Position numbers and translations under genes: made by a program
The notes under the pieces: model-generated
Seen by the model: only the letters and a program-made list of their open reading frames with translations
Database searches by the model: none
Told to the model about the DNA's origin: nothing
Assembly (NCBI RefSeq): GCF_001050155.1
Contig: NZ_LFVY01000009.1
Span: forward strand, 1 to 64,000
DNA from: Nitratireductor soli
GTDB lineage: Bacteria > Pseudomonadota > Alphaproteobacteria > Rhizobiales > Rhizobiaceae
Direction: 5' to 3'
Length of the DNA: 64,000 nucleotides
Shown: piece by piece, positions 1 through 64,000 of the stretch
Position numbering within the stretch: the first letter of the stretch is position 1
Layout: each line of letters opens with the position of its first letter

Positions 1-47
1 TCATCGGGGCCGATGCGGAAGGAATTGGGCTCAGCCGGCTGGTTCAT
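1..47 (-). CDS. trpB: Tryptophan synthase beta subunit, N-terminal start only
   Basis: Only the first 15 codons are present; the gene runs off the left edge. The peptide begins MNQPAEPNSFRIGPD, which resembles the N-terminus of rhizobial TrpB. TrpB makes L-tryptophan from indole and serine as part of the TrpA2B2 complex. It lies directly downstream of trpF on the same strand with an 10-bp gap, the usual trpF-trpB-trpA arrangement in these bacteria. The assignment rests on this short peptide and on synteny. Confidence 0.75.
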   Translation of the reverse strand, partial: MNQPAEPNSFRIGPD

Positions 48-57
48 CGCCGTCTCC

Positions 58-744
58 TCATGTCAAAGCCGCATCATTTTCTTCCGCCGCAAGCGCCGTG
101 CGCACGGCGCGGAAGAAATCGCGTATCAAATCCGGGTTCTTCTCGCCCGGCGCGCTTTCCACGCCCGACGAGACATCGATTCCGCCCAGGATGCCCCCTG
201 GCGACACGGCGCCCAGCGCAGCGCCGATATTGCCCGCGTTCAGGCCACCGGAAAGCATGTAATCGACATCATCGTCAAGGCCGGCAAGCACCCGCCAATC
301 GAACGGGATGCCGTTGCCGCCTGGAAGCTCGGCCCCTTTCGGCGGCTTGGCGTCGAACAGGAAGCGGTCGGCGACGCCGCGATAGGGTGCGATCCGCGCC
401 AGGTCGGCCGCGTCTCGGATGGCAAAAGCCTTCATCACCGGCAGGCCGTAGCGCGTCTTGACGGCGGCGACCCGCTCGGGACTTTCGCCACCGTGAAGCT
501 GCAGCATGTCCGGCGCCATCGCATCGACGACGGCATCGAGCGCGGCATCGTCCGCATCGACGCTGACCGCGACCGCCTGGGCGCGCCCGAGCGCCGCCTG
601 GCGCAGCATGCCGGCGGTTTCGGCGGCGACATTGCGCGGGCTCCTCTCGAAGAAGATGAAGCCCACATGGCTCGCCCCGCCGTCAAGCGCGGCGGCAACC
701 GCTTCCGGCGTCTTCAGGCCGCATATCTTGATGTCGAACGTCAT
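58..744 (-). CDS. trpF: Phosphoribosylanthranilate isomerase
   Basis: The 228-residue product is a single TIM-barrel enzyme converting N-(5-phosphoribosyl)anthranilate to the 1-deoxyribulose derivative in tryptophan synthesis. It starts MTFDIKICGLKTPEA; the KICGLK motif holds the catalytic Cys of TrpF. The C-terminal phosphate-binding region contains LSGGLNAGNI and GIDVSSGVE, both typical. The reading frame is open a further 76 codons upstream, but that stretch is low-complexity sequence running through the palindromic repeat at 811-943. The ATG at 744 gives the family's normal length. It is followed at once by trpB. Assignment is secure. Confidence 0.95.
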   Translation of the reverse strand: MTFDIKICGLKTPEAVAAALDGGASHVGFIFFERSPRNVAAETAGMLRQAALGRAQAVAVSVDADDAALDAVVDAMAPDMLQLHGGESPERVAAVKTRYGLPVMKAFAIRDAADLARIAPYRGVADRFLFDAKPPKGAELPGGNGIPFDWRVLAGLDDDVDYMLSGGLNAGNIGAALGAVSPGGILGGIDVSSGVESAPGEKNPDLIRDFFRAVRTALAAEENDAALT

Positions 745-810
745 CAGGGGGAAGTGGCATGAAAAGACGGCGGAGTCGAGGAGAGGACACGCTTGGCGAG
801 GCAGGTGCCA

Positions 811-943
811 AGCGCCCTTGTGGTTCAACAAGCTCACCATGAGGGCTGTTGAAATACTGATACTCCATGCCGATGTCGATTTGCGAACGCGCAGGAACCT
901 CTCAATAGTCCTCATGGTGAGCTTGTCGAACCACGAGGGCGCT
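811..943. repeat. Inverted pair of a 34-bp intergenic palindromic repeat
   Basis: Two 34-bp arms, at 811-844 and 910-943, are inverted copies of each other with two mismatches. They share the core gacaagctcaccatgagg (one arm has aacaagctc). The 65 bp between them contain no gene. The pair fills most of the 220-bp gap between trpF and the metalloprotease gene. A folded transcript would form a long hairpin. The layout resembles the short palindromic intergenic elements common in rhizobial genomes; membership of a named family was not checked. Confidence 0.7.
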
Positions 944-964
944 TGACGCGATCCCAAGGCTCGA

Positions 965-1726
965 TCACTCAAACCCGATCGCCTGCAGCGCGGTGCCGTT
1001 GCGCTTCAGCCAGTCCTTGCAGCGGTCGGTCTCCGGGCACAGTTCGCGGCAGACCTTCCAGAAGCGCGCGCCGTGGTTCATCTCCTTCAGATGCGCGACT
1101 TCGTGGGCGACGAGATAGTCTATCACCGGCGGCGGGGCCATCATGATGCGCCAGGAGAAGGACAGAACGCCGTCGGAGGTGCAGGAGCCCCAGCGGCTTT
1201 TGGTGTCGCGAAAGCGGATGGCGCGGGCGCGCTTGCCCAGCGCCACCGTGTGCTTGGCGACCAGCGCCTCGATGTCGCGCTTGGCCTCGCGCTTGAGGAA
1301 ATCGGAGACCCGGCGCGGCAGATGGCGAATGTCGCCGCGCACGACCAGCACAGGCGCGCCGTCGCGCATGGCCGTATCGGCCGCACCCCGGCCACCCGGT
1401 TCGTGGACGATCAGGTGCGGGACGCCGCGGACCGGCACCTTGATGCCCGGCCGCACCAGCGGCCGCTCGGGCAGTTTTTTCAGCCGCTCCTCGAGCCAGC
1501 CGGCATGACGGGCTAGAAACTCGTCCACCTCGCGCGAACGGGAAAGGCCGCGCGGCACGGTCACGCGCAAACCCTTGCCGCCGGGCTCGATGCGCAAGGT
1601 GAGCCGCTTGGCGCGGGCGTTTTCGACGATGCGCAGCGGCAGTTCGCGGCCAGCAACGCGATGCATCCGCTCCGCCGGCGGCGTCGCAACCCTGAGCCCA
1701 ATCATCTTGAGAAATCCGAGCGGCAT
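965..1726 (-). CDS. YgjP-like zinc metalloprotease (DUF45, SprT-like fold)
   Basis: The 253-residue protein carries the zinc-binding motif HEVAH at residues 208-212 and a likely third ligand at H218 (MNHGARFW). Upstream, SRWGSC at residues 177-182 is a hallmark of the YgjP/DUF45 family. The N-terminal half is a basic beta-rich region. There is no signal peptide, so it is probably cytoplasmic. The physiological substrate of this family is not established. It is a single gene between two repeat-containing gaps, on the same strand as trpF. Confidence 0.85.
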   Translation of the reverse strand: MPLGFLKMIGLRVATPPAERMHRVAGRELPLRIVENARAKRLTLRIEPGGKGLRVTVPRGLSRSREVDEFLARHAGWLEERLKKLPERPLVRPGIKVPVRGVPHLIVHEPGGRGAADTAMRDGAPVLVVRGDIRHLPRRVSDFLKREAKRDIEALVAKHTVALGKRARAIRFRDTKSRWGSCTSDGVLSFSWRIMMAPPPVIDYLVAHEVAHLKEMNHGARFWKVCRELCPETDRCKDWLKRNGTALQAIGFE

Positions 1727-1762
1727 GAGGAGGAGATTAAAACGATTCGCTGTGAAGGATGC

Positions 1763-1799
1763 TGAAAAAGAAAAACGGCACCTCGCGGGAGATGCCGTT
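1763..1799 (-). terminator. Rho-independent terminator downstream of the DUF2852 gene
   Basis: On the minus strand an 11-bp stem (aacggcatctc / gaggtgccgtt, one wobble) with a 4-nt loop is followed by a T-rich tract (tttttcttttt). It lies 77 bp past the stop of the minus-strand gene at 1876, with a short repeat copy between them. Confidence 0.75.
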
Positions 1800-1811
1800 C
1801 CGACTGTTTAT

Positions 1812-1864
1812 CTAGTGGTGCGATCCTAACAGATGGTACCCATCTGTTTCGGTCAGACCACTAG
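1812..1864. repeat. Short (53-bp) copy of the CTAGTGGT palindromic element
   Basis: This copy is bounded by the 8-bp terminal inverted repeat CTAGTGGT / ACCACTAG and has the core cagatggtacccatctg. It matches the two outer parts of the 122-bp copy at 24940-25061 but lacks the middle of about 69 bp. It lies between the DUF2852 stop codon and its terminator. Confidence 0.85.
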
Positions 1865-1875
1865 CGTACAGACGA

Positions 1876-2307
1876 TCAATCCTCGTCCGTGACGTCCGGC
1901 ACGGACTTGCCGCGGCCGGTCTTGCGACCCTTGTTGCGCTCGTTCATGAAGCGGTCGAACTCCTCCTGATCCTTGGCGCGGCGCAGTTCGCGCGCGTAAT
2001 CGTCGAAGTCGTCACGCATCTCGTCGAGCTTGCGGCGTTCCTCAGAGAGCCGTTCCAGCTCCTTTTCGCGCCAGTCGTCGAAGGCTACGTTGCCGGTATA
2101 CGCCTGACGGCGCGAGGCACGGCGGCAGCCGGCGAACATATGGTCGGTCTTGCGGTTGACGTCGCGCTTGAAGTCTCCAAGCCGGTCACCCCAGAGGATA
2201 TAAGCGAGCATGGCGAGGCCGAGCGGCCAAAACACCATGAAACCCACCACCATCAGGGCAATCGTCGCAGGCGTCCAAGCAGGACGGATAAGTGCAGTAT
2301 TGGTCAT
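1876..2307 (-). CDS. DUF2852 family membrane protein
   Basis: The 143-residue protein starts MTNTALIRPAW and has one long hydrophobic stretch around residues 14-38, including PATIALMVVGFMVFWPLGL. A highly charged, probably coiled-coil segment of about 60 residues follows (DDWREKELERLSEERRKLDEM), then a basic and acidic tail. This is the architecture of DUF2852 proteins of alphaproteobacteria, which have no known function. The ATG at 2307 was preferred to the open extension ten codons upstream because the protein then begins directly before the membrane segment. Transcription should end at the hairpin at 1763-1799. Confidence 0.8.
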   Translation of the reverse strand: MTNTALIRPAWTPATIALMVVGFMVFWPLGLAMLAYILWGDRLGDFKRDVNRKTDHMFAGCRRASRRQAYTGNVAFDDWREKELERLSEERRKLDEMRDDFDDYARELRRAKDQEEFDRFMNERNKGRKTGRGKSVPDVTDED

Positions 2308-2471
2308 GGTCACCCGTTCCTTTGTTTGAGCGTGCAACCCCCGGGCAGTTGCATGAATTCGAAATGGGAAGATCTTTTTGCCGTTTCAAGGACAACGTAA
2401 ACAGGATTCGGATAGAACCCTGTTTTCCAAAGTGTTTTTTCGCAAATCAGCACTCAGGGAGAAACCGGGGG

Positions 2472-3245
2472 TTAAACGGTGCGGGCGATCAATCCTTCGA
2501 GAGAGCGTAGAATGAGCGCGATATCCTGCGGGCGCGACAGGCGATGGTCGCCGTCGCTGATCAATGACAGCGTCACGTCATCGGCCGGCAGATGTTCCGT
2601 CAGGCGCATGGCGTGGCTGTAGGGCACGTCGGGATCGGCCTTGCCCTGCAGGATGTGAACCGGGCAATGGGTGTCGATGATGCCGTCGAGCACCTGGTTG
2701 GCGCGGCCATCCTCGAACAGCGCCCTGGTATAGATATAGGGTTCGTCGGAATAGCCGGACGGCTCCTCCATATAGCCTTTCGTTTCCAGATCATGCCGGT
2801 TGGCGTCGCTCAGCTTCGGCTCGACCAGCGCGCCGGTGAAATCCGGCGCCGGCGCCAGAAGCAGCAGGCCGGCAAGCCGCGCGCTCTCCCCGGCCTTGTT
2901 CAGCTCCTGCGCCATGCGCAGGGCGATCCAGGCGCCCATCGAGGAGCCGACGAGGATCTGCGGCCCCTCGCTGCAGGCGCGCAGGACGGAAAGGCTTTCG
3001 CCAAGCCAGCGCGAAATCGTGCCGTCGGCGAAGGCGCCGCCGGATTCGCCATGGCCGGAATAATCGTGGCGCAGGAAGGCATGGCCGCTTTCGGCAGCCC
3101 AGGCGTCGAGCGCTTCAGCCTTGGTGCCGCGCATGTCCGAGCGGTAGCCGCCCAGCCAGACGGCGCCCGGCGCGCGGCCCGGCCGGCGGCGATAAGCGAT
3201 GGCAGCGCCGTCGACATTGATGAAGCTCGGCTTGTCGTCCGACAT
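2472..3245 (-). CDS. Alpha/beta hydrolase (ABHD10-like serine esterase)
   Basis: The 257-residue protein has an alpha/beta-hydrolase fold. The nucleophile elbow is GSSMG at residues 100-104 (Ser102), the likely acid is D204 or D206 in GKADPDV, and the His is H234 in DGDHRLS. The oxyanion segment is LGGYRSDM near residues 31-38. Overall it resembles the ABHD10/thioesterase-type group found widely in rhizobia. No signal peptide is visible, so it is cytoplasmic. The substrate cannot be read from the sequence. It is divergent from infC, with 185 bp between the two starts. Confidence 0.85.
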
Positions 3246-3338
3246 TGTCTATCTCCTCCTGGCCTTCTCTTCGGGCAAGCAGGCCCGTTTGCCGCAAAAG
3301 CGGAACATGCGGCGTGATTCTTTCGTCCTTATATGCTA

Positions 3339-3367
3339 TTGACACTTCGCCTGCAGAGACGACATAC
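3339..3367 (+). promoter_or_regulatory. Candidate sigma-70-type promoter of infC
   Basis: TTGACA at 3339-3344 is separated by 17 bp from ACATAC at 3362-3367. The -35 box is perfect and the -10 box is weak. It lies about 65-90 bp upstream of the infC start, which leaves room for a short leader. Confidence 0.45.
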
Positions 3368-3430
3368 GCCTCGGCTGGTCGGCTTTTGCCAAAATTACAG
3401 CTGGTTCAACAATTCGAGGAGACCACGACC

Positions 3431-3970
3431 ATTCGCAGACCATTCAAAGCGCCGCCGCAAGTCAAGGAAGGCCCGCGCGCCAACCGCGACATCCGGGCTA
3501 CACAGGTGCAGCTGATCGACGGTGACGGCAACAATCGCGGCGCGGTCCCGTTCGAGGAGGCTCTCGCCGCCGCCGAGGAAGCCGGCCTCGATCTCGTCGA
3601 AATCGCATCCAATGCGGACATGCCCGTCTGCAAGATCACCGATCTCGGCAAGATGAAGTATCAGAGCCAGAAAAAGGCCGCTGAAGCGCGCAAGAAGCAG
3701 AAGACCATCGAGATCAAGGAGATCAAGATGCGTCCGAACATCGACACCCATGATTACGAGGTGAAGATGAAAGCCGTGCGGCGCTTCTTCGAGGAAGGCG
3801 ACAAGGTCAAGCTGACCCTGCGTTTCCGCGGCCGTGAGATGGCGCATATGGAGCTGGGCATGCAATTGCTCAACCGCGTGCGCGATGAAGTCGAGCCGAT
3901 TGCCAAGGTCGAAGCCGAGCCGAAGCTCGAAGGCCGTCAGATGATGATGGTTCTGGCGCCGCGCGCCTGA
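3431..3970 (+). CDS. infC: Translation initiation factor IF-3, ATT start
   Basis: IF-3 binds the 30S subunit and proofreads start codon and initiator tRNA choice. From the ATT at 3431 the product has 179 residues and begins (M/I)RRPFKAPPQ, the usual length and N-terminus in rhizobia. The N-terminal domain includes [15 protein letters not shown] and the C-terminal domain includes [16 protein letters not shown] strong Shine-Dalgarno sequence, gaggaga at 3416-3422, lies 8 nt upstream of this ATT. No ATG or GTG is suitably placed. An ATT start is known in E. coli infC, where it allows autoregulation because IF-3 discriminates against rare starts. It is followed by rpmI and rplT in the usual order. 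Confidence 0.93.
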
Positions 3971-4430
3971 GCGCGGCCGCCTTCAGAAACGCCGGCCGCA
4001 TTCCCGGCCAGAAAACACGGACTGCCGCCCGACGGCCGTCCGCAAAGCGCTTTCAGTCCTGTTTCCGAATTGTCACGCAGATGCCCGGCCACGGCTTGGC
4101 GGGTTTGCCAACCGAAGCCGTCAAGAGCGCGTGCCTCGATATCGGCGCGTCAGATCGCGGAGTTGACGCCGGGCCAGGCCATGCTGCCGACCCCGTATGA
4201 GCGGGCGTGGCCACGCGAAACAACAGTTGCGCGAAATGCGGACCGCCGTTATAAGGCCGCTTTCCCGAACCGTCCGGCAGGGCATGCCGTGGCGGTTCTC
4301 AATGCTGAACAAGCTCACGCTGAACAGCGCGCGACGCGAGATGCGGCCCTCCAGCCGCCGCCGGTGATCCGGCACTTGCCGAGCCGTTTGCCCAGCAAAC
4401 CTGCGTGAGCCAGAACAATGGAGAAGCAAA
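3971..4430. other. 460-bp gap between infC and rpmI, no gene seen
   Basis: The stretch is GC-rich and has a 112-codon open frame (4070-4408), but its composition is Arg/Pro/Ala-rich with no recognisable domain and no good ribosome binding site. The only supported element is the promoter-like sequence at 4227-4255. The last ~180 bp would be the leader of the rpmI-rplT mRNA. Confidence 0.5.
4227..4255 (+). promoter_or_regulatory. Candidate promoter of rpmI-rplT
   Basis: TTGCGC at 4227-4232 is followed after 17 bp by TATAAG at 4250-4255. It would give a leader of roughly 170 nt ahead of rpmI. L20 autoregulates its operon through the leader mRNA in other bacteria; no such structure was demonstrated here. 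Confidence 0.45.
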
Positions 4431-4631
4431 ATGCCCAAGATGAAGACAAAGTCTTCAGTCAAGAAGCGGTTCAAGGTGACCGCGACTGGCAAGGTTAAAG
4501 TCGCCGCCGCCGGCAAGCGCCACGGCATGATCAAACGTTCCAACAAGTTTATCCGCGACGCGCGGGGCACGATGGTTCTGTCCGATCCGGACACGAAGAT
4601 CATCAAGAAGTTCATGCCCTACGGTTTCTGA
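4431..4631 (+). CDS. rpmI: 50S ribosomal protein L35
   Basis: This is a 66-residue, strongly basic protein starting [20 protein letters not shown], with the L35 features KRHGMIKRS and a typical length of 65-67. The start codon is preceded by ggagaa. It is a component of the large ribosomal subunit. It is followed after 38 bp by rplT, the standard pairing. Confidence 0.98.
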
Positions 4632-4669
4632 TCGCTGAAACCCCGGAACAGTTTTAAGGAGATCATGTC

Positions 4670-5071
4670 ATGGCACGCGTAAAGAGGGGCGTAACGTCCC
4701 ACGCCAAGCACAAGAAGGTCATGAAAGCCGCCAAGGGCTTTTACGGCCGCCGCAAGAACACCATCCGCATCGCCAAGCAGGCGGTCGAGAAGTCGCTGCA
4801 ATATGCCTATCGCGACCGCAAGAACCGCAAGCGCAATTTCCGCGCCCTGTGGATCCAGCGCATCAACGCCGCCGCGCGCGAGCACGGCCTGACCTATGGC
4901 CGCCTCATCGACGGCCTGAACAAGGCCGGCATCGAGATCGACCGCAAGGTTCTTTCGGACATGGCGATCCACGAGCCGCAGGCTTTCGCCGCCCTGGTGG
5001 GCAAGGCGAAGGAATCGCTCGTCTATCTGAAAGACACGACGCCGAATGCTTTTGAAAGCGCCGTGGCTTAA
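4670..5071 (+). CDS. rplT: 50S ribosomal protein L20
   Basis: The 133-residue protein starts [17 protein letters not shown] and contains [20 protein letters not shown], which are L20 signatures. L20 binds 23S rRNA early in 50S assembly and in several bacteria represses its own operon. A good Shine-Dalgarno sequence (aaggag) precedes the start. Transcription should end at the hairpin at 5112-5145, just before pheS. Confidence 0.98.
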
Positions 5072-5111
5072 GTCCAGCGCTTCCCAAGCTTTCGAAAACC
5101 GCTGTTTGGGA

Positions 5112-5145
5112 AACCCGCGCTGGCAGGGCTGGCGCGGGTTTTTCT
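5112..5145 (+). terminator. Rho-independent terminator after rplT
   Basis: Stem aacccgcgc (5112-5120) pairs with gcgcgggtt (5132-5140) around an 11-nt loop, followed by tttt. It lies 41 bp past the rplT stop and about 50 bp before the pheS start. It may act as an attenuator-like element for pheS, but no leader peptide was identified. Confidence 0.75.
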
Positions 5146-5196
5146 ATGCCGCGCACCCGCAATACCAAGGCGCCAAAGATGAATTCGGGAAGAACG

Positions 5197-6282
5197 ATGA
5201 GCGAACTCGAAGAACTGGAACACTCGATCGCCGGGCAGATCACTGCTGCGGCAGACGAGCAGCAGATCGAGGCGGTGCGCGTTTCCGCCCTCGGCAAAAA
5301 AGGCTCGGTCTCGGAAAAGCTGAAGACGCTCGGCGCAATGACGCCCGAGGAGCGCCAGGTGATGGGTCCGGCAATCAACGGGCTGAAGGTGCGCATCACC
5401 GAGGCGCTGACTGCACGGCGCGCCGAATTGCGCGATGCGGCGATCAACGCGCGGCTGGCGCGCGAGACGGTCGACGTGACGCTGCCGGTGCGCCGCGCAC
5501 CGGCCGAACGCGGCCGCATCCATCCGATCAGCCAGGTGATCGACGAGATCACCGCCATCTTCGCCGATATGGGTTTTTCGATCGCCGAGGGGGCGGACAT
5601 CGAGACCGACTACTACAATTTCACCGCGCTGAATTTTCCCGAAGGGCACCCGGCGCGCGAGATGCACGACACGTTCTTCTTCCCGCCGGACGAGAAGGGC
5701 GAGCGCAAGCTTTTGCGCACGCACACCTCACCGGTGCAGATCCACACGATGGAGAAGCAGGAACCGCCGATCCGCATCGTCATCCCCGGCAAGACCTACC
5801 GGCAGGATTCGGACGCCACCCATTCGCCCATGTTCCATCAGCTCGAGGGACTGGTGATCGACAGGACGGCGAATGTGGCGAACATGAAATGGGTGCTGCA
5901 GGAATTCTGCAAGACGTTCTTCGAGGTGCCGCATCTGAACATGCGCTTCCGTCCGTCCTTCTTCCCCTTCACGGAGCCGAGCCTGGAGGTGGACATCCAG
6001 TGCGACCGCTCGCATCCGGGCGAGGTGCGCTTCGGCGAGGGCAATGACTGGATGGAAATCCTCGGCTGCGGCATGGTGCATCCGAACGTGCTCAGGGCCT
6101 GCGGGCTCGATCCCGATGAGTACCAGGGCTTCGCCTGGGGCATGGGCATCGACCGCATCGCCACGCTGAAATACGGCATGCCGGATCTGCGCGACTATTT
6201 CGACGCCGATGTGCGCTGGCTGGAGCATTACGGCTTCCGCCCACTCGACCTGCCGACCCTGTTCGGCGGTCTCAGCACTTGA
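5197..6282 (+). CDS. pheS: Phenylalanyl-tRNA synthetase alpha subunit
   Basis: The 361-residue product is the catalytic class II aaRS subunit, which charges tRNA-Phe as an alpha2-beta2 enzyme with PheT. It has an N-terminal coiled-coil, the motif-2 region with [10 protein letters not shown], and the Phe-pocket segment [18 protein letters not shown] near the C-terminus. The ATG at 5197 gives [10 protein letters not shown], the usual start; the frame is open 17 codons further upstream into the terminator region. Unusually, pheT does not follow directly: three small genes lie between (6317-7316). Confidence 0.96.
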
Positions 6283-6316
6283 TTTTATTGTGGCTACGAT
6301 TAAATAGAGTGAGGGG

Positions 6317-6598
6317 ATGGAGCTCGAATGGGACGAAGAGAAGCGACAGCGGACGTTGCAGGAGCGAGGCCTGGATTTTGCCGATGTGGTTCGTTTTGAA
6401 TTCGGCAGCGCAATCACTATTCCCGACACACGTCGGGACTATGGAGAACCCCGCTTCAATTCGCTCGGCCGTCTGGATGGGAACCTCTGCAACATTTGCT
6501 GGACGCTGAGGAACGGCGCTTTCCGCGTCATATCGCTGAGGAAATGCAATGATCGCGAACGCAAGAAATATGAAGTCGCAAAAGTTGCCGACGCTTGA
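6317..6598 (+). CDS. brnT: BrnT-family toxin (DUF497), ribonuclease-like
   Basis: The 93-residue protein fits BrnT toxins in size and motif order. It starts MELEWDEEKRQRTLQERGLD (the W-D-E-x-K start of DUF497), continues with an RYGEPRF-like RRDYGEPRF segment, and ends RVISLRKCNDRERKKYE, matching the usual I-S-x-R-x-A-x-R-x-E-R-x-Y region. BrnT is an RelE-like endoribonuclease neutralised by BrnA. It is followed by a BrnA-like gene that starts 50 bp before its end, indicating translational coupling. A gaggggA sequence precedes the start. Confidence 0.88.
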   Translation: MELEWDEEKRQRTLQERGLDFADVVRFEFGSAITIPDTRRDYGEPRFNSLGRLDGNLCNICWTLRNGAFRVISLRKCNDRERKKYEVAKVADA

Positions 6599-6899
6599 AG
6601 ATGTCGACAAAGGCAAGGTTTCGCTGGATGAATACGAAGCCGCACATGGCGAGGATATTCCCGAGTGGACCGACAAGGATTTCGCGCGTGCGCGGCGCAT
6701 GCGCGAAGTGTTTCCCGAGATCGTCGACGCATTCGACCGCCTGCGCGGCCAACGTGGCCCGCAGAAAAAGCCGACCAAGGAGCGCGTCGGGCTTCGCCTC
6801 GACCATGAGGTGGTGGAGCATTTTCGAGCCACCGGTCCGGGTTGGCAAAGCCGCATCAACGAGGTGCTCGTGAACCATCTGAAGGGCGGAACACGCTAG
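6549..6899 (+). CDS. brnA: BrnA-family antitoxin, CopG/RHH-like
   Basis: The 116-residue product resembles BrnA antitoxins. It has an acidic N-terminal part (SLDEYEAAHGEDIPEWTD) and a C-terminal DNA-binding segment PTKERVGLRLDHEVVEHFRA followed by GPGWQSRINEVL, the usual BrnA ending. Such proteins bind BrnT and repress the brnTA promoter. The ATG at 6549 has a ribosome site (gaggaa) and overlaps brnT by 50 bp; an ATG at 6570 is an alternative. The position inside the pheS-pheT interval suggests the pair was inserted into the synthetase operon. Confidence 0.88.
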   Translation: MIANARNMKSQKLPTLEDVDKGKVSLDEYEAAHGEDIPEWTDKDFARARRMREVFPEIVDAFDRLRGQRGPQKKPTKERVGLRLDHEVVEHFRATGPGWQSRINEVLVNHLKGGTR

Positions 6900-7316
6900 A
6901 TGGATATCCTGCCGCTCCTCATCGCTACACTGACAATTATGGGAGGAGCTGGGGTCTATGCTTATCAAAAACGCGTAGATAGGCGTACCAATCTCATCGA
7001 GATTCGTCGGGCGGCTTACCGGAATTACCTGAACGCGTTCATGGCAATGTCGGATAGCCCCGAACGCGTTGAGGAGATTCGCCGTCGCTATTATCAGAGC
7101 GAGGTCGAGTTGCTAGTGGTTGGTTCCGATGAAGTCATTAAACGAGTTGGTGCGCTCTCCAGATTCTATTCTGAAACAAACGATCACCGGTTTAACCGGG
7201 ACGTGAGGGAAGTGAAGCGACTTTTAGCCGAAATTTGCAAGGCGATGCGTGCCGATTGTTTTGAAAAGTCAAAGCTCTCTGTCGATGAAGTACAGGCGCT
7301 CGTTCCTATTGCTTGA
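6900..7316 (+). CDS. Small membrane-anchored protein of unknown function
   Basis: The 138-residue product starts immediately after the brnA stop codon. It has an N-terminal membrane helix (PLLIATLTIMGGAGVYAY, about residues 4-21) followed by a soluble, mostly helical, charged domain with many Arg and Glu residues. I do not recognise the family. Base composition is visibly more AT-rich than pheS and pheT, suggesting it arrived with brnTA. The stop codon lies 15 bp before pheT. Whether it belongs functionally to the toxin-antitoxin pair is open. Confidence 0.6.
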   Translation: MDILPLLIATLTIMGGAGVYAYQKRVDRRTNLIEIRRAAYRNYLNAFMAMSDSPERVEEIRRRYYQSEVELLVVGSDEVIKRVGALSRFYSETNDHRFNRDVREVKRLLAEICKAMRADCFEKSKLSVDEVQALVPIA

Positions 7317-7331
7317 AACTGTGAGAACAAA

Positions 7332-9737
7332 ATGAAATTCACCCTCTCCTGGCTCAAGGAGCATCTTGAGACCGACGCGACACTCGAGGCGATCGTCGAG
7401 ACGCTGACCATGATCGGCCTCGAGGTCGAGGACGTGGACGACAAGGCAGCGCTGAAGCCGTTCGTCATCGCCAAGGTCCTGACGGCTGAGCAGCATCCGG
7501 ATGCCGACCGGCTGCGCGTGCTTTCGGTCGACGCCGGCACTGGCCAACCGGTGCAGGTGGTGTGCGGTGCGCCCAATGCGCGCGCCGGCCTGATCGGCGC
7601 CTTCGCCGCCCCCGGCACCTATGTTCCGGGCATCGACGTGACGCTTTCGGTCGGCAAGATCCGCGGCGTCGAAAGCCATGGCATGATGTGCTCGGAACGC
7701 GAGTTGCAGATGTCGGACGAGCATGACGGCATCATCGACCTGCCGGAGGACGCACCGATCGGCACGTCCTTCGCCGCCTGGGCGAAGCTCGACGACCCGG
7801 TGATCGAAATCGGCCTGACGCCGAACCGGCCTGACTGCACAAGCGTCCACGGCATCGCCCGCGACCTGGCCGCCGCCGGCCTTGGCACGTTGAAAGGCAC
7901 GGCGATCGCCGCCGTGCCGGGCAATGGGCCGTGCCCGGTGGAGGTGACGATCGAGGCGCCCGAGCTTTGCCCCGGCTTCGGCCTGCGGCTCGTCACCGGC
8001 GTGAAGAACGGACCGTCACCGAAATGGCTGCAGCAGAGGCTGACGGCGATCGGTCTTCGGCCGATCAACGCGCTGGTCGACATCACCAACTACGTGACCT
8101 TCGACCGGGGCCGGCCGCTGCATGTGTTCGACGCGGCCAAGGTGAAGGGCAACCTCACCATCCGCCGCGCCAGAGAAGGCGAGACGGTGCTGGCGCTCGA
8201 CGAGCGTGCATACACGCTGACGCCGGAAATGTGCGTCATCGCCGACGAGAACGGCGTCGAATCCATCGCTGGCGTGATGGGCGGCGAGCATTCGGGCTGC
8301 GACGAGAACACCACCGACGTGCTGATCGAATCGGCGCTGTGGGACGCGATGAACGTCGCCCGCACGGGCCGCGATCTCGGCATCATCACCGATGCGCGCT
8401 ACCGCTTCGAGCGTGGGGTCGATCCGGAGATGATGGTGCCGGGACTGGAGCTGGCCGCCAGACTGGTGGTGGAGCTTTGCGGCGGGACGCCGAGCGAGAA
8501 CCGCGTTGTCGGCTATCAGGGCTACACGCCGCGCAGCATCTCCTTCCCGGTTTCGGAAGTGAAGCGGCTGACGGGACTCGATGTCCCGGCGAAGGAAAGC
8601 GTGGCCATCCTTGGCAGGCTGGGCTTTGTCGCGAGCGGAAGCGGCGCCGTGTTCGACGTTTCCGTTCCCTCCTGGCGTCCGGACATCGACGGCAAGGCAG
8701 ACCTGGTCGAGGAGGTGATGCGCATTCACGGCGTCAACGAGATCGTGCCGCAGCCGCTTGCCTCGCACGGCGCGGTCAACGGACAGATCCTCACCGTGCT
8801 GCAAAACCGCACGCGGTCGGCCCGCCGGGCATTGGCCGTGCGCGGCATGATGGAGGCCGTCACCTGGACCTTCATCGACGAGGCCCAGGCAAAGCTGTTC
8901 GGCGGCGGCGACCCGAAGCTGAAGCTCTCCAATCCGATCGCCGCGGCGATGTCGGACATGCGGCCATCGCTGCTGCCGGGGCTGATCAGCGCGGCGCAGC
9001 GCAACGCGGCGCGCGGCTTTGCCGATGTGGCGCTGTTCGAGGTGTCGAGCACCTATGAGGACGACAGCTACCAGGGCCAGCGGCGCGTGGCCGGCGGCAT
9101 CCGCCGCGGCACGGCCAGGATGGACGGCGCGGGGCGCCACTGGTCGGGCAACAGCAAGCCCGTCGACGTGTTCGATGCCAAGGCCGACGCCATTGCCGTG
9201 CTGGAAGCCTGCGGCGCGCCGGTGGACAAGCTGCAGATCGTCGCCGGCGGGCCGGAATGGTATCACCCGGGCCGTTCCGGAACGATCCGGCTCGGGCCGA
9301 AGATCGTGCTGGCTGCCTTCGGCGAATTGCATCCACGCACGCTGGAGGCGCTCGACGCCGACGGGCCGATCTGCGGCTTCGAGGTCTATATCGACGCCAT
9401 TCCCGAGCCGAAGGCCAAACCGACGCGCACCAAGCCGCGCCTCGACCTGTCGCCATTCCAGCTCGTGCGGCGCGATTTCGCCTTCGTCGTCGACCGGACC
9501 GTCGAGGCGGCCAGCATCGAGCGGGCGGCAGCCGCCGCCGACAAGAAGCTGATCGCCGGGGTGCGCGTGTTCGACATTTTCGAGGGCACCGCGCTTGGCG
9601 AGGGCAAGAAGTCAGTGGCCATCGAAGTGGCGATCCAGCCGCGCGAGAAGACGCTGACCGACGAGGATTTCGAGGCGCTGGCCAGCCGCGTGATCGACAA
9701 TGTCGGCAAGCAGACTGGCGGCGCGCTGCGCGGTTAA
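7332..9737 (+). CDS. pheT: Phenylalanyl-tRNA synthetase beta subunit
   Basis: The 801-residue protein has the expected domains: an N-terminal EMAP/tRNA-binding domain (about 40-150, with [14 protein letters not shown]-like [12 protein letters not shown]), B3/B4 editing, a B5 domain, a catalytic-like core and a C-terminal FDX-ACB domain (about 710-801, [15 protein letters not shown]). It pairs with PheS to form the active tetramer and edits mischarged Tyr-tRNA. Its start at 7332 lies 15 bp after the small membrane protein gene. Transcription probably ends at the hairpin at 9892-9927. Confidence 0.97.
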
Positions 9738-9891
9738 CCCAGTATGGGGTGGGTGTTGCTAGGTGGACACAAGATGTGGAATCAATCTTGACTCCCGGAT
9801 AAAAATGAGTCCGACAAGTGAGTCGACACTTTACATCCGGCTTAAATACTCACATATATGGGTCGTAATCCCGCATGGTTAGCCCTGCGGC

Positions 9892-9927
9892 CCCCACGGG
9901 TTCCGGCCCGTGGGGTTTATTTTTTTC
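9892..9927 (+). terminator. Rho-independent terminator
   Basis: Stem ccccacggg (9892-9900) pairs perfectly with cccgtgggg (9907-9915) across a 6-nt loop and is followed by tttattttttt. It lies 155 bp after pheT and just 23 bp before the NYN gene start, so it terminates pheT transcripts and insulates or attenuates the next gene. Confidence 0.85.
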
Positions 9928-9949
9928 AAGGATATGCGTAGATGAATCT

Positions 9950-10576
9950 ATGATTCGCGCTTCCTTCTTCATTGATGGGTTCAATTTATATCATGCGCTG
10001 AAGCGCTTGAACGCGCCTCATTTGAAGTGGGCCGATTTACCAAAATTGATGCAGCGGCAAATCTCGCCCAAATCCGAGAGAATCGCCGATATTTTCTATT
10101 TTTCTGCATATGCCTATTGGTGGCCTGATCGAAGACGGCGTCATGAGGAGTACGTGAGGGCTCTAGAGAGTTCAGGCGTCGAGATTGTGCTTGGACACTT
10201 CAAAAGGAAAGATGGCAAGTGTAACAGTTGCGGCGCTCGTTGGGATGCTCATGAGGAAAAGGAAACTGATGTAAACATAGCATTATGCATCCTGAATGAA
10301 GCATACAAAGACACCTATGATCGAGCATACATTGTATCGCGAGACAGCGATCTAAAGCCCGCGATAGCCATGGTGAAAGCGCAGTTTCCACATAAGGAAG
10401 TAATTGTTGTTGCACCGCCAAATTTGGGGCACGCAACCGACCTAATTCAAGTTGCCGATGCAAAACGCAAGATTTCTACTCTTCAGGTAGAACAATCGCT
10501 CTTTCCAGAATTCGTAATAGATGCCGGTGGCAACGTCGTTGCCAAGCGTCCTGCGGAATACAACCCGCCAAAATAG
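9950..10576 (+). CDS. NYN-domain (PIN-like) putative ribonuclease
   Basis: The 208-residue protein begins MIRASFFIDGFNLYH, the first acidic motif of NYN domains (D9). It also has EKETDVNIALCI (second acidic cluster) and IVSRDSDLKPAI (third), consistent with a metal-dependent nuclease site. A CNSCGARWDAH segment may bind zinc. NYN proteins are generally RNA-processing or RNA-degrading enzymes; the target here is unknown. Codon use is clearly AT-rich compared with neighbours, with many A/T third positions, suggesting horizontal transfer. The ATG at 9950 is used because the domain begins there; an open extension upstream runs through the terminator. Confidence 0.82.
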   Translation: MIRASFFIDGFNLYHALKRLNAPHLKWADLPKLMQRQISPKSERIADIFYFSAYAYWWPDRRRRHEEYVRALESSGVEIVLGHFKRKDGKCNSCGARWDAHEEKETDVNIALCILNEAYKDTYDRAYIVSRDSDLKPAIAMVKAQFPHKEVIVVAPPNLGHATDLIQVADAKRKISTLQVEQSLFPEFVIDAGGNVVAKRPAEYNPPK

Positions 10577-10729
10577 AGCATGCTCGGCCGGAAGGGCGAG
10601 ACCGTGCAAAAAGCTGCTCTGTTTCCGCATAGATTTTGGGATACCGCTTTATTCGAGTATCGTCGACTTCGATATGGACCTTTCCTCCTAGCGTCAGTAG
10701 GTTCCGGCCTTCTGACTGGGAGAAAACCC

Positions 10730-11716
10730 ATGTTCCGCTGGGGCATTCTATCGACGGCGAAGATCGGCCGCGAACAGGTCATTCCGCAGATCCAGGACGC
10801 CGAGAACGGCGTGGTGACGGCGATCGCCAGCCGCGACGAGGCGAGGGCACGGGCGCTGGCGGCGCGTTTCGGCATTCCGCACGTCTTCTCCGGCTATGAG
10901 GCGCTGCTGGCCTCGCCGGAGGTGGATGGCGTGTATATTCCGCTGCCGACCGCCGATCACGTGGACTGGGCCGTCAAGGCGGCGGATGCCGGCAAGCATG
11001 TGCTGGTGGAAAAGCCGCTGGCGCTCGACGCCAAGGACATTGCGCGGGTGATCGAGGCGCGCGACCGCAACAATGTGGTCGTCTCGGAAGCCTTCATGGT
11101 GACCTACCACCCGCAATGGCTGATGGTGCGGAAGCTGCTCGCCGAAGGCGCGATCGGCCGGCTGCGGCACGTGCAGGGCGCCTTCTGCTATCACAATGTC
11201 GATCCCGACAATATGCGCAACAAGCCGGAGATGGGCGGCGGCGGCCTGCCGGATATCGGCGTCTATCCGACAGTGACGACGCGCTTCGCCACCGGCCTGG
11301 AGCCTTTGCGCGTGCAGGCGACGGTCGAGCGCGACGCGGTTTTCGGCACGGATATCTACGCCAGCGCCAAGGCGGATTTCGGCGCGTTCGAGCTTTCCTT
11401 CTACGTGGCGACGCAGATGGCGCTCCGGCAGTATATGGTGTTTCACGGCGAGCAGGGCTTCATCGAGGTCGAGGCCCCGTTCAACCCGCCCAATTACGGC
11501 GATGCGCGCGTGACGCTGCACAACGCCAATCATTCCAGCGCCACCGTGCACCGGTTTCCCGCCGCCAGGCAGTATCGCCTGCAGGCCGAGGCGATGGCGC
11601 GGGCGGCGCGCGGCGAGGGTGCGGCAATCTTCACGCTTGAGGATTCGGTCAACAACCAGAAGCTGATCGACGCCATCTACCGGGCATCGGCGCATGATGG
11701 ATGGGAGGCGGTCTAA
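10730..11716 (+). CDS. Gfo/Idh/MocA family oxidoreductase
   Basis: The 328-residue protein has an N-terminal Rossmann fold ([13 protein letters not shown]), the family motif [10 protein letters not shown] with the catalytic-type Lys, and a C-terminal alpha/beta substrate domain with [12 protein letters not shown]. These enzymes use NAD(P) on sugars, inositols and related compounds, and the exact substrate cannot be inferred here. A gggag ribosome site lies 8 bp before the ATG at 10730. The reading frame is open 50 codons upstream without recognisable content. It is convergent with the SleB-like gene, with a 4-bp gap. Confidence 0.88.
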
Positions 11717-11720
11717 GGCG

Positions 11721-12287
11721 CTACTCTTCGGAGGTTTCGGCGGCGAAGAAAACATGCCGGCCGATGCGGCCGAGCTGTTTCAGCCGGCGCGCCCACGGGG
11801 GATTGACCCGACTTGCGTGATAGTGCGTCGCCGCGGCCACAGGGGCGGTTTGCGGGTCGATCGGTGCGCCCCCCGCGCTTTCGAGCGGGGCCAGAATTGC
11901 GCTGGCGGTGCGCAGCGCCTGGATCCAGGCCTCCGGCTCGGACGGCGCAAACGGGCGGCCCGTGCAGACAAACGAGAACTGGCAGCGATTTTTCTTGTGC
12001 GCGTTCTGGAAGACGACGCCGCAGAGCGTCGAGGGATAAAGTGGGGAGCGCCTCCGGTTGAGGACGACCAACGCCACCGCCTGCCGGCCGGCCTCCGGCT
12101 CGCCGCGCGCCTCGTGATAGACGGCCAGCGCGAGGCACAGCGTCTCATATCGCCTGGCCGAAACGAATTCGGCCAATGCCTGATGAAGCATGGGCTTCGT
12201 CACAGGATCCGCCACAAGCGGCGCAACCGGGCGAGACAGTGAAGCCATGAACAACCCCCCGAGCAAAACCACCCGGAGCAGCGGCAA
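11721..12287 (-). CDS. SleB-like cell wall hydrolase (Hydrolase_2), secreted
   Basis: The 188-residue protein has a hydrophobic N-terminal signal segment (MPLLRVVLLGGLFMASLS). It continues with the SleB/Hydrolase_2 motif YHEARGEPEAGRQAV, where the Glu is the expected catalytic residue. The C-terminal THYHASRVNPPWAR is also conserved in this family. Such enzymes are lytic transglycosylases or amidases acting on peptidoglycan; in non-sporulating alphaproteobacteria they serve wall remodelling. It acts in the periplasm. It is divergent from dnaK. Confidence 0.85.
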   Translation of the reverse strand: MPLLRVVLLGGLFMASLSRPVAPLVADPVTKPMLHQALAEFVSARRYETLCLALAVYHEARGEPEAGRQAVALVVLNRRRSPLYPSTLCGVVFQNAHKKNRCQFSFVCTGRPFAPSEPEAWIQALRTASAILAPLESAGGAPIDPQTAPVAAATHYHASRVNPPWARRLKQLGRIGRHVFFAAETSEE

Positions 12288-12591
12288 TCTCCAAAACCGT
12301 CGACCGCGCGCACCGATGGCGCCGCGGGGAAGCCCACCGCGACCTGTCTCCCACGCCGCGACCGGCAGTTCAAATCAGCTTTGATTTATATGCCCGGCGT
12401 ATTTGTATCGACCGATTGGGCCAGTTCGAGCCAAATCCCGCCTTGCGTATGAAAAATCTCATTCTTATATACCCTCCAACGCTGTGCGCGCGTTCCAGGT
12501 TTGAACGCCGCCACAGCAAATTCGTGTGAACAGGGGCTGTCATCTGGAACGCCGGAATGGGTCCTGACAGTCTGCTTTGCGGAGAGAAGAC
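12288..12591. other. 304-bp divergent regulatory gap between the SleB-like gene and dnaK
   Basis: No coding sequence is visible. The half nearest the SleB-like gene should carry its promoter. The half nearest dnaK is AT-richer and holds the heat-shock-like promoter at 12442-12470 and a leader of about 110 bp. Confidence 0.6.
12442..12470 (+). promoter_or_regulatory. Candidate RpoH (sigma-32) heat-shock promoter of dnaK
   Basis: CTTGCG at 12442-12447 and CTTATAT at 12464-12470 are separated by 16 bp. This resembles the alphaproteobacterial RpoH consensus, CTTGAA with about 16-17 bp and CYTATNT. It lies about 120 bp upstream of dnaK, a known member of the RpoH regulon. Confidence 0.6.
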
Positions 12592-14505
<1,914 letters not shown>

Positions 14506-14526
14506 ACGCCCTGACAGTATCGACGA

Positions 14527-14558
14527 AAGCCCGGGTTTCGCGACCCGGGCTTTTTTTA
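14527..14558 (+). terminator. Rho-independent terminator after dnaK
   Basis: A perfect 10-bp stem aagcccgggt / acccgggctt with a 6-nt loop is followed by a run of T. It lies 21 bp after the dnaK stop codon and separates dnaK from the acyltransferase gene. Confidence 0.9.
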
Positions 14559-14604
14559 TGGCTTCTTAAACCTCTCCCCCTATCGTGAGCCATCGAGGCA
14601 ACGA

Positions 14605-15720
14605 ATGCGCGCTGGGGGGCCTGTGATCCGTTACCGACTGTTTGAGATCTGGCGTCTCGTCGCGGCTTTGCTGATCATGCTCTACCATTTCGGGCATTTC
14701 GCGCCGGGAGAGAGCCAATGGGTGAAGGACGAGCTTTCGGCGCTGAGGCCGCTGCTCGACATGTTCTTCATCATTTCGGGCTTCCTGATCTTCAACCGCT
14801 ACGGGACCGAGGTGCGCAACGCGCGCAGCTACCTCGTCTATCTCTGCAAGCGGCTGGCGCGGCTCTATCCGCTGCACCTGGCGACGCTGTCCTATTTCGT
14901 CCTGGTGGGACTTGCCGTCCAATTCGGCTTCCTGCGCAGCGGCGGCGAACCGCAGCTTTATCAGTGGGACACGCTGGTCGCCAATCTGCTGCTTGTCCAG
15001 GCATGGGGCGTGCAGGACAAGCTCACCTTCAACTTCGTCTCCTGGTCGCTATCGGCCGAGTGGTTCGCCTATATCTTCCTGCCTGTCATCATCCTGGCTC
15101 ACCGGCTTGGCGGCCGCGCCGGGCTGCTCGTCCTGCTGGTCCTGTCCTATGCGGCGCTGGAGGCGATGGTGCGAACCGGCATCATGCCGTTCGAAAACTG
15201 GGTGCAGGCGGATACATGGGGGGCCTATCGCACCTTCGCCGATTTCGTGCTCGGCGCCTTCCTGGCGGTTCTGGTGGCCGGCTCGTCGTCGACCATCGCT
15301 TCGCGCGCGCCGGCATGGGTCGCCATCATCGCCGCCTGCACCTCAATGGCATTGCAGCTCAATATCTATGTCACGCTGGCCTTGCTCGGCATTGCCGTCT
15401 TCCTGGCCGGGCTGGCCGAACGCAACGACCCCGAACGCTACACCTATCCGGCCTTCCTGCGGCCTGCGGCGGCGGTCTCGTTCGGCATCTATCTCTGGCA
15501 TCCGGTCACCGAAAGCCTGTTCTTCTCCTTCGTCTGGAGCCATTTCATCGCGTCGCAATCCAGCCTGGCGTTCTTCGCCTATACGGCGGCGATCATGCTG
15601 CTGACGGTCGGCGTTGCAATCACCTCCTACCAGCTCTTCGAAGCGCGGCTCGCCGGCGTCCTCCTGCATATGCTGGGGCTACGCCGGCCCGAACGATCGC
15701 CCGGCGTCGCGCCCGTCTGA
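14605..15720 (+). CDS. Acyltransferase 3 family integral membrane protein
   Basis: The 371-residue protein is strongly hydrophobic with about ten predicted membrane helices. It has the acyltransferase-3 features RLVAALLIMLYHFGHF (His in the first helix), DMFFIISGFLIFNRYG, RLARLYPLH and VSWSLSAEWFAY. Members O-acetylate or O-acylate surface carbohydrates or other molecules in the inner membrane. The target is unknown. It sits between dnaK and dnaJ, after the dnaK terminator. A GTG at 14623 is an alternative start. Confidence 0.88.
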   Translation: MRAGGPVIRYRLFEIWRLVAALLIMLYHFGHFAPGESQWVKDELSALRPLLDMFFIISGFLIFNRYGTEVRNARSYLVYLCKRLARLYPLHLATLSYFVLVGLAVQFGFLRSGGEPQLYQWDTLVANLLLVQAWGVQDKLTFNFVSWSLSAEWFAYIFLPVIILAHRLGGRAGLLVLLVLSYAALEAMVRTGIMPFENWVQADTWGAYRTFADFVLGAFLAVLVAGSSSTIASRAPAWVAIIAACTSMALQLNIYVTLALLGIAVFLAGLAERNDPERYTYPAFLRPAAAVSFGIYLWHPVTESLFFSFVWSHFIASQSSLAFFAYTAAIMLLTVGVAITSYQLFEARLAGVLLHMLGLRRPERSPGVAPV

Positions 15721-15886
15721 TTCCCCGCCCCCGCCAGTCCGCCCGAACGGTTGAAAGCGCGCTGCGCCGATGGCGTGACGGCTGGCAATCTGCCGCAAAC
15801 TATGGCATTCGCACTGACGAATACCTAAATAGCGGGCACTGATCGGGGAAACGGCGCTCCAGAAGAAACATGCGGGACTCTCATTG

Positions 15887-16999
15887 ATGAAGGCAGATTT
15901 TTACGAGACGCTCAGCGTGTCGAGAACCGCCGACGAGAAAGAACTGAAAAGCGCCTTTCGCAAACTCGCGATGCGCTATCATCCGGACCGCAATCCGGGT
16001 GACGATCAGGCGGAACACAAGTTCAAGGAAATCAACGAGGCCTACGAGACGCTGCGCGATCCGCAGAAGCGCGCGGCCTACGATCAGTTCGGCCACGCCG
16101 CCTTCGAGAATGGCGGCATGGGCGGGCGTAGCGGCGGCGGCTTCGCCGATATCTTCGAGGACATTTTCGGCGACATGATGGGCGGCGGGCGGCAGCGCCG
16201 TGGCGGCCGCCAGCATGGCGCGGATCTGCGCTTCAACATGGAAATCACGCTCGAGGAGGCCTTTACCGGCAAGACCGGGCAAATCCGCGTGCCAACGGCA
16301 GTGGCCTGCGACGAATGCTCCGGCTCCGGCGCCAAGCCGGGCACCTCGCCCAGCACATGCCCGATGTGCCAGGGCGCCGGCCGCGTGCGCGCCGCGCAAG
16401 GCTTCTTCTCCATCGAGCGCACCTGCCCGCAATGCCACGGGCGCGGAGAGACGATCGCCGATCCCTGCCCCAAATGCGCCGGCCAGGGCCGCATCGCCGA
16501 GGAGCGCTCGCTGTCGGTCAACATTCCGGCCGGCATCGAGGACGGCACGCGCATCAGGCTTGCCGGCGAGGGCGAAGCGGGGCTGCGCGGCGGCCCTGCC
16601 GGCGACCTCTATATCTTCCTGTCGGTCAAGCCGCATGAATTCTTCCAGCGCGACGGCGCCGACCTCTACTGCAAGGTGCCGATCTCGATGACGACGGCAG
16701 CGCTGGGCGGCGCGTTCGAGGTGGCGACGCTGGACGGAACGCAGACGCGCGTGAAGGTGCCGGACGGCACGCAGAACGACCGCCAGTTCCGCCTCAAGGG
16801 CAAGGGCATGCCGGTGCTGCGCCAGCCGCAGATCGGCGATCTCTATATCCAGGTGGCGGTGGAAACGCCGCAGAACCTGACGCGCAAGCAGCGCGAGCTG
16901 CTGGAGGAGTTCGAGCGCATCTCCTCGAAGGAGAACAGCCCGCAATCGGCCGGATTCTTCTCGCGCATGAAAGATTTTTTCGAATCCTTCGGCGAATAG
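15887..16999 (+). CDS. dnaJ: Hsp40 co-chaperone
   Basis: The 370-residue protein has the full DnaJ layout. A J domain carries HPD ([12 protein letters not shown]), a Gly/Phe-rich linker spans roughly residues 75-110, and four zinc-binding repeats follow ([32 protein letters not shown]). A C-terminal substrate domain completes it. It stimulates DnaK ATPase activity. The ATG at 15887 is preceded by a TTG in the same frame; the ATG is the more likely start. pmtA follows after 124 bp, as in other rhizobia. Confidence 0.98.
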
Positions 17000-17123
17000 G
17001 CGAACCATGCTAAGAAAATGCTTCGGGAGCTGTTTGTCCGGATCATTGCAAACGGCGAATGAAGTGCACCCGCCGGAAAAATTATCGCAGCTGTGACGTT
17101 ATCGGGAAGGAGGACGCCGGAAG

Positions 17124-17729
17124 ATGAGCAAGGGTTTGGACGTGCGCAAGGCAATTGCGGACCGTTTCGGAGACGAGTTGCGCTTCTTCCGCGGCTGGAT
17201 CGACCAGCCGAAGGCCGTCGGTTCGATCATCCCGACGAGCGGCGTCACCGCGCGCCGCATGGCCTCGGTGATCGACACCAGCTCCGGCCTGCCCGTGCTC
17301 GAGGTGGGTCCGGGCACCGGCGTCATCACCCGAGCCATCCTCGCCCACGGCGTGAAGCCGGAGAACCTCTATGCGGTCGAGTATTCGCCCGACTTCGTGA
17401 AACATTTGCGCGACTGCTATCCCGGCGTCAATGTGATCGAGGGCGATGCCTTCGATCTCGATCAGACGCTCGGCGCCGATGCGCCGACGCAGTTCGACAG
17501 TGTCATCTCCGGCGTTCCTCTGCTCAACTTCCCCGTCGCGGCGCGGATCAGCTATCTTGAAAGCCTGCTCCGGCGCATGCCCGAAGGGCGGCCCGTGGTG
17601 CAGCTCACCTATGGTCCGAAGTCGCCGATCCCGCCCGGCCAAGGTGATTATACGGTCGAGCATTTCGACTTCGTCATCCGCAACATCCCGCCGACCCGGC
17701 TGTGGGTCTACCGGCGCGCAAGCCACTAA
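17124..17729 (+). CDS. pmtA: Phospholipid N-methyltransferase
   Basis: The 201-residue protein has the SAM-binding motif VLEVGPGTGVIT at about residues 58-69 and the second acidic residue in LYAVEYSPDF. Rhizobial-type PmtA methylates phosphatidylethanolamine three times to give phosphatidylcholine. The protein has no membrane helix and acts at the inner membrane surface. The N-terminal SIIPTSGVTARRMA is typical of this group. Location immediately after dnaJ is the arrangement known from Sinorhizobium. A ggaggac ribosome site lies upstream of the ATG. Confidence 0.88.
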   Translation: MSKGLDVRKAIADRFGDELRFFRGWIDQPKAVGSIIPTSGVTARRMASVIDTSSGLPVLEVGPGTGVITRAILAHGVKPENLYAVEYSPDFVKHLRDCYPGVNVIEGDAFDLDQTLGADAPTQFDSVISGVPLLNFPVAARISYLESLLRRMPEGRPVVQLTYGPKSPIPPGQGDYTVEHFDFVIRNIPPTRLWVYRRASH

Positions 17730-17789
17730 GGCGCATTGCCACGGCGCGGGACACCCGACCACAAGCAGCACGCCATGGGCGGACATCCG

Positions 17790-18260
17790 ATGACCAAAGA
17801 GCATGCCTATACGAGCCGCATCGACTGGACCGGAAATCGCGGCGAGGGAACGAAAACCTATCGCGGCTATGACCGTACCTGGGACATCGTCACGCCGGGC
17901 AAGCCGGTGGTCCATTGTTCGAACGATCCGCTTCTTGGCGGCGATCCGGCCCTGCCCAACCCGGAAGACCTGCTCATCTCGGCGCTGTCGGCCTGCCACA
18001 TGCTCTGGTACCTGCATCTTGCCAGCAAGGCCGGCATCGTCGTGCACGCCTATACGGACAATCCCGAGGGCATCGGCGAATCGGAGCCCAGCGGCGCCGG
18101 GCGCTTTCTGCGCGCCACGCTGCGGCCGCGCATCGAGGTGGCGGCAGGTGCCGATCTCAAGAGGGCCGACGAGATCCACCACGAGATCCACGACTATTGC
18201 TTCATAGCCCGGTCGGTGAATTTCCCGATCAGCTTCGAAGCGACCTATGTGGAACGCTGA
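17790..18260 (+). CDS. OsmC/Ohr-family protein
   Basis: The 156-residue protein belongs to the OsmC superfamily of thiol-dependent peroxidases. The two characteristic cysteines are in LSACHMLWYLHL and in HDYCFIARSVN. The N-terminal beta region ends in a conserved DPLLGGDPALPNPEDLL segment before the first Cys helix. It would reduce organic hydroperoxides in the cytoplasm. The ATG at 17790 gives MTKEHAYTSRIDW, the usual length; an open stretch upstream lacks family similarity. It follows pmtA by 60 bp. Confidence 0.85.
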   Translation: MTKEHAYTSRIDWTGNRGEGTKTYRGYDRTWDIVTPGKPVVHCSNDPLLGGDPALPNPEDLLISALSACHMLWYLHLASKAGIVVHAYTDNPEGIGESEPSGAGRFLRATLRPRIEVAAGADLKRADEIHHEIHDYCFIARSVNFPISFEATYVER

Positions 18261-18344
18261 TCCGGCATACCTCCTGCCCGTTGCCGACCCATTGATTGAC
18301 GCCTTCATTGCCTGTACCCCTCCCGCAAAAGAGGAGCGTGTCGA

Positions 18345-18935
18345 ATGAATTCAAGAATCCTGGTCTTCGCCGGGTCGATCCGCAGCGGCGCCTATAGCGG
18401 GCAAACAGCGGACGCGGCGATGAAGGAACTGGCGCTGCAGGGCGCCGAAGTCACCCGCATATCGCTTGCCGACTACCCATTGCCGATCATGGACCAGGAT
18501 CTGGAGAAGGAAAAAGGCATTCCCGAGAACGCCTACCGGCTTGGACGACTGATCGCCGCCCACGACGGGGTGCTGATCGCCAGCCCGGAATACAACGCGT
18601 CCATACCGCCGCTCCTGAAGAACACGATCGACTGGGTCAGCCGGCTGTCGAAGGACGATGGACGTCCCCTGCGCCCATGGGTCGGCAAGGCCGTCGGCCT
18701 GTGCTCCTCCTCGGATGGCAACTTCGCCGGTCTTCGCGGGCTCTACCATCTGCGCGCCGTCCTGATGAACTGCCGCGCCGAGATCGTCACGCCGCAATGT
18801 TCGGTCGCGCGCGCGCAGGACGCATTTGACGAGGACGGCAGTTTCAAGGATGAACGCCTGCGCGGCATGATGGAGGCCGTGTGCCGCACGCTGATCGAGC
18901 GTGCGCGGATGCTCTCGACAAGGGTGGAGGTGTGA
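18345..18935 (+). CDS. NADPH-dependent FMN reductase family protein
   Basis: The 196-residue flavodoxin-like protein starts [18 protein letters not shown], the FMN phosphate-binding segment. It also has [19 protein letters not shown], the signature of the FMN_red family, and [19 protein letters not shown]. It probably reduces quinones, azo compounds or free FMN with NAD(P)H; the substrate is not determined. A gaggag ribosome site precedes the ATG. pyrF starts 1 bp after its stop, so the two are cotranscribed. Confidence 0.85.
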
Positions 18936-18936
18936 C

Positions 18937-19644
18937 ATGCAGGAAGGCGAGCGCGAAGACATGCGCGACCGGCTGATCGTCGGCCTGGATGTGCCGACGC
19001 TGACGGAGGCGGACCGGGTGGTCGCAGCCCTTGGCGACACGGTGTCATTCTACAAGATCGGTCATCAGCTGGCGTTTGCCGGCGGGTTGGGCTTTGCCCG
19101 CGAGCTGGCCGGTTCCGGCAAGAAGATCTTTCTCGACATGAAGCTGCTCGACATCGACAACACGGTGGCCAAGGGGGTGGAGAACATCGCCCGCATGGGC
19201 ATGACCATGCTGACCATCCACGCCTATCCGAAAGCGATGCGCGCGGCGGTGCAGGCGGCGGCAGGCTCCGGCCTGACATTGCTCGGCGTGACCGTGCTCA
19301 CCTCCATGGACGATGCCGATCTCGAGGACGCCGGTTATGGCAAGAACGCCCGGGACCTGGTGCTGATGCGCGCCGCGCAGGCGCGCGACGCCGGCATGGG
19401 CGGCATTGTCTGCGCCCCCACCGAGGTAGGCGAAGTGCGCGCGCTGGCAGGGCCGGGCATGGCGCTGGTGACGCCGGGCATCCGGCCGGCGGGCAGCGAC
19501 CATGGCGATCAGAAGCGCGTGATGACGCCGGGCGACGCCATGCGCGCCGGCAGCACCCATCTGGTGGTGGCACGGCCGATCGTGGCGGCGTCCGACCCAA
19601 AGGCCGCGGCGCGGGCGATCCTCGACGAGATGGCCGCCGGCTGA
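18937..19644 (+). CDS. pyrF: Orotidine 5'-phosphate decarboxylase
   Basis: The 235-residue TIM-barrel enzyme forms UMP from OMP in pyrimidine synthesis. The catalytic motif [10 protein letters not shown] (D-x-K-x-x-D) is intact. [10 protein letters not shown] at the start and [11 protein letters not shown] near the C-terminus bind the phosphate. The ATG at 18937 begins 1 bp after the preceding gene; an ATG at 18961 (MRDRLIVG) is an alternative. It is followed by a DUF1330 gene, a pairing seen in related bacteria. Confidence 0.95.
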
Positions 19645-19733
19645 ACGACAAGAACATTTGAGCTGCCAGGGTGGTTTCACCTGACGTCCACACAAATGCG
19701 GAAAACATGCAGATAGCGCGAGGAGGAACACCG

Positions 19734-20027
19734 ATGCCCAGAGGATACTGGATTGCCCATGTCGATGTGCGCGACCCCGAGCGCTACAAGGACTATGTGG
19801 CGACGGCGAAGCCGGCATTCGAGAGATTTGGCGCGCGGTTTCTGGCCCGCGGCGGCGCCTGGGAAAAGCTGGAAGGTGCCGGCCGCGGCCGCAATGTCGT
19901 GATCGAGTTTCCCTCCTTCGCGGCGGCGCGCGACTGCTACAATTCACCGGAGTACCAGGCGGCGAAGGCGATCCGCATCACCGTCGCCGACGCCGATATG
20001 GTGATCGTCGAGGGTGCGGAAAGTTGA
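19734..20027 (+). CDS. DUF1330 domain protein
   Basis: The 97-residue protein starts MPRGYWIAHVDVRDPERYKD, typical of DUF1330, a dimeric alpha-beta barrel (ferredoxin-like) family of unknown role. It has the family's GRNVVIEFPSFAAARDCYNS segment. A strong gaggagg ribosome site at about 19720 supports the ATG at 19734 over upstream starts. The next gene overlaps its stop codon (TTGA), so both are translated from one mRNA. Confidence 0.88.
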   Translation: MPRGYWIAHVDVRDPERYKDYVATAKPAFERFGARFLARGGAWEKLEGAGRGRNVVIEFPSFAAARDCYNSPEYQAAKAIRITVADADMVIVEGAES

Positions 20028-20587
20028 CCGGGGCTCAATCCACCTTACCGAACGGCTATGCAATCCGCCCCTATCGCCGCGCGGACGCAGCGGCGCTGGC
20101 AGCGGCCGAGGCACGCGCGGGCGGGCTTTTTGCCGCGCATGGTTTTGCCGCCCTGGCGGAGACGCCGCCAATGGAACCCGCGATCTTCGACACGCGGGCG
20201 CGGCGCGGCGACACGCTCGTCTGCACCCACCGCGATGACGGGCCGGTCGCCTTTGCCATGACCGGACCGGTCGGCCCATTTCTTCACCTGATGGAGCTTT
20301 CCGTCGACCCGGCGCATGGGCGACGCGGCATCGGCACGGCGCTGCTCGGCACGGTTGTCGCCAAAAGCGCCCTCGACGGCCTTGCCGGCGTGTCGCTCAC
20401 GACCTTCCGCGACGTTCCGTTCAACGCGCCGTTCTATGCACGAAACGGCTTCCGCCCGTGCCCACCGGATGAGGCGCCAACGCCGCTCGTCGAGCGATTC
20501 TTTCGCGAAATCCCGCCTGGAATCGACCCCGCGACGCGCCTGATCATGCTGCGTCGCAATAGTGCACGGTCGGTGGATGGCGACTAA
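20024..20587 (+). CDS. GNAT-family N-acetyltransferase
   Basis: The 187-residue protein has the GNAT acetyl-CoA loop in HLMELSVDPAHGRRGIGTAL and the beta-bulge region NAPFYARNGF near the C-terminus. Its target is unknown. The proposed start is TTG at 20024, overlapping the stop codon of the DUF1330 gene in the sequence ttga, with ggaaag just upstream; no ATG is present before the domain begins. Cytoplasmic. Confidence 0.8.
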   Translation: MTGAQSTLPNGYAIRPYRRADAAALAAAEARAGGLFAAHGFAALAETPPMEPAIFDTRARRGDTLVCTHRDDGPVAFAMTGPVGPFLHLMELSVDPAHGRRGIGTALLGTVVAKSALDGLAGVSLTTFRDVPFNAPFYARNGFRPCPPDEAPTPLVERFFREIPPGIDPATRLIMLRRNSARSVDGD

Positions 20588-20643
20588 TCCGATTATAAAT
20601 CAGAGTGTTACGCCAAGTCATGGCGCCCTCCCCCGGGCATTCC

Positions 20644-20666
20644 GCTGCTTCTATTGCAACGCAGCA
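20644..20666. promoter_or_regulatory. Possible PhaR operator upstream of the PHB depolymerase gene
   Basis: The segment gctgcttctattgcaacgca and the following gcaaa hold TTGCAACGCAGCA, close to the CTGC-N3-4-GCAG sequence described for PhaR of Paracoccus. It is about 110 bp before the depolymerase start. It was read by eye only. Confidence 0.35.
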
Positions 20667-20771
20667 AAACTAGTCTACGTTGTAGGTACGCAAATGACCA
20701 AGGCTTCGCCGCCGTGCCCCATTTCGTCATGCGGCGCGGCTTGAGCGAAGGTCGACCCAGGAAACCAAGCA

Positions 20772-22121
20772 ATGTATTATCAGCTGTATGAATTCAACCA
20801 CGCCGCGCTGCAGCCGGCGCGGGCTTATGCCGACGCCATGCGGCTGTTCTACAGCAATCCGCTCAATCCGATGACGAAGACCTATCTGGGCCGCACGGTG
20901 GCTGCCGCGGCGGAACTTTTCGAGCGCAGCACGCGCCGTTACACGAAGCCCGAATTCGGCCTGGCGGACACGAACGTCAACGGCGTGCGGGTGAAGGTGC
21001 GCGAAGAGATCATCTGGTCCCGCCCCTTCTGCGACATCATCCATTTCAAGCGCGATCTGCCGGCCGGCGCCAGGCCCGGGCCGAAGATCCTGATGGTGGC
21101 ACCGATGTCGGGCCACTACGCGACGCTGCTGCGCGGCACGGTGGAAACCATGCTGCCCTACGCCGATGTCTACATCACCGACTGGACCGATGCGCGCATG
21201 GTGCCGCTCTCCGACGGCACATTCGATCTGGACGACTATATCGACTACGTGATCGACATGCTGCGGCATCTGGGTCCCGACACGCATATCATGGCGGTCT
21301 GCCAGCCTTCGGTGCCGGTGCTGGCGGCGGTGGCGCTGATGGAGGCGCGCGGCGAGGAGGTCGTTCCCGCCAGCATGACGCTGATGGGCGGGCCGATCGA
21401 TACGCGCAAGAACCCGACGGCGGTCAACCAATTGGCCGAGGAAAAGGACATAGGCTGGTTTCGCGAGAACGCGGTGATGCCCGTGCCGTGGCCGCATCCG
21501 GGCTTCATGCGCATGGTCTATCCAGGGTTCCTCCAGCTTTCCGGCTTCATGAGCATGAACCTCGACCGCCACATCACGGCGCACAAGGACTTCTTCATGC
21601 ATCTGGTGAAGAACGATGGCGAGCCGGCCGAGAAGCATCGCGACTTCTACGACGAATATCTGGCGGTGATGGACCTGACCGCCGAATTCTACCTGCAGAC
21701 CGTGGAGACGGTGTTCATCCGCCACGATTTGCCGAAAGGCCAGATGAAGAATCGTGGCGAGACCGTCGATCCGAAGGCGATCCGCCGCGTGGCGCTGCTC
21801 ACCGTCGAGGGCGAGAACGACGATATTTCCGGCGTCGGCCAGACCAAGGCGGCGCATGATCTGTGCGTCAACATCCCGAGCGAGATGCGCCACCATTACA
21901 TGCAGCCGGTCGTCGGCCATTACGGCGTGTTCAACGGGTCGCGCTTCCGCGCCGAGATCGCGCCGCGCATCCTCGATTTCATGCGCAGCAATCCGAGCGG
22001 CCAGGCAGACAAGGCGGCTGCAGCCGCACCAGCGCCGGCAAAGACCGGACGCGCCAAGGCTTCAACCAGCGCGGCAAGGAAGCCGCAGGCGGCCCGCCGG
22101 ACGAAGCGCAAGCCGGCCTGA
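20772..22121 (+). CDS. phaZ: Intracellular polyhydroxyalkanoate (PHB) depolymerase
   Basis: The 449-residue protein matches intracellular PhaZ: it starts MYYQLYEFNHAALQPARAYA and has VCQPSVPVL, a lipase-box-like motif with Cys as nucleophile. Further family stretches are YITDWTDARMVPLSDG and the final YGVFNGSRFR. It hydrolyses storage PHB granules to 3-hydroxybutyrate. The C-terminal 40 residues are an Ala/Lys/Arg-rich tail, probably disordered. No signal peptide is present. It is separately transcribed, with 184 bp of upstream DNA that contains a possible PhaR site. Confidence 0.93.
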   Translation: MYYQLYEFNHAALQPARAYADAMRLFYSNPLNPMTKTYLGRTVAAAAELFERSTRRYTKPEFGLADTNVNGVRVKVREEIIWSRPFCDIIHFKRDLPAGARPGPKILMVAPMSGHYATLLRGTVETMLPYADVYITDWTDARMVPLSDGTFDLDDYIDYVIDMLRHLGPDTHIMAVCQPSVPVLAAVALMEARGEEVVPASMTLMGGPIDTRKNPTAVNQLAEEKDIGWFRENAVMPVPWPHPGFMRMVYPGFLQLSGFMSMNLDRHITAHKDFFMHLVKNDGEPAEKHRDFYDEYLAVMDLTAEFYLQTVETVFIRHDLPKGQMKNRGETVDPKAIRRVALLTVEGENDDISGVGQTKAAHDLCVNIPSEMRHHYMQPVVGHYGVFNGSRFRAEIAPRILDFMRSNPSGQADKAAAAAPAPAKTGRAKASTSAARKPQAARRTKRKPA

Positions 22122-22303
22122 AGCCGCGAAGACCGCATGGCGCGGACCCTCCATTCTTGTATTTTCGCAACAGCCCCGCGGCAAACGACAAACGCCACCG
22201 CGTCGGCGGTAACCATCTTGGGAAGTTTGCCTTTCCGCCAATTGACAGCGCGCCCCCTCATTTCTTAACGTTTCATTAACGATAGAAAGAAACGGGGAGC
22301 GCC

Positions 22304-22924
22304 ATGATGGCTGCTTGGCGGAGGGGCTTCCGCAACCGGAGCATGGCGTGGCTGTTGCTGGCAGCCGCCTGGGGCGCATCTCCGGCGGAAGCAGGCAGTC
22401 TGATGACGACCGGCGGGCTGACCTCGCAGCCGATCGGCCACTATGAGTTCTGCAAGGCCAATCCCATCGAATGCTCGATCCGCCCGCGCAACACGGGGCC
22501 GGAGCGGATGACCGCGCAGCTCTGGAAGACGCTGGCGACGGTCAACAGCGCGGTCAACCGCGCAATCAAGCCGATGAACGACATCGACATCTATGGCAAG
22601 GAAGAAGTCTGGGCCTATCCTGCGAGGGGAGTAGGCGACTGCGAGGACTACGTGCTGGAGAAACGCCGCGACCTGAAGCGCAGCGGCCTCTCCCTTGCCA
22701 ATCTCCTCATCACCGTGGTGCGCAAGCCGGACGGCGAAGGCCATGCGGTGCTGACCGTGCGCACCGACAAGGGCGATTTCATCCTCGACAATCTGAACGA
22801 CACCGTGAAATTATGGAGCACGACCGGCTATCGCTACCTGAAGCGGCAGGCGAGCAACCATACGGGCCGATGGGTCAGCCTGCGCGAGGAGAACAACCCG
22901 GTCGTCGGCGCGGTCAGCCAATAG
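22304..22924 (+). CDS. Transglutaminase-like cysteine peptidase (BTLCP, C93)
   Basis: The 206-residue protein has an N-terminal signal peptide (WLLLAAAWGASPAEA, cleavage near residue 30). The catalytic triad of the bacterial transglutaminase-like family is visible as Cys in VGDCEDYVLEKRRDL, His in GEGHAVLTV, and Asp in GDFILDNL. Members are periplasmic; in some bacteria relatives cleave surface adhesins (LapG-like). No adhesin or c-di-GMP receptor partner gene is adjacent here. A ggggag ribosome site lies upstream of the ATG. Confidence 0.85.
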   Translation: MMAAWRRGFRNRSMAWLLLAAAWGASPAEAGSLMTTGGLTSQPIGHYEFCKANPIECSIRPRNTGPERMTAQLWKTLATVNSAVNRAIKPMNDIDIYGKEEVWAYPARGVGDCEDYVLEKRRDLKRSGLSLANLLITVVRKPDGEGHAVLTVRTDKGDFILDNLNDTVKLWSTTGYRYLKRQASNHTGRWVSLREENNPVVGAVSQ

Positions 22925-22969
22925 CCGACAGGGGCCGAAGCATCGGCCGGCCATGCTGGAGCCATCGCC

Positions 22970-23629
22970 GTGCATAGGTTTCTTATCGTCTTTCTGGGGT
23001 TCTTGCTGGTTTCCATGTCATCCAACGGAGCGGATGCGGCCGAGGCGGCGCTGATTGCCGCAGCCGAGCGCGGCGACGTCGCCGCCATCGAGGAAGCGCT
23101 CGGTTCCGGCGTCGCCGTGGACGCGCGCGATGCGCGCCGGCGCACGGCGCTTCTGGCGGCCGTGCAGGCCAACCATCTCGACGCCGCACGACGGCTGATG
23201 GAGGCCGGTGCCGACGTCAACGCCAAGGACGATATCAATGACAGCCCCTATCTCCTGGCCGGCGCGCGGGGCTATCTGGACATACTGCGCCTGACCCTGG
23301 CGCATGGCGCGGACCTGGCAAGCACCAACCGCTATGGCGGCACGGCGCTGATCCCGGCGGCCGAACGCGGGCATGTCGAGACGGTGCAAGTGCTGATCGA
23401 CGCCGGGGTCGATGTGGACCACGTCAACAATCTGGGCTGGACGGCGCTGCTCGAGGCGATCATCCTGGGCGATGGCGGACCGCGCCATGTGGCCATCGTC
23501 GAACTGCTCACCAATGCGGGCGCGGATGTAAACCTGGCGGACCGGGAGGGCGTGAGCCCGCTGCAGCACGCCGAGAGAGACGGTTACACGGAGATTGTGC
23601 GCCTGCTGCGCGCGGTGGGTGCACGATAG
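22970..23629 (+). CDS. Secreted ankyrin-repeat protein
   Basis: The 219-residue protein starts with GTG, followed by a signal peptide (FLIVFLGFLLVSMSSNGADA). About five ankyrin repeats fill the rest. Examples are DARDARRRTALLAAVQANHL, then DARRLMEAGADVNAKDD-like and NRYGGTALIPAAERGHVETV repeats, ending GVSPLQHAERDGYTEIVRLL. Ankyrin repeats bind proteins; the partner is unknown. It follows the cysteine peptidase by 45 bp on the same strand and is probably cotranscribed. A terminator-like hairpin follows at 23686. Confidence 0.85.
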   Translation: MHRFLIVFLGFLLVSMSSNGADAAEAALIAAAERGDVAAIEEALGSGVAVDARDARRRTALLAAVQANHLDAARRLMEAGADVNAKDDINDSPYLLAGARGYLDILRLTLAHGADLASTNRYGGTALIPAAERGHVETVQVLIDAGVDVDHVNNLGWTALLEAIILGDGGPRHVAIVELLTNAGADVNLADREGVSPLQHAERDGYTEIVRLLRAVGAR

Positions 23630-23685
23630 AGCGCGCGTCCCAAAACGGCATCGCCTCGCAACCATCAGATGCACGCGCCTCCCGA

Positions 23686-23728
23686 CCTCAGCCCCGCCCT
23701 GCCATCAAGGCAGCGCGGGCTGAGGCTT
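23686..23728 (+). terminator. Hairpin terminator after the ankyrin gene
   Basis: The arms cctcagccccgccctgcc (23686-23703) and ggcagcgcgggctgagg (23709-23725) form a long stem with one bulge and a 5-nt loop, followed by cttatt. The T tract is weak, so a terminator is likely but not certain. Confidence 0.6.
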
Positions 23729-23863
23729 ATTCTGCAATAACATGCGAACTCGATAGGCTCCGGCCGATCCACAGCTCCTCGCGGACCGGTCGGTGCCGGC
23801 CACGATCTGGGCTGAATTTCAACATCATTACGCCGCTATTGGCTGGCTATCCCGATTGTTATC

Positions 23864-24943
23864 ATGAAGATTCTGGCACTCTCAACTTCCGGTGAACGCT
23901 GCGGGATCGCTACCTACAATGCGGCTCTCGTCGAAGCGCTGCGCAATGACGGGATTTCGGTGGACGTCCACCCTATCGACACGGCAACGACCCGCGCGCT
24001 GTCGAAGCAGGAGATGCTGCACTATTTCGATCCGTTCCTGGCCCGGCTTGCCACCTATGACGCACTGATCATCCAGCATGAATATGGCCTGTTCGGCGGC
24101 AGATACTCGTCCGGCACGGCACAGAAAGTGTTTGCCCGCACGATGGCGGCGATCGCCGCCTCCGGCAAGCCGACGGCGATCGTCTTTCACTCGGAGCCAC
24201 GCATCTCGACACGCTTCCTCTCCAAGAAACGCGTCTACTGGCAGCGCATTCGCCACCTCATCAACTCCAATCCGCAGATTTTCGCCGTGGTCCATGGCGA
24301 GGAAGCGCAAAAGCAATACATCGATGCCGGGCTGGACCAGGATTCCCTGTGGGCGACCAGGCATCCGCTGCCGGCCATCCGCCACATCCCCAGAATCGGC
24401 GCCGACGGAAACGTCACGCTGACGATTTTCGGCTTCGTCGCCAAATACAAGGGATATCGCGAGGCGGTCGAAGCCCTCAGTTTCCTGCCGGAGCGGTTTC
24501 GGCTGCTTGTCGCCGGCGGGCCGCATCCGGGCAATGTCGAGGACGACACGTTCGACCGGCTGATAAAAGCCGGTCATCCGCGCGTCGAAATCACGGGCTG
24601 GCTCGACGAGCAGGACATTGCGGCCGTGATGGCGCGCACGGACATCGTCCTGGCGCCCTACCATCCCGACGGACCCGCCGGGTCCGGGGCCGTCACCTGG
24701 GGTATTTGCCATGGCCGCCCGGTGATTGCCTCGAAAACCGTCACCTTCAACGGAATCCAGGAGGAGGCACAGTGTTTCGCCATGGTGCCGCCGCGCGATC
24801 CGCAGGCATTGGCCGACACCATTTTGCAGCTGGCCGCCGATGACGCGGCCAGGGCAAGGATGGTAGAGTCCGGGTTCGACTACACAAGAAAATACAGCTG
24901 GGACGGAATGGCCCGGAGGCTGACGGAAAAGCTCACCGCCTAG
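23864..24943 (+). CDS. Glycosyltransferase, GT4-like, possibly C-terminally truncated by a repeat
   Basis: The 359-residue protein has a GT-B layout. The N-terminal domain starts MKILALSTSGERCGIATYN. The C-terminal domain has TLTIFGFVAKYKGYREAVEA and the nucleotide-sugar region ITGWLDEQDIAAVMARTDIV with APYHPDGPAGSGAVTWGI. It probably transfers a sugar from an NDP or GDP donor during surface polysaccharide synthesis. Its TAG stop codon (24941-24943) is part of the CTAGTGGT end of the repeat at 24940-25061, so the original stop has been replaced. The conserved domain looks complete. A methyltransferase follows. Confidence 0.85.
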   Translation: MKILALSTSGERCGIATYNAALVEALRNDGISVDVHPIDTATTRALSKQEMLHYFDPFLARLATYDALIIQHEYGLFGGRYSSGTAQKVFARTMAAIAASGKPTAIVFHSEPRISTRFLSKKRVYWQRIRHLINSNPQIFAVVHGEEAQKQYIDAGLDQDSLWATRHPLPAIRHIPRIGADGNVTLTIFGFVAKYKGYREAVEALSFLPERFRLLVAGGPHPGNVEDDTFDRLIKAGHPRVEITGWLDEQDIAAVMARTDIVLAPYHPDGPAGSGAVTWGICHGRPVIASKTVTFNGIQEEAQCFAMVPPRDPQALADTILQLAADDAARARMVESGFDYTRKYSWDGMARRLTEKLTA

Positions 24944-25061
24944 TGGTGCGATCCAGACAGATGGTACCCATCTGTCTGGACAAATCGCCCCACCAGATCA
25001 ATAGCTTGTGGGCTGACTTGTCGAAACGGATGGAGACCATCCGTTTCGGTCAGACCACTAG
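24940..25061. repeat. Full-length (122-bp) copy of the CTAGTGGT palindromic element
   Basis: The element has perfect 8-bp terminal inverted repeats, CTAGTGGT at 24940-24947 and ACCACTAG at 25054-25061. It carries two internal hairpins. One has the core cagatggtacccatctg near its left end; the other, aaacggatggagaccatccg, is near its right end. A less symmetric middle holds gcttgtgggctgacttgtcg. The four tandem units at 61647-62120 are the same element in inverse orientation. Its left end provides the stop codon of the glycosyltransferase gene. No open reading frame of note lies within it. Confidence 0.9.
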
Positions 25062-25139
25062 CGGTGAAGCGAGCCTCGCCCCGCGCGATCTTGTGGACAC
25101 GCCATTCCAGCCGCAAGTAGCCAATGGGAGGGTGCCGAA

Positions 25140-25829
25140 TTGCTTCGAGGGACCGTGAAGGCTCTGTCCTCCGCCCTGGTTGGACAAAAGCCAGCCAGAT
25201 CGTCGCAAATCCGTAGCGTCTCGGATGCCATCGAGATGGCCGAAAACTGCCTCGAAGGCTGGTGCAGCCGGGCCAAGGCCGTCGCGCTGACCAATGCGAT
25301 TATCGAGGAGCAACCGCAATTATGCGTCGAGATCGGCATTTTCGGCGGCCGTTCCATCGTGCCGTGCGCTGCCGCGTTGCGACAGAACGGTTCCGGCGTG
25401 ATCTACGGCATCGAAACCTGGAGCCCGGCGATAGCGACGGAGCATTTCACCAGTGAAGAGAACGATTCCTGGTGGCAGCAGGTCGATTTCCCGCGCATCA
25501 AGCAAGACTTCTTCGCCTTCATCGCCCTGCATGGCTTTACCGAGCAGATCAGGGTGATTGAAAAAACCTCGCGTGACGCGGCTTCCTTGTTCGACGCCAT
25601 CGATTTCCTGCACATCGACGGCGCGCATTCGGTGTTCAACGCAGCCGAGGATGTCGTGCTCTACGCCAGCAAGCTGAAGATCGGCGGCATTGTCGTCCTC
25701 GACGATATCGACTGGCCAACCACCGGGCCGGCGCATGAAATCCTCAAGTCGATCGCCGAGCCGCTGACGACGATCAATGACGATGAAGGCAAGCCGGCCT
25801 GCGCTTTCATGAGAAAGGTGCGAAACTAA
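25140..25829 (+). CDS. Class I SAM-dependent methyltransferase-like protein, TTG start
   Basis: The 229-residue protein has the core of Methyltransf_24-type enzymes. The SAM motif is LCVEIGIFGGRSIVPCA, the acidic residue is in GVIYGIETWS, and IDFLHIDGAHSVFNAAEDVV followed by GGIVVLDDIDWP is the metal or substrate-binding part. Such proteins often modify sugars or small molecules. The TTG at 25140 has a gggagg ribosome site 8 bp upstream; no ATG occurs before the domain. It follows the glycosyltransferase after the repeat, so the pair may serve surface glycan synthesis. Confidence 0.75.
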   Translation: MLRGTVKALSSALVGQKPARSSQIRSVSDAIEMAENCLEGWCSRAKAVALTNAIIEEQPQLCVEIGIFGGRSIVPCAAALRQNGSGVIYGIETWSPAIATEHFTSEENDSWWQQVDFPRIKQDFFAFIALHGFTEQIRVIEKTSRDAASLFDAIDFLHIDGAHSVFNAAEDVVLYASKLKIGGIVVLDDIDWPTTGPAHEILKSIAEPLTTINDDEGKPACAFMRKVRN

Positions 25830-25945
25830 TCTTTCACGGTGACATTTTTATTGACCAGCATTGTCGGTCATTGTTGGAACTCGCCGTTTCATTGCCGCAT
25901 TTGCCGCCCAAGCGCCGTTGCTGATACGGATTTGGGGACTTTTCC

Positions 25946-26302
25946 ATGCAGCAGCGCATTCTTCGCGGCGTCAAGATCCTGCCGGTGGCGGCATTTCTCA
26001 CCATTGCCCTTTCGGCTTCGGCGCATGCCCAGTGCGGCAGCGCGTCCTGGTATGCGCTCACCTCGAAAACCGCATCGGGCGAGCGCATGAACCCGGCGGC
26101 GATGACGGCGGCCCACCGCTCCCTGCCCTTCGGCACGAAACTGCGCGTGGTCAACAAGCGCAACGGCCGCAGCGTCGTCGTGCGGATCAACGATCGCGGC
26201 CCGTTCGTGCGCGGCCGCATCGTCGACGTGTCGAAGGCGGCAGCCGCAAAGCTTGGCTTCGTGCGGTCAGGCCACACCAAGGTGTGTCTCGAAGCGCGCT
26301 GA
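25946..26302 (+). CDS. RlpA-like septal ring lytic transglycosylase family protein
   Basis: The 118-residue protein has a signal peptide (FLTIALSASAHAQ, cleavage near residue 29) followed only by a double-psi beta-barrel domain. Its motifs are CGSASWYAL, ASGERMNPAAMTAAHRSLPF, GTKLRVVN and VRINDRGPFVRGRIVDVSKA. It lacks the SPOR domain of full RlpA. It may cleave denuded glycan strands in the periplasm, with the DPBB Asp and His positions preserved. It is convergent with the TRAP dctM gene, with 17 bp between stop codons. Confidence 0.88.
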   Translation: MQQRILRGVKILPVAAFLTIALSASAHAQCGSASWYALTSKTASGERMNPAAMTAAHRSLPFGTKLRVVNKRNGRSVVVRINDRGPFVRGRIVDVSKAAAAKLGFVRSGHTKVCLEAR

Positions 26303-26319
26303 GGTTTTCCCGGAAAGGT

Positions 26320-27606
26320 CTACCGGCCGAACCCGGCGGTCGTCGGCAGCCACAGCGACAGTTGCGGGAAGACCCACATGATGGCCAGACCGAGGATCAG
26401 CAGCAGCACATAGGGCAGCGCCCCGCGCATGATCTCCGACAGAGGCGCGCCGGTGATGCCCTTCAGGATGAACAGGTTCATGCCGACCGGCGGCGTGATG
26501 AGCGCAAGCTCGAGGTTGATCATCAGCATCACCCCGTACCAGATCGGGTTGATCTCCAGCAAGGTCATCGTCGGCAGGATGATCGGCGTGGTGATGAGGA
26601 TGATGGCGATCGTCTCGAGAAACATGCCGAGAATGAAGATGGCGATCATCACCACCAGCATGAAACCGGTCTGCGACAGGCCGAGTGCTGTAACCCCCTC
26701 CATGATCTCGGCCGGCAGGCGGATGATGGTGATGGCGTGGCCGAACAGCCCAGCCGCGGCGATGATCATGAACAGCATCGCCGTGGTGCGCATGGTCTGC
26801 CAGGTGCAGTCCCACAAATCCATCAGCGACACGTTGCGGTAGACGAGCAACGCCACCAGCAGCGCATAGACCGCACCGACGGCGGCCGCCTCGACGGCGG
26901 TGAAGACGCCGAGATAGATGCCGCCGAGGATGACCGGCGGCATCGCCACCGCCCAGATGGAATTGGCGAAGGCGCGGATCACGGCGCGCGCGCCGGGCCA
27001 GCCCTGCTTCTCCGTTTCGCCATGGGCGTTCGCCTGATACCAGCTGAACACGGCGAAGATCACCGCCATCAGCAGCCCCGGGATGAGCCCGGCCAGGAAC
27101 AGGGCGCCGATGGAGGCATCGGTGACGATGGCGTAGAGGATCATCGGCCCGGAGGGCGGAATGAGAATGCCGAGCGTGCCGCCGGCGGCGATGATGCCGT
27201 AGGTGTCGCGCGAGCGGTAGCCGAAGCGCTGCATTTGCGGGATCGCCGTCGAGCCGATGGTGAGCGCGGTGGCCACGGACGAGCCGGAGATGGTCGAGAA
27301 GATGGTGCAGGACAGGATGGTGGCGAAGCCCAGCCCGCCCTTGACGTGGCCGACGAGCTTGTTGGCCATGTCGTAGAGATCGTCGACGACCTTGGCCTTG
27401 ATCATGATGTGCGCCATGAAGGCGAACATCGGGATCGTCGCCAGGAGCGGATTGTTGAGGCTGGCGAAAACCGTATCCGCCATGGAATCGATTTTCCCCT
27501 CGAACAGGTAGAGCACGGCGAGCGAGGACAGGCCGAGCGCGGCGAAGATCGGCATGCCGGTGAGCAGCAGGACGATCAGCGCGGCAAGGATGAGGGTGAT
27601 GGTCAT
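26320..27606 (-). CDS. dctM: TRAP transporter large permease (DctM)
   Basis: The 428-residue protein has about twelve membrane helices and the DctM family segments PMFAFMAHIMIKAKVVDDLY, SGSSVATALTIGS, GIIAAGGTLGILIPPSGPMI and ALITPPVGMNLFIL. With DctQ it forms the Na+-coupled permease for a substrate delivered by the periplasmic DctP. Its ATG overlaps the dctQ stop codon (atga), so translation is coupled. It is the last gene of a minus-strand set that begins at the CoA-transferase gene. Confidence 0.95.
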   Translation of the reverse strand: MTITLILAALIVLLLTGMPIFAALGLSSLAVLYLFEGKIDSMADTVFASLNNPLLATIPMFAFMAHIMIKAKVVDDLYDMANKLVGHVKGGLGFATILSCTIFSTISGSSVATALTIGSTAIPQMQRFGYRSRDTYGIIAAGGTLGILIPPSGPMILYAIVTDASIGALFLAGLIPGLLMAVIFAVFSWYQANAHGETEKQGWPGARAVIRAFANSIWAVAMPPVILGGIYLGVFTAVEAAAVGAVYALLVALLVYRNVSLMDLWDCTWQTMRTTAMLFMIIAAAGLFGHAITIIRLPAEIMEGVTALGLSQTGFMLVVMIAIFILGMFLETIAIILITTPIILPTMTLLEINPIWYGVMLMINLELALITPPVGMNLFILKGITGAPLSEIMRGALPYVLLLILGLAIMWVFPQLSLWLPTTAGFGR

Positions 27607-28130
27607 GCGCGGCCTCGCAAATGGCGAAGAAGGCCACCGAGCGCCGCCAGGACCAGAAGCCCGGCGCCGGCCACCATGGTCGATTGCGGAATCCACAGCG
27701 GTATCGAGAGATAGCCCGTCGAATAGGCCTCGAACTGCCGGGAGAAGGCGACCGTGTGCCAGGCGGCCCGCATCAGCAGGGCGGCAAAGACGATGACCGC
27801 GAGCTGCGACCACAGTTCAAGCCACCAGCGGCCGCGCGGCCCGGCCATGTCGAACAGGAGATCGATGCGGATGTGATCGCCGCGCCGGAGCGCCTCGGCC
27901 GCGCCGAACATGACGATGGCGACGACGAGGAAGCCGGTGGCCTCGTCGACGCCGACAAGCGGCCGGCCCAGCACATAGCGGTTGAACACGCTGAGCGCCG
28001 TCACGCCGAGCACGACCAGCAGCAGCAGCGCGCTGAGGCCGCCGCCGATGCGCGAGATCACGGCGATTGCCGCGTCCAGCCTGGAGGAGGCGCGCGGCGC
28101 CTCCTCATCGTCGATCCTGTCGAGGCTCAT
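27603..28130 (-). CDS. dctQ: TRAP transporter small permease (DctQ)
   Basis: The 175-residue protein has four membrane helices and the DctQ features FNRYVLGRPLVGVDEATGFL and RRGDHIRIDLLFD between helices two and three. It connects the DctM permease with the binding protein. It lies 9 bp after dctP and overlaps dctM by 4 bp, fixing the operon order dctP-dctQ-dctM. Confidence 0.93.
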   Translation of the reverse strand: MSLDRIDDEEAPRASSRLDAAIAVISRIGGGLSALLLLVVLGVTALSVFNRYVLGRPLVGVDEATGFLVVAIVMFGAAEALRRGDHIRIDLLFDMAGPRGRWWLELWSQLAVIVFAALLMRAAWHTVAFSRQFEAYSTGYLSIPLWIPQSTMVAGAGLLVLAALGGLLRHLRGRA

Positions 28131-28139
28131 CGGAGCGCC

Positions 28140-29135
28140 CTACTGGATTTTCTCGACGAGCTCGAGCAGTTTCTTGCCGTCCTCGCCGGTTTCCTCGGCG
28201 AATCCCTCGTTGAAGGCCGGCTGCATGGCGGCCTTGAAGGCCTCGTTCTCGGCATCGGTGGCGATGTGGACCTTGACGCCCTTCTCCTCGAGCTGCTTCG
28301 GCGCGTCGGCTGAAGCCGCCTGCGAGGCTTCGATCGCCCAGACCGAGGCCATTTCACCAGCCTGTTTCAGCGCCGCCTTCGACTTGTCGCTCAGGCCATC
28401 ATACCAGGACGGGGTGACGTAGCCATGCAGATAGGCGGCGAGCACGGGTACGACGGTGAAATGGTCCTGAACCTCGAAATACTTGCGCGAATAGGCGGCC
28501 GCAACGTCGGTGATGGCGGCATCGATGACGCCCGTCGCCAGGGCCTGATAGACCTCGCTGCCGGGCATCGACACGGTCGAGGCGCCCATGGCGCTCAGGC
28601 TGCGGTCGAAGGCGGGGCCGAGGCCGCGCATCTTGATGTTCCGGAAGTCTTCCGGCTTGAGCAGCGGCTTGCCCTTGGAGGTGAAGACGCTGACATTGGT
28701 CTGGAACATCCAGGCGATGTTCCTGACGCCCTTGTCGGCAAGCTTCTCCTCGAGGAAGGCGGCGGCCTCGGAGGTCGGCCATTTCTTCCACGCCTCGATG
28801 GAGGACATGGTGTAGGGGCCGACCGTGACGTTCATCAGCGGCAATGTCTTGCCCCACTGGAAATTCAGCGAGAAGGCGCATTCGATGTCGCCCTTGGCGA
28901 CGGACAGGATGTTGTCATTCGCCTTGACCAGGCTGTCGGCGCCGAACACCTGCACGTCGAGTTCGCCTTCCGACAGTTTCTCGACCTCGGCGGCCCATTG
29001 GTCCACCACCTTGGCGATGTGGTGGGCCGGCGGCAGCTGGTGGCTGCAGCGCATGGCCGTGGCCGCCTCGGCGATGGTTGTGGACGCCGCCGACATCGCC
29101 AAAACGGCGAGTATTCCACTCAGTATCTTTCCCAT
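28140..29135 (-). CDS. dctP: TRAP transporter periplasmic substrate-binding protein (DctP)
   Basis: The 331-residue protein starts with a signal peptide (ILSGILAVLAMSAASTTIAEA). It belongs to the DctP family, with RCSHQLPPAHHIAKVVDQWA at the mature N-terminus, FRNIKMRGLGPAFDRSL, and the conserved Arg region that binds carboxylate groups. The ligand is therefore probably an organic acid. A gggagg ribosome site supports the ATG at 29135 over an open extension 27 codons longer. It follows the lyase gene by 68 bp, linking uptake to catabolism. Confidence 0.93.
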   Translation of the reverse strand: MGKILSGILAVLAMSAASTTIAEAATAMRCSHQLPPAHHIAKVVDQWAAEVEKLSEGELDVQVFGADSLVKANDNILSVAKGDIECAFSLNFQWGKTLPLMNVTVGPYTMSSIEAWKKWPTSEAAAFLEEKLADKGVRNIAWMFQTNVSVFTSKGKPLLKPEDFRNIKMRGLGPAFDRSLSAMGASTVSMPGSEVYQALATGVIDAAITDVAAAYSRKYFEVQDHFTVVPVLAAYLHGYVTPSWYDGLSDKSKAALKQAGEMASVWAIEASQAASADAPKQLEEKGVKVHIATDAENEAFKAAMQPAFNEGFAEETGEDGKKLLELVEKIQ

Positions 29136-29203
29136 GGTTTCCTCCCTGGAATTGCTGGGTTTTGTGAATGTCTCCTGCCGCCTGGGCGTCCTCCAACGTC
29201 CGG

Positions 29204-30160
29204 TCAGGCGCGCCACGCGACGACGCGGGGTGCGCCCGCGCGCGCGATGGAACCGTAAAACTGCTCATCCGGCATTTCGCTCTCGGCGATCGACCGGGCA
29301 CCCATCAGCGCGTCCAGGTCGATGCCGGTGGGAAATCCCTTGGTCTCGCAGAGGAAGACCAGATCCTCGAACACGACATTGCCCGTCGCGCCCGGCGCGA
29401 AAGGACAACCGCCAAGGCCGCCGAGCGACCCATCGAGCACGCGGCAGCCCGCATCGAGCGCCGCCGACGCATTGGCGATGCCCATGCCGCGCGTGTCGTG
29501 CAGATGGACGATGAACGGATGTTTGCCACACAGCCGGGCCATCGCCGCCGTCAGTTCGGCGACCTGCCTGGGTCCGGCGAAACCGACCGTATCGGCGATG
29601 CCGACGATGTCCGCGCCGGCGACGAGGCAGGCTTCCGCCAGGCGCAGCACCTCAGCCGGATCGACCTCCCCGGCGATGGAACAGCCGAACGCCATGGAGA
29701 TGCCGGCATTGACGATCGCCTTATGGCCTTTCTCGTCGCGCAGCCGGGCGACCTTGCCGACCAGCTCGACCGCTTCCCGGCGCGAGCGATGCATGTTCGC
29801 CTGGCTGTGTTCCTCGGTGGCCGAGACCACGCAGACGATTTCATCGAGCCCGGTCCCGACCGCGTCGGCGGCGCCGCGCTCATTGAGCGCCAGCGCCGCC
29901 GAGCGGGCTCCCCCGAGCGAACTCACGGCCGCAATCATGTCGCGCACATCGGCGAATTGCGGCATGCGGGAAGCCGGCAGGAATGAACCAACCTCGAAAT
30001 GGCGGACGCCGGCCGCATGCTCGCGCACCAGCCATTCGTGCTTGGCGGCGGACGACGGAAATGCCTTCACGAGCTGCAATCCATCGCGCAGGCCGACCTC
30101 GCGCAGCGAAACGCGGTCCTGCGGATAGATGTGCGCATGTATTTCCGCAGGGCCGGTCAT
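29204..30160 (-). CDS. Hydroxymethylglutaryl-CoA lyase family enzyme
   Basis: The 318-residue TIM-barrel enzyme keeps the whole catalytic set of HMG-CoA lyase: R25-D26 in EVGLRDGLQ, E56, H219 and H221 in VHLHDTRG, C252 in GLGGCPFAPGATG, N261 and E265. Their spacing matches that of the human enzyme closely. It would split 3-hydroxy-3-methylglutaryl-CoA, or a close homologue such as a citramalyl-type CoA ester, into acetyl-CoA or a keto acid. Start overlaps the CoA-transferase stop by 4 bp (atga), so CoA activation and cleavage are coupled. Actual substrate is not known. Confidence 0.88.
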   Translation of the reverse strand: MTGPAEIHAHIYPQDRVSLREVGLRDGLQLVKAFPSSAAKHEWLVREHAAGVRHFEVGSFLPASRMPQFADVRDMIAAVSSLGGARSAALALNERGAADAVGTGLDEIVCVVSATEEHSQANMHRSRREAVELVGKVARLRDEKGHKAIVNAGISMAFGCSIAGEVDPAEVLRLAEACLVAGADIVGIADTVGFAGPRQVAELTAAMARLCGKHPFIVHLHDTRGMGIANASAALDAGCRVLDGSLGGLGGCPFAPGATGNVVFEDLVFLCETKGFPTGIDLDALMGARSIAESEMPDEQFYGSIARAGAPRVVAWRA

Positions 30161-31368
30161 GCGGCCTCGGCGCGCAGCGGGCCACGGGCGGCTGCGATCT
30201 CGTCGTCATCGAGCCCGAGGCTCTTCAACACGGTTTCCGTGTCCTGGCCGATGGCCGCCAGGTCGCCGCCACCCGACAGCATCACGCCATCGACCTCGAA
30301 GGGCAGCGACGGCGCGCGGAACGAGCGCCCGTCCGGCATGGTCGAGGCTGCCAACCCGCCCGGCCGCATCACATGCGGGTCGCCATACATGTCGGCCGGC
30401 CTGGCAATCGGCGCATAGGGAATGCCGACCCGCTCGAAGGCGTCGAGCAGGGGGCCTGCCTGGCGCCTGGCGATGGCCTTGGCGACGATCGGCACCGTCC
30501 AGTCGCGCGCGTCGATCTGGTCCATCCGCTTCTGCAGACGCGCGTCGGACAGAAGCTCGTCCAGCTCAAGCAATCTGCACAGGGAGACCCATTGGCCTTC
30601 GGTCACCGCGCCGACGAATATCTGCCGCCCATCGGCGGTCTCGAAGATGTCGTAGACCGGCCAGGAGAAGCTGCGCTCGGGCATGGGCGGCGGGCTCGTC
30701 CCCTCCAGTTCGAACTGCACCATGTGCTGGGCGACCAGCAGCAGGCAGTTCTCGAACAGGCCGACGCGCAGGCTGCGGCCCTTTCCGGTCTCGCGGCGCT
30801 CCATCAGCGCCGCCAGCACCGAGAACGCGCCGAACAGGCCACCCATGATATCATTAGCCGACGAACCAACGCGCAGCGGACGGCCCGTCGGGCCGGTCAT
30901 GTAGGCGAGGCCGGTCATCATCTGCACGACCTCGTCGAGCGCCGTGCGATCCTGATATGGCCCGCGCAGAAAGCCCTTGTGGGAGGCGATGATGAGCTGC
31001 GGAAAACGGGTGTGGAGGTCTTCGGGATCGGCACCCATCTTTGCCAGCGAAGCATCGCGGAAATTCTCGACAAAGACATCCGCCGTCGCCAGCAGGCGGT
31101 CAAGCGCGGCGCGTCCCTGGCTGGTCTTGAGATCGAGCTGAACCGATTTCTTGCCGCGGTTGAAAAGCGGGAAGAATGGACTGCCCATACCAGTCAGGTG
31201 TCGCGTCTTGTCGCCCTCCGGCGGCTCGACCTTGATCACCTCGGCGCCGAGAAACGCCAGAAACAGCCCGCAGGACGGCCCCATGATCATGTGGCTCATT
31301 TCGACGACGCGCACGCCGTCGAGGGGGCGGAAGGGATGCTCCGCGTCTGTTCTTTCGCTGTCCGTCAT
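30157..31368 (-). CDS. CaiB/BaiF family III CoA-transferase
   Basis: The 403-residue protein matches family III CoA-transferases: it has PLDGVRVVEMSHMIMGP at the start and the EVIKVEPPEGDKTR motif. DVFVENFRDASLAKMGAD is typical, and the catalytic Asp is likely in SSANDIMGGLFGA. It would transfer CoA from a donor such as succinyl-CoA or acetyl-CoA to a free carboxylic acid. It is the first gene of the TRAP operon and overlaps the HMG-CoA-lyase-type gene by 4 bp. The divergent LysR gene starts 76 bp away. Confidence 0.9.
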   Translation of the reverse strand: MTDSERTDAEHPFRPLDGVRVVEMSHMIMGPSCGLFLAFLGAEVIKVEPPEGDKTRHLTGMGSPFFPLFNRGKKSVQLDLKTSQGRAALDRLLATADVFVENFRDASLAKMGADPEDLHTRFPQLIIASHKGFLRGPYQDRTALDEVVQMMTGLAYMTGPTGRPLRVGSSANDIMGGLFGAFSVLAALMERRETGKGRSLRVGLFENCLLLVAQHMVQFELEGTSPPPMPERSFSWPVYDIFETADGRQIFVGAVTEGQWVSLCRLLELDELLSDARLQKRMDQIDARDWTVPIVAKAIARRQAGPLLDAFERVGIPYAPIARPADMYGDPHVMRPGGLAASTMPDGRSFRAPSLPFEVDGVMLSGGGDLAAIGQDTETVLKSLGLDDDEIAAARGPLRAEAA

Positions 31369-31411
31369 GCGCCTGACAGTAGCGTTGCTTGTGGGGCCGG
31401 AAAATTATAAA

Positions 31412-31443
31412 GTTTCTAACGTTCCCTTCTAAAGAATAGAAAC
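31412..31443. promoter_or_regulatory. Inverted repeat in the LysR/CoA-transferase divergent promoter
   Basis: GTTTCTA (31412-31418) and TAGAAAC (31437-31443) form a perfect 7-bp inverted repeat separated by 18 bp. The inner part ttctaaagaatagaa is also partly symmetric. The whole lies in the 76-bp gap and ends directly before the LysR start codon. LysR-type regulators often bind T-N11-A and related inverted repeats, so this is the likely operator for both directions. Confidence 0.5.
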
Positions 31444-31444
31444 C

Positions 31445-32389
31445 ATGGATTCCCGCCAGCTTCGCTACTTCGCCGCCATCTACGAGCATGGTACCTTGTC
31501 GAATGCCGCCGAGCATTGCCGCGTCGCCGTTTCGGCGCTCAGCCATCACCTGACCAATCTCGAGCGCAAGCTTTCCGCCAAGCTGTTCGTCCGCAAGCCG
31601 CGCGGCATGCAGCCGACGGCCGCCGGCGAGCGGCTCTACACGCATGCGAAATCCATTCTCAAGGCGATGTCGGCCGCCGAGAAGGATATCCGCGAGGCAG
31701 ACGGGAAAATCGCCGGCGACGTGTCGGTCGGCATGGCCTATTCGGCGGTGAAGGCGATCGGCGTCGAGCTGGTCCGGCGCATCATGGCGGACCATCCCAA
31801 GGTGCGGCTGTCGCTGTCGGAAAGCCTGTCGGGCTCGACGCTGATGCACCTGATGACGTCGGAGGTGGAGATTGCCCTCGTCTACAATCCGCCCGCCGAC
31901 CCGCGCCTGCGGACGCAGCCGGTGCTGGAGGAGGAGATGCTGCTCGTCGGCACGCCGGCCATCATCGGCAACACCGACGAGCCGGTGCGATTCTCCGAGA
32001 TTCTGGACATGCCGCTGATCCTGCTTCGCCAGGGCGTCTCGGCGCGCGCTCTTCTGGACGATGTCTCGCTTCTGCGAAAACTGGAGAGCCGGGCCAAGCT
32101 GCAGATGAATTCGGTGCAGGCGATCGGCGCGTCGCTGGCCGCCGGGCTCGGCTGCGCGATCGGCACCAGGCTGTTCATGTACGAGCAGCTTGAAAGCGGA
32201 TTGCTGCATTCGCGGCCGATCATCGAGCCGACGCTGTCGCGGACCCTCTATCTCTGCGAAATGGCCGACCGGCCGACCACATTCGCCCAGGAAGCGGTGC
32301 GCGCGCTGATGCTGGAGCTGGCGGCCGCCGTCGTCAAAGCCGGCATCTGGGATGCCAGCCTGCTGCTGCCGGAACCAAAACAGAGTTGA
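31445..32389 (+). CDS. LysR-family transcriptional regulator
   Basis: The 314-residue protein starts with a winged helix-turn-helix, MDSRQLRYFAAIYEHGTLSN, with AVSALSHHLTNLERKLSAKL as the recognition helix. The C-terminal half is the ligand-binding type 2 periplasmic fold. It lies divergently from the CoA-transferase/lyase/TRAP operon, 76 bp apart, and should activate that operon in response to its acid substrate or CoA derivative. It is convergent with the GGDEF-EAL gene. Confidence 0.92.
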   Translation: MDSRQLRYFAAIYEHGTLSNAAEHCRVAVSALSHHLTNLERKLSAKLFVRKPRGMQPTAAGERLYTHAKSILKAMSAAEKDIREADGKIAGDVSVGMAYSAVKAIGVELVRRIMADHPKVRLSLSESLSGSTLMHLMTSEVEIALVYNPPADPRLRTQPVLEEEMLLVGTPAIIGNTDEPVRFSEILDMPLILLRQGVSARALLDDVSLLRKLESRAKLQMNSVQAIGASLAAGLGCAIGTRLFMYEQLESGLLHSRPIIEPTLSRTLYLCEMADRPTTFAQEAVRALMLELAAAVVKAGIWDASLLLPEPKQS

Positions 32390-32406
32390 AAAACAGCGGA
32401 ATGGGT

Positions 32407-33921
32407 TCAGCCGGCGATCTTGCGCAGCGGCGGACGCATCGCGGTTTCGCGCAGATAGCCGAGCGTTGCATCGGCATCGCACGGGCGGCCGAACAGGAAA
32501 CCCTGGCCGCCGCCGCAGCCGAACTGCACCAGCCGGTCGGCCTGTGCTTCCGCTTCGATGCCTTCGGCCACCACATCCATGCCCAGGCCCTCGCACATGG
32601 CGAGAATGGCGCGGATGATGTGTTCCGAGGGGCGGTCGTCGAGAATCGACGAGACGAAGGCGCGATCGATCTTCAGCTTGTCGAACTGGAATTCGCGCAA
32701 GCGCCCGAGGCTCGACTGGCCGGTGCCGAAATCATCCAGCGAGACGCGAATGCCGACGCGGCGCAGATCCTCGACGATGCGCTGGGCGGAAGCGGGATCG
32801 TTCATCAGGCCGGTTTCGGTGATCTCGATCTCCAGCCGCCGCGGATCGAAGCCGGTGCGCTCGAGGATCGACAGGATCTGCAGGCCGGTGTTGTGGTCGA
32901 CCAGTTGCGACGGCGACAGGTTGAACGACAGGAACAGGTTCGACGGCCAGCCGCGCGCCGCCTCGGTCGCCTTGCGCAGCACGAGCTGCGACAGGGGGCC
33001 GATGATGCCGCGCTCCTCGGCGATGGGGATGAAGACCCCCGGCGAAACGGGACCCAGATCGCGGTCGGTCCAGCGGGCCAGCGTCTCGAAGCCGATGGTG
33101 CGCCGGGTCCCCAGATCGACGATCGGCTGGAAATGCGGCTCCACCTCGCCGGCGGCGACGGCGCGGCGCAGCGCCTGCTCGATATGCGTCACCCGCTTGG
33201 CCGCTTCTTCCATCTCGCGGGTGTAGACGACGACGGCTCCGCGCCCCGAGCGCTTGGCCTGGTAAAGCGCCGTCTCCGCCTTGTTGAGCAGGATCTCGCT
33301 CGTCTCGTCATCGGAATAAAACAGCGAACAGCCGGCGGAGGCCGACAGGCGCGCCGTGCGATGCCCCACATCATAGGGCGCCGACAGGACTTCGATCAGC
33401 AGCCGCGTGCGCTCGCGCGCCGCTTCCTCGCTGAACACCATCGGGTACAGAAAGGCGAACTCATCGGCGCCGATGCGCGTGACCGTGGAACTCTCGTCCA
33501 TCGCCGCGCGCAGCCGCAGCGCCACCTGCTGCAGGATTTCGTCGCCGGCGGCGCGGCCGAACAGATCGTTGATCGGCTTGAAGCCGTCGAGATCGAGAAC
33601 ACCAATGGCAAAGGGAGCGGGATCATCGGCGCGATCATCGATCAAGCGGTCGATCTTGTCGAAGAAGCGGCGCATGTTGCCAAGGCCCGTCAGCGCATCC
33701 GTGAAGGCGTAATCGGCCTGGTCTGCCGTTGTCGTCCGAACATATGCGGGCGCCGGCTTCATCGGTTTTCCGCTCCACTCCCGATCCACTATGGGCTTCA
33801 CTACTCCGTGCCGGACCATGGACTTAAAGTCTTTAAGAATAGTATCCAATATATCATTATTGTGAACCGGCTGCGGACAGTCCTGGTGCAGAGAAGCGCC
33901 GCCATATCGGCGGCTTGACAT
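32407..33921 (-). CDS. GGDEF-EAL protein, probable c-di-GMP phosphodiesterase
   Basis: The 504-residue protein has no membrane helix. A GGDEF domain spans roughly residues 70-225, with the signature changed to GADEF (151-155). An EAL domain follows at about 245-495 with intact catalytic residues: [50 protein letters not shown] and GQGFLFGRP. The EAL half probably hydrolyses c-di-GMP; the GGDEF half may be weak or regulatory. The start is uncertain: the next in-frame ATG is at 33819, still ahead of the GGDEF domain. It is divergent from gshB. Confidence 0.88.
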
Positions 33922-33977
33922 GCGGCGGCACGAACCGTCATCTGCGCATCCCGAAGACCATCCCGGAGTGCCGATCC

Positions 33978-34922
33978 ATGCCGCTCAAAGTCGCCGTCCA
34001 GATGGACCATATTTCCACCGTTTCGATCGCCGGCGACACCAGCTTCGCACTGGCCCTGGAGGCGCAGCAGCGCGGCCATGCGTTGTGGCACTACACGCCG
34101 GACCGGCTTTCCATGGTGGATGGCAAGGTGATCGTCTGGGCGGAAAAGCTGACCGTGCGCGACGAGAAGGGCAACCATTTCGCCCTGGGCGAACCGGAGC
34201 GGCTCGATCTGTCGCACATGGACGTCGTGTTGCTGCGGCAGGACCCGCCCTTCGACATGAACTACATCACGACGACGCATATCCTCGACCGCGTGCATCC
34301 GAAGACGCTGGTCGTCAACGATCCGGCCTGGGTGCGCAACAGCCCGGAGAAGATCTTCGTCACCGAATTCGCCGATCTGATGCCCGCGACGCTGATCACC
34401 CGCGATCCGCGCGAGGTGGACGATTTCCGCGCCAAACATGGCGACATCATCGTCAAGCCGCTCTACGGCAATGGCGGCGCCGGCATCTTCCACCTGCGCG
34501 AGGGCGACCGAAACCTCGCCTCGCTGCTGGAGATGTTCATGCAGGCCTTCCGCGAGCCGTTCATCGTCCAGCGTTACCTGAACGAGGTGCGGGCCGGAGA
34601 CAAGCGCATCATCCTGATCGAGGGCGAGCCTGTGGGCGCCATCAACCGGGTGCCGGCGGAGCACGATTCGCGCTCCAACATGCATGTCGGCGGCCGGGCC
34701 GAACCCTCCGAACTGACCGAGCGGGAGCGCGAGATCTGCGCCCGCATCGGCCCCTCGCTGCGCGAACGCGGCTTCATCCTGGTGGGCATCGACGTGATCG
34801 GCGACTTCATGACCGAGATCAACGTCACCTCGCCGACCGGCCTGCGCGAGGTCAAGCGGTTCGGCGGCGCCGACATTTCCGCCCTGTTCTGGGATGCCGT
34901 GGAGGCACGCCGCGCCGCCTGA
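33978..34922 (+). CDS. gshB: Glutathione synthetase
   Basis: The 314-residue ATP-grasp enzyme joins gamma-glutamylcysteine and glycine. It starts [20 protein letters not shown] and has [20 protein letters not shown], the family's N-terminal signature. The ATP-grasp motifs [14 protein letters not shown] and [20 protein letters not shown] are present ([10 protein letters not shown]). The ATG at 33978 is preceded by ggag; the open frame upstream is short and without similarity. Cytoplasmic. It is followed by a hairpin terminator at 34959. Confidence 0.97.
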
Positions 34923-34958
34923 GGCGCCGTGCACGCTTCCATCGACGCACGACATGAA

Positions 34959-34992
34959 GCGCCCGGTGCAGATGTGGCCGGGCGCCTTCGTT
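34959..34992 (+). terminator. Probable terminator after gshB
   Basis: Stem gcgcccgg (34959-34966) pairs perfectly with ccgggcgc (34978-34985) and is followed by cttcgtttgttc. It lies 36 bp past the gshB stop codon. Confidence 0.6.
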
Positions 34993-35117
34993 TGTTCTGC
35001 CGCTGCAACCAACCACAACCGCCGCGCGAGGATACAAGCTCTTCGTTCCCTAAATGTTCTTGATTCGATCGATCAAAAATGCTTCATTCTGGTTGTATTG
35101 AGTGATCGGCTTCTTGC

Positions 35118-35169
35118 TTAGGGTGCGATCCCAACAGATGGGTTACCATCCGTTTCGGTCAGACCACTG
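35118..35169. repeat. Short, diverged copy of the CTAGTGGT palindromic element
   Basis: The segment has gtgcgatcccaacagatggg on the left and the conserved tail gtttcggtcagaccact on the right, as in the 1812-1864 copy. The middle of the full element is missing and the terminal repeat is partly changed (ttagggt / accactgg). It lies 29 bp before the comM start codon, in the 275-bp gap after gshB that otherwise shows only the gshB terminator and an AT-rich stretch. Confidence 0.75.
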
Positions 35170-35197
35170 GAGTTGAGACGCTGCCGGGGGGGATAAA

Positions 35198-36730
35198 ATG
35201 GTTTCGCATGTGAGTACGATTGCGTTCCAGGGCATCGAGGCCGTTCCGGTCGACGTGCAGGTGATGGTCGCGCCCGGCAAGATGGGCATGCAGATCGTCG
35301 GCCTGGGCGACAAGGCGGTGGCCGAAAGCCGCGAGCGGGTGCAGGCGGCGCTGCATGCTTCGGGCCTGTCCATGCCGCCGAAGAAGGTGACGGTCAATCT
35401 GGCGCCCGCCGATCTGCCGAAGGAGGGCAGCCATTACGATCTGCCCATCGCGCTCGGCCTGATGGCGGCGCTGGGCGCCGTGCCGGGCGATGCGCTGGCC
35501 GGCTATGTCGTGCTCGGCGAATTGTCGCTCGACGGCACGGTGGCGGCGGTCAACGGCGTCCTGCCGGCGGCGATGGGCGCCAACGCCATGGGCAAGGGGC
35601 TGATCTGCCCGCATGCCTGCGGCGCGGAGGCCGCCTGGGCCAGTGCCGACATCGACATTCTGGCGCCGCGCAGCCTGATCGGGCTTGCCAATCATTTTCG
35701 CGGCACGCAGGTGATGAGCCGCCCGGAACCCGCCATCGGCCCGCCTCCCGGCCGCTGGCCGGACCTCGCCGACATCAAGGGACAGGAGAGCGCCAAGCGG
35801 GCGCTGGAGGTGGCGGCCGCCGGCGGACACAATCTGCTGATGATCGGGCCGCCGGGCGCCGGCAAGTCGATGCTGGCGCAGCGCCTGCCGTCGATCCTGC
35901 CGCCGCTTGTGCCGCGCGAGCTTCTCGAAGTGTCGATGATCGCCTCGATCGCCGGCGAACTTGCGGACGGAAAACTGTCCGACCGGCGTCCGTTCCGCGC
36001 CCCGCATCATTCGGCCTCCATGGCGGCGATCGTCGGCGGCGGCCTCAAGGCCCGGCCGGGCGAGGCCTCGCTGTCGCATCATGGCGTTCTGTTTCTCGAC
36101 GAACTGCCGGAGTTTTCACCACAGGTGCTCGATTCGCTGCGCCAGCCGCTGGAAACGGCCGAATGCGTGATCGCCCGCGCCAATCACCGGATCAGCTATC
36201 CGGCGCGCATCCAGCTCGTCGCGGCGATGAATCCGTGCCGCTGCGGCAGGGCGGGGGAGCCCGGCCATCGCTGCCTGCGCGGTCCCCGTTGCCAGACCGA
36301 CTACCAGGCGCGCATTTCCGGCCCGCTTCTCGACCGGATCGATCTCAGGATCGAGGTGCCGGCGGTCTCGGCCGGCGACCTGGTCGGCGCGGCCCGCGCC
36401 GAGACCAGCGCGGCGGTTGCCGTACGCGTTGCCCACGCCCGTGCCCTGCAGCAGCAGCGCTATACGGCGCTCGGCCTGCCGGGCTGGACGACCAACGCCG
36501 CCTGCTCCGCTGCGCTGATCGAGGAGATCGTGCCGCTTGACGCCGACGGCATGGCTCTGATCCGCGACGCCAGTGAAAAGCTCGGCTTTTCCGCGCGCGC
36601 CTATCACCGGGTCCTCAAAGTGGCGCGGACGCTCGCCGATCTGGACGGCGCCGACAGCGTGGCGCGCATCCACCTGGCCGAGGCGATCTCCTACCGCATG
36701 GCCGGGGACAGGATGGCACACGCCGCCTGA
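35198..36730 (+). CDS. comM: YifB/ComM family Mg-chelatase-like AAA ATPase
   Basis: The 510-residue protein starts with a Lon-protease-like fold (VSTIAFQGIEAVPVDVQVMV). An AAA+ domain follows with Walker A LMIGPPGAGKSMLAQRLPS, Walker B VLFLDELPEFSP and a zinc-type loop AAMNPCRCGRAGEPGHRC. A helical domain ends the protein (SARAYHRVLKVARTLADLDG). ComM is a branch-migration helicase that promotes integration of DNA in natural transformation and recombination elsewhere. The short repeat copy at 35118 lies in its promoter region. gshB-comM adjacency is common in rhizobia. Confidence 0.92.
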   Translation: MVSHVSTIAFQGIEAVPVDVQVMVAPGKMGMQIVGLGDKAVAESRERVQAALHASGLSMPPKKVTVNLAPADLPKEGSHYDLPIALGLMAALGAVPGDALAGYVVLGELSLDGTVAAVNGVLPAAMGANAMGKGLICPHACGAEAAWASADIDILAPRSLIGLANHFRGTQVMSRPEPAIGPPPGRWPDLADIKGQESAKRALEVAAAGGHNLLMIGPPGAGKSMLAQRLPSILPPLVPRELLEVSMIASIAGELADGKLSDRRPFRAPHHSASMAAIVGGGLKARPGEASLSHHGVLFLDELPEFSPQVLDSLRQPLETAECVIARANHRISYPARIQLVAAMNPCRCGRAGEPGHRCLRGPRCQTDYQARISGPLLDRIDLRIEVPAVSAGDLVGAARAETSAAVAVRVAHARALQQQRYTALGLPGWTTNAACSAALIEEIVPLDADGMALIRDASEKLGFSARAYHRVLKVARTLADLDGADSVARIHLAEAISYRMAGDRMAHAA

Positions 36731-36922
36731 CGAAAACCGACCAAAAGTTCTCGCGGTTCATAACGGGCGTGTCCGCCAGCCCTTGTGAGGCTGCGGAACA
36801 GGCCCCATGACAGCGCTGAAGAACCTGTTGGACAGAGAACCGACAACGATGATGCGCTTGAACCAAGGCCGGGGAATTGTGACTATCCGGGCTACACGCG
36901 GAGTATCGGAGGATGTCTGACC

Positions 36923-37402
36923 ATGGCCAATGTTTCCAAAAGGCCAAGAACCGACACGGCGTCGAGGACAATCGCAGCGTCGCCGCAAACCATCTACCGC
37001 GCATTCCTGGACCCGGAAGCATGGGTGACCTGGTTGCCGCCGGCTGGGATGGCCGGCGAGATTCTTGCTTTCGATGCGCGTGAAGGCGGAACTTACCGCA
37101 TGGCGTTGATCTACGATCAGCCGGATCATGCCGCCATCGGCAAGACGTCCGAGCACGCAGACGTCATCGAGGGTGTCTTCGTCGAGCTGGCGCCGGACCG
37201 CCACGTAATCCAGGCGGTGAACTTCGTCTCGGAAGACCCGGCCTTCGCGGGCGAGATGCACATGACGTGGTCTCTGGAGCGGGTCGCCGGCGGGACCGCA
37301 GTAAGGATCACCTGCGAGAATGTTCCGGAAGGGATACGGCCTGAAGACCACGATGCCGGCTTGCGATCGACACTCGGCAAACTCGCCGCTTTCGTCGAAT
37401 GA
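36923..37402 (+). CDS. SRPBCC/AHSA1-like protein
   Basis: The 159-residue protein has the START-like (SRPBCC) fold of the AHSA1 group: TIAASPQTIYRAFLDPEAWV at the N-terminus, the FDAREGGTYRMALIY strand pair, and AFAGEMHMTWSLERVAGGT near the C-terminus. Ligand and role are unknown. A ggagga ribosome site precedes the ATG at 36923, and the upstream extension of the frame is not conserved-looking. It lies 192 bp after comM and is convergent with the tRNA-Leu gene. Confidence 0.85.
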   Translation: MANVSKRPRTDTASRTIAASPQTIYRAFLDPEAWVTWLPPAGMAGEILAFDAREGGTYRMALIYDQPDHAAIGKTSEHADVIEGVFVELAPDRHVIQAVNFVSEDPAFAGEMHMTWSLERVAGGTAVRITCENVPEGIRPEDHDAGLRSTLGKLAAFVE

Positions 37403-37475
37403 ACCTTCCCGGCGGTAACGGAGTGCGCGCGATGGATCGGCAGATCAAGGAATCCGGATCGAAAGCGGAAGATTA

Positions 37476-37560
37476 TGGTGCCCAGGAGAGGACTCGAACC
37501 TCCACGCCTCGCGGCACACGGACCTGAACCGTGCGCGTCTACCAATTCCGCCACCTGGGC
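37476..37560 (-). tRNA. tRNA-Leu, anticodon CAG
   Basis: On the minus strand, 85 nt begin GCCCAGGTGGCGGAATTGG and end with CCTGGGCA followed by an encoded CCA. The acceptor stem GCCCAGG / CCTGGGC is perfect. The anticodon loop TTCAGGT gives anticodon CAG. A class II variable arm (GCCGCGAGGC region) and a T-loop GGTTCGAGTCC are present. These features identify a leucine tRNA reading CUG. The gene does not need post-transcriptional CCA addition. Confidence 0.96.
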
Positions 37561-37730
37561 AGGTGTGCGCTGCCGATGTAAGGGCCAAGTCCTTTCGTGT
37601 CAACGCGGATTCTCGATCATCAGCGGGAAAATGACGGCTGCGAGACGCCATTCATCCCGTCAGCGCCCTTCGGGCGCCTTATGGGCGCGCAGAGCCGTTG
37701 CCGGAAGGCGCGCGGAACGCGTTCAGCCCT

Positions 37731-37830
37731 ACAGCGCCGCGCGTCTTATCAGACGCGCAAAGGGCGCTGTAACACTTTGAAATGATGCATGTTCGTTGTC
37801 ATTCAAATGAATCCATTTGAATGCGGCATG
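37731..37830. repeat. Two-hairpin palindromic intergenic element upstream of tRNA-Leu and downstream of gpmA
   Basis: The first hairpin has arms acagcgccgcgcgtct and agacgcgc-aaag-ggcgctgt (37731-37770), separated by tatc. The second has CATTCAAATG (37800-37809) and CATTTGAATG (37814-37823) with a 4-bp loop, nested in atgcatg / catgcat. Together they fill most of the 272-bp gap between the tRNA and gpmA. The sequence resembles mosaic palindromic elements that I recall as frequent in rhizobial genomes. It could serve as the gpmA transcript end, though no T tract follows. Confidence 0.65.
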
Positions 37831-37832
37831 CA

Positions 37833-38447
37833 TTAGAGAATTTCCTTCGAGGCGACCGTCGAGTCGGCGTTGAGCACGTAGACGATCGGCACGCCGGTGC
37901 CAATCTCGGTCTTGACGATCTCTTCGCCGCTCATGCCGTCGAGCGCCATCACCAGGGCGCGCAGCGAATTGCCGTGCGCCGAAACCAGCACCGTCTCGCC
38001 GCGCAGGACATGGGGCAGGATATCGTGCAGGAAATAGGGCCAGACGCGCGCGCCCGTGTCCTTCAGGCTCTCGCCGCCGGGCGGCGGAACGTCATAGGAG
38101 CGGCGCCAGACATGCACCTGCTCCTCGCCCCATTTCTGGCGCGCATCGTCCTTGTTGAGCCCCGAGAGATCGCCATAGTCGCGCTCGTTGAGCGCCTGGT
38201 CGCGGATCGTCTCCAGGCCTTCCTGGCCGAGCTCGCGCAGGATGTGGTCATTGGTCACCTGCGCGCGCGAAAGAACCGAGGTGAAGGCGATGTCCGGCCT
38301 GAAGCCGCGCGCCTTCAGCTTGCGGCCGGCTTCCTTCGCCTCCTCATGGCCCTTTTCCGTCAGGCCGGGGTCGCGCCAACCGGTGAACAGGTTCTTCAGG
38401 TTCCATTCGCTCTGGCCGTGGCGGACGAGGATCAGGGTGCCGGACAT
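37833..38447 (-). CDS. gpmA: Phosphoglycerate mutase, 2,3-bisphosphoglycerate-dependent
   Basis: The 204-residue protein starts [20 protein letters not shown], the RHG phosphohistidine motif. It contains [17 protein letters not shown] and [19 protein letters not shown], with the second catalytic His in [14 protein letters not shown]. It interconverts 3- and 2-phosphoglycerate in glycolysis. It is somewhat shorter than the 250-residue E. coli enzyme but of normal length for rhizobia. It follows dapB by 34 bp, so the two are probably cotranscribed. Confidence 0.95.
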
Positions 38448-38481
38448 GATGATGGTTCCTTCCAGGGGTTCGTCGATCGGA

Positions 38482-39297
38482 TTATGCGTTCAGCCCGAGC
38501 ACGTCGAGCATGGAATAGAGACCGGGCTTGCGGCCATGCGCCCAAAGTGCGGCCCTGGCCGCGCCATGGGCGAAGACGCTGCGATCCTCGGCCTGATGCG
38601 ACAGGGTGATGCGCTCGCCGGGGCCGGCCAGGATGACCGAGTGTTCGCCGATGACGGAGCCGCCGCGCAGCGTGGCGAAGCCGATCGTGCCCGCCTCGCG
38701 CGGGCCGGTATGGCCGTCGCGCACGCGCACGCTGTTTTGCGCAAGCGCGATGGCCCGTCCTTCGGCGGCCGCCTCGCCGAGGAGAAGCGCGGTGCCGGAC
38801 GGGGCGTCGACCTTGTGGCGGTGGTGCATTTCGAGCACCTCGATGTCGAAATCCGCAGCGTCGAGCGCTTTCGCCGCCTGCTCCACCAGGACGGCGAGCA
38901 GATTGACGCCGAGGCTCATATTGCCCGATTTGACGATGGTGGCGTGATGGGCCGCGGCGGCGATTTTCGCCTCGTGATCGGCCGTGCAGCCGGTCGTGCC
39001 GATGACATGGACGATGCGCGCCTGCGCCGCATAGCCGGCGAACTCGACGCTGGCATCCGGCGTGGTGAAATCGAGCACGCCATCGGCCTTGGCGAAGGCG
39101 GCCAGCGGGTCGTCGGTGATGGTGGCGTTGATGATGCCGATGCCGGCCAGTTCGCCCGCATCCTTGCCCAGAAAGGGCGATCCCGGGCGCTCGATGGCGC
39201 CGGCCACGTGCATTCCATCCATCGCATGAACGGTGCGGATCAGCGTCTGGCCCATGCGCCCCGCCGCGCCGACGATCACCAGTCCCATATCGCTCAT
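38482..39297 (-). CDS. dapB: 4-hydroxy-tetrahydrodipicolinate reductase
   Basis: The 271-residue enzyme reduces the dihydrodipicolinate intermediate of lysine and diaminopimelate synthesis with NAD(P)H. The N-terminal nucleotide-binding motif is [14 protein letters not shown]. The substrate site contains SGNMSLGVN and [20 protein letters not shown], with the [12 protein letters not shown] signature intact. Its start overlaps the stop codon of the ABC exporter gene by 4 bp, so translation is coupled. Confidence 0.97.
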
Positions 39298-41132
39298 GGC
39301 TTGCTCTCCTCGCCGGCAGGTGCCTCCACCGGCGCGGCGCCGGCCAGAAGGTCTTCGCCGCGCTCGCGCTGCATCCTGTGGAAGCGTGCATAAATGCCGT
39401 GCGGCTTGCGCACAAGTGAGGCGTGCGTGCCTTCCTCGACCAGATGGCCTTCCTCGAGCACGATGATGCGGTCGGCATTGACGACGGTGGAGAGGCGATG
39501 GGCGATGACCAGCGTCGTGCGCGTCTTCATGATCTCTTCCAGCGCCTGCTGGACGCGCGCCTCGGACTCATTGTCGAGCGCCGAGGTCGCCTCGTCGAGC
39601 AGCAGGATCGGCGCGTTGCGAACGATGGCACGGGCGATCGACACGCGCTGCCGCTGGCCGCCGGAGAGGGTGGCGCCGTTCTCGCCGACCAGCGTGTCAT
39701 AGCCGGAGACCTGCTGGCGGATGAACTCGTCGGCATGGGCAAGGCGCGCGGCCTCCTCGACCTCGGCGTCGCTGGCGTCGGGCCGGCCATAGCGGATGTT
39801 GTCGCGAATCGTGCCTTCGAACAGGTATGGCTGCTGCGAGACATAGGCGATGGCGCCGCGCAACGAGCTCTTGGTGACCTTGGAGATGTCCTCGCCATCG
39901 ACACTGATCGTGCCCGAATCGAGATCGTAGAAGCGCTGCAGCAGCGCGAACAGGGTGGACTTGCCGGCGCCCGACGGGCCGACAATGGCCGTCGTCTCGC
40001 CCGCCCTGGCGGTGAAGCTGACGCCGTGCAGCACCGGCAGCGCCTCGCTGTAGGAGAAGGCGACCTTGTCGAAGACGACATCGCCATTCCTGACCGAAAG
40101 AGCCCCGGCGCCGGGCCTGTCGCCCTGCTGCGGCTCGATGTCGAGGATTTCGTAGATCATGCGCGCATTGACCAGGGCGCGCTCGAGATTGACCTGCACG
40201 CGGGCGAGCTTGCGCACCGGGTCATAGGCCAGGAGCAGGGCGGTGATGAAGGCGAAGACGGAACCGGGCGGCTGGGCGCTGACCGAGGCGCGCCAGGCCG
40301 CATAGGCGATGACGCCGGCGATCGCCAGCCCGGCCAGGAGCTCGGTGATCGGGCCGAGCCGCTCCGACACGCGGGCGATCTTGTTGGAGCGCTCCTCGGC
40401 ATGGACGATCAGGCCCGTCATCTTGTCGGAGAGCTGCTTCTCCATGGTGAAGGCCTTGATGATGGCGATGCCCTGCACGGATTCCTGCATGGCGCCGAGC
40501 AGGCGCGAATTGACATCGACGGCCTCGCGCGTGACGCGGCGCAGGCGGCGCATCAGATAGTTGACCGCATAGATGAGCGGCGGGCCGATGACGAGGGCGA
40601 TGACCGACAGAAGCGGGTCCTGCAACACCATGACGGCGACCAGGCCGACGAGCGTCACCGCATCGCGGGCGATGGAGGCGACGGTCATGTTGAGCAGGTC
40701 GCGAATGCCGCCGACATTCTGGCTGATCTGCGCCGAAAGCTGGCCGGAGCGCGTGGTGCTGAAAAAGCCGATGCCGAGGCGCATCAGATGATCGAACATG
40801 CGCTGCTGGTAGCGGGCGACGATGTTGTTGCCGATCTTGGCCAGCATCACCGACTGGCCGTAGGTGGCAAAGCCGCGAATGGCGAAAGCGGCGATGATGG
40901 CACCGCAGATCCAGCCGACCAGCTCCCAGCGCTGGCGGTAGAAGACCTCGTCGATGATGTCGCGCATGATCCAGGCGCTGAACGCGGTGGTGGCGGCAAT
41001 CGCCAGCATGCAGGCAATGGCAATCGCATAATGGCCGATGTATTCGCGGCCGTTCTCGGCGAAAATCCGCCGGATCACGGGAATGACTGCGCCTGAATCC
41101 TCAGTGCTTCTTCCGATTCTCAAAGCATCCAT
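39294..41132 (-). CDS. MsbA-like ABC exporter, fused permease and ATPase
   Basis: The 612-residue protein is a complete half-transporter. Six membrane helices occupy about residues 30-320, followed by an ATPase domain with Walker [11 protein letters not shown], signature [14 protein letters not shown], Walker [13 protein letters not shown] and switch His IAHRLSTV. It should work as a homodimer. Homologues export lipid A (MsbA), glucans (NdvA) or drugs; which applies here cannot be read from the sequence. It is translationally coupled to dapB. glk lies upstream on the same strand at a 73-bp distance, a common order in rhizobia. Confidence 0.92.
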
Positions 41133-41205
41133 TCCTGTTCAACCGGTGCCCACAGCCTGCCAGAAACAGGCTATGCCCGTTCAGGACAGCGCATGCAACG
41201 GCGAA

Positions 41206-42231
41206 TCAGGCTTTCCAGCGCCGCCCCTCGGTCTCGACGCCGAAGCGCATCGGCGTGCGCGCATAGGCGGCCAGGCCCATGAGGGCGGCCATCGGGTGCG
41301 TGATGACATAGGCCGGAATGGCCCGCAGCAGGTCGCCATGCGGAGCCTTGTCCTCGAACGCGGCGCGGAACTTGCCGTTCTTCAAGGTCGGCACGATCCT
41401 TTGCGCGATGCCGCCGGTCAGATAGACGCCGCCCCGGCTCATGAAGATCAGCGCCATATCGCCGGCCAGCCGGCCGAGATAGGTGACGAACAGATCGAGC
41501 GCCTCCACCGCCACCATATCGCCGCCGGCAAGCCCGGCACCGGTGATGTCGGCGGGCGTCCGGTGGACGGCCTCCGTGCCGTCGGCCGCCGCGATGGCGC
41601 GATACAGATTGACCAGGCCACGCCCACAAAGGATCTGCTCGGCGGAAATGCGGCCTTCGATCGGCTCCAGATGCGGGAAAACCTCCAGGTCTCGCGCCGT
41701 GCGCGGCCCGATATCCACATGGCCTCCCTCGCCCGGCACGGGAAACCAGGTGTGCTGGGCATGCACCAGGCCGGCCATGCCCAACCCGGTGCCCGGGCCG
41801 AGGACCACGCGGCTGCCAGTCATTTCCGACGTGCCGGGGCAGACCATCTCCAGATGCTCGTCATCAAGCGCCACGACGGCCAGCGCCTGCGCTTCGAAAT
41901 CGTTGATGACGATGATGTCTGAAAAGCCCATCGCCTCCATCATCTGGCGCGGCCGCACCACCCAGTCACAATTGGTCAGGTCGATCTCATCGCCATCGAC
42001 CGGCCCGGCCACCGCCAGCACCGCCGATTGCGGCTGGATCGAGGTCCGGTCCAGGATGGACGACTGGATCGCCTCGTCGATGGTGGCGAAGTCGGCCGTC
42101 TGCACCACCGGGAAGATCTTCGGCTCGGCATTGGAATCGACCAGAATGGCGAACCGCGCATTGGTGCCGCCGATATCGCCGATCAGGACCGGAAATCTGA
42201 GCGCGGTGTCGTTCTCATTCTTGAAATGCAT
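41206..42231 (-). CDS. glk: Glucokinase
   Basis: The 341-residue protein is an ATP-dependent glucokinase of the E. coli Glk type. The phosphate motif is [15 protein letters not shown], followed by [17 protein letters not shown], the substrate Asp in [12 protein letters not shown], the glycine-rich [15 protein letters not shown], and [13 protein letters not shown]. It phosphorylates glucose in the cytoplasm for the Entner-Doudoroff and pentose pathways. The ATG lacks a clear ribosome site, so the exact start is less certain. A large palindrome lies upstream at 42301-42343. Confidence 0.95.
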
Positions 42232-42300
42232 GGCGGAGGCTCGGTTGGTTTCGCGGCTGGTCTGATCGCGGCGTGTTGGCCGCGCCTGGTCCTGTTCCCT

Positions 42301-42343
42301 GCATGGTTTCGTTGCGCGTTCACCGGCGCAAACCGAACCATGC
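42301..42343. repeat. Imperfect palindrome between mepA and glk
   Basis: Arms gcatggtttcgttgcgc and gcgcaaaccgaaccatgc pair with one bulge and a small mismatch around an 8-nt loop. It lies about 70 bp upstream of glk (minus strand) in a 254-bp gap with no other recognised content. It could be a terminator of mepA or a regulator site for glk; no T tract follows on the minus strand. Confidence 0.5.
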
Positions 42344-42485
42344 CTACAGGGGCAATTAAATCGGTTGAAGCGTTAAGGCAAGCACGGCGGCGACAAAATC
42401 GCGCTATCGGCGACCTTGCCCGCCCCTGTTTCGTTTCTCCGCATCTGCACCGGCTCCGGCAGCGCTCCCTGGCTGCGTGCGGGCG

Positions 42486-43541
42486 CTATTGCAAGGCCGG
42501 GCGGTTGCTGGGGCGTGGCACACGGCCCGCCGGCATGGCGGAGAGAACGCTGGCCGGGTCGATCTCCTGATAGCCGAGAACCGGGAGTTCGGGCGCCGCA
42601 ACCTGGGATGCCGCCTGGGTAGCGGCACCACCGCCGCCAAGCGTCACGGCCATTTCGGAAGCGGGTGAGGGTGCTGCGAGCACCGCGCGGCAAGCGTCGG
42701 GCAATGCCGCCATGGTCATGATGTCCCGCGCCTTCGGTTTGGCCGGCCCCTTGGCCGGCCGCCATGGCTCGTCGGTGAACCACCAGTCGAGCGACTTGTC
42801 GCAGCCATCGCTGCGCGGTGTCGGATCCTGCCGCTTGCAGCCGGTCGAGCCGGGCGGACAGCCGATGCGCACGTGAAAATGATAATGGTGTCCCCAGAAG
42901 GGCCTTACCTTGCTCAGCCAGCCGCGGTCGCCGCGCACCGTGTCGCACAATTTCTTCTTGATGCCGGGATGAACCAGGATACGCTCCACCTGCTTGTAGC
43001 TGGCGGCGCGGTGCAGCACCGCCTCATGTGCCGGCGTCCATTTGCGGTCGTCGACATAGAGCGAATCGCCCTTCAGCATGGAGACCGCGCTGACATTCTC
43101 GCGCTCGGCATTGGTGAGGCGGCGTGCGGGCATCGGCGTGAACCAGATGTCGGCATCGAGGCCGAGCTGATGCGAGGCGTGGCCGGTCAGCATCGGCCCG
43201 CCACGCGGCTGCGAGATATCGCCGACGAGAAGGCCCGGCCAACCATCCTGCGCGGCCTCGCGCGACAGGCGCTCGAGCAGGGAGATCAGATCAGGATGGC
43301 CCCAGCGCCGGTTGCGCGACAGGCGCATGGCCTGCCAATGAGGGCCATCCCGGGCAATCGCCATGCCGCCGGCGAAGCACCCTTTCGAATAGAAGCCGAA
43401 AGCCTGCGGCGCGGCCACCGCCGGCAGCCTCTTGGCACCGAACAAATCCTTGGCCAACGGCTCGGCCTGAGCCGCACCGGCAAGCATGGAAAGGCCGAGC
43501 ATTGCTGTCGCGGCAAACTTCAGAAGCGTCGGAAATCGCAT
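42486..43541 (-). CDS. mepA: Penicillin-insensitive murein endopeptidase
   Basis: The 351-residue protein has a signal peptide (LLKFAATAMLGLSMLAGAAQA). A M74 peptidase domain follows with zinc ligands and catalytic residues in GGPMLTGHASHQLGLDADIW and in GHHYHFHVRIGCPPG. It cleaves D-alanyl-meso-DAP crosslinks in the periplasm. About 70 residues at the C-terminus are Ala/Pro-rich and outside the domain. A gagga ribosome site supports the ATG at 43541. It lies between the epimerase-like gene and glk on the minus strand. Confidence 0.93.
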   Translation of the reverse strand: MRFPTLLKFAATAMLGLSMLAGAAQAEPLAKDLFGAKRLPAVAAPQAFGFYSKGCFAGGMAIARDGPHWQAMRLSRNRRWGHPDLISLLERLSREAAQDGWPGLLVGDISQPRGGPMLTGHASHQLGLDADIWFTPMPARRLTNAERENVSAVSMLKGDSLYVDDRKWTPAHEAVLHRAASYKQVERILVHPGIKKKLCDTVRGDRGWLSKVRPFWGHHYHFHVRIGCPPGSTGCKRQDPTPRSDGCDKSLDWWFTDEPWRPAKGPAKPKARDIMTMAALPDACRAVLAAPSPASEMAVTLGGGGAATQAASQVAAPELPVLGYQEIDPASVLSAMPAGRVPRPSNRPALQ

Positions 43542-43614
43542 CGTTTCCTCGTCGTCGACCCACCCAATGTCGGGGCGAATCATAACACAGCTTGGGAATC
43601 ATGGACGACGGCCT

Positions 43615-44501
43615 TCAGGAATTTTCTGTCCGCCAGCTTTCGTCGGCCCACATGGCATCGATTGCCGCGCGGTAGTCCGGATGACGCAAGCGATAGCCTG
43701 TCGCCTTCAGCCGGGCATTCGCCGCGCGCTTGCACTCGCCGTAGAAGGAGCGGCCCATCGGCGAGAGGCCGGCATCCTCGAAGGCCACTTCCGGCGGGGC
43801 CTCGACGCCCATGACGCGCGCCGCATAGGCGACCACGTCCTGTGGCGCGGCGGGCGCATCGTCGGTGACGTTGAAAACGCCGCTTTCGCGGCGGCGCGCC
43901 AGATGGGCGGCGGCGCCTGCAATGTCATCGACATGGACGCGGTTGAACACCTGGCCGGGCTTGACGATGCGCCGGGCCTTGCCGTCGACCAGATTGGCGA
44001 GTGCGTTGCGGCCCGGGCCGTAAATGCCCGACAGGCGCAAAATGGCGACCGGCAGACCCGTCTCTGCGGCGAGTGCCAGCCAGGCGTCTTCCGCCGCCAC
44101 ACGCTGTTTCGACCGCTCGGACACGGGGTTGCAGGGGGTGGCCTCGTCGACCCACGCCCCGCCATGATCGCCATAGACGCCGACCGTCGAAAGATAGCCG
44201 ATCCATTTCAGCGCCGGCATGGCGCCGGTGATCGTTTCCCGGGCGGCGGCAAGCACCGGGTCGCCGGCATCGCCGGGCGCAATGCCGACCACCAGATGGG
44301 TCGTGCGCGACAGCGCATCGGCGATGTCGACCGGCAATGCGCCTCCGCCCGTGAACGCGTGGGGCGTGATGCCGGCGCGCCCGAGACGGCCGGCATTGGC
44401 CAGGTCGCGTGTCGTGCCGGCGATCGCTTCGGCCTCACCGACCACTTCGCGCGCCAGGGCGCGGCCGGAATAGCCGGCGCCGAAAATGAAGAATTCCTTG
44501 G

Positions 44502-44505
<4 letters not shown>
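43615..44505 (-). CDS. NAD(P)-dependent epimerase/dehydratase-like protein (YeeZ group)
   Basis: The 296-residue protein starts [20 protein letters not shown], a Rossmann nucleotide-binding motif. The active-site-like [18 protein letters not shown] segment and [15 protein letters not shown] are typical of extended SDR proteins related to E. coli YeeZ. Its substrate is not known. The ATG at 44505 has a gggag ribosome site and overlaps the queG stop codon by 4 bp, so it is coupled to queG. An ATG five codons upstream is the alternative. Confidence 0.85.
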
Positions 44506-45631
<1,126 letters not shown>

Positions 45632-45632
<1 letters not shown>

Positions 45633-46324
45633 CAGAAATCCAGATCCGCATAGTGCGAGACGGGCGACAGTCCGCGCACGCGGTCGGTGAGGAGAGAGCG
45701 GAAGGCGGGGCGCGATTTCATGCGGCTGTACCAGTCGCGCGCGGCTGGATAATCGCGCCACTCGATCTCGCCGAGATAATCGAGCACGGAGAGGGACGCG
45801 GCGGCGGCGAGATCGGCATAGGACAGTTTCTTGCCGGCCATCCAGTCGCGCGTGCCGGCCAGCCAATTGGTGTATTTCAGGTGCTGGCGCACATTGGCGC
45901 GCGCGGCGCGTATGGTCGCCGAATCGGGCGAGCCGCCACCTTCCGTGCCGGTCATGTGCGGCTTCAGCGCGCGCTCGCGCACCAGATGACGCGTCACATC
46001 CGTATCGGCCTTGATCAAGTACCAGTCGACCAGCCGGCGGATTTCGGCGCGCTGCACCGAATCCTCGGCCATCAGCCGCTTTTCCCGCTTCAGCGCGCCG
46101 CGCGTCTCGTCGAGATATTCGGCGATGACCGTGGCGCCGACGATCGGATGATCGCCCTCGGCCAGCAGCACGGGGATGGTGCCGGCCGGGTTGAGAGAAA
46201 GGAATTCCTGGCGCCGGGCCCAAGGGCGTTCTTCGATCAGGGCGAGTTCCTCGCCATATTCGCCGAAGGAGAGCCGCACAAAACGACAGGAAGCATAGAG
46301 CGGGTGATGGAATAACGTCAGCAT
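45632..46324 (-). CDS. Glutathione S-transferase family protein
   Basis: The 230-residue protein starts [20 protein letters not shown], with a thioredoxin-like N-terminal domain. The cis-Pro segment [20 protein letters not shown] is followed by EYLDETRG. The helical C-terminal domain contains [20 protein letters not shown]. Substrate unknown. The stop codon overlaps the queG start by 1 bp. Divergent from uppP, with 139 bp between the starts. Arrangement GST-queG is widespread in rhizobia. Confidence 0.9.
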
Positions 46325-46463
46325 GCGGTGACTTCTAATGGAAGGCTCTGGCCATTTCATGGCCGCGGCGGTAATCCTCTGATTACCTGATTCTAGGCGT
46401 TCTTCCTTCAGCTATAGGGGGAGACCGCCGGACTGACAAGCAAGCCATCATCGAGGAGCGAAC

Positions 46464-47270
46464 GTGACGGACCAGACCATCATCGGGGCGCTTCTGCTTG
46501 GCATTCTGGAAGGCCTGACGGAGTTCATTCCCGTTTCCTCGACCGGCCATATCCTGCTCGCCGGGCACTTTCTCGGTTTCAAATCCACCGGCAAGGCCTT
46601 CGAGGTGCTGATCCAGCTCGGGGCGATCCTGGCGATCCTCAGCGTCTATGCGGCGCGGCTGTGGAAAATGCTGATCGACCTGCCGCGCGACCCCGGCACG
46701 CAGCGCTTCGTGCTCGGCATCCTGATCGCCTTCCTGCCGGCGGCCATCATCGGCGTCTTGGCCTACAAGATCATCAAGACGGTGCTGTTCGAAACGCCGC
46801 TGCTGATCTGCGTCATGCTGATCCTCGGCGGCATCGTGCTTCTGTGGGTCGACCGCTGGGCGAAGAAGCCGCGCTACACCGACATCACGACATTTCCGCT
46901 GGCCATGTATTTCAAGATCGGCCTGATCCAGTGCCTGTCGATGATTCCCGGCACCTCGCGCTCCGGCGCGACCATTGTCGGCGGGCTGCTGCTCGGGGCC
47001 GACAAGCGTTCGGCGGCGGAATTCTCCTTCTTCCTCGCCATGCCGACCATGACCGGCGCCTTCGCCTACGATCTCTACAAGAATTACGACATTCTCTCGG
47101 CGGCGGATGTGAAGATCATCGCCATCGGCTTCATCGCCGCCTTCGCCGCGGCCCTGCTCGTCGTGCGCTGGCTGCTCGGCTATGTCTCGCAGCACGGCTA
47201 TGCGCTGTTCGGCTGGTGGCGGCTGATCGTCGGCGGTCTGGGGCTGGCCGCGCTGCTTATCTGGGGATGA
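46464..47270 (+). CDS. uppP: Undecaprenyl-diphosphatase
   Basis: The 268-residue membrane protein has about eight helices and the two BacA/UppP signatures: [20 protein letters not shown] (catalytic Glu-rich segment) and [20 protein letters not shown]. It recycles undecaprenyl pyrophosphate to the lipid carrier for peptidoglycan and other wall polymers. The start is GTG at 46464, preceded by gaggag. It is convergent with trxA; a shared hairpin at 47278-47310 ends both transcripts. Confidence 0.97.
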
Positions 47271-47277
47271 ATGAAAC

Positions 47278-47310
47278 AAAAAACCCAGCGCGAATGCAGC
47301 CGGGTTTTTT
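47278..47310. terminator. Bidirectional terminator between uppP and trxA
   Basis: The sequence aaaaaaccc and gggtttttt flanks a GC-rich centre, giving a hairpin with an A/T run on both sides. It begins 8 bp after the uppP stop and ends 20 bp before the trxA stop, so it can terminate both convergent transcripts. Confidence 0.75.
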
Positions 47311-47329
47311 CAGGAATGCTGGCTTGTGC

Positions 47330-47653
47330 TCAGGCAACGTTGCCGTTGATCCAGGCCGAAAGCGCCGTCTTCGGCGCGGCGCCGACCTTGATGTCGGCCA
47401 CTTCGCCACCCTTGAACAGCATCAGAGTCGGGATCGAGCGCACGCCATATTGCGCGGCGATCTCTGGGTTTTCGTCGATGTTCAATTTGGCGATCTTCAC
47501 CTTGCCGTTGAGCTCGGCGGAAATCTCGTCGAGCGCGGGGGCGATCATCTTGCACGGGCCGCACCATTCGGCCCAGAAATCGACGACCACGGGCTCGGCT
47601 GCCTCTAGCACGTCGGACTGGAAATTGCTCTTGTCCGTTTTCACGGTGGCCAT
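47330..47653 (-). CDS. trxA: Thioredoxin 1
   Basis: The 107-residue protein has the thioredoxin fold with active site [13 protein letters not shown] and the cis-Pro segment [14 protein letters not shown]. It reduces protein disulfides in the cytoplasm, using thioredoxin reductase and NADPH. A ggagac ribosome site precedes the ATG at 47653; the open extension of 26 codons upstream is unlikely. It lies 74 bp downstream of addA, as in other Hyphomicrobiales. Confidence 0.97.
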
Positions 47654-47727
47654 TGGAAGTCTCCTATCGGCAAAAGAAGTCACACCACATGTGGGGGTGG
47701 CGGGAAGCTGCGTCAAGCTCCCTTGTG

Positions 47728-50700
47728 TCACGCCGTGCCGAGTCGGGCAAGCGCCTCGGCCAGCCGATCGGCCGGCACCGGCAGGAGCAACGGCGCCTCG
47801 GTGAAAAGCAATGCGGCGCGGACCGTGCGGCCGGGGTAAAGCGGCTTCAGAAGCTCGGCATAGAGCGCCAGCTGCGCCACATAGGCCTGCGGCGCGCGGT
47901 CGAGCGTTTCAGGGGCGGGGCGGTTGGTCTTGTAGTCGACGATCAGCACCGCATCGCCGGTCACCGCCAGGCGGTCGATCTTGCCCGAGACGGTGCGGCG
48001 CGCGCCGGCTAGCTCCAATTCCCCCGTGATCGCGATTTCGGCGCGCGAGCCGGCCGCGAACAGGGGCTGGAAACGCGTATCGTCGAGGATGACGCTGACG
48101 GACCGCCAGGCGCTTTCGCGCTCCGCCGCGCTCCAGTCCGCGCCGGCGCGCGCCAGATAGCGCCGCGCGGCCGCCTCGCGCGCATCGGCGGGACAATCGG
48201 GCAGCATCTGCAGCAAACGGTGAACGGCAAGCCCGCGCTGGATCGCGAAACCCGGCTGATCGGCGCCATCGAGCACCGGCGAGCGCGGCGAGACGACGGG
48301 CTCGTAATCGGCCTCGATCAAGGCGCCGGCCCGCGAGGGCGAGAGGGGGCGCGGCAAATTCGCCTGCGCCGGCGGCGGCTCGAGCAGGGCTGGTGGCAGC
48401 GACAGTTTTTCCGCTGTAACCGGCGCGGATTCGGTCTCCGGCGTGCGTGGCGGCGCGTCGCTGACCCGGTAGCGGTAGACCGGCGCGCAGATTTCCGGGC
48501 TGGCCAGCTCTTGCGCCTCGGCGGCGCCCGACAGGGCCTGGCGCACAATGTTCTGCCAGGTCAGCCCCTGCGGCTCGCGCGCGCCATGATAGCCGCAGAC
48601 GATCAGCCGGTCCTCGGCCCGCGTCATGCCGACATAGAGCAGACGCCGGTATTCCTGCTCGGCCTTGAGACGCGCCTCGGCCTCGAAACCGGCGGCGGCG
48701 GCATTGGCGACGTCCTTGCCGGCGCGCCACAGGAACCCCTTGCCCCGCCAGCCCTTGCCGGCGGGCGAAAACGGCATCAGCTTCGGCAGGTGCTGGGCCG
48801 CAAAGGGTGCGCTGCCGGGATCGACCAGAAACACGACCGGCGCTTCCAGGCCCTTGGCGGCGTGCACGGTCATGATGCGCAACTCGTCGCGCGTCTGGTC
48901 CATTTCGCGCTTGATTTCCGGCGCCTGCCCGTCGAGCGCCGACAGCAGCGCCTCGAGGCCATGCAGCCCGGCGCGCTCGCCGGCCAGCGCGAAAGACAGG
49001 AACTCGTCGAGAATGTCGTTCGCCTCGTGGCCGAGCCGGGCGACGAACAGCCGCCGCGCGCCTTCACGCGCGCGCGTGCCGGACAGGAGCCCTGCATAGA
49101 ACTCGAAAGCCGGCTTGAAGACCGCCTCGTTCTGCCAGGCCTGCAAGGTCTCGACCATTGCGGCCATTGCCGGGTCTTCCAGCGCCTGGGCGCGCATGGC
49201 GTCGAACAGCGGGGTTGCCGCGCCGCGTTTCCAGGCCAGCCGAAACAGGCGTTCCTCGTCCATGCCGAAGAGCGGGCTTTTCAGCACGGCGGCAAGCGAC
49301 AGATCGTCATGCGGCTGGATGAGAAAGCGGCCGAGCGCGATCAGATCCTGGACGGCGATGTGCGCCGTCAGCCGCAGGCGGTCGGCGCCGGCCACGTCGA
49401 TGTGGCGGTTCTTCAGGCTGCGCGACAGGGCGTGGACGAAACGGTCGCGCTTGCGCACCAGCACCAGAACATCACCCGCCGTCAGGCGCTTGCCGGTGCC
49501 CTCGATGATCTCGCCGCCGCGGATCCAGCCCTCGACGGTCGCGGCGATGGTTTCGGCCAGGCGCACGGCCGGCGCGGAAGCATGGTCGATGGCCTCCGTC
49601 CAGTCGTCCGGCTCCTCGACCACCTCGGGCGCGATCGGCGACCAGACCTCGACATAGCCCGGCGCATTGTCGCGGATCGGCTTGTGCTCGACGGGTTCTT
49701 CGTCGCGGGTCAGGCCGGAGCGCACGTCCGCGCGGGCGAAAACGAGATCGGCGGCAGACAGAACGTCTTCCGTCGAGCGGAAGGAGCGCATCAGCCGCAC
49801 CCGCTCGAAGCGACGCGCGGCGGCACGCACCTTGTTCTCGAAGGCACGGCCGCTTTCGTCAAAGGCAGCCGGCTCGGCGCCCTGAAAGGAATAGATCGAC
49901 TGTTTCTCATCGCCGACGGCGAAGATGGTGCGCCGCGCGCCGTCGCGAGCGCTTTCGCCGGCAAAGAATTCTTCCGCCAGCAACTGGACGATGCGCCATT
50001 GCTCGGGACTGGTGTCCTGCGCCTCGTCAAGCAGGATGTGATCAATGCCCTTGTCGAGCTTGTACTGCACCCACGGACCCGCATCGGCGCGCGCCAGAAG
50101 CCTTATCGTGCGCATGATCAGATCGTTGAAATCGAGAAAGCCGCGCGCCCGCTTCAACCGCTCATAGCGGGCGATCATGCCGTCGGCGATCATCAGCGCG
50201 GCGCGGGTCGCCTCCAGCATGCGATGGAGCGCCAGCCGGTCGGCGGCGGCGCGGATCACATTTGCCGCCGCCGCATAGCGCTCGACGATACCGGGCACGG
50301 CGTTGCGCAGGGCCGCCTTGAAGGTGGTTTCCCCGTACACCCCGCCATCGGCCTTGAGAAATCCCTTCTTCAAGAACTCCAGCCGCCGGACGGGATCGCT
50401 TTCCCCGAAAGCGCGCGCGGCATCCGGCACGATGCTTTTCAGCACCGTCCTGGCATCGGCCGCCTCGGCCTCGGCCACGAAGGCGCGGAAGGCGTCGGCC
50501 TCGAAGCCGGGCAGCGGCCAGATGGAGGCGGCGATCGTTTCGGCGCTGTCGCCCTCGGCGAAACCGAACTCCTCGAACAGCGCCGCGTAATCATCGCCGA
50601 TCTGGTCGATCAGCGCCCGCAGCCCGTCGCGCCGGGCGACGATCTCCGACAACAGGTCCTGCAGGCCGCTTTCGCCGCCGCGCTCCAAAACCGCGGCAAA

Positions 50701-51243
50701 GGCTTCCGCCAGCACATCGCCATCGCTCATCGCCCCAGTCAAAAGATCGCGCCGGGCTTCGGCCAGGAGCGCCTGCTCCATTTGCGAATCGAGCAGCTCG
50801 AAATGGCCGGCAATGTTCGCCTCGAGCGGAAACTGATGCAGGATCGCCTCGCAGAAGGCGTGGATGGTCTGGATCTTCAGGCCGCCCGGCGTTTCCAGCG
50901 CGCGGGCGAAAAGCCGGCGGGCGCGGGCCAGCATCGCGCCATCGGGCGCGCTTCCCTCAAGATTGGCGATGATTTCGGAAAGCGCCTCGTCGGGCAGAAG
51001 GCTCCAGCCGGCCAGATCGCGGAAAACGCGGTTCGCCATATTGGCGGCGGCGGCGCGGGTGTAGGTCAGGCAGAGGATCTTCGACGGGTCGGCGCCCTGC
51101 AGCAGGAGACGGATGACCCGCTGCGCCAGCACATGCGTCTTGCCGGAACCGGCATTGGCCGACACCCAGGCGGAATTGGCCGGGTCGGCGGCCAGCGCCT
51201 GCGCCTTTAGCGTGTCGGGGGGGATGGTGAAGGCCTTTTTCAT
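47728..51243 (-). CDS. addA: Double-strand break repair helicase AddA
   Basis: The 1171-residue protein is a UvrD-type helicase with a C-terminal RecB-like nuclease. Walker A is [20 protein letters not shown], and motif Ia [18 protein letters not shown] follows. Motif II-III lies in [20 protein letters not shown] and motif VI in [17 protein letters not shown]. The nuclease motif is [15 protein letters not shown]. With AddB it resects double-strand breaks for RecA. The ATG at 51243 overlaps the addB stop by 4 bp; the upstream open extension belongs to addB. Confidence 0.96.
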
Positions 51244-54200
51244 TCTCCGCCTTCCCCATCGCCCGCGTCGCCGCCGGCCGACCATTCGAGCACGCGGGCC
51301 AGATGGTCGTAATCGCCATCCACATCGCCCTCGCGGAAGGGGAGGACGCGCGATTTGTAGCCGGTCTCAGTGCGGTGATAATGCGCCAGAAGGGTCGCCA
51401 GCCGGCCCCAGGCCTCCTCGGCCATGCCGGGTGCCGTCTTGTCACTGTCCTTCATCTTGAGGATCGATTCCTGCAGCACCTCGCCATTGGCCCTGAGCCG
51501 CACATAGGCGAGCTCTCCCGGTTCGGCAGGGCCGATATCGGCAAAGGCGCCGCGCTGGAGAAGTGCGGCCTCAAGCGCCAGTTGCGGCGACAGAAGCGTG
51601 TGCGCCTGGCGCCGCGAGGGCGAGGCGCCCGTCTTGTAATCGAGGATATCGGCGCTGCCGTCCTGGCGCATGTCGATGCGGTCGGCGCGCCCGGACAGGG
51701 TCAGGCCGAGCTGTGCCACCTCGATCGCCGAGGCGCGGATTTCCGCGTGGCGCGCGGCGATGCCCTCGGCGCGGCCGCGTTCCCATTCGATCACGGAGGC
51801 CGCGGTGCGCTCGAAGCGCGGCCACCAGACCGCCTCGACATCCGCCGGCAAATGCGTCTCTTCGAAGCGCCGGCGGCCGGCGGCAATCAGGCGCGGGAGG
51901 GCATCCGGCCCGGCCGGATCGCCATCGTCGCGGATGAAATCCTGCAAGATGTCGTGGAACAGATTGCCGCGTTCGGCGGCGCCCGGATCGCGGATCAGCG
52001 GGTCGAGCGCCGCCAGTTCCAGGATGCGCCGCGCATAGACCGCATAGGGATCGCGGCGCAGCGTCTCGATCTCGGTGATGGAGAAACGCACAGGCCGCGC
52101 CTCGACCGGCGGGGCGGGTTCGGGACGCGGGGCGAAATCCTCATCCGGCTTGTCGTCGAGCAGACGCGCCCAGCCGATCAACCGACGGCCGCGCGCGCGC
52201 ATCGCCTCGGCTTCGTCCTCGCCGGCAAAGGCGGTCAGCCGCTGCAGCCAGCGCGAGGCGACGGCCGGCGCGTCGCCGGCGCGCGCCGCGCGCGTCAGCA
52301 CGACATTGGGCGCGCCCATCGCCATCATGAAATCATGCGCCGCCTGGCCGATGCGCCGCTCCGGCGGTTCCAGCGAAAGCTCGGCCTTCATCAACCGCGA
52401 CATGAAGCGGTCGGAGGACGGAATGTTCGGCCAGGTGCCTTCGTTCATGCCGCCCAGCACCAGCGTATCGACGCTTTGCAGCCGCGCCTCCAAGGCGCCC
52501 CAGATGGCGACGCGCCGGTCGGCGCCCATGGCGGGCTTGACCACCTCCGTGGCGATCAGGGCCGAGAAGACCGAGGGCCATTCGGCGGCATCGAAGGGCA
52601 GGCTCGTTTGCGATCCGACCAACCCGCGCAGGAAAGCCGCCATCGCCTGGCCGCGCTCGCCATCATAATATCGGGCCAGGCTGCCGTCTTCGGCGTGGCC
52701 CAGCGCCTCCAGCGCCTCGACGGTCAGGCGGGCCATGTCCGGCAGGCTTGCCGCGCGCACGCCACGCGTTTCACTTAGCCGGCTTATTGATGTTTCCAGA
52801 GCCGTTAACACGCTGCGCGCTTCGACCAGCGATGCCGTGTTGATGCGGGCAAACCAGGACGGTTTGCGCTGGGCGTCCTGCAAGGCCTGCCATCGTGTCT
52901 CGAAGAGTGCCGCGAGGGTGCGGATGTCGGGCCGTCCGGTGCCGCCGCGCAAGGCGACGAGCTCGATGGTTTCGGCCGCCCGGCGCACCTTGGCGCGGCG
53001 CATGCCAAGCCGCAGCAACGGGTGCTTCAGCAACGCAACGAGCGCGACAGGCTCGCCGGGCCGGAACACGGCTTCGAGCAGCAGGCGCGCCAGCGTGGCG
53101 GACGCGGTGTCGGCGAGCGGCGTGCCGCCGGAATCGTCCGCCTCGATGCCGAAGCGGGCAAGCTCCACCGCCACGCGACGCGCCAGGCCGCGATCCGGTG
53201 TGACCAGCGCGGCGGTGGCATTCTCGTCGGCGATGGCCAGCCGCAGCGCGACGGCGATGGACAGTGCCTCCTCGCGTTCATTGGCCGTCTCGACCAGCGT
53301 GACGCCGGCAAGCGCGCCATGCTCGGCAGCGCTGGCGGCCACGGCGCGGTTTTCCATCCAGGCATCGGTGGTTTCGGCAGGACGCAGCGCCTCGCCGACC
53401 AGGGCGCGGCGCGCGGCGAGGGCGGGTTCGGGCGTGGCAAGCTCGACCACCTCGTCGCGCGTGACACCGATGGCCGCGATCAACTTTTTCAGCCCCGTTT
53501 GCGGATGGCCGAAGGCCGATGGCTCGTCGGCGATGCCGATCGCCTCCCAGGCGCGCGCATCAAGCTGCCGGTCGAAGCCCGGCAGGACCACCGCGCCCTG
53601 ATCCAGTCCGGCGATGGTGGCAAGCAGGCGCGCGGTGGCGGGGATCGAACCGGTGGAACCGGCGGCGATGACCGGGCCGGCATGGGTGCCGGCCCTCAAG
53701 CGCGCAGCCTCCGCCGCCAGCATGGCATTGCGGTGCGCGGCCGGGTTGGAACGATCGAGCTCGTGCAACAATTGCGGCCAGTGGGCGGTGACGATCTGTA
53801 GAAACTCCAGCGTCACCTGCCACCAATGCGCCAAGGCATCGGGAGCCAGGCTGGCAAGCTTCGTCCAGTCGGCTTCCTCGGTTTCGATCTCGTCCATCAG
53901 GCCGGCCAGGTCACGCGCCAGCCAGATGGAATCGGAAGCCGAGGCCGGCACGACGACGCCTTCGTCGAAGAGTGCGGCGACATGAGCCGGCAGGCGCGCC
54001 TTCCAGGCCTGCACAAGAGGCGCGAGCAAGAGGATGCGGTCGAGCGCCTCGATGGGCGGGGCGAGGTCGATGGCTGCCGCGTTGTCGACGTCGAACAACG
54101 CCGCTTCTTCGTCGAACTCGCCCAGCGGGCGGATCACCGGCAGGATCGCCGAGCGGCCGGCCAGCCTTTCCACCAGCACGCCGCGCAGGGCGCGGGCCGC

Positions 54201-54365
54201 ACGGCGGGTCGGCAGGTAGATGGTGACATCGGCCAGCGCCAGAGGATCGCCGGCATAGCGGAAGTCCGGCACCAGACGGCCATCAAGCAAGGCTTCGGCC
54301 AGGGCCGGCAGAAAGCGCACGCCGGGCGGGATGGAAAAGACTCTGGGCCGGGATTTAGCCGGCAT
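51240..54365 (-). CDS. addB: Double-strand break repair protein AddB
   Basis: The 1041-residue protein is the partner of AddA. It has a helicase-like fold without a clear Walker A, as expected for alphaproteobacterial AddB (N-terminus RVFSIPPGVRFLPALAEALL). The middle includes VDTLVLGGMNEGTWPNIPSS. The C-terminal nuclease has the motif ADILDYKTGASPSRRQAHTL. The start at 54365 overlaps the upstream murU-like gene by 11 bp, and its end overlaps addA by 4 bp, so the three are one translational unit. Confidence 0.95.
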   Translation of the reverse strand: MPAKSRPRVFSIPPGVRFLPALAEALLDGRLVPDFRYAGDPLALADVTIYLPTRRAARALRGVLVERLAGRSAILPVIRPLGEFDEEAALFDVDNAAAIDLAPPIEALDRILLLAPLVQAWKARLPAHVAALFDEGVVVPASASDSIWLARDLAGLMDEIETEEADWTKLASLAPDALAHWWQVTLEFLQIVTAHWPQLLHELDRSNPAAHRNAMLAAEAARLRAGTHAGPVIAAGSTGSIPATARLLATIAGLDQGAVVLPGFDRQLDARAWEAIGIADEPSAFGHPQTGLKKLIAAIGVTRDEVVELATPEPALAARRALVGEALRPAETTDAWMENRAVAASAAEHGALAGVTLVETANEREEALSIAVALRLAIADENATAALVTPDRGLARRVAVELARFGIEADDSGGTPLADTASATLARLLLEAVFRPGEPVALVALLKHPLLRLGMRRAKVRRAAETIELVALRGGTGRPDIRTLAALFETRWQALQDAQRKPSWFARINTASLVEARSVLTALETSISRLSETRGVRAASLPDMARLTVEALEALGHAEDGSLARYYDGERGQAMAAFLRGLVGSQTSLPFDAAEWPSVFSALIATEVVKPAMGADRRVAIWGALEARLQSVDTLVLGGMNEGTWPNIPSSDRFMSRLMKAELSLEPPERRIGQAAHDFMMAMGAPNVVLTRAARAGDAPAVASRWLQRLTAFAGEDEAEAMRARGRRLIGWARLLDDKPDEDFAPRPEPAPPVEARPVRFSITEIETLRRDPYAVYARRILELAALDPLIRDPGAAERGNLFHDILQDFIRDDGDPAGPDALPRLIAAGRRRFEETHLPADVEAVWWPRFERTAASVIEWERGRAEGIAARHAEIRASAIEVAQLGLTLSGRADRIDMRQDGSADILDYKTGASPSRRQAHTLLSPQLALEAALLQRGAFADIGPAEPGELAYVRLRANGEVLQESILKMKDSDKTAPGMAEEAWGRLATLLAHYHRTETGYKSRVLPFREGDVDGDYDHLARVLEWSAGGDAGDGEGGE

Positions 54366-55080
54366 CGCGTTTTCGCGCGCGCGCCATAACGATGGCCTCC
54401 GCCGGAGCGATGGCGTCGGGCGTGCCGACCGTGATCCAATCGCCATCCATCTTCATGCCGAACAGCCGGCCCTGGGCCGCGGCGGCGTCGAAGCAGCGAT
54501 TGAGCGATTGCGGTTCGCCATCCGCACCGGCGAAGACACGCGGCGCGGCAATGATGGCGCCGGCATAGATGACGCCCGCCTCACCCTTCTGCGCGCGGCG
54601 CAGCCGGCCCATGCCGTCCATGACGAAATCCACCGAGCCCGAATGGCCCGTCGCCTGCTCGAAACCCGCAACCATGAGGAGAATATCCATGGCCTCGCCA
54701 TTCCAGGCAAGAGCCAGTTTCTCCAGATTGGGCACCGCCCCGTCGAGCCAGAAGGTGTCGGCGTTGAGGATGAAGAACGGATCATCGCCCAGTTGCGGCA
54801 GCGCCTTGACCACGCCGCCGGCCGAATCGAGCAATCGCGCCCGCTCGTCGGAAATGACGATGCGCGGCGCCGCGCGCGCCGCCAGATGCGCTTCCACCTG
54901 GTCTGCCAGATAATGCACATTGACCACCGCAGTGCCGACGCCGGCGCGCGCCAGCGTGTCGAGCGCCCAGTCGATCAACGGCTTGCCGGCTATCTTCACC
55001 AGCGGCTTGGGCAGGGTGTCGGTGATCGGCCGCATGCGCTTGCCGAGCCCGGCCGCCAGGACCATGGCCGTGTCGGGCAT
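54355..55080 (-). CDS. murU: Nucleotidyltransferase, probable N-acetylmuramate-1-phosphate uridylyltransferase (MurU)
   Basis: The 241-residue protein has the sugar-phosphate nucleotidyltransferase motif MVLAAGLGKRMRPITDTLPK with KPL next, the metal-binding Asp in FFILNADTFWLDG, and DWITVGTPDAIAPAE at the end. MurU converts MurNAc-1-phosphate to UDP-MurNAc, bypassing de novo synthesis in peptidoglycan recycling. The direct upstream neighbour carries an AmgK-like kinase domain, which would supply MurNAc-1-phosphate; this pairing is the main reason for preferring MurU over a general mannose-1-phosphate enzyme. The gene overlaps addB by 11 bp. Confidence 0.8.
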   Translation of the reverse strand: MPDTAMVLAAGLGKRMRPITDTLPKPLVKIAGKPLIDWALDTLARAGVGTAVVNVHYLADQVEAHLAARAAPRIVISDERARLLDSAGGVVKALPQLGDDPFFILNADTFWLDGAVPNLEKLALAWNGEAMDILLMVAGFEQATGHSGSVDFVMDGMGRLRRAQKGEAGVIYAGAIIAAPRVFAGADGEPQSLNRCFDAAAAQGRLFGMKMDGDWITVGTPDAIAPAEAIVMARARKRDAG

Positions 55081-55088
55081 TTTCGCCT

Positions 55089-56609
55089 TCACGCCTCGTC
55101 TCCGGTCAGGAAGCCGGCTTTGCGGTAGAAAGCCTTCAGCTCGGCCAGCGCCGGGTGGCGCATGGCGCGGTTGAGATAGGCGCGGATGCGCGGCAGGTGA
55201 CGGATGTAGAATGGCTTGTGGTCGCGCTGTTCGAGGCGGACGAACGTGCCCAGCAGCTTGGAATTGCGCTGCGCTGCACAGATCGCATAGGCCTCGTCGA
55301 AGCCGGCGCGGTCGAACGGGCGCTCGGGTCGCCCCTGGGCGGCGCGCGCTGTGCAATAGGCCTCGACGATCTGCCGTTCCAGCGCCTCGGGCATGGCGAC
55401 GCGGGCATCGAGCGCCAGCGAGGCGACGTCATAGGCAGCCGGCCCCAGCAGCGCATCCTGCAGATCGATCAGGCCGAGCCGGTCGAAGCCCTGCCGCTCG
55501 GCGCGCCAGATCAGGTTGGGCGAATGGAAATCGCGCAGGACGAGGTTTTGCTCCATGGCTTCCAGCCGGGTGAACAGACGGTCCCAGCAGGCCATGTAGC
55601 CGGCGCGCTCCGTCTGATCGGCGGGGCGGCCGGCCATGAACGGCATGTACCAATCGGTCAGGAGGCTGACCTCGATGCCCAGCGCCTCGCGGTCATAGGG
55701 CAGCAATCGGTGGGTCAGGCCTTCGGCGACCGGCAGCTCGGCGGGCCAATCGGCCCCGTGGATCGCCGCCAGGAGCCGGGCGGCGGCCAGATAGCGCTCG
55801 GCGACCGGCGCGCCCTCGGCCGACAGGAACGGCACATCGCCCAGATCCTCGACGAGGAGCAGGCCGGCGGCCAGGTCCTGCGCGTAGATGTCGTAGGCCG
55901 AAAAGCCGCGCGCGCGCATCGCATTGGCCATGGCGACGGAAGCCGAGACGGATTGCGCCAGATGAGCGATGTGGCTGTAGGGGCGACCGTTTTCCAGCAG
56001 CGGTTCGTCGCGGCGCTCCGGCGCGTTCATCAGGATGCAGCGGTCGCCGCGTTGCGTGGCGATCGCCTCATAGGCGCGCAGCGAGGCATCGCCGAGCAGG
56101 AAGGCGCGATGGGCGCGCGGCTCGCCGGCATGGTTGAGAAAGTCGCGGATGAGGACGCTGCGTTCAAGCCGGTGCATGGCTTCTTCGGGGCCGGTGATGA
56201 CGGCCAGGCGGCCCTCGCCGCTCTCGTGCAATTGCAGGCGGACGGCACCGGCAAGGGCATCGCCGGCGCGCTCCGGCCACTCGACCAGAACCACGCCGTC
56301 CTGCGCCGCCTCGGCCAGACCGAGCTCTTCCAGTTCGTCGGCGGCGGCGAGCCGGTAGAGGTCGAAATGATGGACGGGAATGCGCGCGTCGTAGCTTTGC
56401 ATCAAGGTGAAGGTGGGGCTCGGCACATCGAGCGCAGGATCGCCGGCAAGCGCCCTGATGATGGCGCGCGCCAGCGTCGTCTTGCCGGCGCCGAGATCGC
56501 CTTTCAGCGCCAGCACGTCGCCGGGCCGCAGCGCGACGGCTATGTCCTCGCCGAAAAGCGCGCTGGCCTCTTCATCGGGCAGGAACCGTTCCAGAACGCG
56601 GGCGGTCAT
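55089..56609 (-). CDS. Fusion of TsaE (tRNA t6A synthesis ATPase) and AmgK-like sugar kinase
   Basis: The 506-residue protein has two domains. Residues 1-150 are TsaE, with Walker A LKGDLGAGKTTLARAI, PSPTFTLMQSYDA, HHFDLYRL and VEWPERAG; TsaE assists TsaB/TsaD in making t6A37 in tRNA. Residues about 155-500 are an aminoglycoside-phosphotransferase-like kinase with LVLRDFHSPNLIWRAE (catalytic Asp and Asn) and LGLIDLQDALLGPAAYD (metal Asp). This half resembles AmgK, the anomeric MurNAc/GlcNAc kinase of peptidoglycan recycling. A murU-like gene lies 8 bp downstream. The reading frame is continuous, with no stop or frameshift between domains. Confidence 0.87.
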   Translation of the reverse strand: MTARVLERFLPDEEASALFGEDIAVALRPGDVLALKGDLGAGKTTLARAIIRALAGDPALDVPSPTFTLMQSYDARIPVHHFDLYRLAAADELEELGLAEAAQDGVVLVEWPERAGDALAGAVRLQLHESGEGRLAVITGPEEAMHRLERSVLIRDFLNHAGEPRAHRAFLLGDASLRAYEAIATQRGDRCILMNAPERRDEPLLENGRPYSHIAHLAQSVSASVAMANAMRARGFSAYDIYAQDLAAGLLLVEDLGDVPFLSAEGAPVAERYLAAARLLAAIHGADWPAELPVAEGLTHRLLPYDREALGIEVSLLTDWYMPFMAGRPADQTERAGYMACWDRLFTRLEAMEQNLVLRDFHSPNLIWRAERQGFDRLGLIDLQDALLGPAAYDVASLALDARVAMPEALERQIVEAYCTARAAQGRPERPFDRAGFDEAYAICAAQRNSKLLGTFVRLEQRDHKPFYIRHLPRIRAYLNRAMRHPALAELKAFYRKAGFLTGDEA

Positions 56610-56618
56610 GCGGCGGGG

Positions 56619-59141
56619 TTACTCGGCAGCGACGCGCGCTTGCGTCGGCGCGGAGGGGAAGCGGCAGGTCACCGTGGTGCCGCGCCCTTCGCCCGTTTCG
56701 ATGTGCACCGAGCCGCCATGCAGTTCGACGAAGCTCTTGACGATGGACAGGCCAAGGCCGGCGCCACGCTTGCGGCCGCCGTTCACGCGCGGCTCGAAGC
56801 GCCGGAAGATGGTTTCCAAGACGTCCGGCGCCATGCCGGGGCCATCGTCGTGGACGCGGAACTCGACGGCGTCGTCACGCCATTTGACCGTCATCAGGAT
56901 GGTGCTGTTTTCCGGCGCGTAGTTGGCCGCGTTGGCCAGCAGGTTGAACAGCACCTGGCGCACGCGGTTCTCGTCGGCGTGGAAAGTCAGCGCCGCATCG
57001 TCCATGTCGATGTCGAGCCGGATGCCGTGCTCGCGCAGGCGCTCGGCGACCAGGCCGGCGGCCGTATCGACCATCTCGCCGACGCGCACCTCGCCGATTT
57101 CCAGTTCCATGATGCCGGCATCGACGGTTGCCAGGTCGAGAATGTCGTTGACGACGGTCAGGAGCACCGAGGAGGACGAGCCGATATGATCGACATAGTC
57201 GCGCTGGCGCTGGGTCAGCGGTCCGGTGTCCGGCTGGGTCAGGAGTTCGGTGAAGCCGATGATGTTGGTCAGCGGCGAGCGCAGTTCATAGGAGACGTGC
57301 TGGACGAAATCGTTCTTCAGCTTGTCGGCCTTCTGCAGCGCCTCGTTCTTTTCCTTCAACGCCCGTTCGACATTCACGCTGTCGGTCATGTCGACGAAGG
57401 TCATCATCACCTGGCCGTTGGGCAGGTGGATGGTCGCATGGCTGAGCACGGTGCCGTTGACCAGCTCGGCCTGGCCGTGCTGGTTGCGGCGCTCATCGTC
57501 GAAGCCGGTGACCGAGGCGACGAAACCACCCCACGGACTATCCTTGGCGAGCGGGTCGCAAACGGCGCGGATGTCGGCGATGTGCGCGCCCGACGCCATC
57601 AGCATTTCGGGCAGGTTCCACAGCTTCTGGAAAGCCGGGTTGGACAGGCGCAGGCGGCCATCGGCGCCGAACACTGCGACGCCCTCGGCCAGGTTGTCGA
57701 GCGTTTCGCCCTGCACGCGCATGGCCGCGTTGTAACGGCTCTCCAGGTCAAACTTTTCCGTCAAGTTCTCGAACACCCAGGTCACGCCGCCCCTAGGCTG
57801 CGGATTGGCGATGACGCGGATCGTCCGGCCATCGGGCAGGTGCCACCAATGCTCCTGCGGCTTGACGCTGCGATAGGCCGACAGGAGCGCCTCCTTCCAG
57901 CGCCGCCATTCGGGCTGTTCAGCCAGCGTGCCGTCGCTGCGCAGCCGGTCGAGGAGAAGCGCGTTCTCCGGCGCGCTTTCCAGGAAGGGCGTGTCGAGAT
58001 TCCACAATTTCTGGAACGACTGGTTGAAGAAGCGCAGCTTCTGGCCTTCATCGAAGATCGCCACCGCCGTGGTGAGCTGGTCGAGCGTGTCGGCATGGCT
58101 CTGCAGCGTGCTTTCATGTTCGCGGCGGATCGCCTCGATCTCGCTGATGTCGGCGGCAATGCCTGCCGAGCCGCTGGCGCCTGCATAATCGGTGACGGCG
58201 AAGACGCGCCGCTCGCCACGCACCACGGCCGACAGGGACTGCTTGTAGACGTCGTTGGCTTCGCGGTGCCGGTTGGTGATCTCGTCGCGCGCCGCGGTGG
58301 GCAGGAATTCACGCCGTTCCTGCATCACCATTGCGCCGTCGGCCGCATCGACCGCGCCAGCAAAGGCATGGTTGACCCAGGACAATTGCCCCGCCTTGTC
58401 GCGCAGCCAGAAGGGCATGTCGAGCGCATCGAGCAGGCCGAGAATGTTTTCGCGGTCGGCGACGAGGCCCTGCTGTTCGAGCTTCAACCGCCCGAGTTCC
58501 TGCTGGCTGGCCGACAGCGAGATGAAGCGCAGCGCCGTGTGCTGGGCCGATTTGCGGCCTTGCGCCTCAAGCACCGTTCCGGAGCGTGTTTCAACGGTGA
58601 GGTCGAAGGGCGCGCCATCTTGACGGAGGGCCTCGACGGCGCGGTCGATGGCCGAGGCCGAGCGCGGCATCAGCCAGCGGCCGAAGGCCAGAAAGGCCGA
58701 GCGCTCTTCCGGCGCGCCGCTGCCCACCGGCAGATCGCCGACGATGGTCGGGCGGTCGGCCACAGCGCCCCAGACGACGGTGCGTTGATCCTTCAGATTG
58801 AGCAGGGCTTCCGAGCGGCCGAGCGCGCCGCTCAATTCGGCGACGCGGGCACGCAGCTCCAGGTTTTCGGCGGCGATGCGCGCCCGTTGGCGGATCAGCC
58901 ATATGGCCGAGACGAAAGCCGCGCCCATGATGCCGGCGAACGTGGAAAGCTGGATGACTTCAAGCGTGCCGACGGACAGGTTGGGAGCCAGTTGGGCAAC
59001 AGCCTGCGCGGCCGCGGGAAACGGAGTTGCCGCGGTTGTCGCCAGCGCCCAAAGCCACGTCTTTCCCAGAACGACGCCTGCTTTTCGCTGTCGGCCCCTA
59101 GGGCCAATAGATCCGCCGTTCAGCGGGTCCAGCCCCGGCAT
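56619..59141 (-). CDS. divL: DivL-type tyrosine (pseudo-)kinase with PAS domains
   Basis: The 840-residue protein has two N-terminal hydrophobic segments (about 23-49 and 60-84), then three or four PAS-like regions, a DHp helix and an HATPase_c domain with N box NLLANAANYAP, DDGPGM and GAGLGLSIVK. The H-box reads QHVSYELRSPL: Tyr618 (codon at 57288-57290) replaces the phospho-accepting His, the hallmark of DivL. In Caulobacter DivL binds DivK-P and controls CckA and thereby CtrA and the cell cycle. The start at 59141 has ggagaaggaa upstream. It lies in the usual place between ahcY and tsaE. Confidence 0.92.
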   Translation of the reverse strand: MPGLDPLNGGSIGPRGRQRKAGVVLGKTWLWALATTAATPFPAAAQAVAQLAPNLSVGTLEVIQLSTFAGIMGAAFVSAIWLIRQRARIAAENLELRARVAELSGALGRSEALLNLKDQRTVVWGAVADRPTIVGDLPVGSGAPEERSAFLAFGRWLMPRSASAIDRAVEALRQDGAPFDLTVETRSGTVLEAQGRKSAQHTALRFISLSASQQELGRLKLEQQGLVADRENILGLLDALDMPFWLRDKAGQLSWVNHAFAGAVDAADGAMVMQERREFLPTAARDEITNRHREANDVYKQSLSAVVRGERRVFAVTDYAGASGSAGIAADISEIEAIRREHESTLQSHADTLDQLTTAVAIFDEGQKLRFFNQSFQKLWNLDTPFLESAPENALLLDRLRSDGTLAEQPEWRRWKEALLSAYRSVKPQEHWWHLPDGRTIRVIANPQPRGGVTWVFENLTEKFDLESRYNAAMRVQGETLDNLAEGVAVFGADGRLRLSNPAFQKLWNLPEMLMASGAHIADIRAVCDPLAKDSPWGGFVASVTGFDDERRNQHGQAELVNGTVLSHATIHLPNGQVMMTFVDMTDSVNVERALKEKNEALQKADKLKNDFVQHVSYELRSPLTNIIGFTELLTQPDTGPLTQRQRDYVDHIGSSSSVLLTVVNDILDLATVDAGIMELEIGEVRVGEMVDTAAGLVAERLREHGIRLDIDMDDAALTFHADENRVRQVLFNLLANAANYAPENSTILMTVKWRDDAVEFRVHDDGPGMAPDVLETIFRRFEPRVNGGRKRGAGLGLSIVKSFVELHGGSVHIETGEGRGTTVTCRFPSAPTQARVAAE

Positions 59142-59286
59142 GTCTTGTTCCTTCTCCGCCGCATGATTTGGCAAGACCGCCCCTTCATTTCGCCAGGCAT
59201 TCGGCCCGGAAGGTCAGCCGCCTCGCGAATCACTGCACTGTACAGTGCCCACGAATCGCCGTGAAGAAGGACCGGCGACAAAAATA

Positions 59287-59316
59287 ATGCCGGACCAAAA
59301 GTCAATGGTCCGGCAT
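59287..59316 (-). terminator. Rho-independent terminator after ahcY
   Basis: A perfect 10-bp stem atgccggacc / ggtccggcat around a 10-nt loop is followed on the minus strand by attatttttg. It lies about 30 bp beyond the ahcY stop codon and 145 bp before divL, so divL has its own promoter within 59142-59286. Confidence 0.85.
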
Positions 59317-59344
59317 CAATATATTGTGGTTTGGTTAATCCGCG

Positions 59345-60745
59345 TCAGTATCTGTAGTGTTCCGGCTTGAACGGGCCCTGCGGCGTGACGCCGATATAAG
59401 CGGCCTGTTCTTGCGACAGCGTGGTCAGAGAAGCGCCGAGCTTGTCGAGATGCAGGCGCGCCACCTTCTCGTCGAGATGCTTGGGCAGCACATAGACTTC
59501 GTTCTTGTAGTCCTTGCCGCGCACATACAGCTCGATCTGCGCCAGCACCTGGTTGGTGAAGGACGCCGACATGACGAAGCTCGGATGGCCGGTGGCGTTG
59601 CCGAGGTTGAGCAGGCGGCCTTCGGACAGCAGCAGCATGCGCTTGTTGTCCGGGAAGGTGATCATGTCCACCTGCGGCTTGACGTTGGTCCATTTCAGGT
59701 TGCGCAGGGCGGCAACCTGAATCTCGTTGTCGAAATGGCCGATGTTGCCGACGATCACCATGTCCTTCATCTTGCGCATGTGATCGATGGTGATGACGTC
59801 CTTGTTGCCGGTCGTCGTGATGACGATGTCGGCGGTCGGCGCAGCCTCGTCAAGCGTGACCACCTCGAAACCGTCCATGGCCGCCTGCAGCGCGCAGATC
59901 GGATCGACTTCGGTGACCTTGACGCGGGCGCCGGCGCCGAGCAGCGACTGGGCCGAGCCCTTGCCGACATCGCCATAGCCGCAGACCACGGCGACCTTGC
60001 CGGCCATCATGACGTCGGTGGCGCGGCGAATGCCGTCGACCAGCGATTCCTTGCAGCCATACTTGTTGTCGAATTTCGACTTGGTGACGCTGTCGTTGAC
60101 GTTGATCGCCGGGAAGGGCAGCAGGCCCTTCTTCTGCAGCTGGTAAAGGCGGTTGACGCCCGTCGTCGTCTCCTCGGTGACGCCGCGGATCGCTTCCCGC
60201 TGGCGCGTGAAGAAGCCCGGCGTCGCCGCCATGCGCTTCTTGATCTGGGCGAAAAGGATTTCCTCCTCCTCGTTGCCGGGGTTGGACAGCACATCCTCGC
60301 CAGCCTCGGCGCGGGCGCCGATCAGGATGTACATGGTGGCGTCGCCGCCATCGTCGAGGATCATGTTGGAGGGCTGGCCGTCGGCCCACTGGAAGATCTG
60401 GTCCGTGTAGGTCCAGTATTCCTCAAGCGTCTCGCCCTTGACAGCGAAGACGGGCGTGCCGCCGGCGGCAATGGCCGCGGCCGCGTGGTCCTGGGTCGAG
60501 AAGATGTTGCAGGAAGCCCAGCGCACATCGGCGCCGAGCTCTTCCAGCGTCTCGATCAGCACGGCGGTCTGGATCGTCATGTGCAGGGAACCGGAAATGC
60601 GCGCGCCCTTCAGCGGCTTGTCGGAACCGAATTCCTCGCGGCAGGCCATCAGGCCCGGCATTTCGGTTTCGGCGATCTCGATTTCCTTGCGGCCCCAGTC
60701 GGCCAATGCGATGTCGGCGACCACATAGTCCTTGTCAGCGCTCAT
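59345..60745 (-). CDS. ahcY: Adenosylhomocysteinase
   Basis: The 466-residue enzyme splits S-adenosylhomocysteine to adenosine and homocysteine and so keeps methylation reactions running. It has the N-terminal substrate region [20 protein letters not shown], the NAD-binding [20 protein letters not shown], and the typical C-terminus [11 protein letters not shown] gap of 147 bp separates it from HPr and holds a palindrome at 60849-60864 that is probably its operator. A strong terminator follows. The ATG at 60745 gives [20 protein letters not shown], the usual start. Confidence 0.98.
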
Positions 60746-60848
60746 CAGCGTAAACTCCGATTTTTCGAAAAATGGCAGGCTTCCGGCGGACGCGCGGGCC
60801 CAAATACTGCGCATTGCCTACCAGATCATGGCTTCTGCGACAATCCAT

Positions 60849-60864
60849 ATAAAGAAATCTTTAT
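60849..60864. promoter_or_regulatory. Palindromic operator-like site upstream of ahcY
   Basis: ATAAAGA and TCTTTAT (7-bp perfect arms separated by 2 bp) lie 104 bp upstream of ahcY. The AT-rich site and its symmetry fit an ArsR-type or other small dimeric regulator. SahR-type regulators of methionine-cycle genes are the main candidate, from memory of similar sites; no consensus search was run. Confidence 0.45.
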
Positions 60865-60891
60865 TCGTGCATGTCTTAGGAGGCGGGGCGA

Positions 60892-61224
60892 TCAGACCTC
60901 TTCGCCGAAGCGCGCGGCGATCAGCGCGCCGAGCGCGTCGAGCAAAGCCTCGGCTTCAGGGCCCTCGGCCCTGACGCGAATGCTGCAGCCGGGGCTGGCG
61001 GCCAGCATCATCAGGCCCATGATGGATGTGCCGCCGACGGAGATGCCATCCTTCTCGACGGCCACTTCGGCATTGTGCGCATCGACGGTCTGGACGAACT
61101 TTGCCGAGGCGCGGGCGTGCAGACCGCGCTGGTTGACAATGGTGAACTCACGGTTGAGCGCCTTGGCCGCGGGTTTGGCCGGGCGCGGCTTCAAGCCTTG
61201 CTTTTCCGTGGAAGCCCCGCTCAT
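60892..61224 (-). CDS. ptsH: HPr-like phosphocarrier protein
   Basis: The 110-residue protein has an HPr domain after an unusual basic extension of about 23 residues (TEKQGLKPRPAKPAAKALNR). His36 in QRGLHARASAKF is the phosphorylation site used by EI. Ser67 in VGGTSIMGLM is the regulatory site targeted by HprK; the 31-residue spacing equals that of classical HPr. In alphaproteobacteria it serves regulation rather than sugar uptake. Its ATG overlaps the EIIA stop codon by 4 bp. Confidence 0.93.
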   Translation of the reverse strand: MSGASTEKQGLKPRPAKPAAKALNREFTIVNQRGLHARASAKFVQTVDAHNAEVAVEKDGISVGGTSIMGLMMLAASPGCSIRVRAEGPEAEALLDALGALIAARFGEEV

Positions 61225-61622
61225 TTGCCCGACAGCACCTGGCTGGCGACGTTGATGTATTTGCGGCCGGCGGTCTGCGCCTCCTCCAGCGCCTGCGCCA
61301 TATTGTCGGTGGCACGGGCGGAAGACAGTTTGATCAGCATCGGCAGGTTCATGCCGGCGATCACCTCGACGCGGCCGGCATCCATCACCGAGATGGCGAG
61401 GTTCGAGGGCGTGCCGCCGAACATGTCGGTCAGGATGATGACCCCAGCGCCGGTGTCGGCGCGCGCCACCGCATCGACAATGTCGCGGCGGCGCTGCTCC
61501 ATATCGTCCTCGGCGCCGATGGAAACCGTCTCCATATTCTCCTGATGGCCCACCACATGCTCCACGGCGTGGCGGAATTCCTCGGCCAGCTGGCCGTGCG
61601 TGACCATGACGAGCCCGATCAT
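61221..61622 (-). CDS. PTS EIIA component, mannose family
   Basis: The 133-residue protein starts MIGLVMVTHGQLAEEFRHAV, with the phosphorylated His9 in VTHG, and has IILTDMFGGTPSNLAISVMD, a mannose-family EIIA motif. No EIIB or EIIC permease gene is nearby, so it is probably a regulatory acceptor of phosphate from HPr. It is coupled to ptsH by a 4-bp overlap. Upstream, towards hprK, it is separated by an unusual 751-bp gap filled by repeats. Confidence 0.93.
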   Translation of the reverse strand: MIGLVMVTHGQLAEEFRHAVEHVVGHQENMETVSIGAEDDMEQRRRDIVDAVARADTGAGVIILTDMFGGTPSNLAISVMDAGRVEVIAGMNLPMLIKLSSARATDNMAQALEEAQTAGRKYINVASQVLSGK

Positions 61623-61646
61623 CGGCGCGTCTTCCGGCCGATGGTG

Positions 61647-62120
61647 CTGGTGGCCTGACCGAAACAGATGGTACCCATCTGCTTCGACAAGTCAGCCCAC
61701 AAGCTGTTGGTCTGGCGGGGCGATTTTTCCCAACAGATGGCACCATCTGTTGGGATCGCACCACTGGTGGCCTGGCCGAAACAGATGGTACCCATCTGTT
61801 TCGACAAGTCAGCCCACAAGCTGTTGGTCTGGTGGGGCGATTTTTCCCAACAGATGGCACCATCTGTTGGGATCGCACCACTGGTGGCCTGGCCGAAACA
61901 GATGGTACCCATCTGTTTCGACAAGTCAGCCCACAAGCTGTTGGTCTGGTGGGGCGATTTTTCCCAACAGATGGCACCATCTGTTGGGATCGCACCACTG
62001 GTGGCCTGGCCGAAACAGATGGTACCCATCTGTTTCGACAAGTCAGCCCACAAGCTGTTGGTCTGGTGGGGCGATTTTTCCCAACAGATGGCACCATCTG
62101 TTGGGATCGCACCACTGGTG
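61647..62120. repeat. Four tandem 117-bp units of the palindromic element
   Basis: The unit repeats at 117-bp spacing: gaaacagatggtacccatct begins at 61661 (with one change nearby), 61778, 61895 and 62012. Units 2-4 are essentially identical; unit 1 differs at a few bases (tgacc for tggcc, gcttcgac, tggcgggg). Each unit has two hairpins, cgaaacagatgg / ccatctgtttcg and cccaacagatgg / ccatctgttggg. A middle stretch tcagcccacaagctgttggt lies between them. The element matches the 122-bp copy at 24940-25061 in inverse orientation. Units join at ccactggtgg, the fused terminal repeats. Confidence 0.95.
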
Positions 62121-62314
62121 TCCGAAACTGTGCTCGAGGCTGTCACACTGTCACTCCATCCGAATGGCATCCGCGGCGACAGCCGCATATCCGGTTACCT
62201 GTTGTTCAAGCACGATCCCAACATGCGTTCCACGATGGTTCGCGCCCGGAGCGACGGTCTGTTCGACGAAACGCACAGACGACGCCCACGACTGCCTCAC
62301 GACAAGAGCGCTAT

Positions 62315-62341
62315 CTTGTCAACGCACAAGCCGTTGACAAG
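62315..62341. repeat. Perfect inverted repeat downstream of hprK
   Basis: CTTGTCAAC (62315-62323) and GTTGACAAG (62333-62341) form perfect 9-bp arms around a 9-nt spacer. It lies 33 bp past the hprK stop on the minus strand. It contains TTGACA-like hexamers on both strands, so it may be a promoter or operator for the EIIA-ptsH genes or a simple hairpin. Confidence 0.5.
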
Positions 62342-62373
62342 CCCAAAACTGCGGCGATTCGCCTAAATTGTGT

Positions 62374-62832
62374 TCAGGGGGTGGCCTGTATGCCGCCGAA
62401 AGGCGGCAAATCGAGACAGGCGGCGACCGCATGGACCGCCCCGCGCGCCGCCCTTGCGGGGAGATCGAGGCAGGGCAGGACAACGCCCTCGCAGGCGATC
62501 GTCCGGTCGTCATGAACGCGCGGCGCGTGTTCGGCATCGACCAGCCGAATCACCAGGTCGACCACTGCCGCCGGCAAATGGTCGATCGGCGCCGGGCCGA
62601 AGCCGCGCGCCTCGGCAAGCCCGCCGATCGTGGCGGGCGGGCGGGCCAGCAGGCGGCCATGATGCGCCGCGAGGAACAGCTGGTCGTCCGACACAAGCCG
62701 CGCAAACACGCCCCGCGCCGAAAAGGCGGCGATCAGTTCGAGCGCCAGCGTCGTCTTGCCGGCGCCGGAGGCTCCTTCGATCACAATGCCCCGGTCGGCG
62801 ATGACGAGGGCTGTCGCGTGGCGGTTCTGCAT
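62374..62832 (-). CDS. hprK: HPr kinase/phosphorylase, short alphaproteobacterial form
   Basis: The 152-residue protein contains only the C-terminal catalytic domain of HprK. Walker A is VIEGASGAGKTTLALELIA and the second conserved segment is LVSDDQLFLAAHHGRLLARP. The last part, LDLPARAARG, matches the usual ending. The N-terminal domain of Gram-positive HprK is absent, as in other alphaproteobacteria. It phosphorylates Ser67 of HPr. It lies 6 bp after chvG, so it is cotranscribed with the sensor kinase. Confidence 0.93.
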   Translation of the reverse strand: MQNRHATALVIADRGIVIEGASGAGKTTLALELIAAFSARGVFARLVSDDQLFLAAHHGRLLARPPATIGGLAEARGFGPAPIDHLPAAVVDLVIRLVDAEHAPRVHDDRTIACEGVVLPCLDLPARAARGAVHAVAACLDLPPFGGIQATP

Positions 62833-62838
62833 GGCCTG

Positions 62839-64000
62839 TCAGTCCTCGGCAGGCAAAGCGACGATGAAGCGGGCGCCCTTGATATCGCCAGATTTGGCAC
62901 CGACGATGTTTTCCGCCGTCAGCGTGCCGCCATGCGCCTCGACGATCTGCCGGCTGATCGACAGGCCAAGGCCGGAATTCTGGCCGAAAGCCTCGCCGGC
63001 CGGCCGGTCGGTGTAGAAGCGCTCGAAAATGCGGTCGATGTTCTCGACGCGGATGCCGGGGCCGTTGTCCTCCACCGTGATGATGACCCGCCGGTCGGCG
63101 CGCGACAGGGCAACGACGATGCGCCCGGTTCCTTCGGGCACGAACGAGCGGGCGTTCTCGATCAGATTGGTGATCACCTGACCGAGGCGCAGATCGTGCC
63201 CCTGGATGAAGAAGCCGCGCCCGCCGCCCTGGGCGGCACGGGTCTCGAACGTGATCTCGGCCGGTTTTTTCGTCGTGCCGGCCTCCACGGTCGCGCTGAT
63301 GAGGTCGCTGACGAATTTTTCCAGATTGATCCGCTCGGCATCCTCGCGGGACAATTCCGCGTCGAGACGCGAGGCGTCGGAAATGTCGCTGATCAGCCGG
63401 TCGAGGCGGCGCACGTCGTGCTGGATGATCTCCAGCAGGCGGTCGCGCGAGCGCTGATCCTTGGCCAATGGCAGTGTTTCGACCGCGCTGCCCAGCGAGG
63501 TCAGCGGGTTTTTCAGTTCATGCGCCACATCGGCGGCAAAGCTCTCGATGGCGTCGATGCGCGCATAGAGCGCCTTCGTCATGTCGCGCAGGGCCGCTGA
63601 AAGATTGCCGATCTCATCCTGGCGGTGCGAGAAATCTGGAATCTCCTCGCGCGAGCGCGCGCCACGGCGCACCCGGACGGCCGCCGCCGAAAGCCGCCGC
63701 AGCGGATTGGCGATGGTCGAGGCGAGCAGCAGGGAGAGGATCGCCGTCACCAGCGACGCCACGACGAAGACCCGCAGGATCGCCTTGCGCTCGGCAGCGA
63801 CGATCTTGTCAATGTCGCCGCCCTGCGTCGACAGGAGCAGCACGCCGAGCACGGCGCGGAAGCGCTGGATCGGCACGGCAACGGAAACGATCTGCTCGCC
63901 CTGCTCGCTGAGGCGAACCACTTTGGTGGTGGTGCCGGTCAGCGCGGTCATCACCTCGGGATAGGCGATACCGTTGCCGCCCGGCTGCTCGCGGTAGATC
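62839..64000 (-). CDS. chvG: Sensor histidine kinase ChvG/ExoS, C-terminal part
   Basis: The gene continues beyond the right edge; the frame is open to base 64000. The visible 387 residues contain the end of the periplasmic sensor domain, a membrane helix (FVVASLVTAILSLLLASTIA), HAMP, the H-box FAADVAHELKNPLTSLGSAV with the phospho-accepting His, and an ATPase domain with NLIENARSFVP and GLGLSISRQIVEAHGG. ChvG senses acidity or host conditions and phosphorylates ChvI; the periplasmic repressor is ExoR in rhizobia. hprK follows 6 bp downstream, as in related genomes. Confidence 0.93.
   Translation of the reverse strand, partial: IYREQPGGNGIAYPEVMTALTGTTTKVVRLSEQGEQIVSVAVPIQRFRAVLGVLLLSTQGGDIDKIVAAERKAILRVFVVASLVTAILSLLLASTIANPLRRLSAAAVRVRRGARSREEIPDFSHRQDEIGNLSAALRDMTKALYARIDAIESFAADVAHELKNPLTSLGSAVETLPLAKDQRSRDRLLEIIQHDVRRLDRLISDISDASRLDAELSREDAERINLEKFVSDLISATVEAGTTKKPAEITFETRAAQGGGRGFFIQGHDLRLGQVITNLIENARSFVPEGTGRIVVALSRADRRVIITVEDNGPGIRVENIDRIFERFYTDRPAGEAFGQNSGLGLSISRQIVEAHGGTLTAENIVGAKSGDIKGARFIVALPAED

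Follow-up and report, generated by a model that had tools for sequence, protein, structure and literature searches.

A tandem array of four palindromic units was identified in the gap between hprK and the EIIA-Man gene, at positions 61647–62120 of the window (the whole 64-kb stretch of DNA that was analysed). The units belong to a dispersed family of MITE-like, RIME-like intergenic palindromic elements, a kind that is already known. The account that we prefer, and regard as probable, is that an apparently non-autonomous member of this family was inserted in the leader of the EIIA and HPr genes and was amplified in place, with a small post-transcriptional effect. Our confidence in this account is tempered because some dispersed copies of the element are also identical to one another, and because one tandem junction elsewhere lacks TA.

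Structure and genomic setting of the array

The array was delimited by Tandem Repeats Finder (period 117 bp, 4.1 copies, 99% matches), by comparison of its units, and by a 468-bp local insertion relative to the congener G004; no strand was assigned to it as a whole. The units were arranged head-to-tail, 117 bp each, with starts at 61647, 61764, 61881 and 61998 and a closing CTGG at 62115–62118. Unit 1, proximal to EIIA (61647–61763, plus strand), differed at three bases from units 2–4 (61764–62114, plus strand), which were mutually identical. CTGG, rather than CTAG, was present at every junction and at both flanks. The predicted fold of a single unit was a pair of strong hairpins (-63.6 kcal/mol; z = -7.4, with none of 200 dinucleotide shuffles being as good). 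Repeat finding and folding therefore bore out what an earlier note on this DNA had described, that is, four 117-bp tandem units with two strong hairpins each, the last three identical. The same note held that all reading frames were open; this was true of five frames, while the sixth, on the minus strand, was stopped in every unit. Five or six frames were open in 28 of 3000 dinucleotide shuffles, a proportion that gives no clean estimate of chance because the palindromes couple the frames of both strands.

Pfam matches showed that the array was surrounded by minus-strand genes encoding a histidine kinase, HprK (62374–62832, PF07475), EIIA-Man (ManX; 61221–61622, PF03610), HPr (60892–61224, PF00381) and S-adenosylhomocysteine hydrolase. 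The operon just upstream of this group is presumably chvI/exoS. The gap between hprK and EIIA was 751 bp, compared with 88–389 bp in the other 82 measurable loci (of 90 examined, including the present one, seven had no hprK match); it was indeed unusually long, as had been noted. The gap was array-free in all nine congeners. Comparison with G004 supplied the empty site that had been proposed as a check: the local insertion was exactly 468 bp (4 × 117), leaving a single CCAG at the site, where G004 reads GCAG. The whole gap differed by 457 bp rather than 468 bp, because there were other small differences upstream.

The number of units was based on a draft assembly of 58 contigs, and it is conceivable, but unlikely, that four is a product of assembly and that the true array is shorter or longer. 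The draft state itself, the identity of units 2–4 across 351 bp and the termination of one contig (C56) within a copy of the element all point that way. Against this, the three private bases of unit 1 require at least two units, the array is not at the end of its 241-kb contig, and head-to-tail neighbours were seen at three other loci.

The dispersed family and the origin of tandem copies

A typical family member was 122 bp long, bounded by CTAG and composed of two hairpins; a second form was 53 bp with one hairpin. Sequence comparison located three further copies in the window, all on the minus strand: a full 122-bp copy (24940–25061) and a 53-bp one-hairpin copy (1812–1864), each with CTAG at both ends, and a degraded one-hairpin copy (about 35124–35172). 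These correspond to the one full and two shortened copies reported previously. In 23 of the 35 copies whose two ends were recognised, the net insertion was 118 bp, so that the 117-bp array unit is a variant; the length of 117 bp given in the earlier note describes the array, but not the typical element. In an alignment of 49 full and partial copies, conservation broke off abruptly at CTAG on either side, and CTAG was the commonest terminal four bases at both ends. Terminal inverted repeats were present but imperfect (CTAGTGGTCTGACC and CTAGTGGTGCGATCC; the element end pattern was CTAGTGGTSYGAYC). The four terminal bases were often unequal between the two ends of one copy, and a target duplication, of either TA or CTAG, is therefore unproved. 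Alignments at two other copies in the window were too diverged to show one; the array site keeps one CCAG in comparison with G004.

The 53-bp form lacked one hairpin, and the size difference of 69 bp equalled the spacing of the two similar hairpins; most simply, the short form would be a deletion between them. The consensus fold of 34 distinct full copies consisted of two hairpins, in which 1349 of 1391 pair cells were standard and 33 differed on both sides, three pairs accounting for most of these. Such conservation of pairing, without a slid or shuffled control, does not prove a role as RNA. Rfam produced no match at the gathering threshold in ten loci and in three loci; in the window stretch it returned seven rows far below the gathering score, from eukaryotic miRNA and snoRNA families. 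At one locus (L241, G000:C3:158122–158174) one end region was a near-perfect 53-bp palindrome built from a pair of 3' ends, after which came the remainder of a full element.

The source genome (G000) contained at least 75 matches to the unit, including at least 39 full or near-full copies dispersed outside the four-unit array, a lower bound since 40 of 85 candidates were scored; most of the remaining rows were the reverse reading of the same palindromes. Separate searches for the ends found 78 left and 60 right ends. Of the left ends, 54 were paired, giving 37 full copies (four being the array units), 16 copies of about 53 bp and one spurious long pair; 24 left and seven right ends were unpaired. 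A larger autonomous element was sought among these, but the 20 of the 31 unpaired ends that were inspected by eye were truncated or diverged copies.

Within the genus, four of ten genomes were matched (own included), there being many matches in the source genome and G007, five in G004 and one in G001, mostly partial. With the best two candidates scored per genome and the source genome included, at least 9 of 297 genomes in the family and at least 2 of 397 in the order were matched; two genomes, of two other genera, had 42 (G286) and 19 (G146) matches. The family consensus had no match at E 0.01 among 72,556 plasmid records, nor did the family in the phage collection at E 0.01 or in 80 named hprK loci. 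This patchy presence suits a mobile element that spreads and is then lost.

Among the 35 copies with both ends, 34 were intergenic and one overlapped a predicted gene by at least 30 bp (genes being predicted with our own simple caller, and overlaps below 30 bp tolerated). The intergenic copies lay between codirectional (25), divergent (7) or convergent (2) genes. A predicted gene boundary coincided with the terminal four bases in seven of the 35, and in nine an open frame of at least 100 codons, some of which are perhaps not genes, ended on the TAG of the terminal four bases; such positions would be expected if the element often targeted CTAG at TAG stop codons. Nearly the same flank, TTTGGCYGGGGCAGGACA or its complement, accompanied three copies (L016, L026 and L163); it resembles a second dispersed repeat, with the element inserted next to it or inside it. 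Insertion into hairpin loops was considered and rejected: the flank complementarity of 35 copies averaged 4.66, compared with 4.39 for re-paired flanks (maximum of 500 shuffles, 5.23).

At 122 or 53 bp, the element is too short to encode a transposase, and its transposition would call for an enzyme supplied from elsewhere. Six transposase loci in G000 (two PF13358, four PF01609) had no matching pair of ends, and one of them (L143) had a single unpaired end-like match with two mismatches. The partner may have been lost, may be of another family or may reside in another genome. The element is apparently non-autonomous, in support of its earlier description as a dispersed, non-autonomous palindrome. 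At L207 (about 1093–1927), inverted ends starting CTAGGCTCAGGAC surrounded a PF01609 transposase match, and a similar CTAGGGTCAGGACC followed the PF13358 match at L143 (about 1940); these are possibly the ends of another CTAG-ended mobile family in the same genome. The window also contained a different inverted repeat at 809–945, with 44-nt arms that were 91% complementary and 49 nt apart.

CTAG was observed 16 times in the window, where about 208 occurrences were expected from base composition, and four of the 16 were ends of the palindromic element. Since CTAG is rare and the element ends carry it, an element favouring CTAG would often meet its own ends. Head-to-tail neighbours occurred at three other loci. 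In G000 (C7) a 53-bp copy stood next to a 122-bp one, in G286 (C8) a full and a truncated copy had one CTAG in common, and in G007 (C2) the ends of two full copies abutted without TA. The last junction is not predicted by simple insertion into CTAG, and the CTGG junctions mean that the CTAG rule is not seen at the array site.

Pairwise identity among dispersed copies within the source genome had a median of 89%, and the copy closest to the array unit was 95% identical to it; one copy in G007 reached 97%. The contrast between this median and the complete identity of units 2–4 supports the recent local amplification that had been suggested. However, three pairs of dispersed copies were 97–100% identical, with L018 and L019 at 100%, so identity alone is no proof of local duplication. 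Local duplication is still the simplest explanation for three neighbouring units that are identical and all of the uncommon 117-bp type. The sequence of events would begin with insertion of a palindromic element into the 5' leader of the EIIA and HPr genes. If CTAG-like sites, very scarce in this genome, are the preferred targets of the element, the ends of resident copies would make up a sizeable share of those available, and a new insertion at a resident element's own end would create the first tandem pair. Replication slippage or unequal recombination could then have added identical units, up to the present four. Insertion at its own end, followed by local duplication, would most simply be the route by which the tandem arose.

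The leader of the EIIA and HPr genes

A conserved motif, CTTGNN-N17-CAAGAT, was situated between the array and hprK (62313–62341, minus strand). It occurred between hprK and EIIA in all ten genomes of the genus, the source genome among them, and 67 of the 80 named loci had it as well. Of 1600 mononucleotide shuffles of upstream regions none contained it, and on the opposite strand it appeared in 6 of 80. In the named loci (L052–L141) it most often began 99–114 nt before EIIA, and in the nine congeners 214–262 nt before it. Here, as in most of those congeners, it was also an inverted repeat (CTTGTCAACG/CGTTGACAAG). The motif looks like a promoter, although a scan of 61200–62900 for E. coli-type sigma-70 promoters found no promoter-like site and did not recognise the motif. 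Published work is in keeping with this setting: it states that manX-hpr has ChvI bound upstream of it in Sinorhizobium meliloti (PMC3687685), that hprK and the next gene are co-transcribed in Brucella melitensis (PMC2937029), and that hprK and ptsM lie within one 16-gene operon in a study of Brucella abortus (PMC9491525). The array is downstream of the motif, that is, within the EIIA leader; it therefore lengthens that leader and does not part hprK from the next promoter-like site.

The leader also contained a short predicted ORF (61621–62146, minus strand), which the earlier note missed. It has a GTG start with a Shine-Dalgarno-like GGATGGAG upstream, and its TGA overlaps the EIIA ATG. The ORF was open in all ten genus genomes (own included), each with GTG and GGATGGAG or a near variant. 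It was 15 codons long in five genomes and 19 in four. In the source genome the array leaves that frame open and introduces no stop, so that the ORF grows from 19 to 175 codons. The middle of the peptide was variable across the genus when compared by eye, so that the frame and both ends appear to be the conserved part, and the ORF is presumed to be translated. No counterpart was seen by eye in the 80 named loci. The 175-residue product scored as Mobilization_B in Pfam (28.7 bits, cut-off 27), but none of the individual segments reached the cut-off, and the match was taken as a repeat artefact.

A typical copy, with its net 118 bp, would shift the leader frame, in contrast to the array unit at 117. 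Net length was divisible by three in 7 of 35 dispersed full copies, and the ORF would stay open with 6 of the 35 in the same orientation and with two if flipped. Frame retention by the array is therefore roughly a one-in-six event, which is compatible with selection but is no evidence for it, and could be due to chance.

Under the preferred reading, of an element inserted in the leader and amplified there, the array would add 468 nt of hairpins to the leader and the short ORF would stay open. Ribosomes from the leader GTG could traverse the array, melt the hairpins and finish on the EIIA start codon. The effect of the array would then most likely be small and post-transcriptional, and the array itself is probably a harmless stowaway.

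A rather improbable alternative makes the array a regulatory device, in which hairpins or length set the level of EIIA and HPr through RNA processing, stabilisation or the rate of leader translation, and copy number serves as a slow contingency switch. The strength of the hairpins agrees with this, as do the position of the array between the conserved promoter-like site and the EIIA start, and the unit identity, which suggests a recent change in number. Yet the gap is array-free in the nine congeners, none of the 80 named loci has the element, no intrinsic-terminator-like site was found in the array, and there is no sign here of selection on copy number. It is still more doubtful that the element was co-opted as the body of the leader ORF; in that case the unit would have been kept for being a multiple of three and open in frame, translation of the 156-codon repeat would melt the hairpins and feed the EIIA start, and copy number would make the leader of EIIA and HPr tunable.

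Least credible is the idea, from the earlier note, that the array uncouples transcription of EIIA and HPr from hprK. The array is highly structured and lies between both genes, the co-transcription noted above for B. melitensis (PMC2937029) indicates that a coupling may exist to be lost, and the sigma-70 scan gave no promoter between hprK and EIIA; the idea is nonetheless weakened because the promoter-like site, conserved in the genus and in most named loci, precedes the array, and the array has no terminator-like site.

Significance and comparison with known systems

No published description of these CTAG-bounded palindromes, from a family of the Rhizobiales, was found in the open-licence full text that was searched, including with strings from the element sequence. 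The results offer a simple and testable reason for tandem arrays, in that a rare target would be supplied by the element itself. As the array occupies the leader of a PTS regulatory gene pair, and relatives are array-free, its effect on expression is directly measurable; this is a clean test case for how palindromic repeats affect a neighbouring gene. Two further features emerge from the analysis: a conserved promoter-like site ahead of EIIA-Man and, at the level of the genus, a short leader ORF.

The family resembles MITEs in having many dispersed copies with defined ends (at least 39, plus the four units), terminal inverted repeats, albeit imperfect, and a size too small for a transposase. 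By their description in PMC2229807, the Correia/NEMIS, RUP and ERIC MITEs are likewise short, with inverted ends and terminal TA; the present family differs in that no autonomous partner was found at the six transposase loci and target duplication is unproved. REP sequences, according to PMC3733652, are palindromes of 20–40 bp with a GTAG or CGTC tag at one end, and differ from the family described here, which is 122 or 53 bp and most often ends in CTAG on either side. Bru-RS1 and Bru-RS2 of Brucella, a related genus, are similar by description, being dispersed stem-loop elements of 103–105 bp (PMC2267715). The family profile had no match in two hprK loci of Brucella tritici and Ochrobactrum (L072, L085). 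Rickettsia palindromic elements, as portrayed in PMC2229807 and PMC10969869, include a palindrome in frame within an ORF, as at the array. Those elements are frequently inserted in frame in protein genes, unlike the present family, in which 1 of 35 copies overlapped a predicted gene by at least 30 bp and in-frame retention was seen once, in the short leader ORF. The likeness to RIME (Rhizobium-specific intergenic mosaic elements), again by description, lies in an intergenic element of the Rhizobiales. The RIME of Osteras et al. (1995) are reportedly about 108 bp long with two palindromes. Two palindromes in an intergenic element of the Rhizobiales, which are their defining trait, are also what the array family presents, with 34 of 35 copies intergenic.
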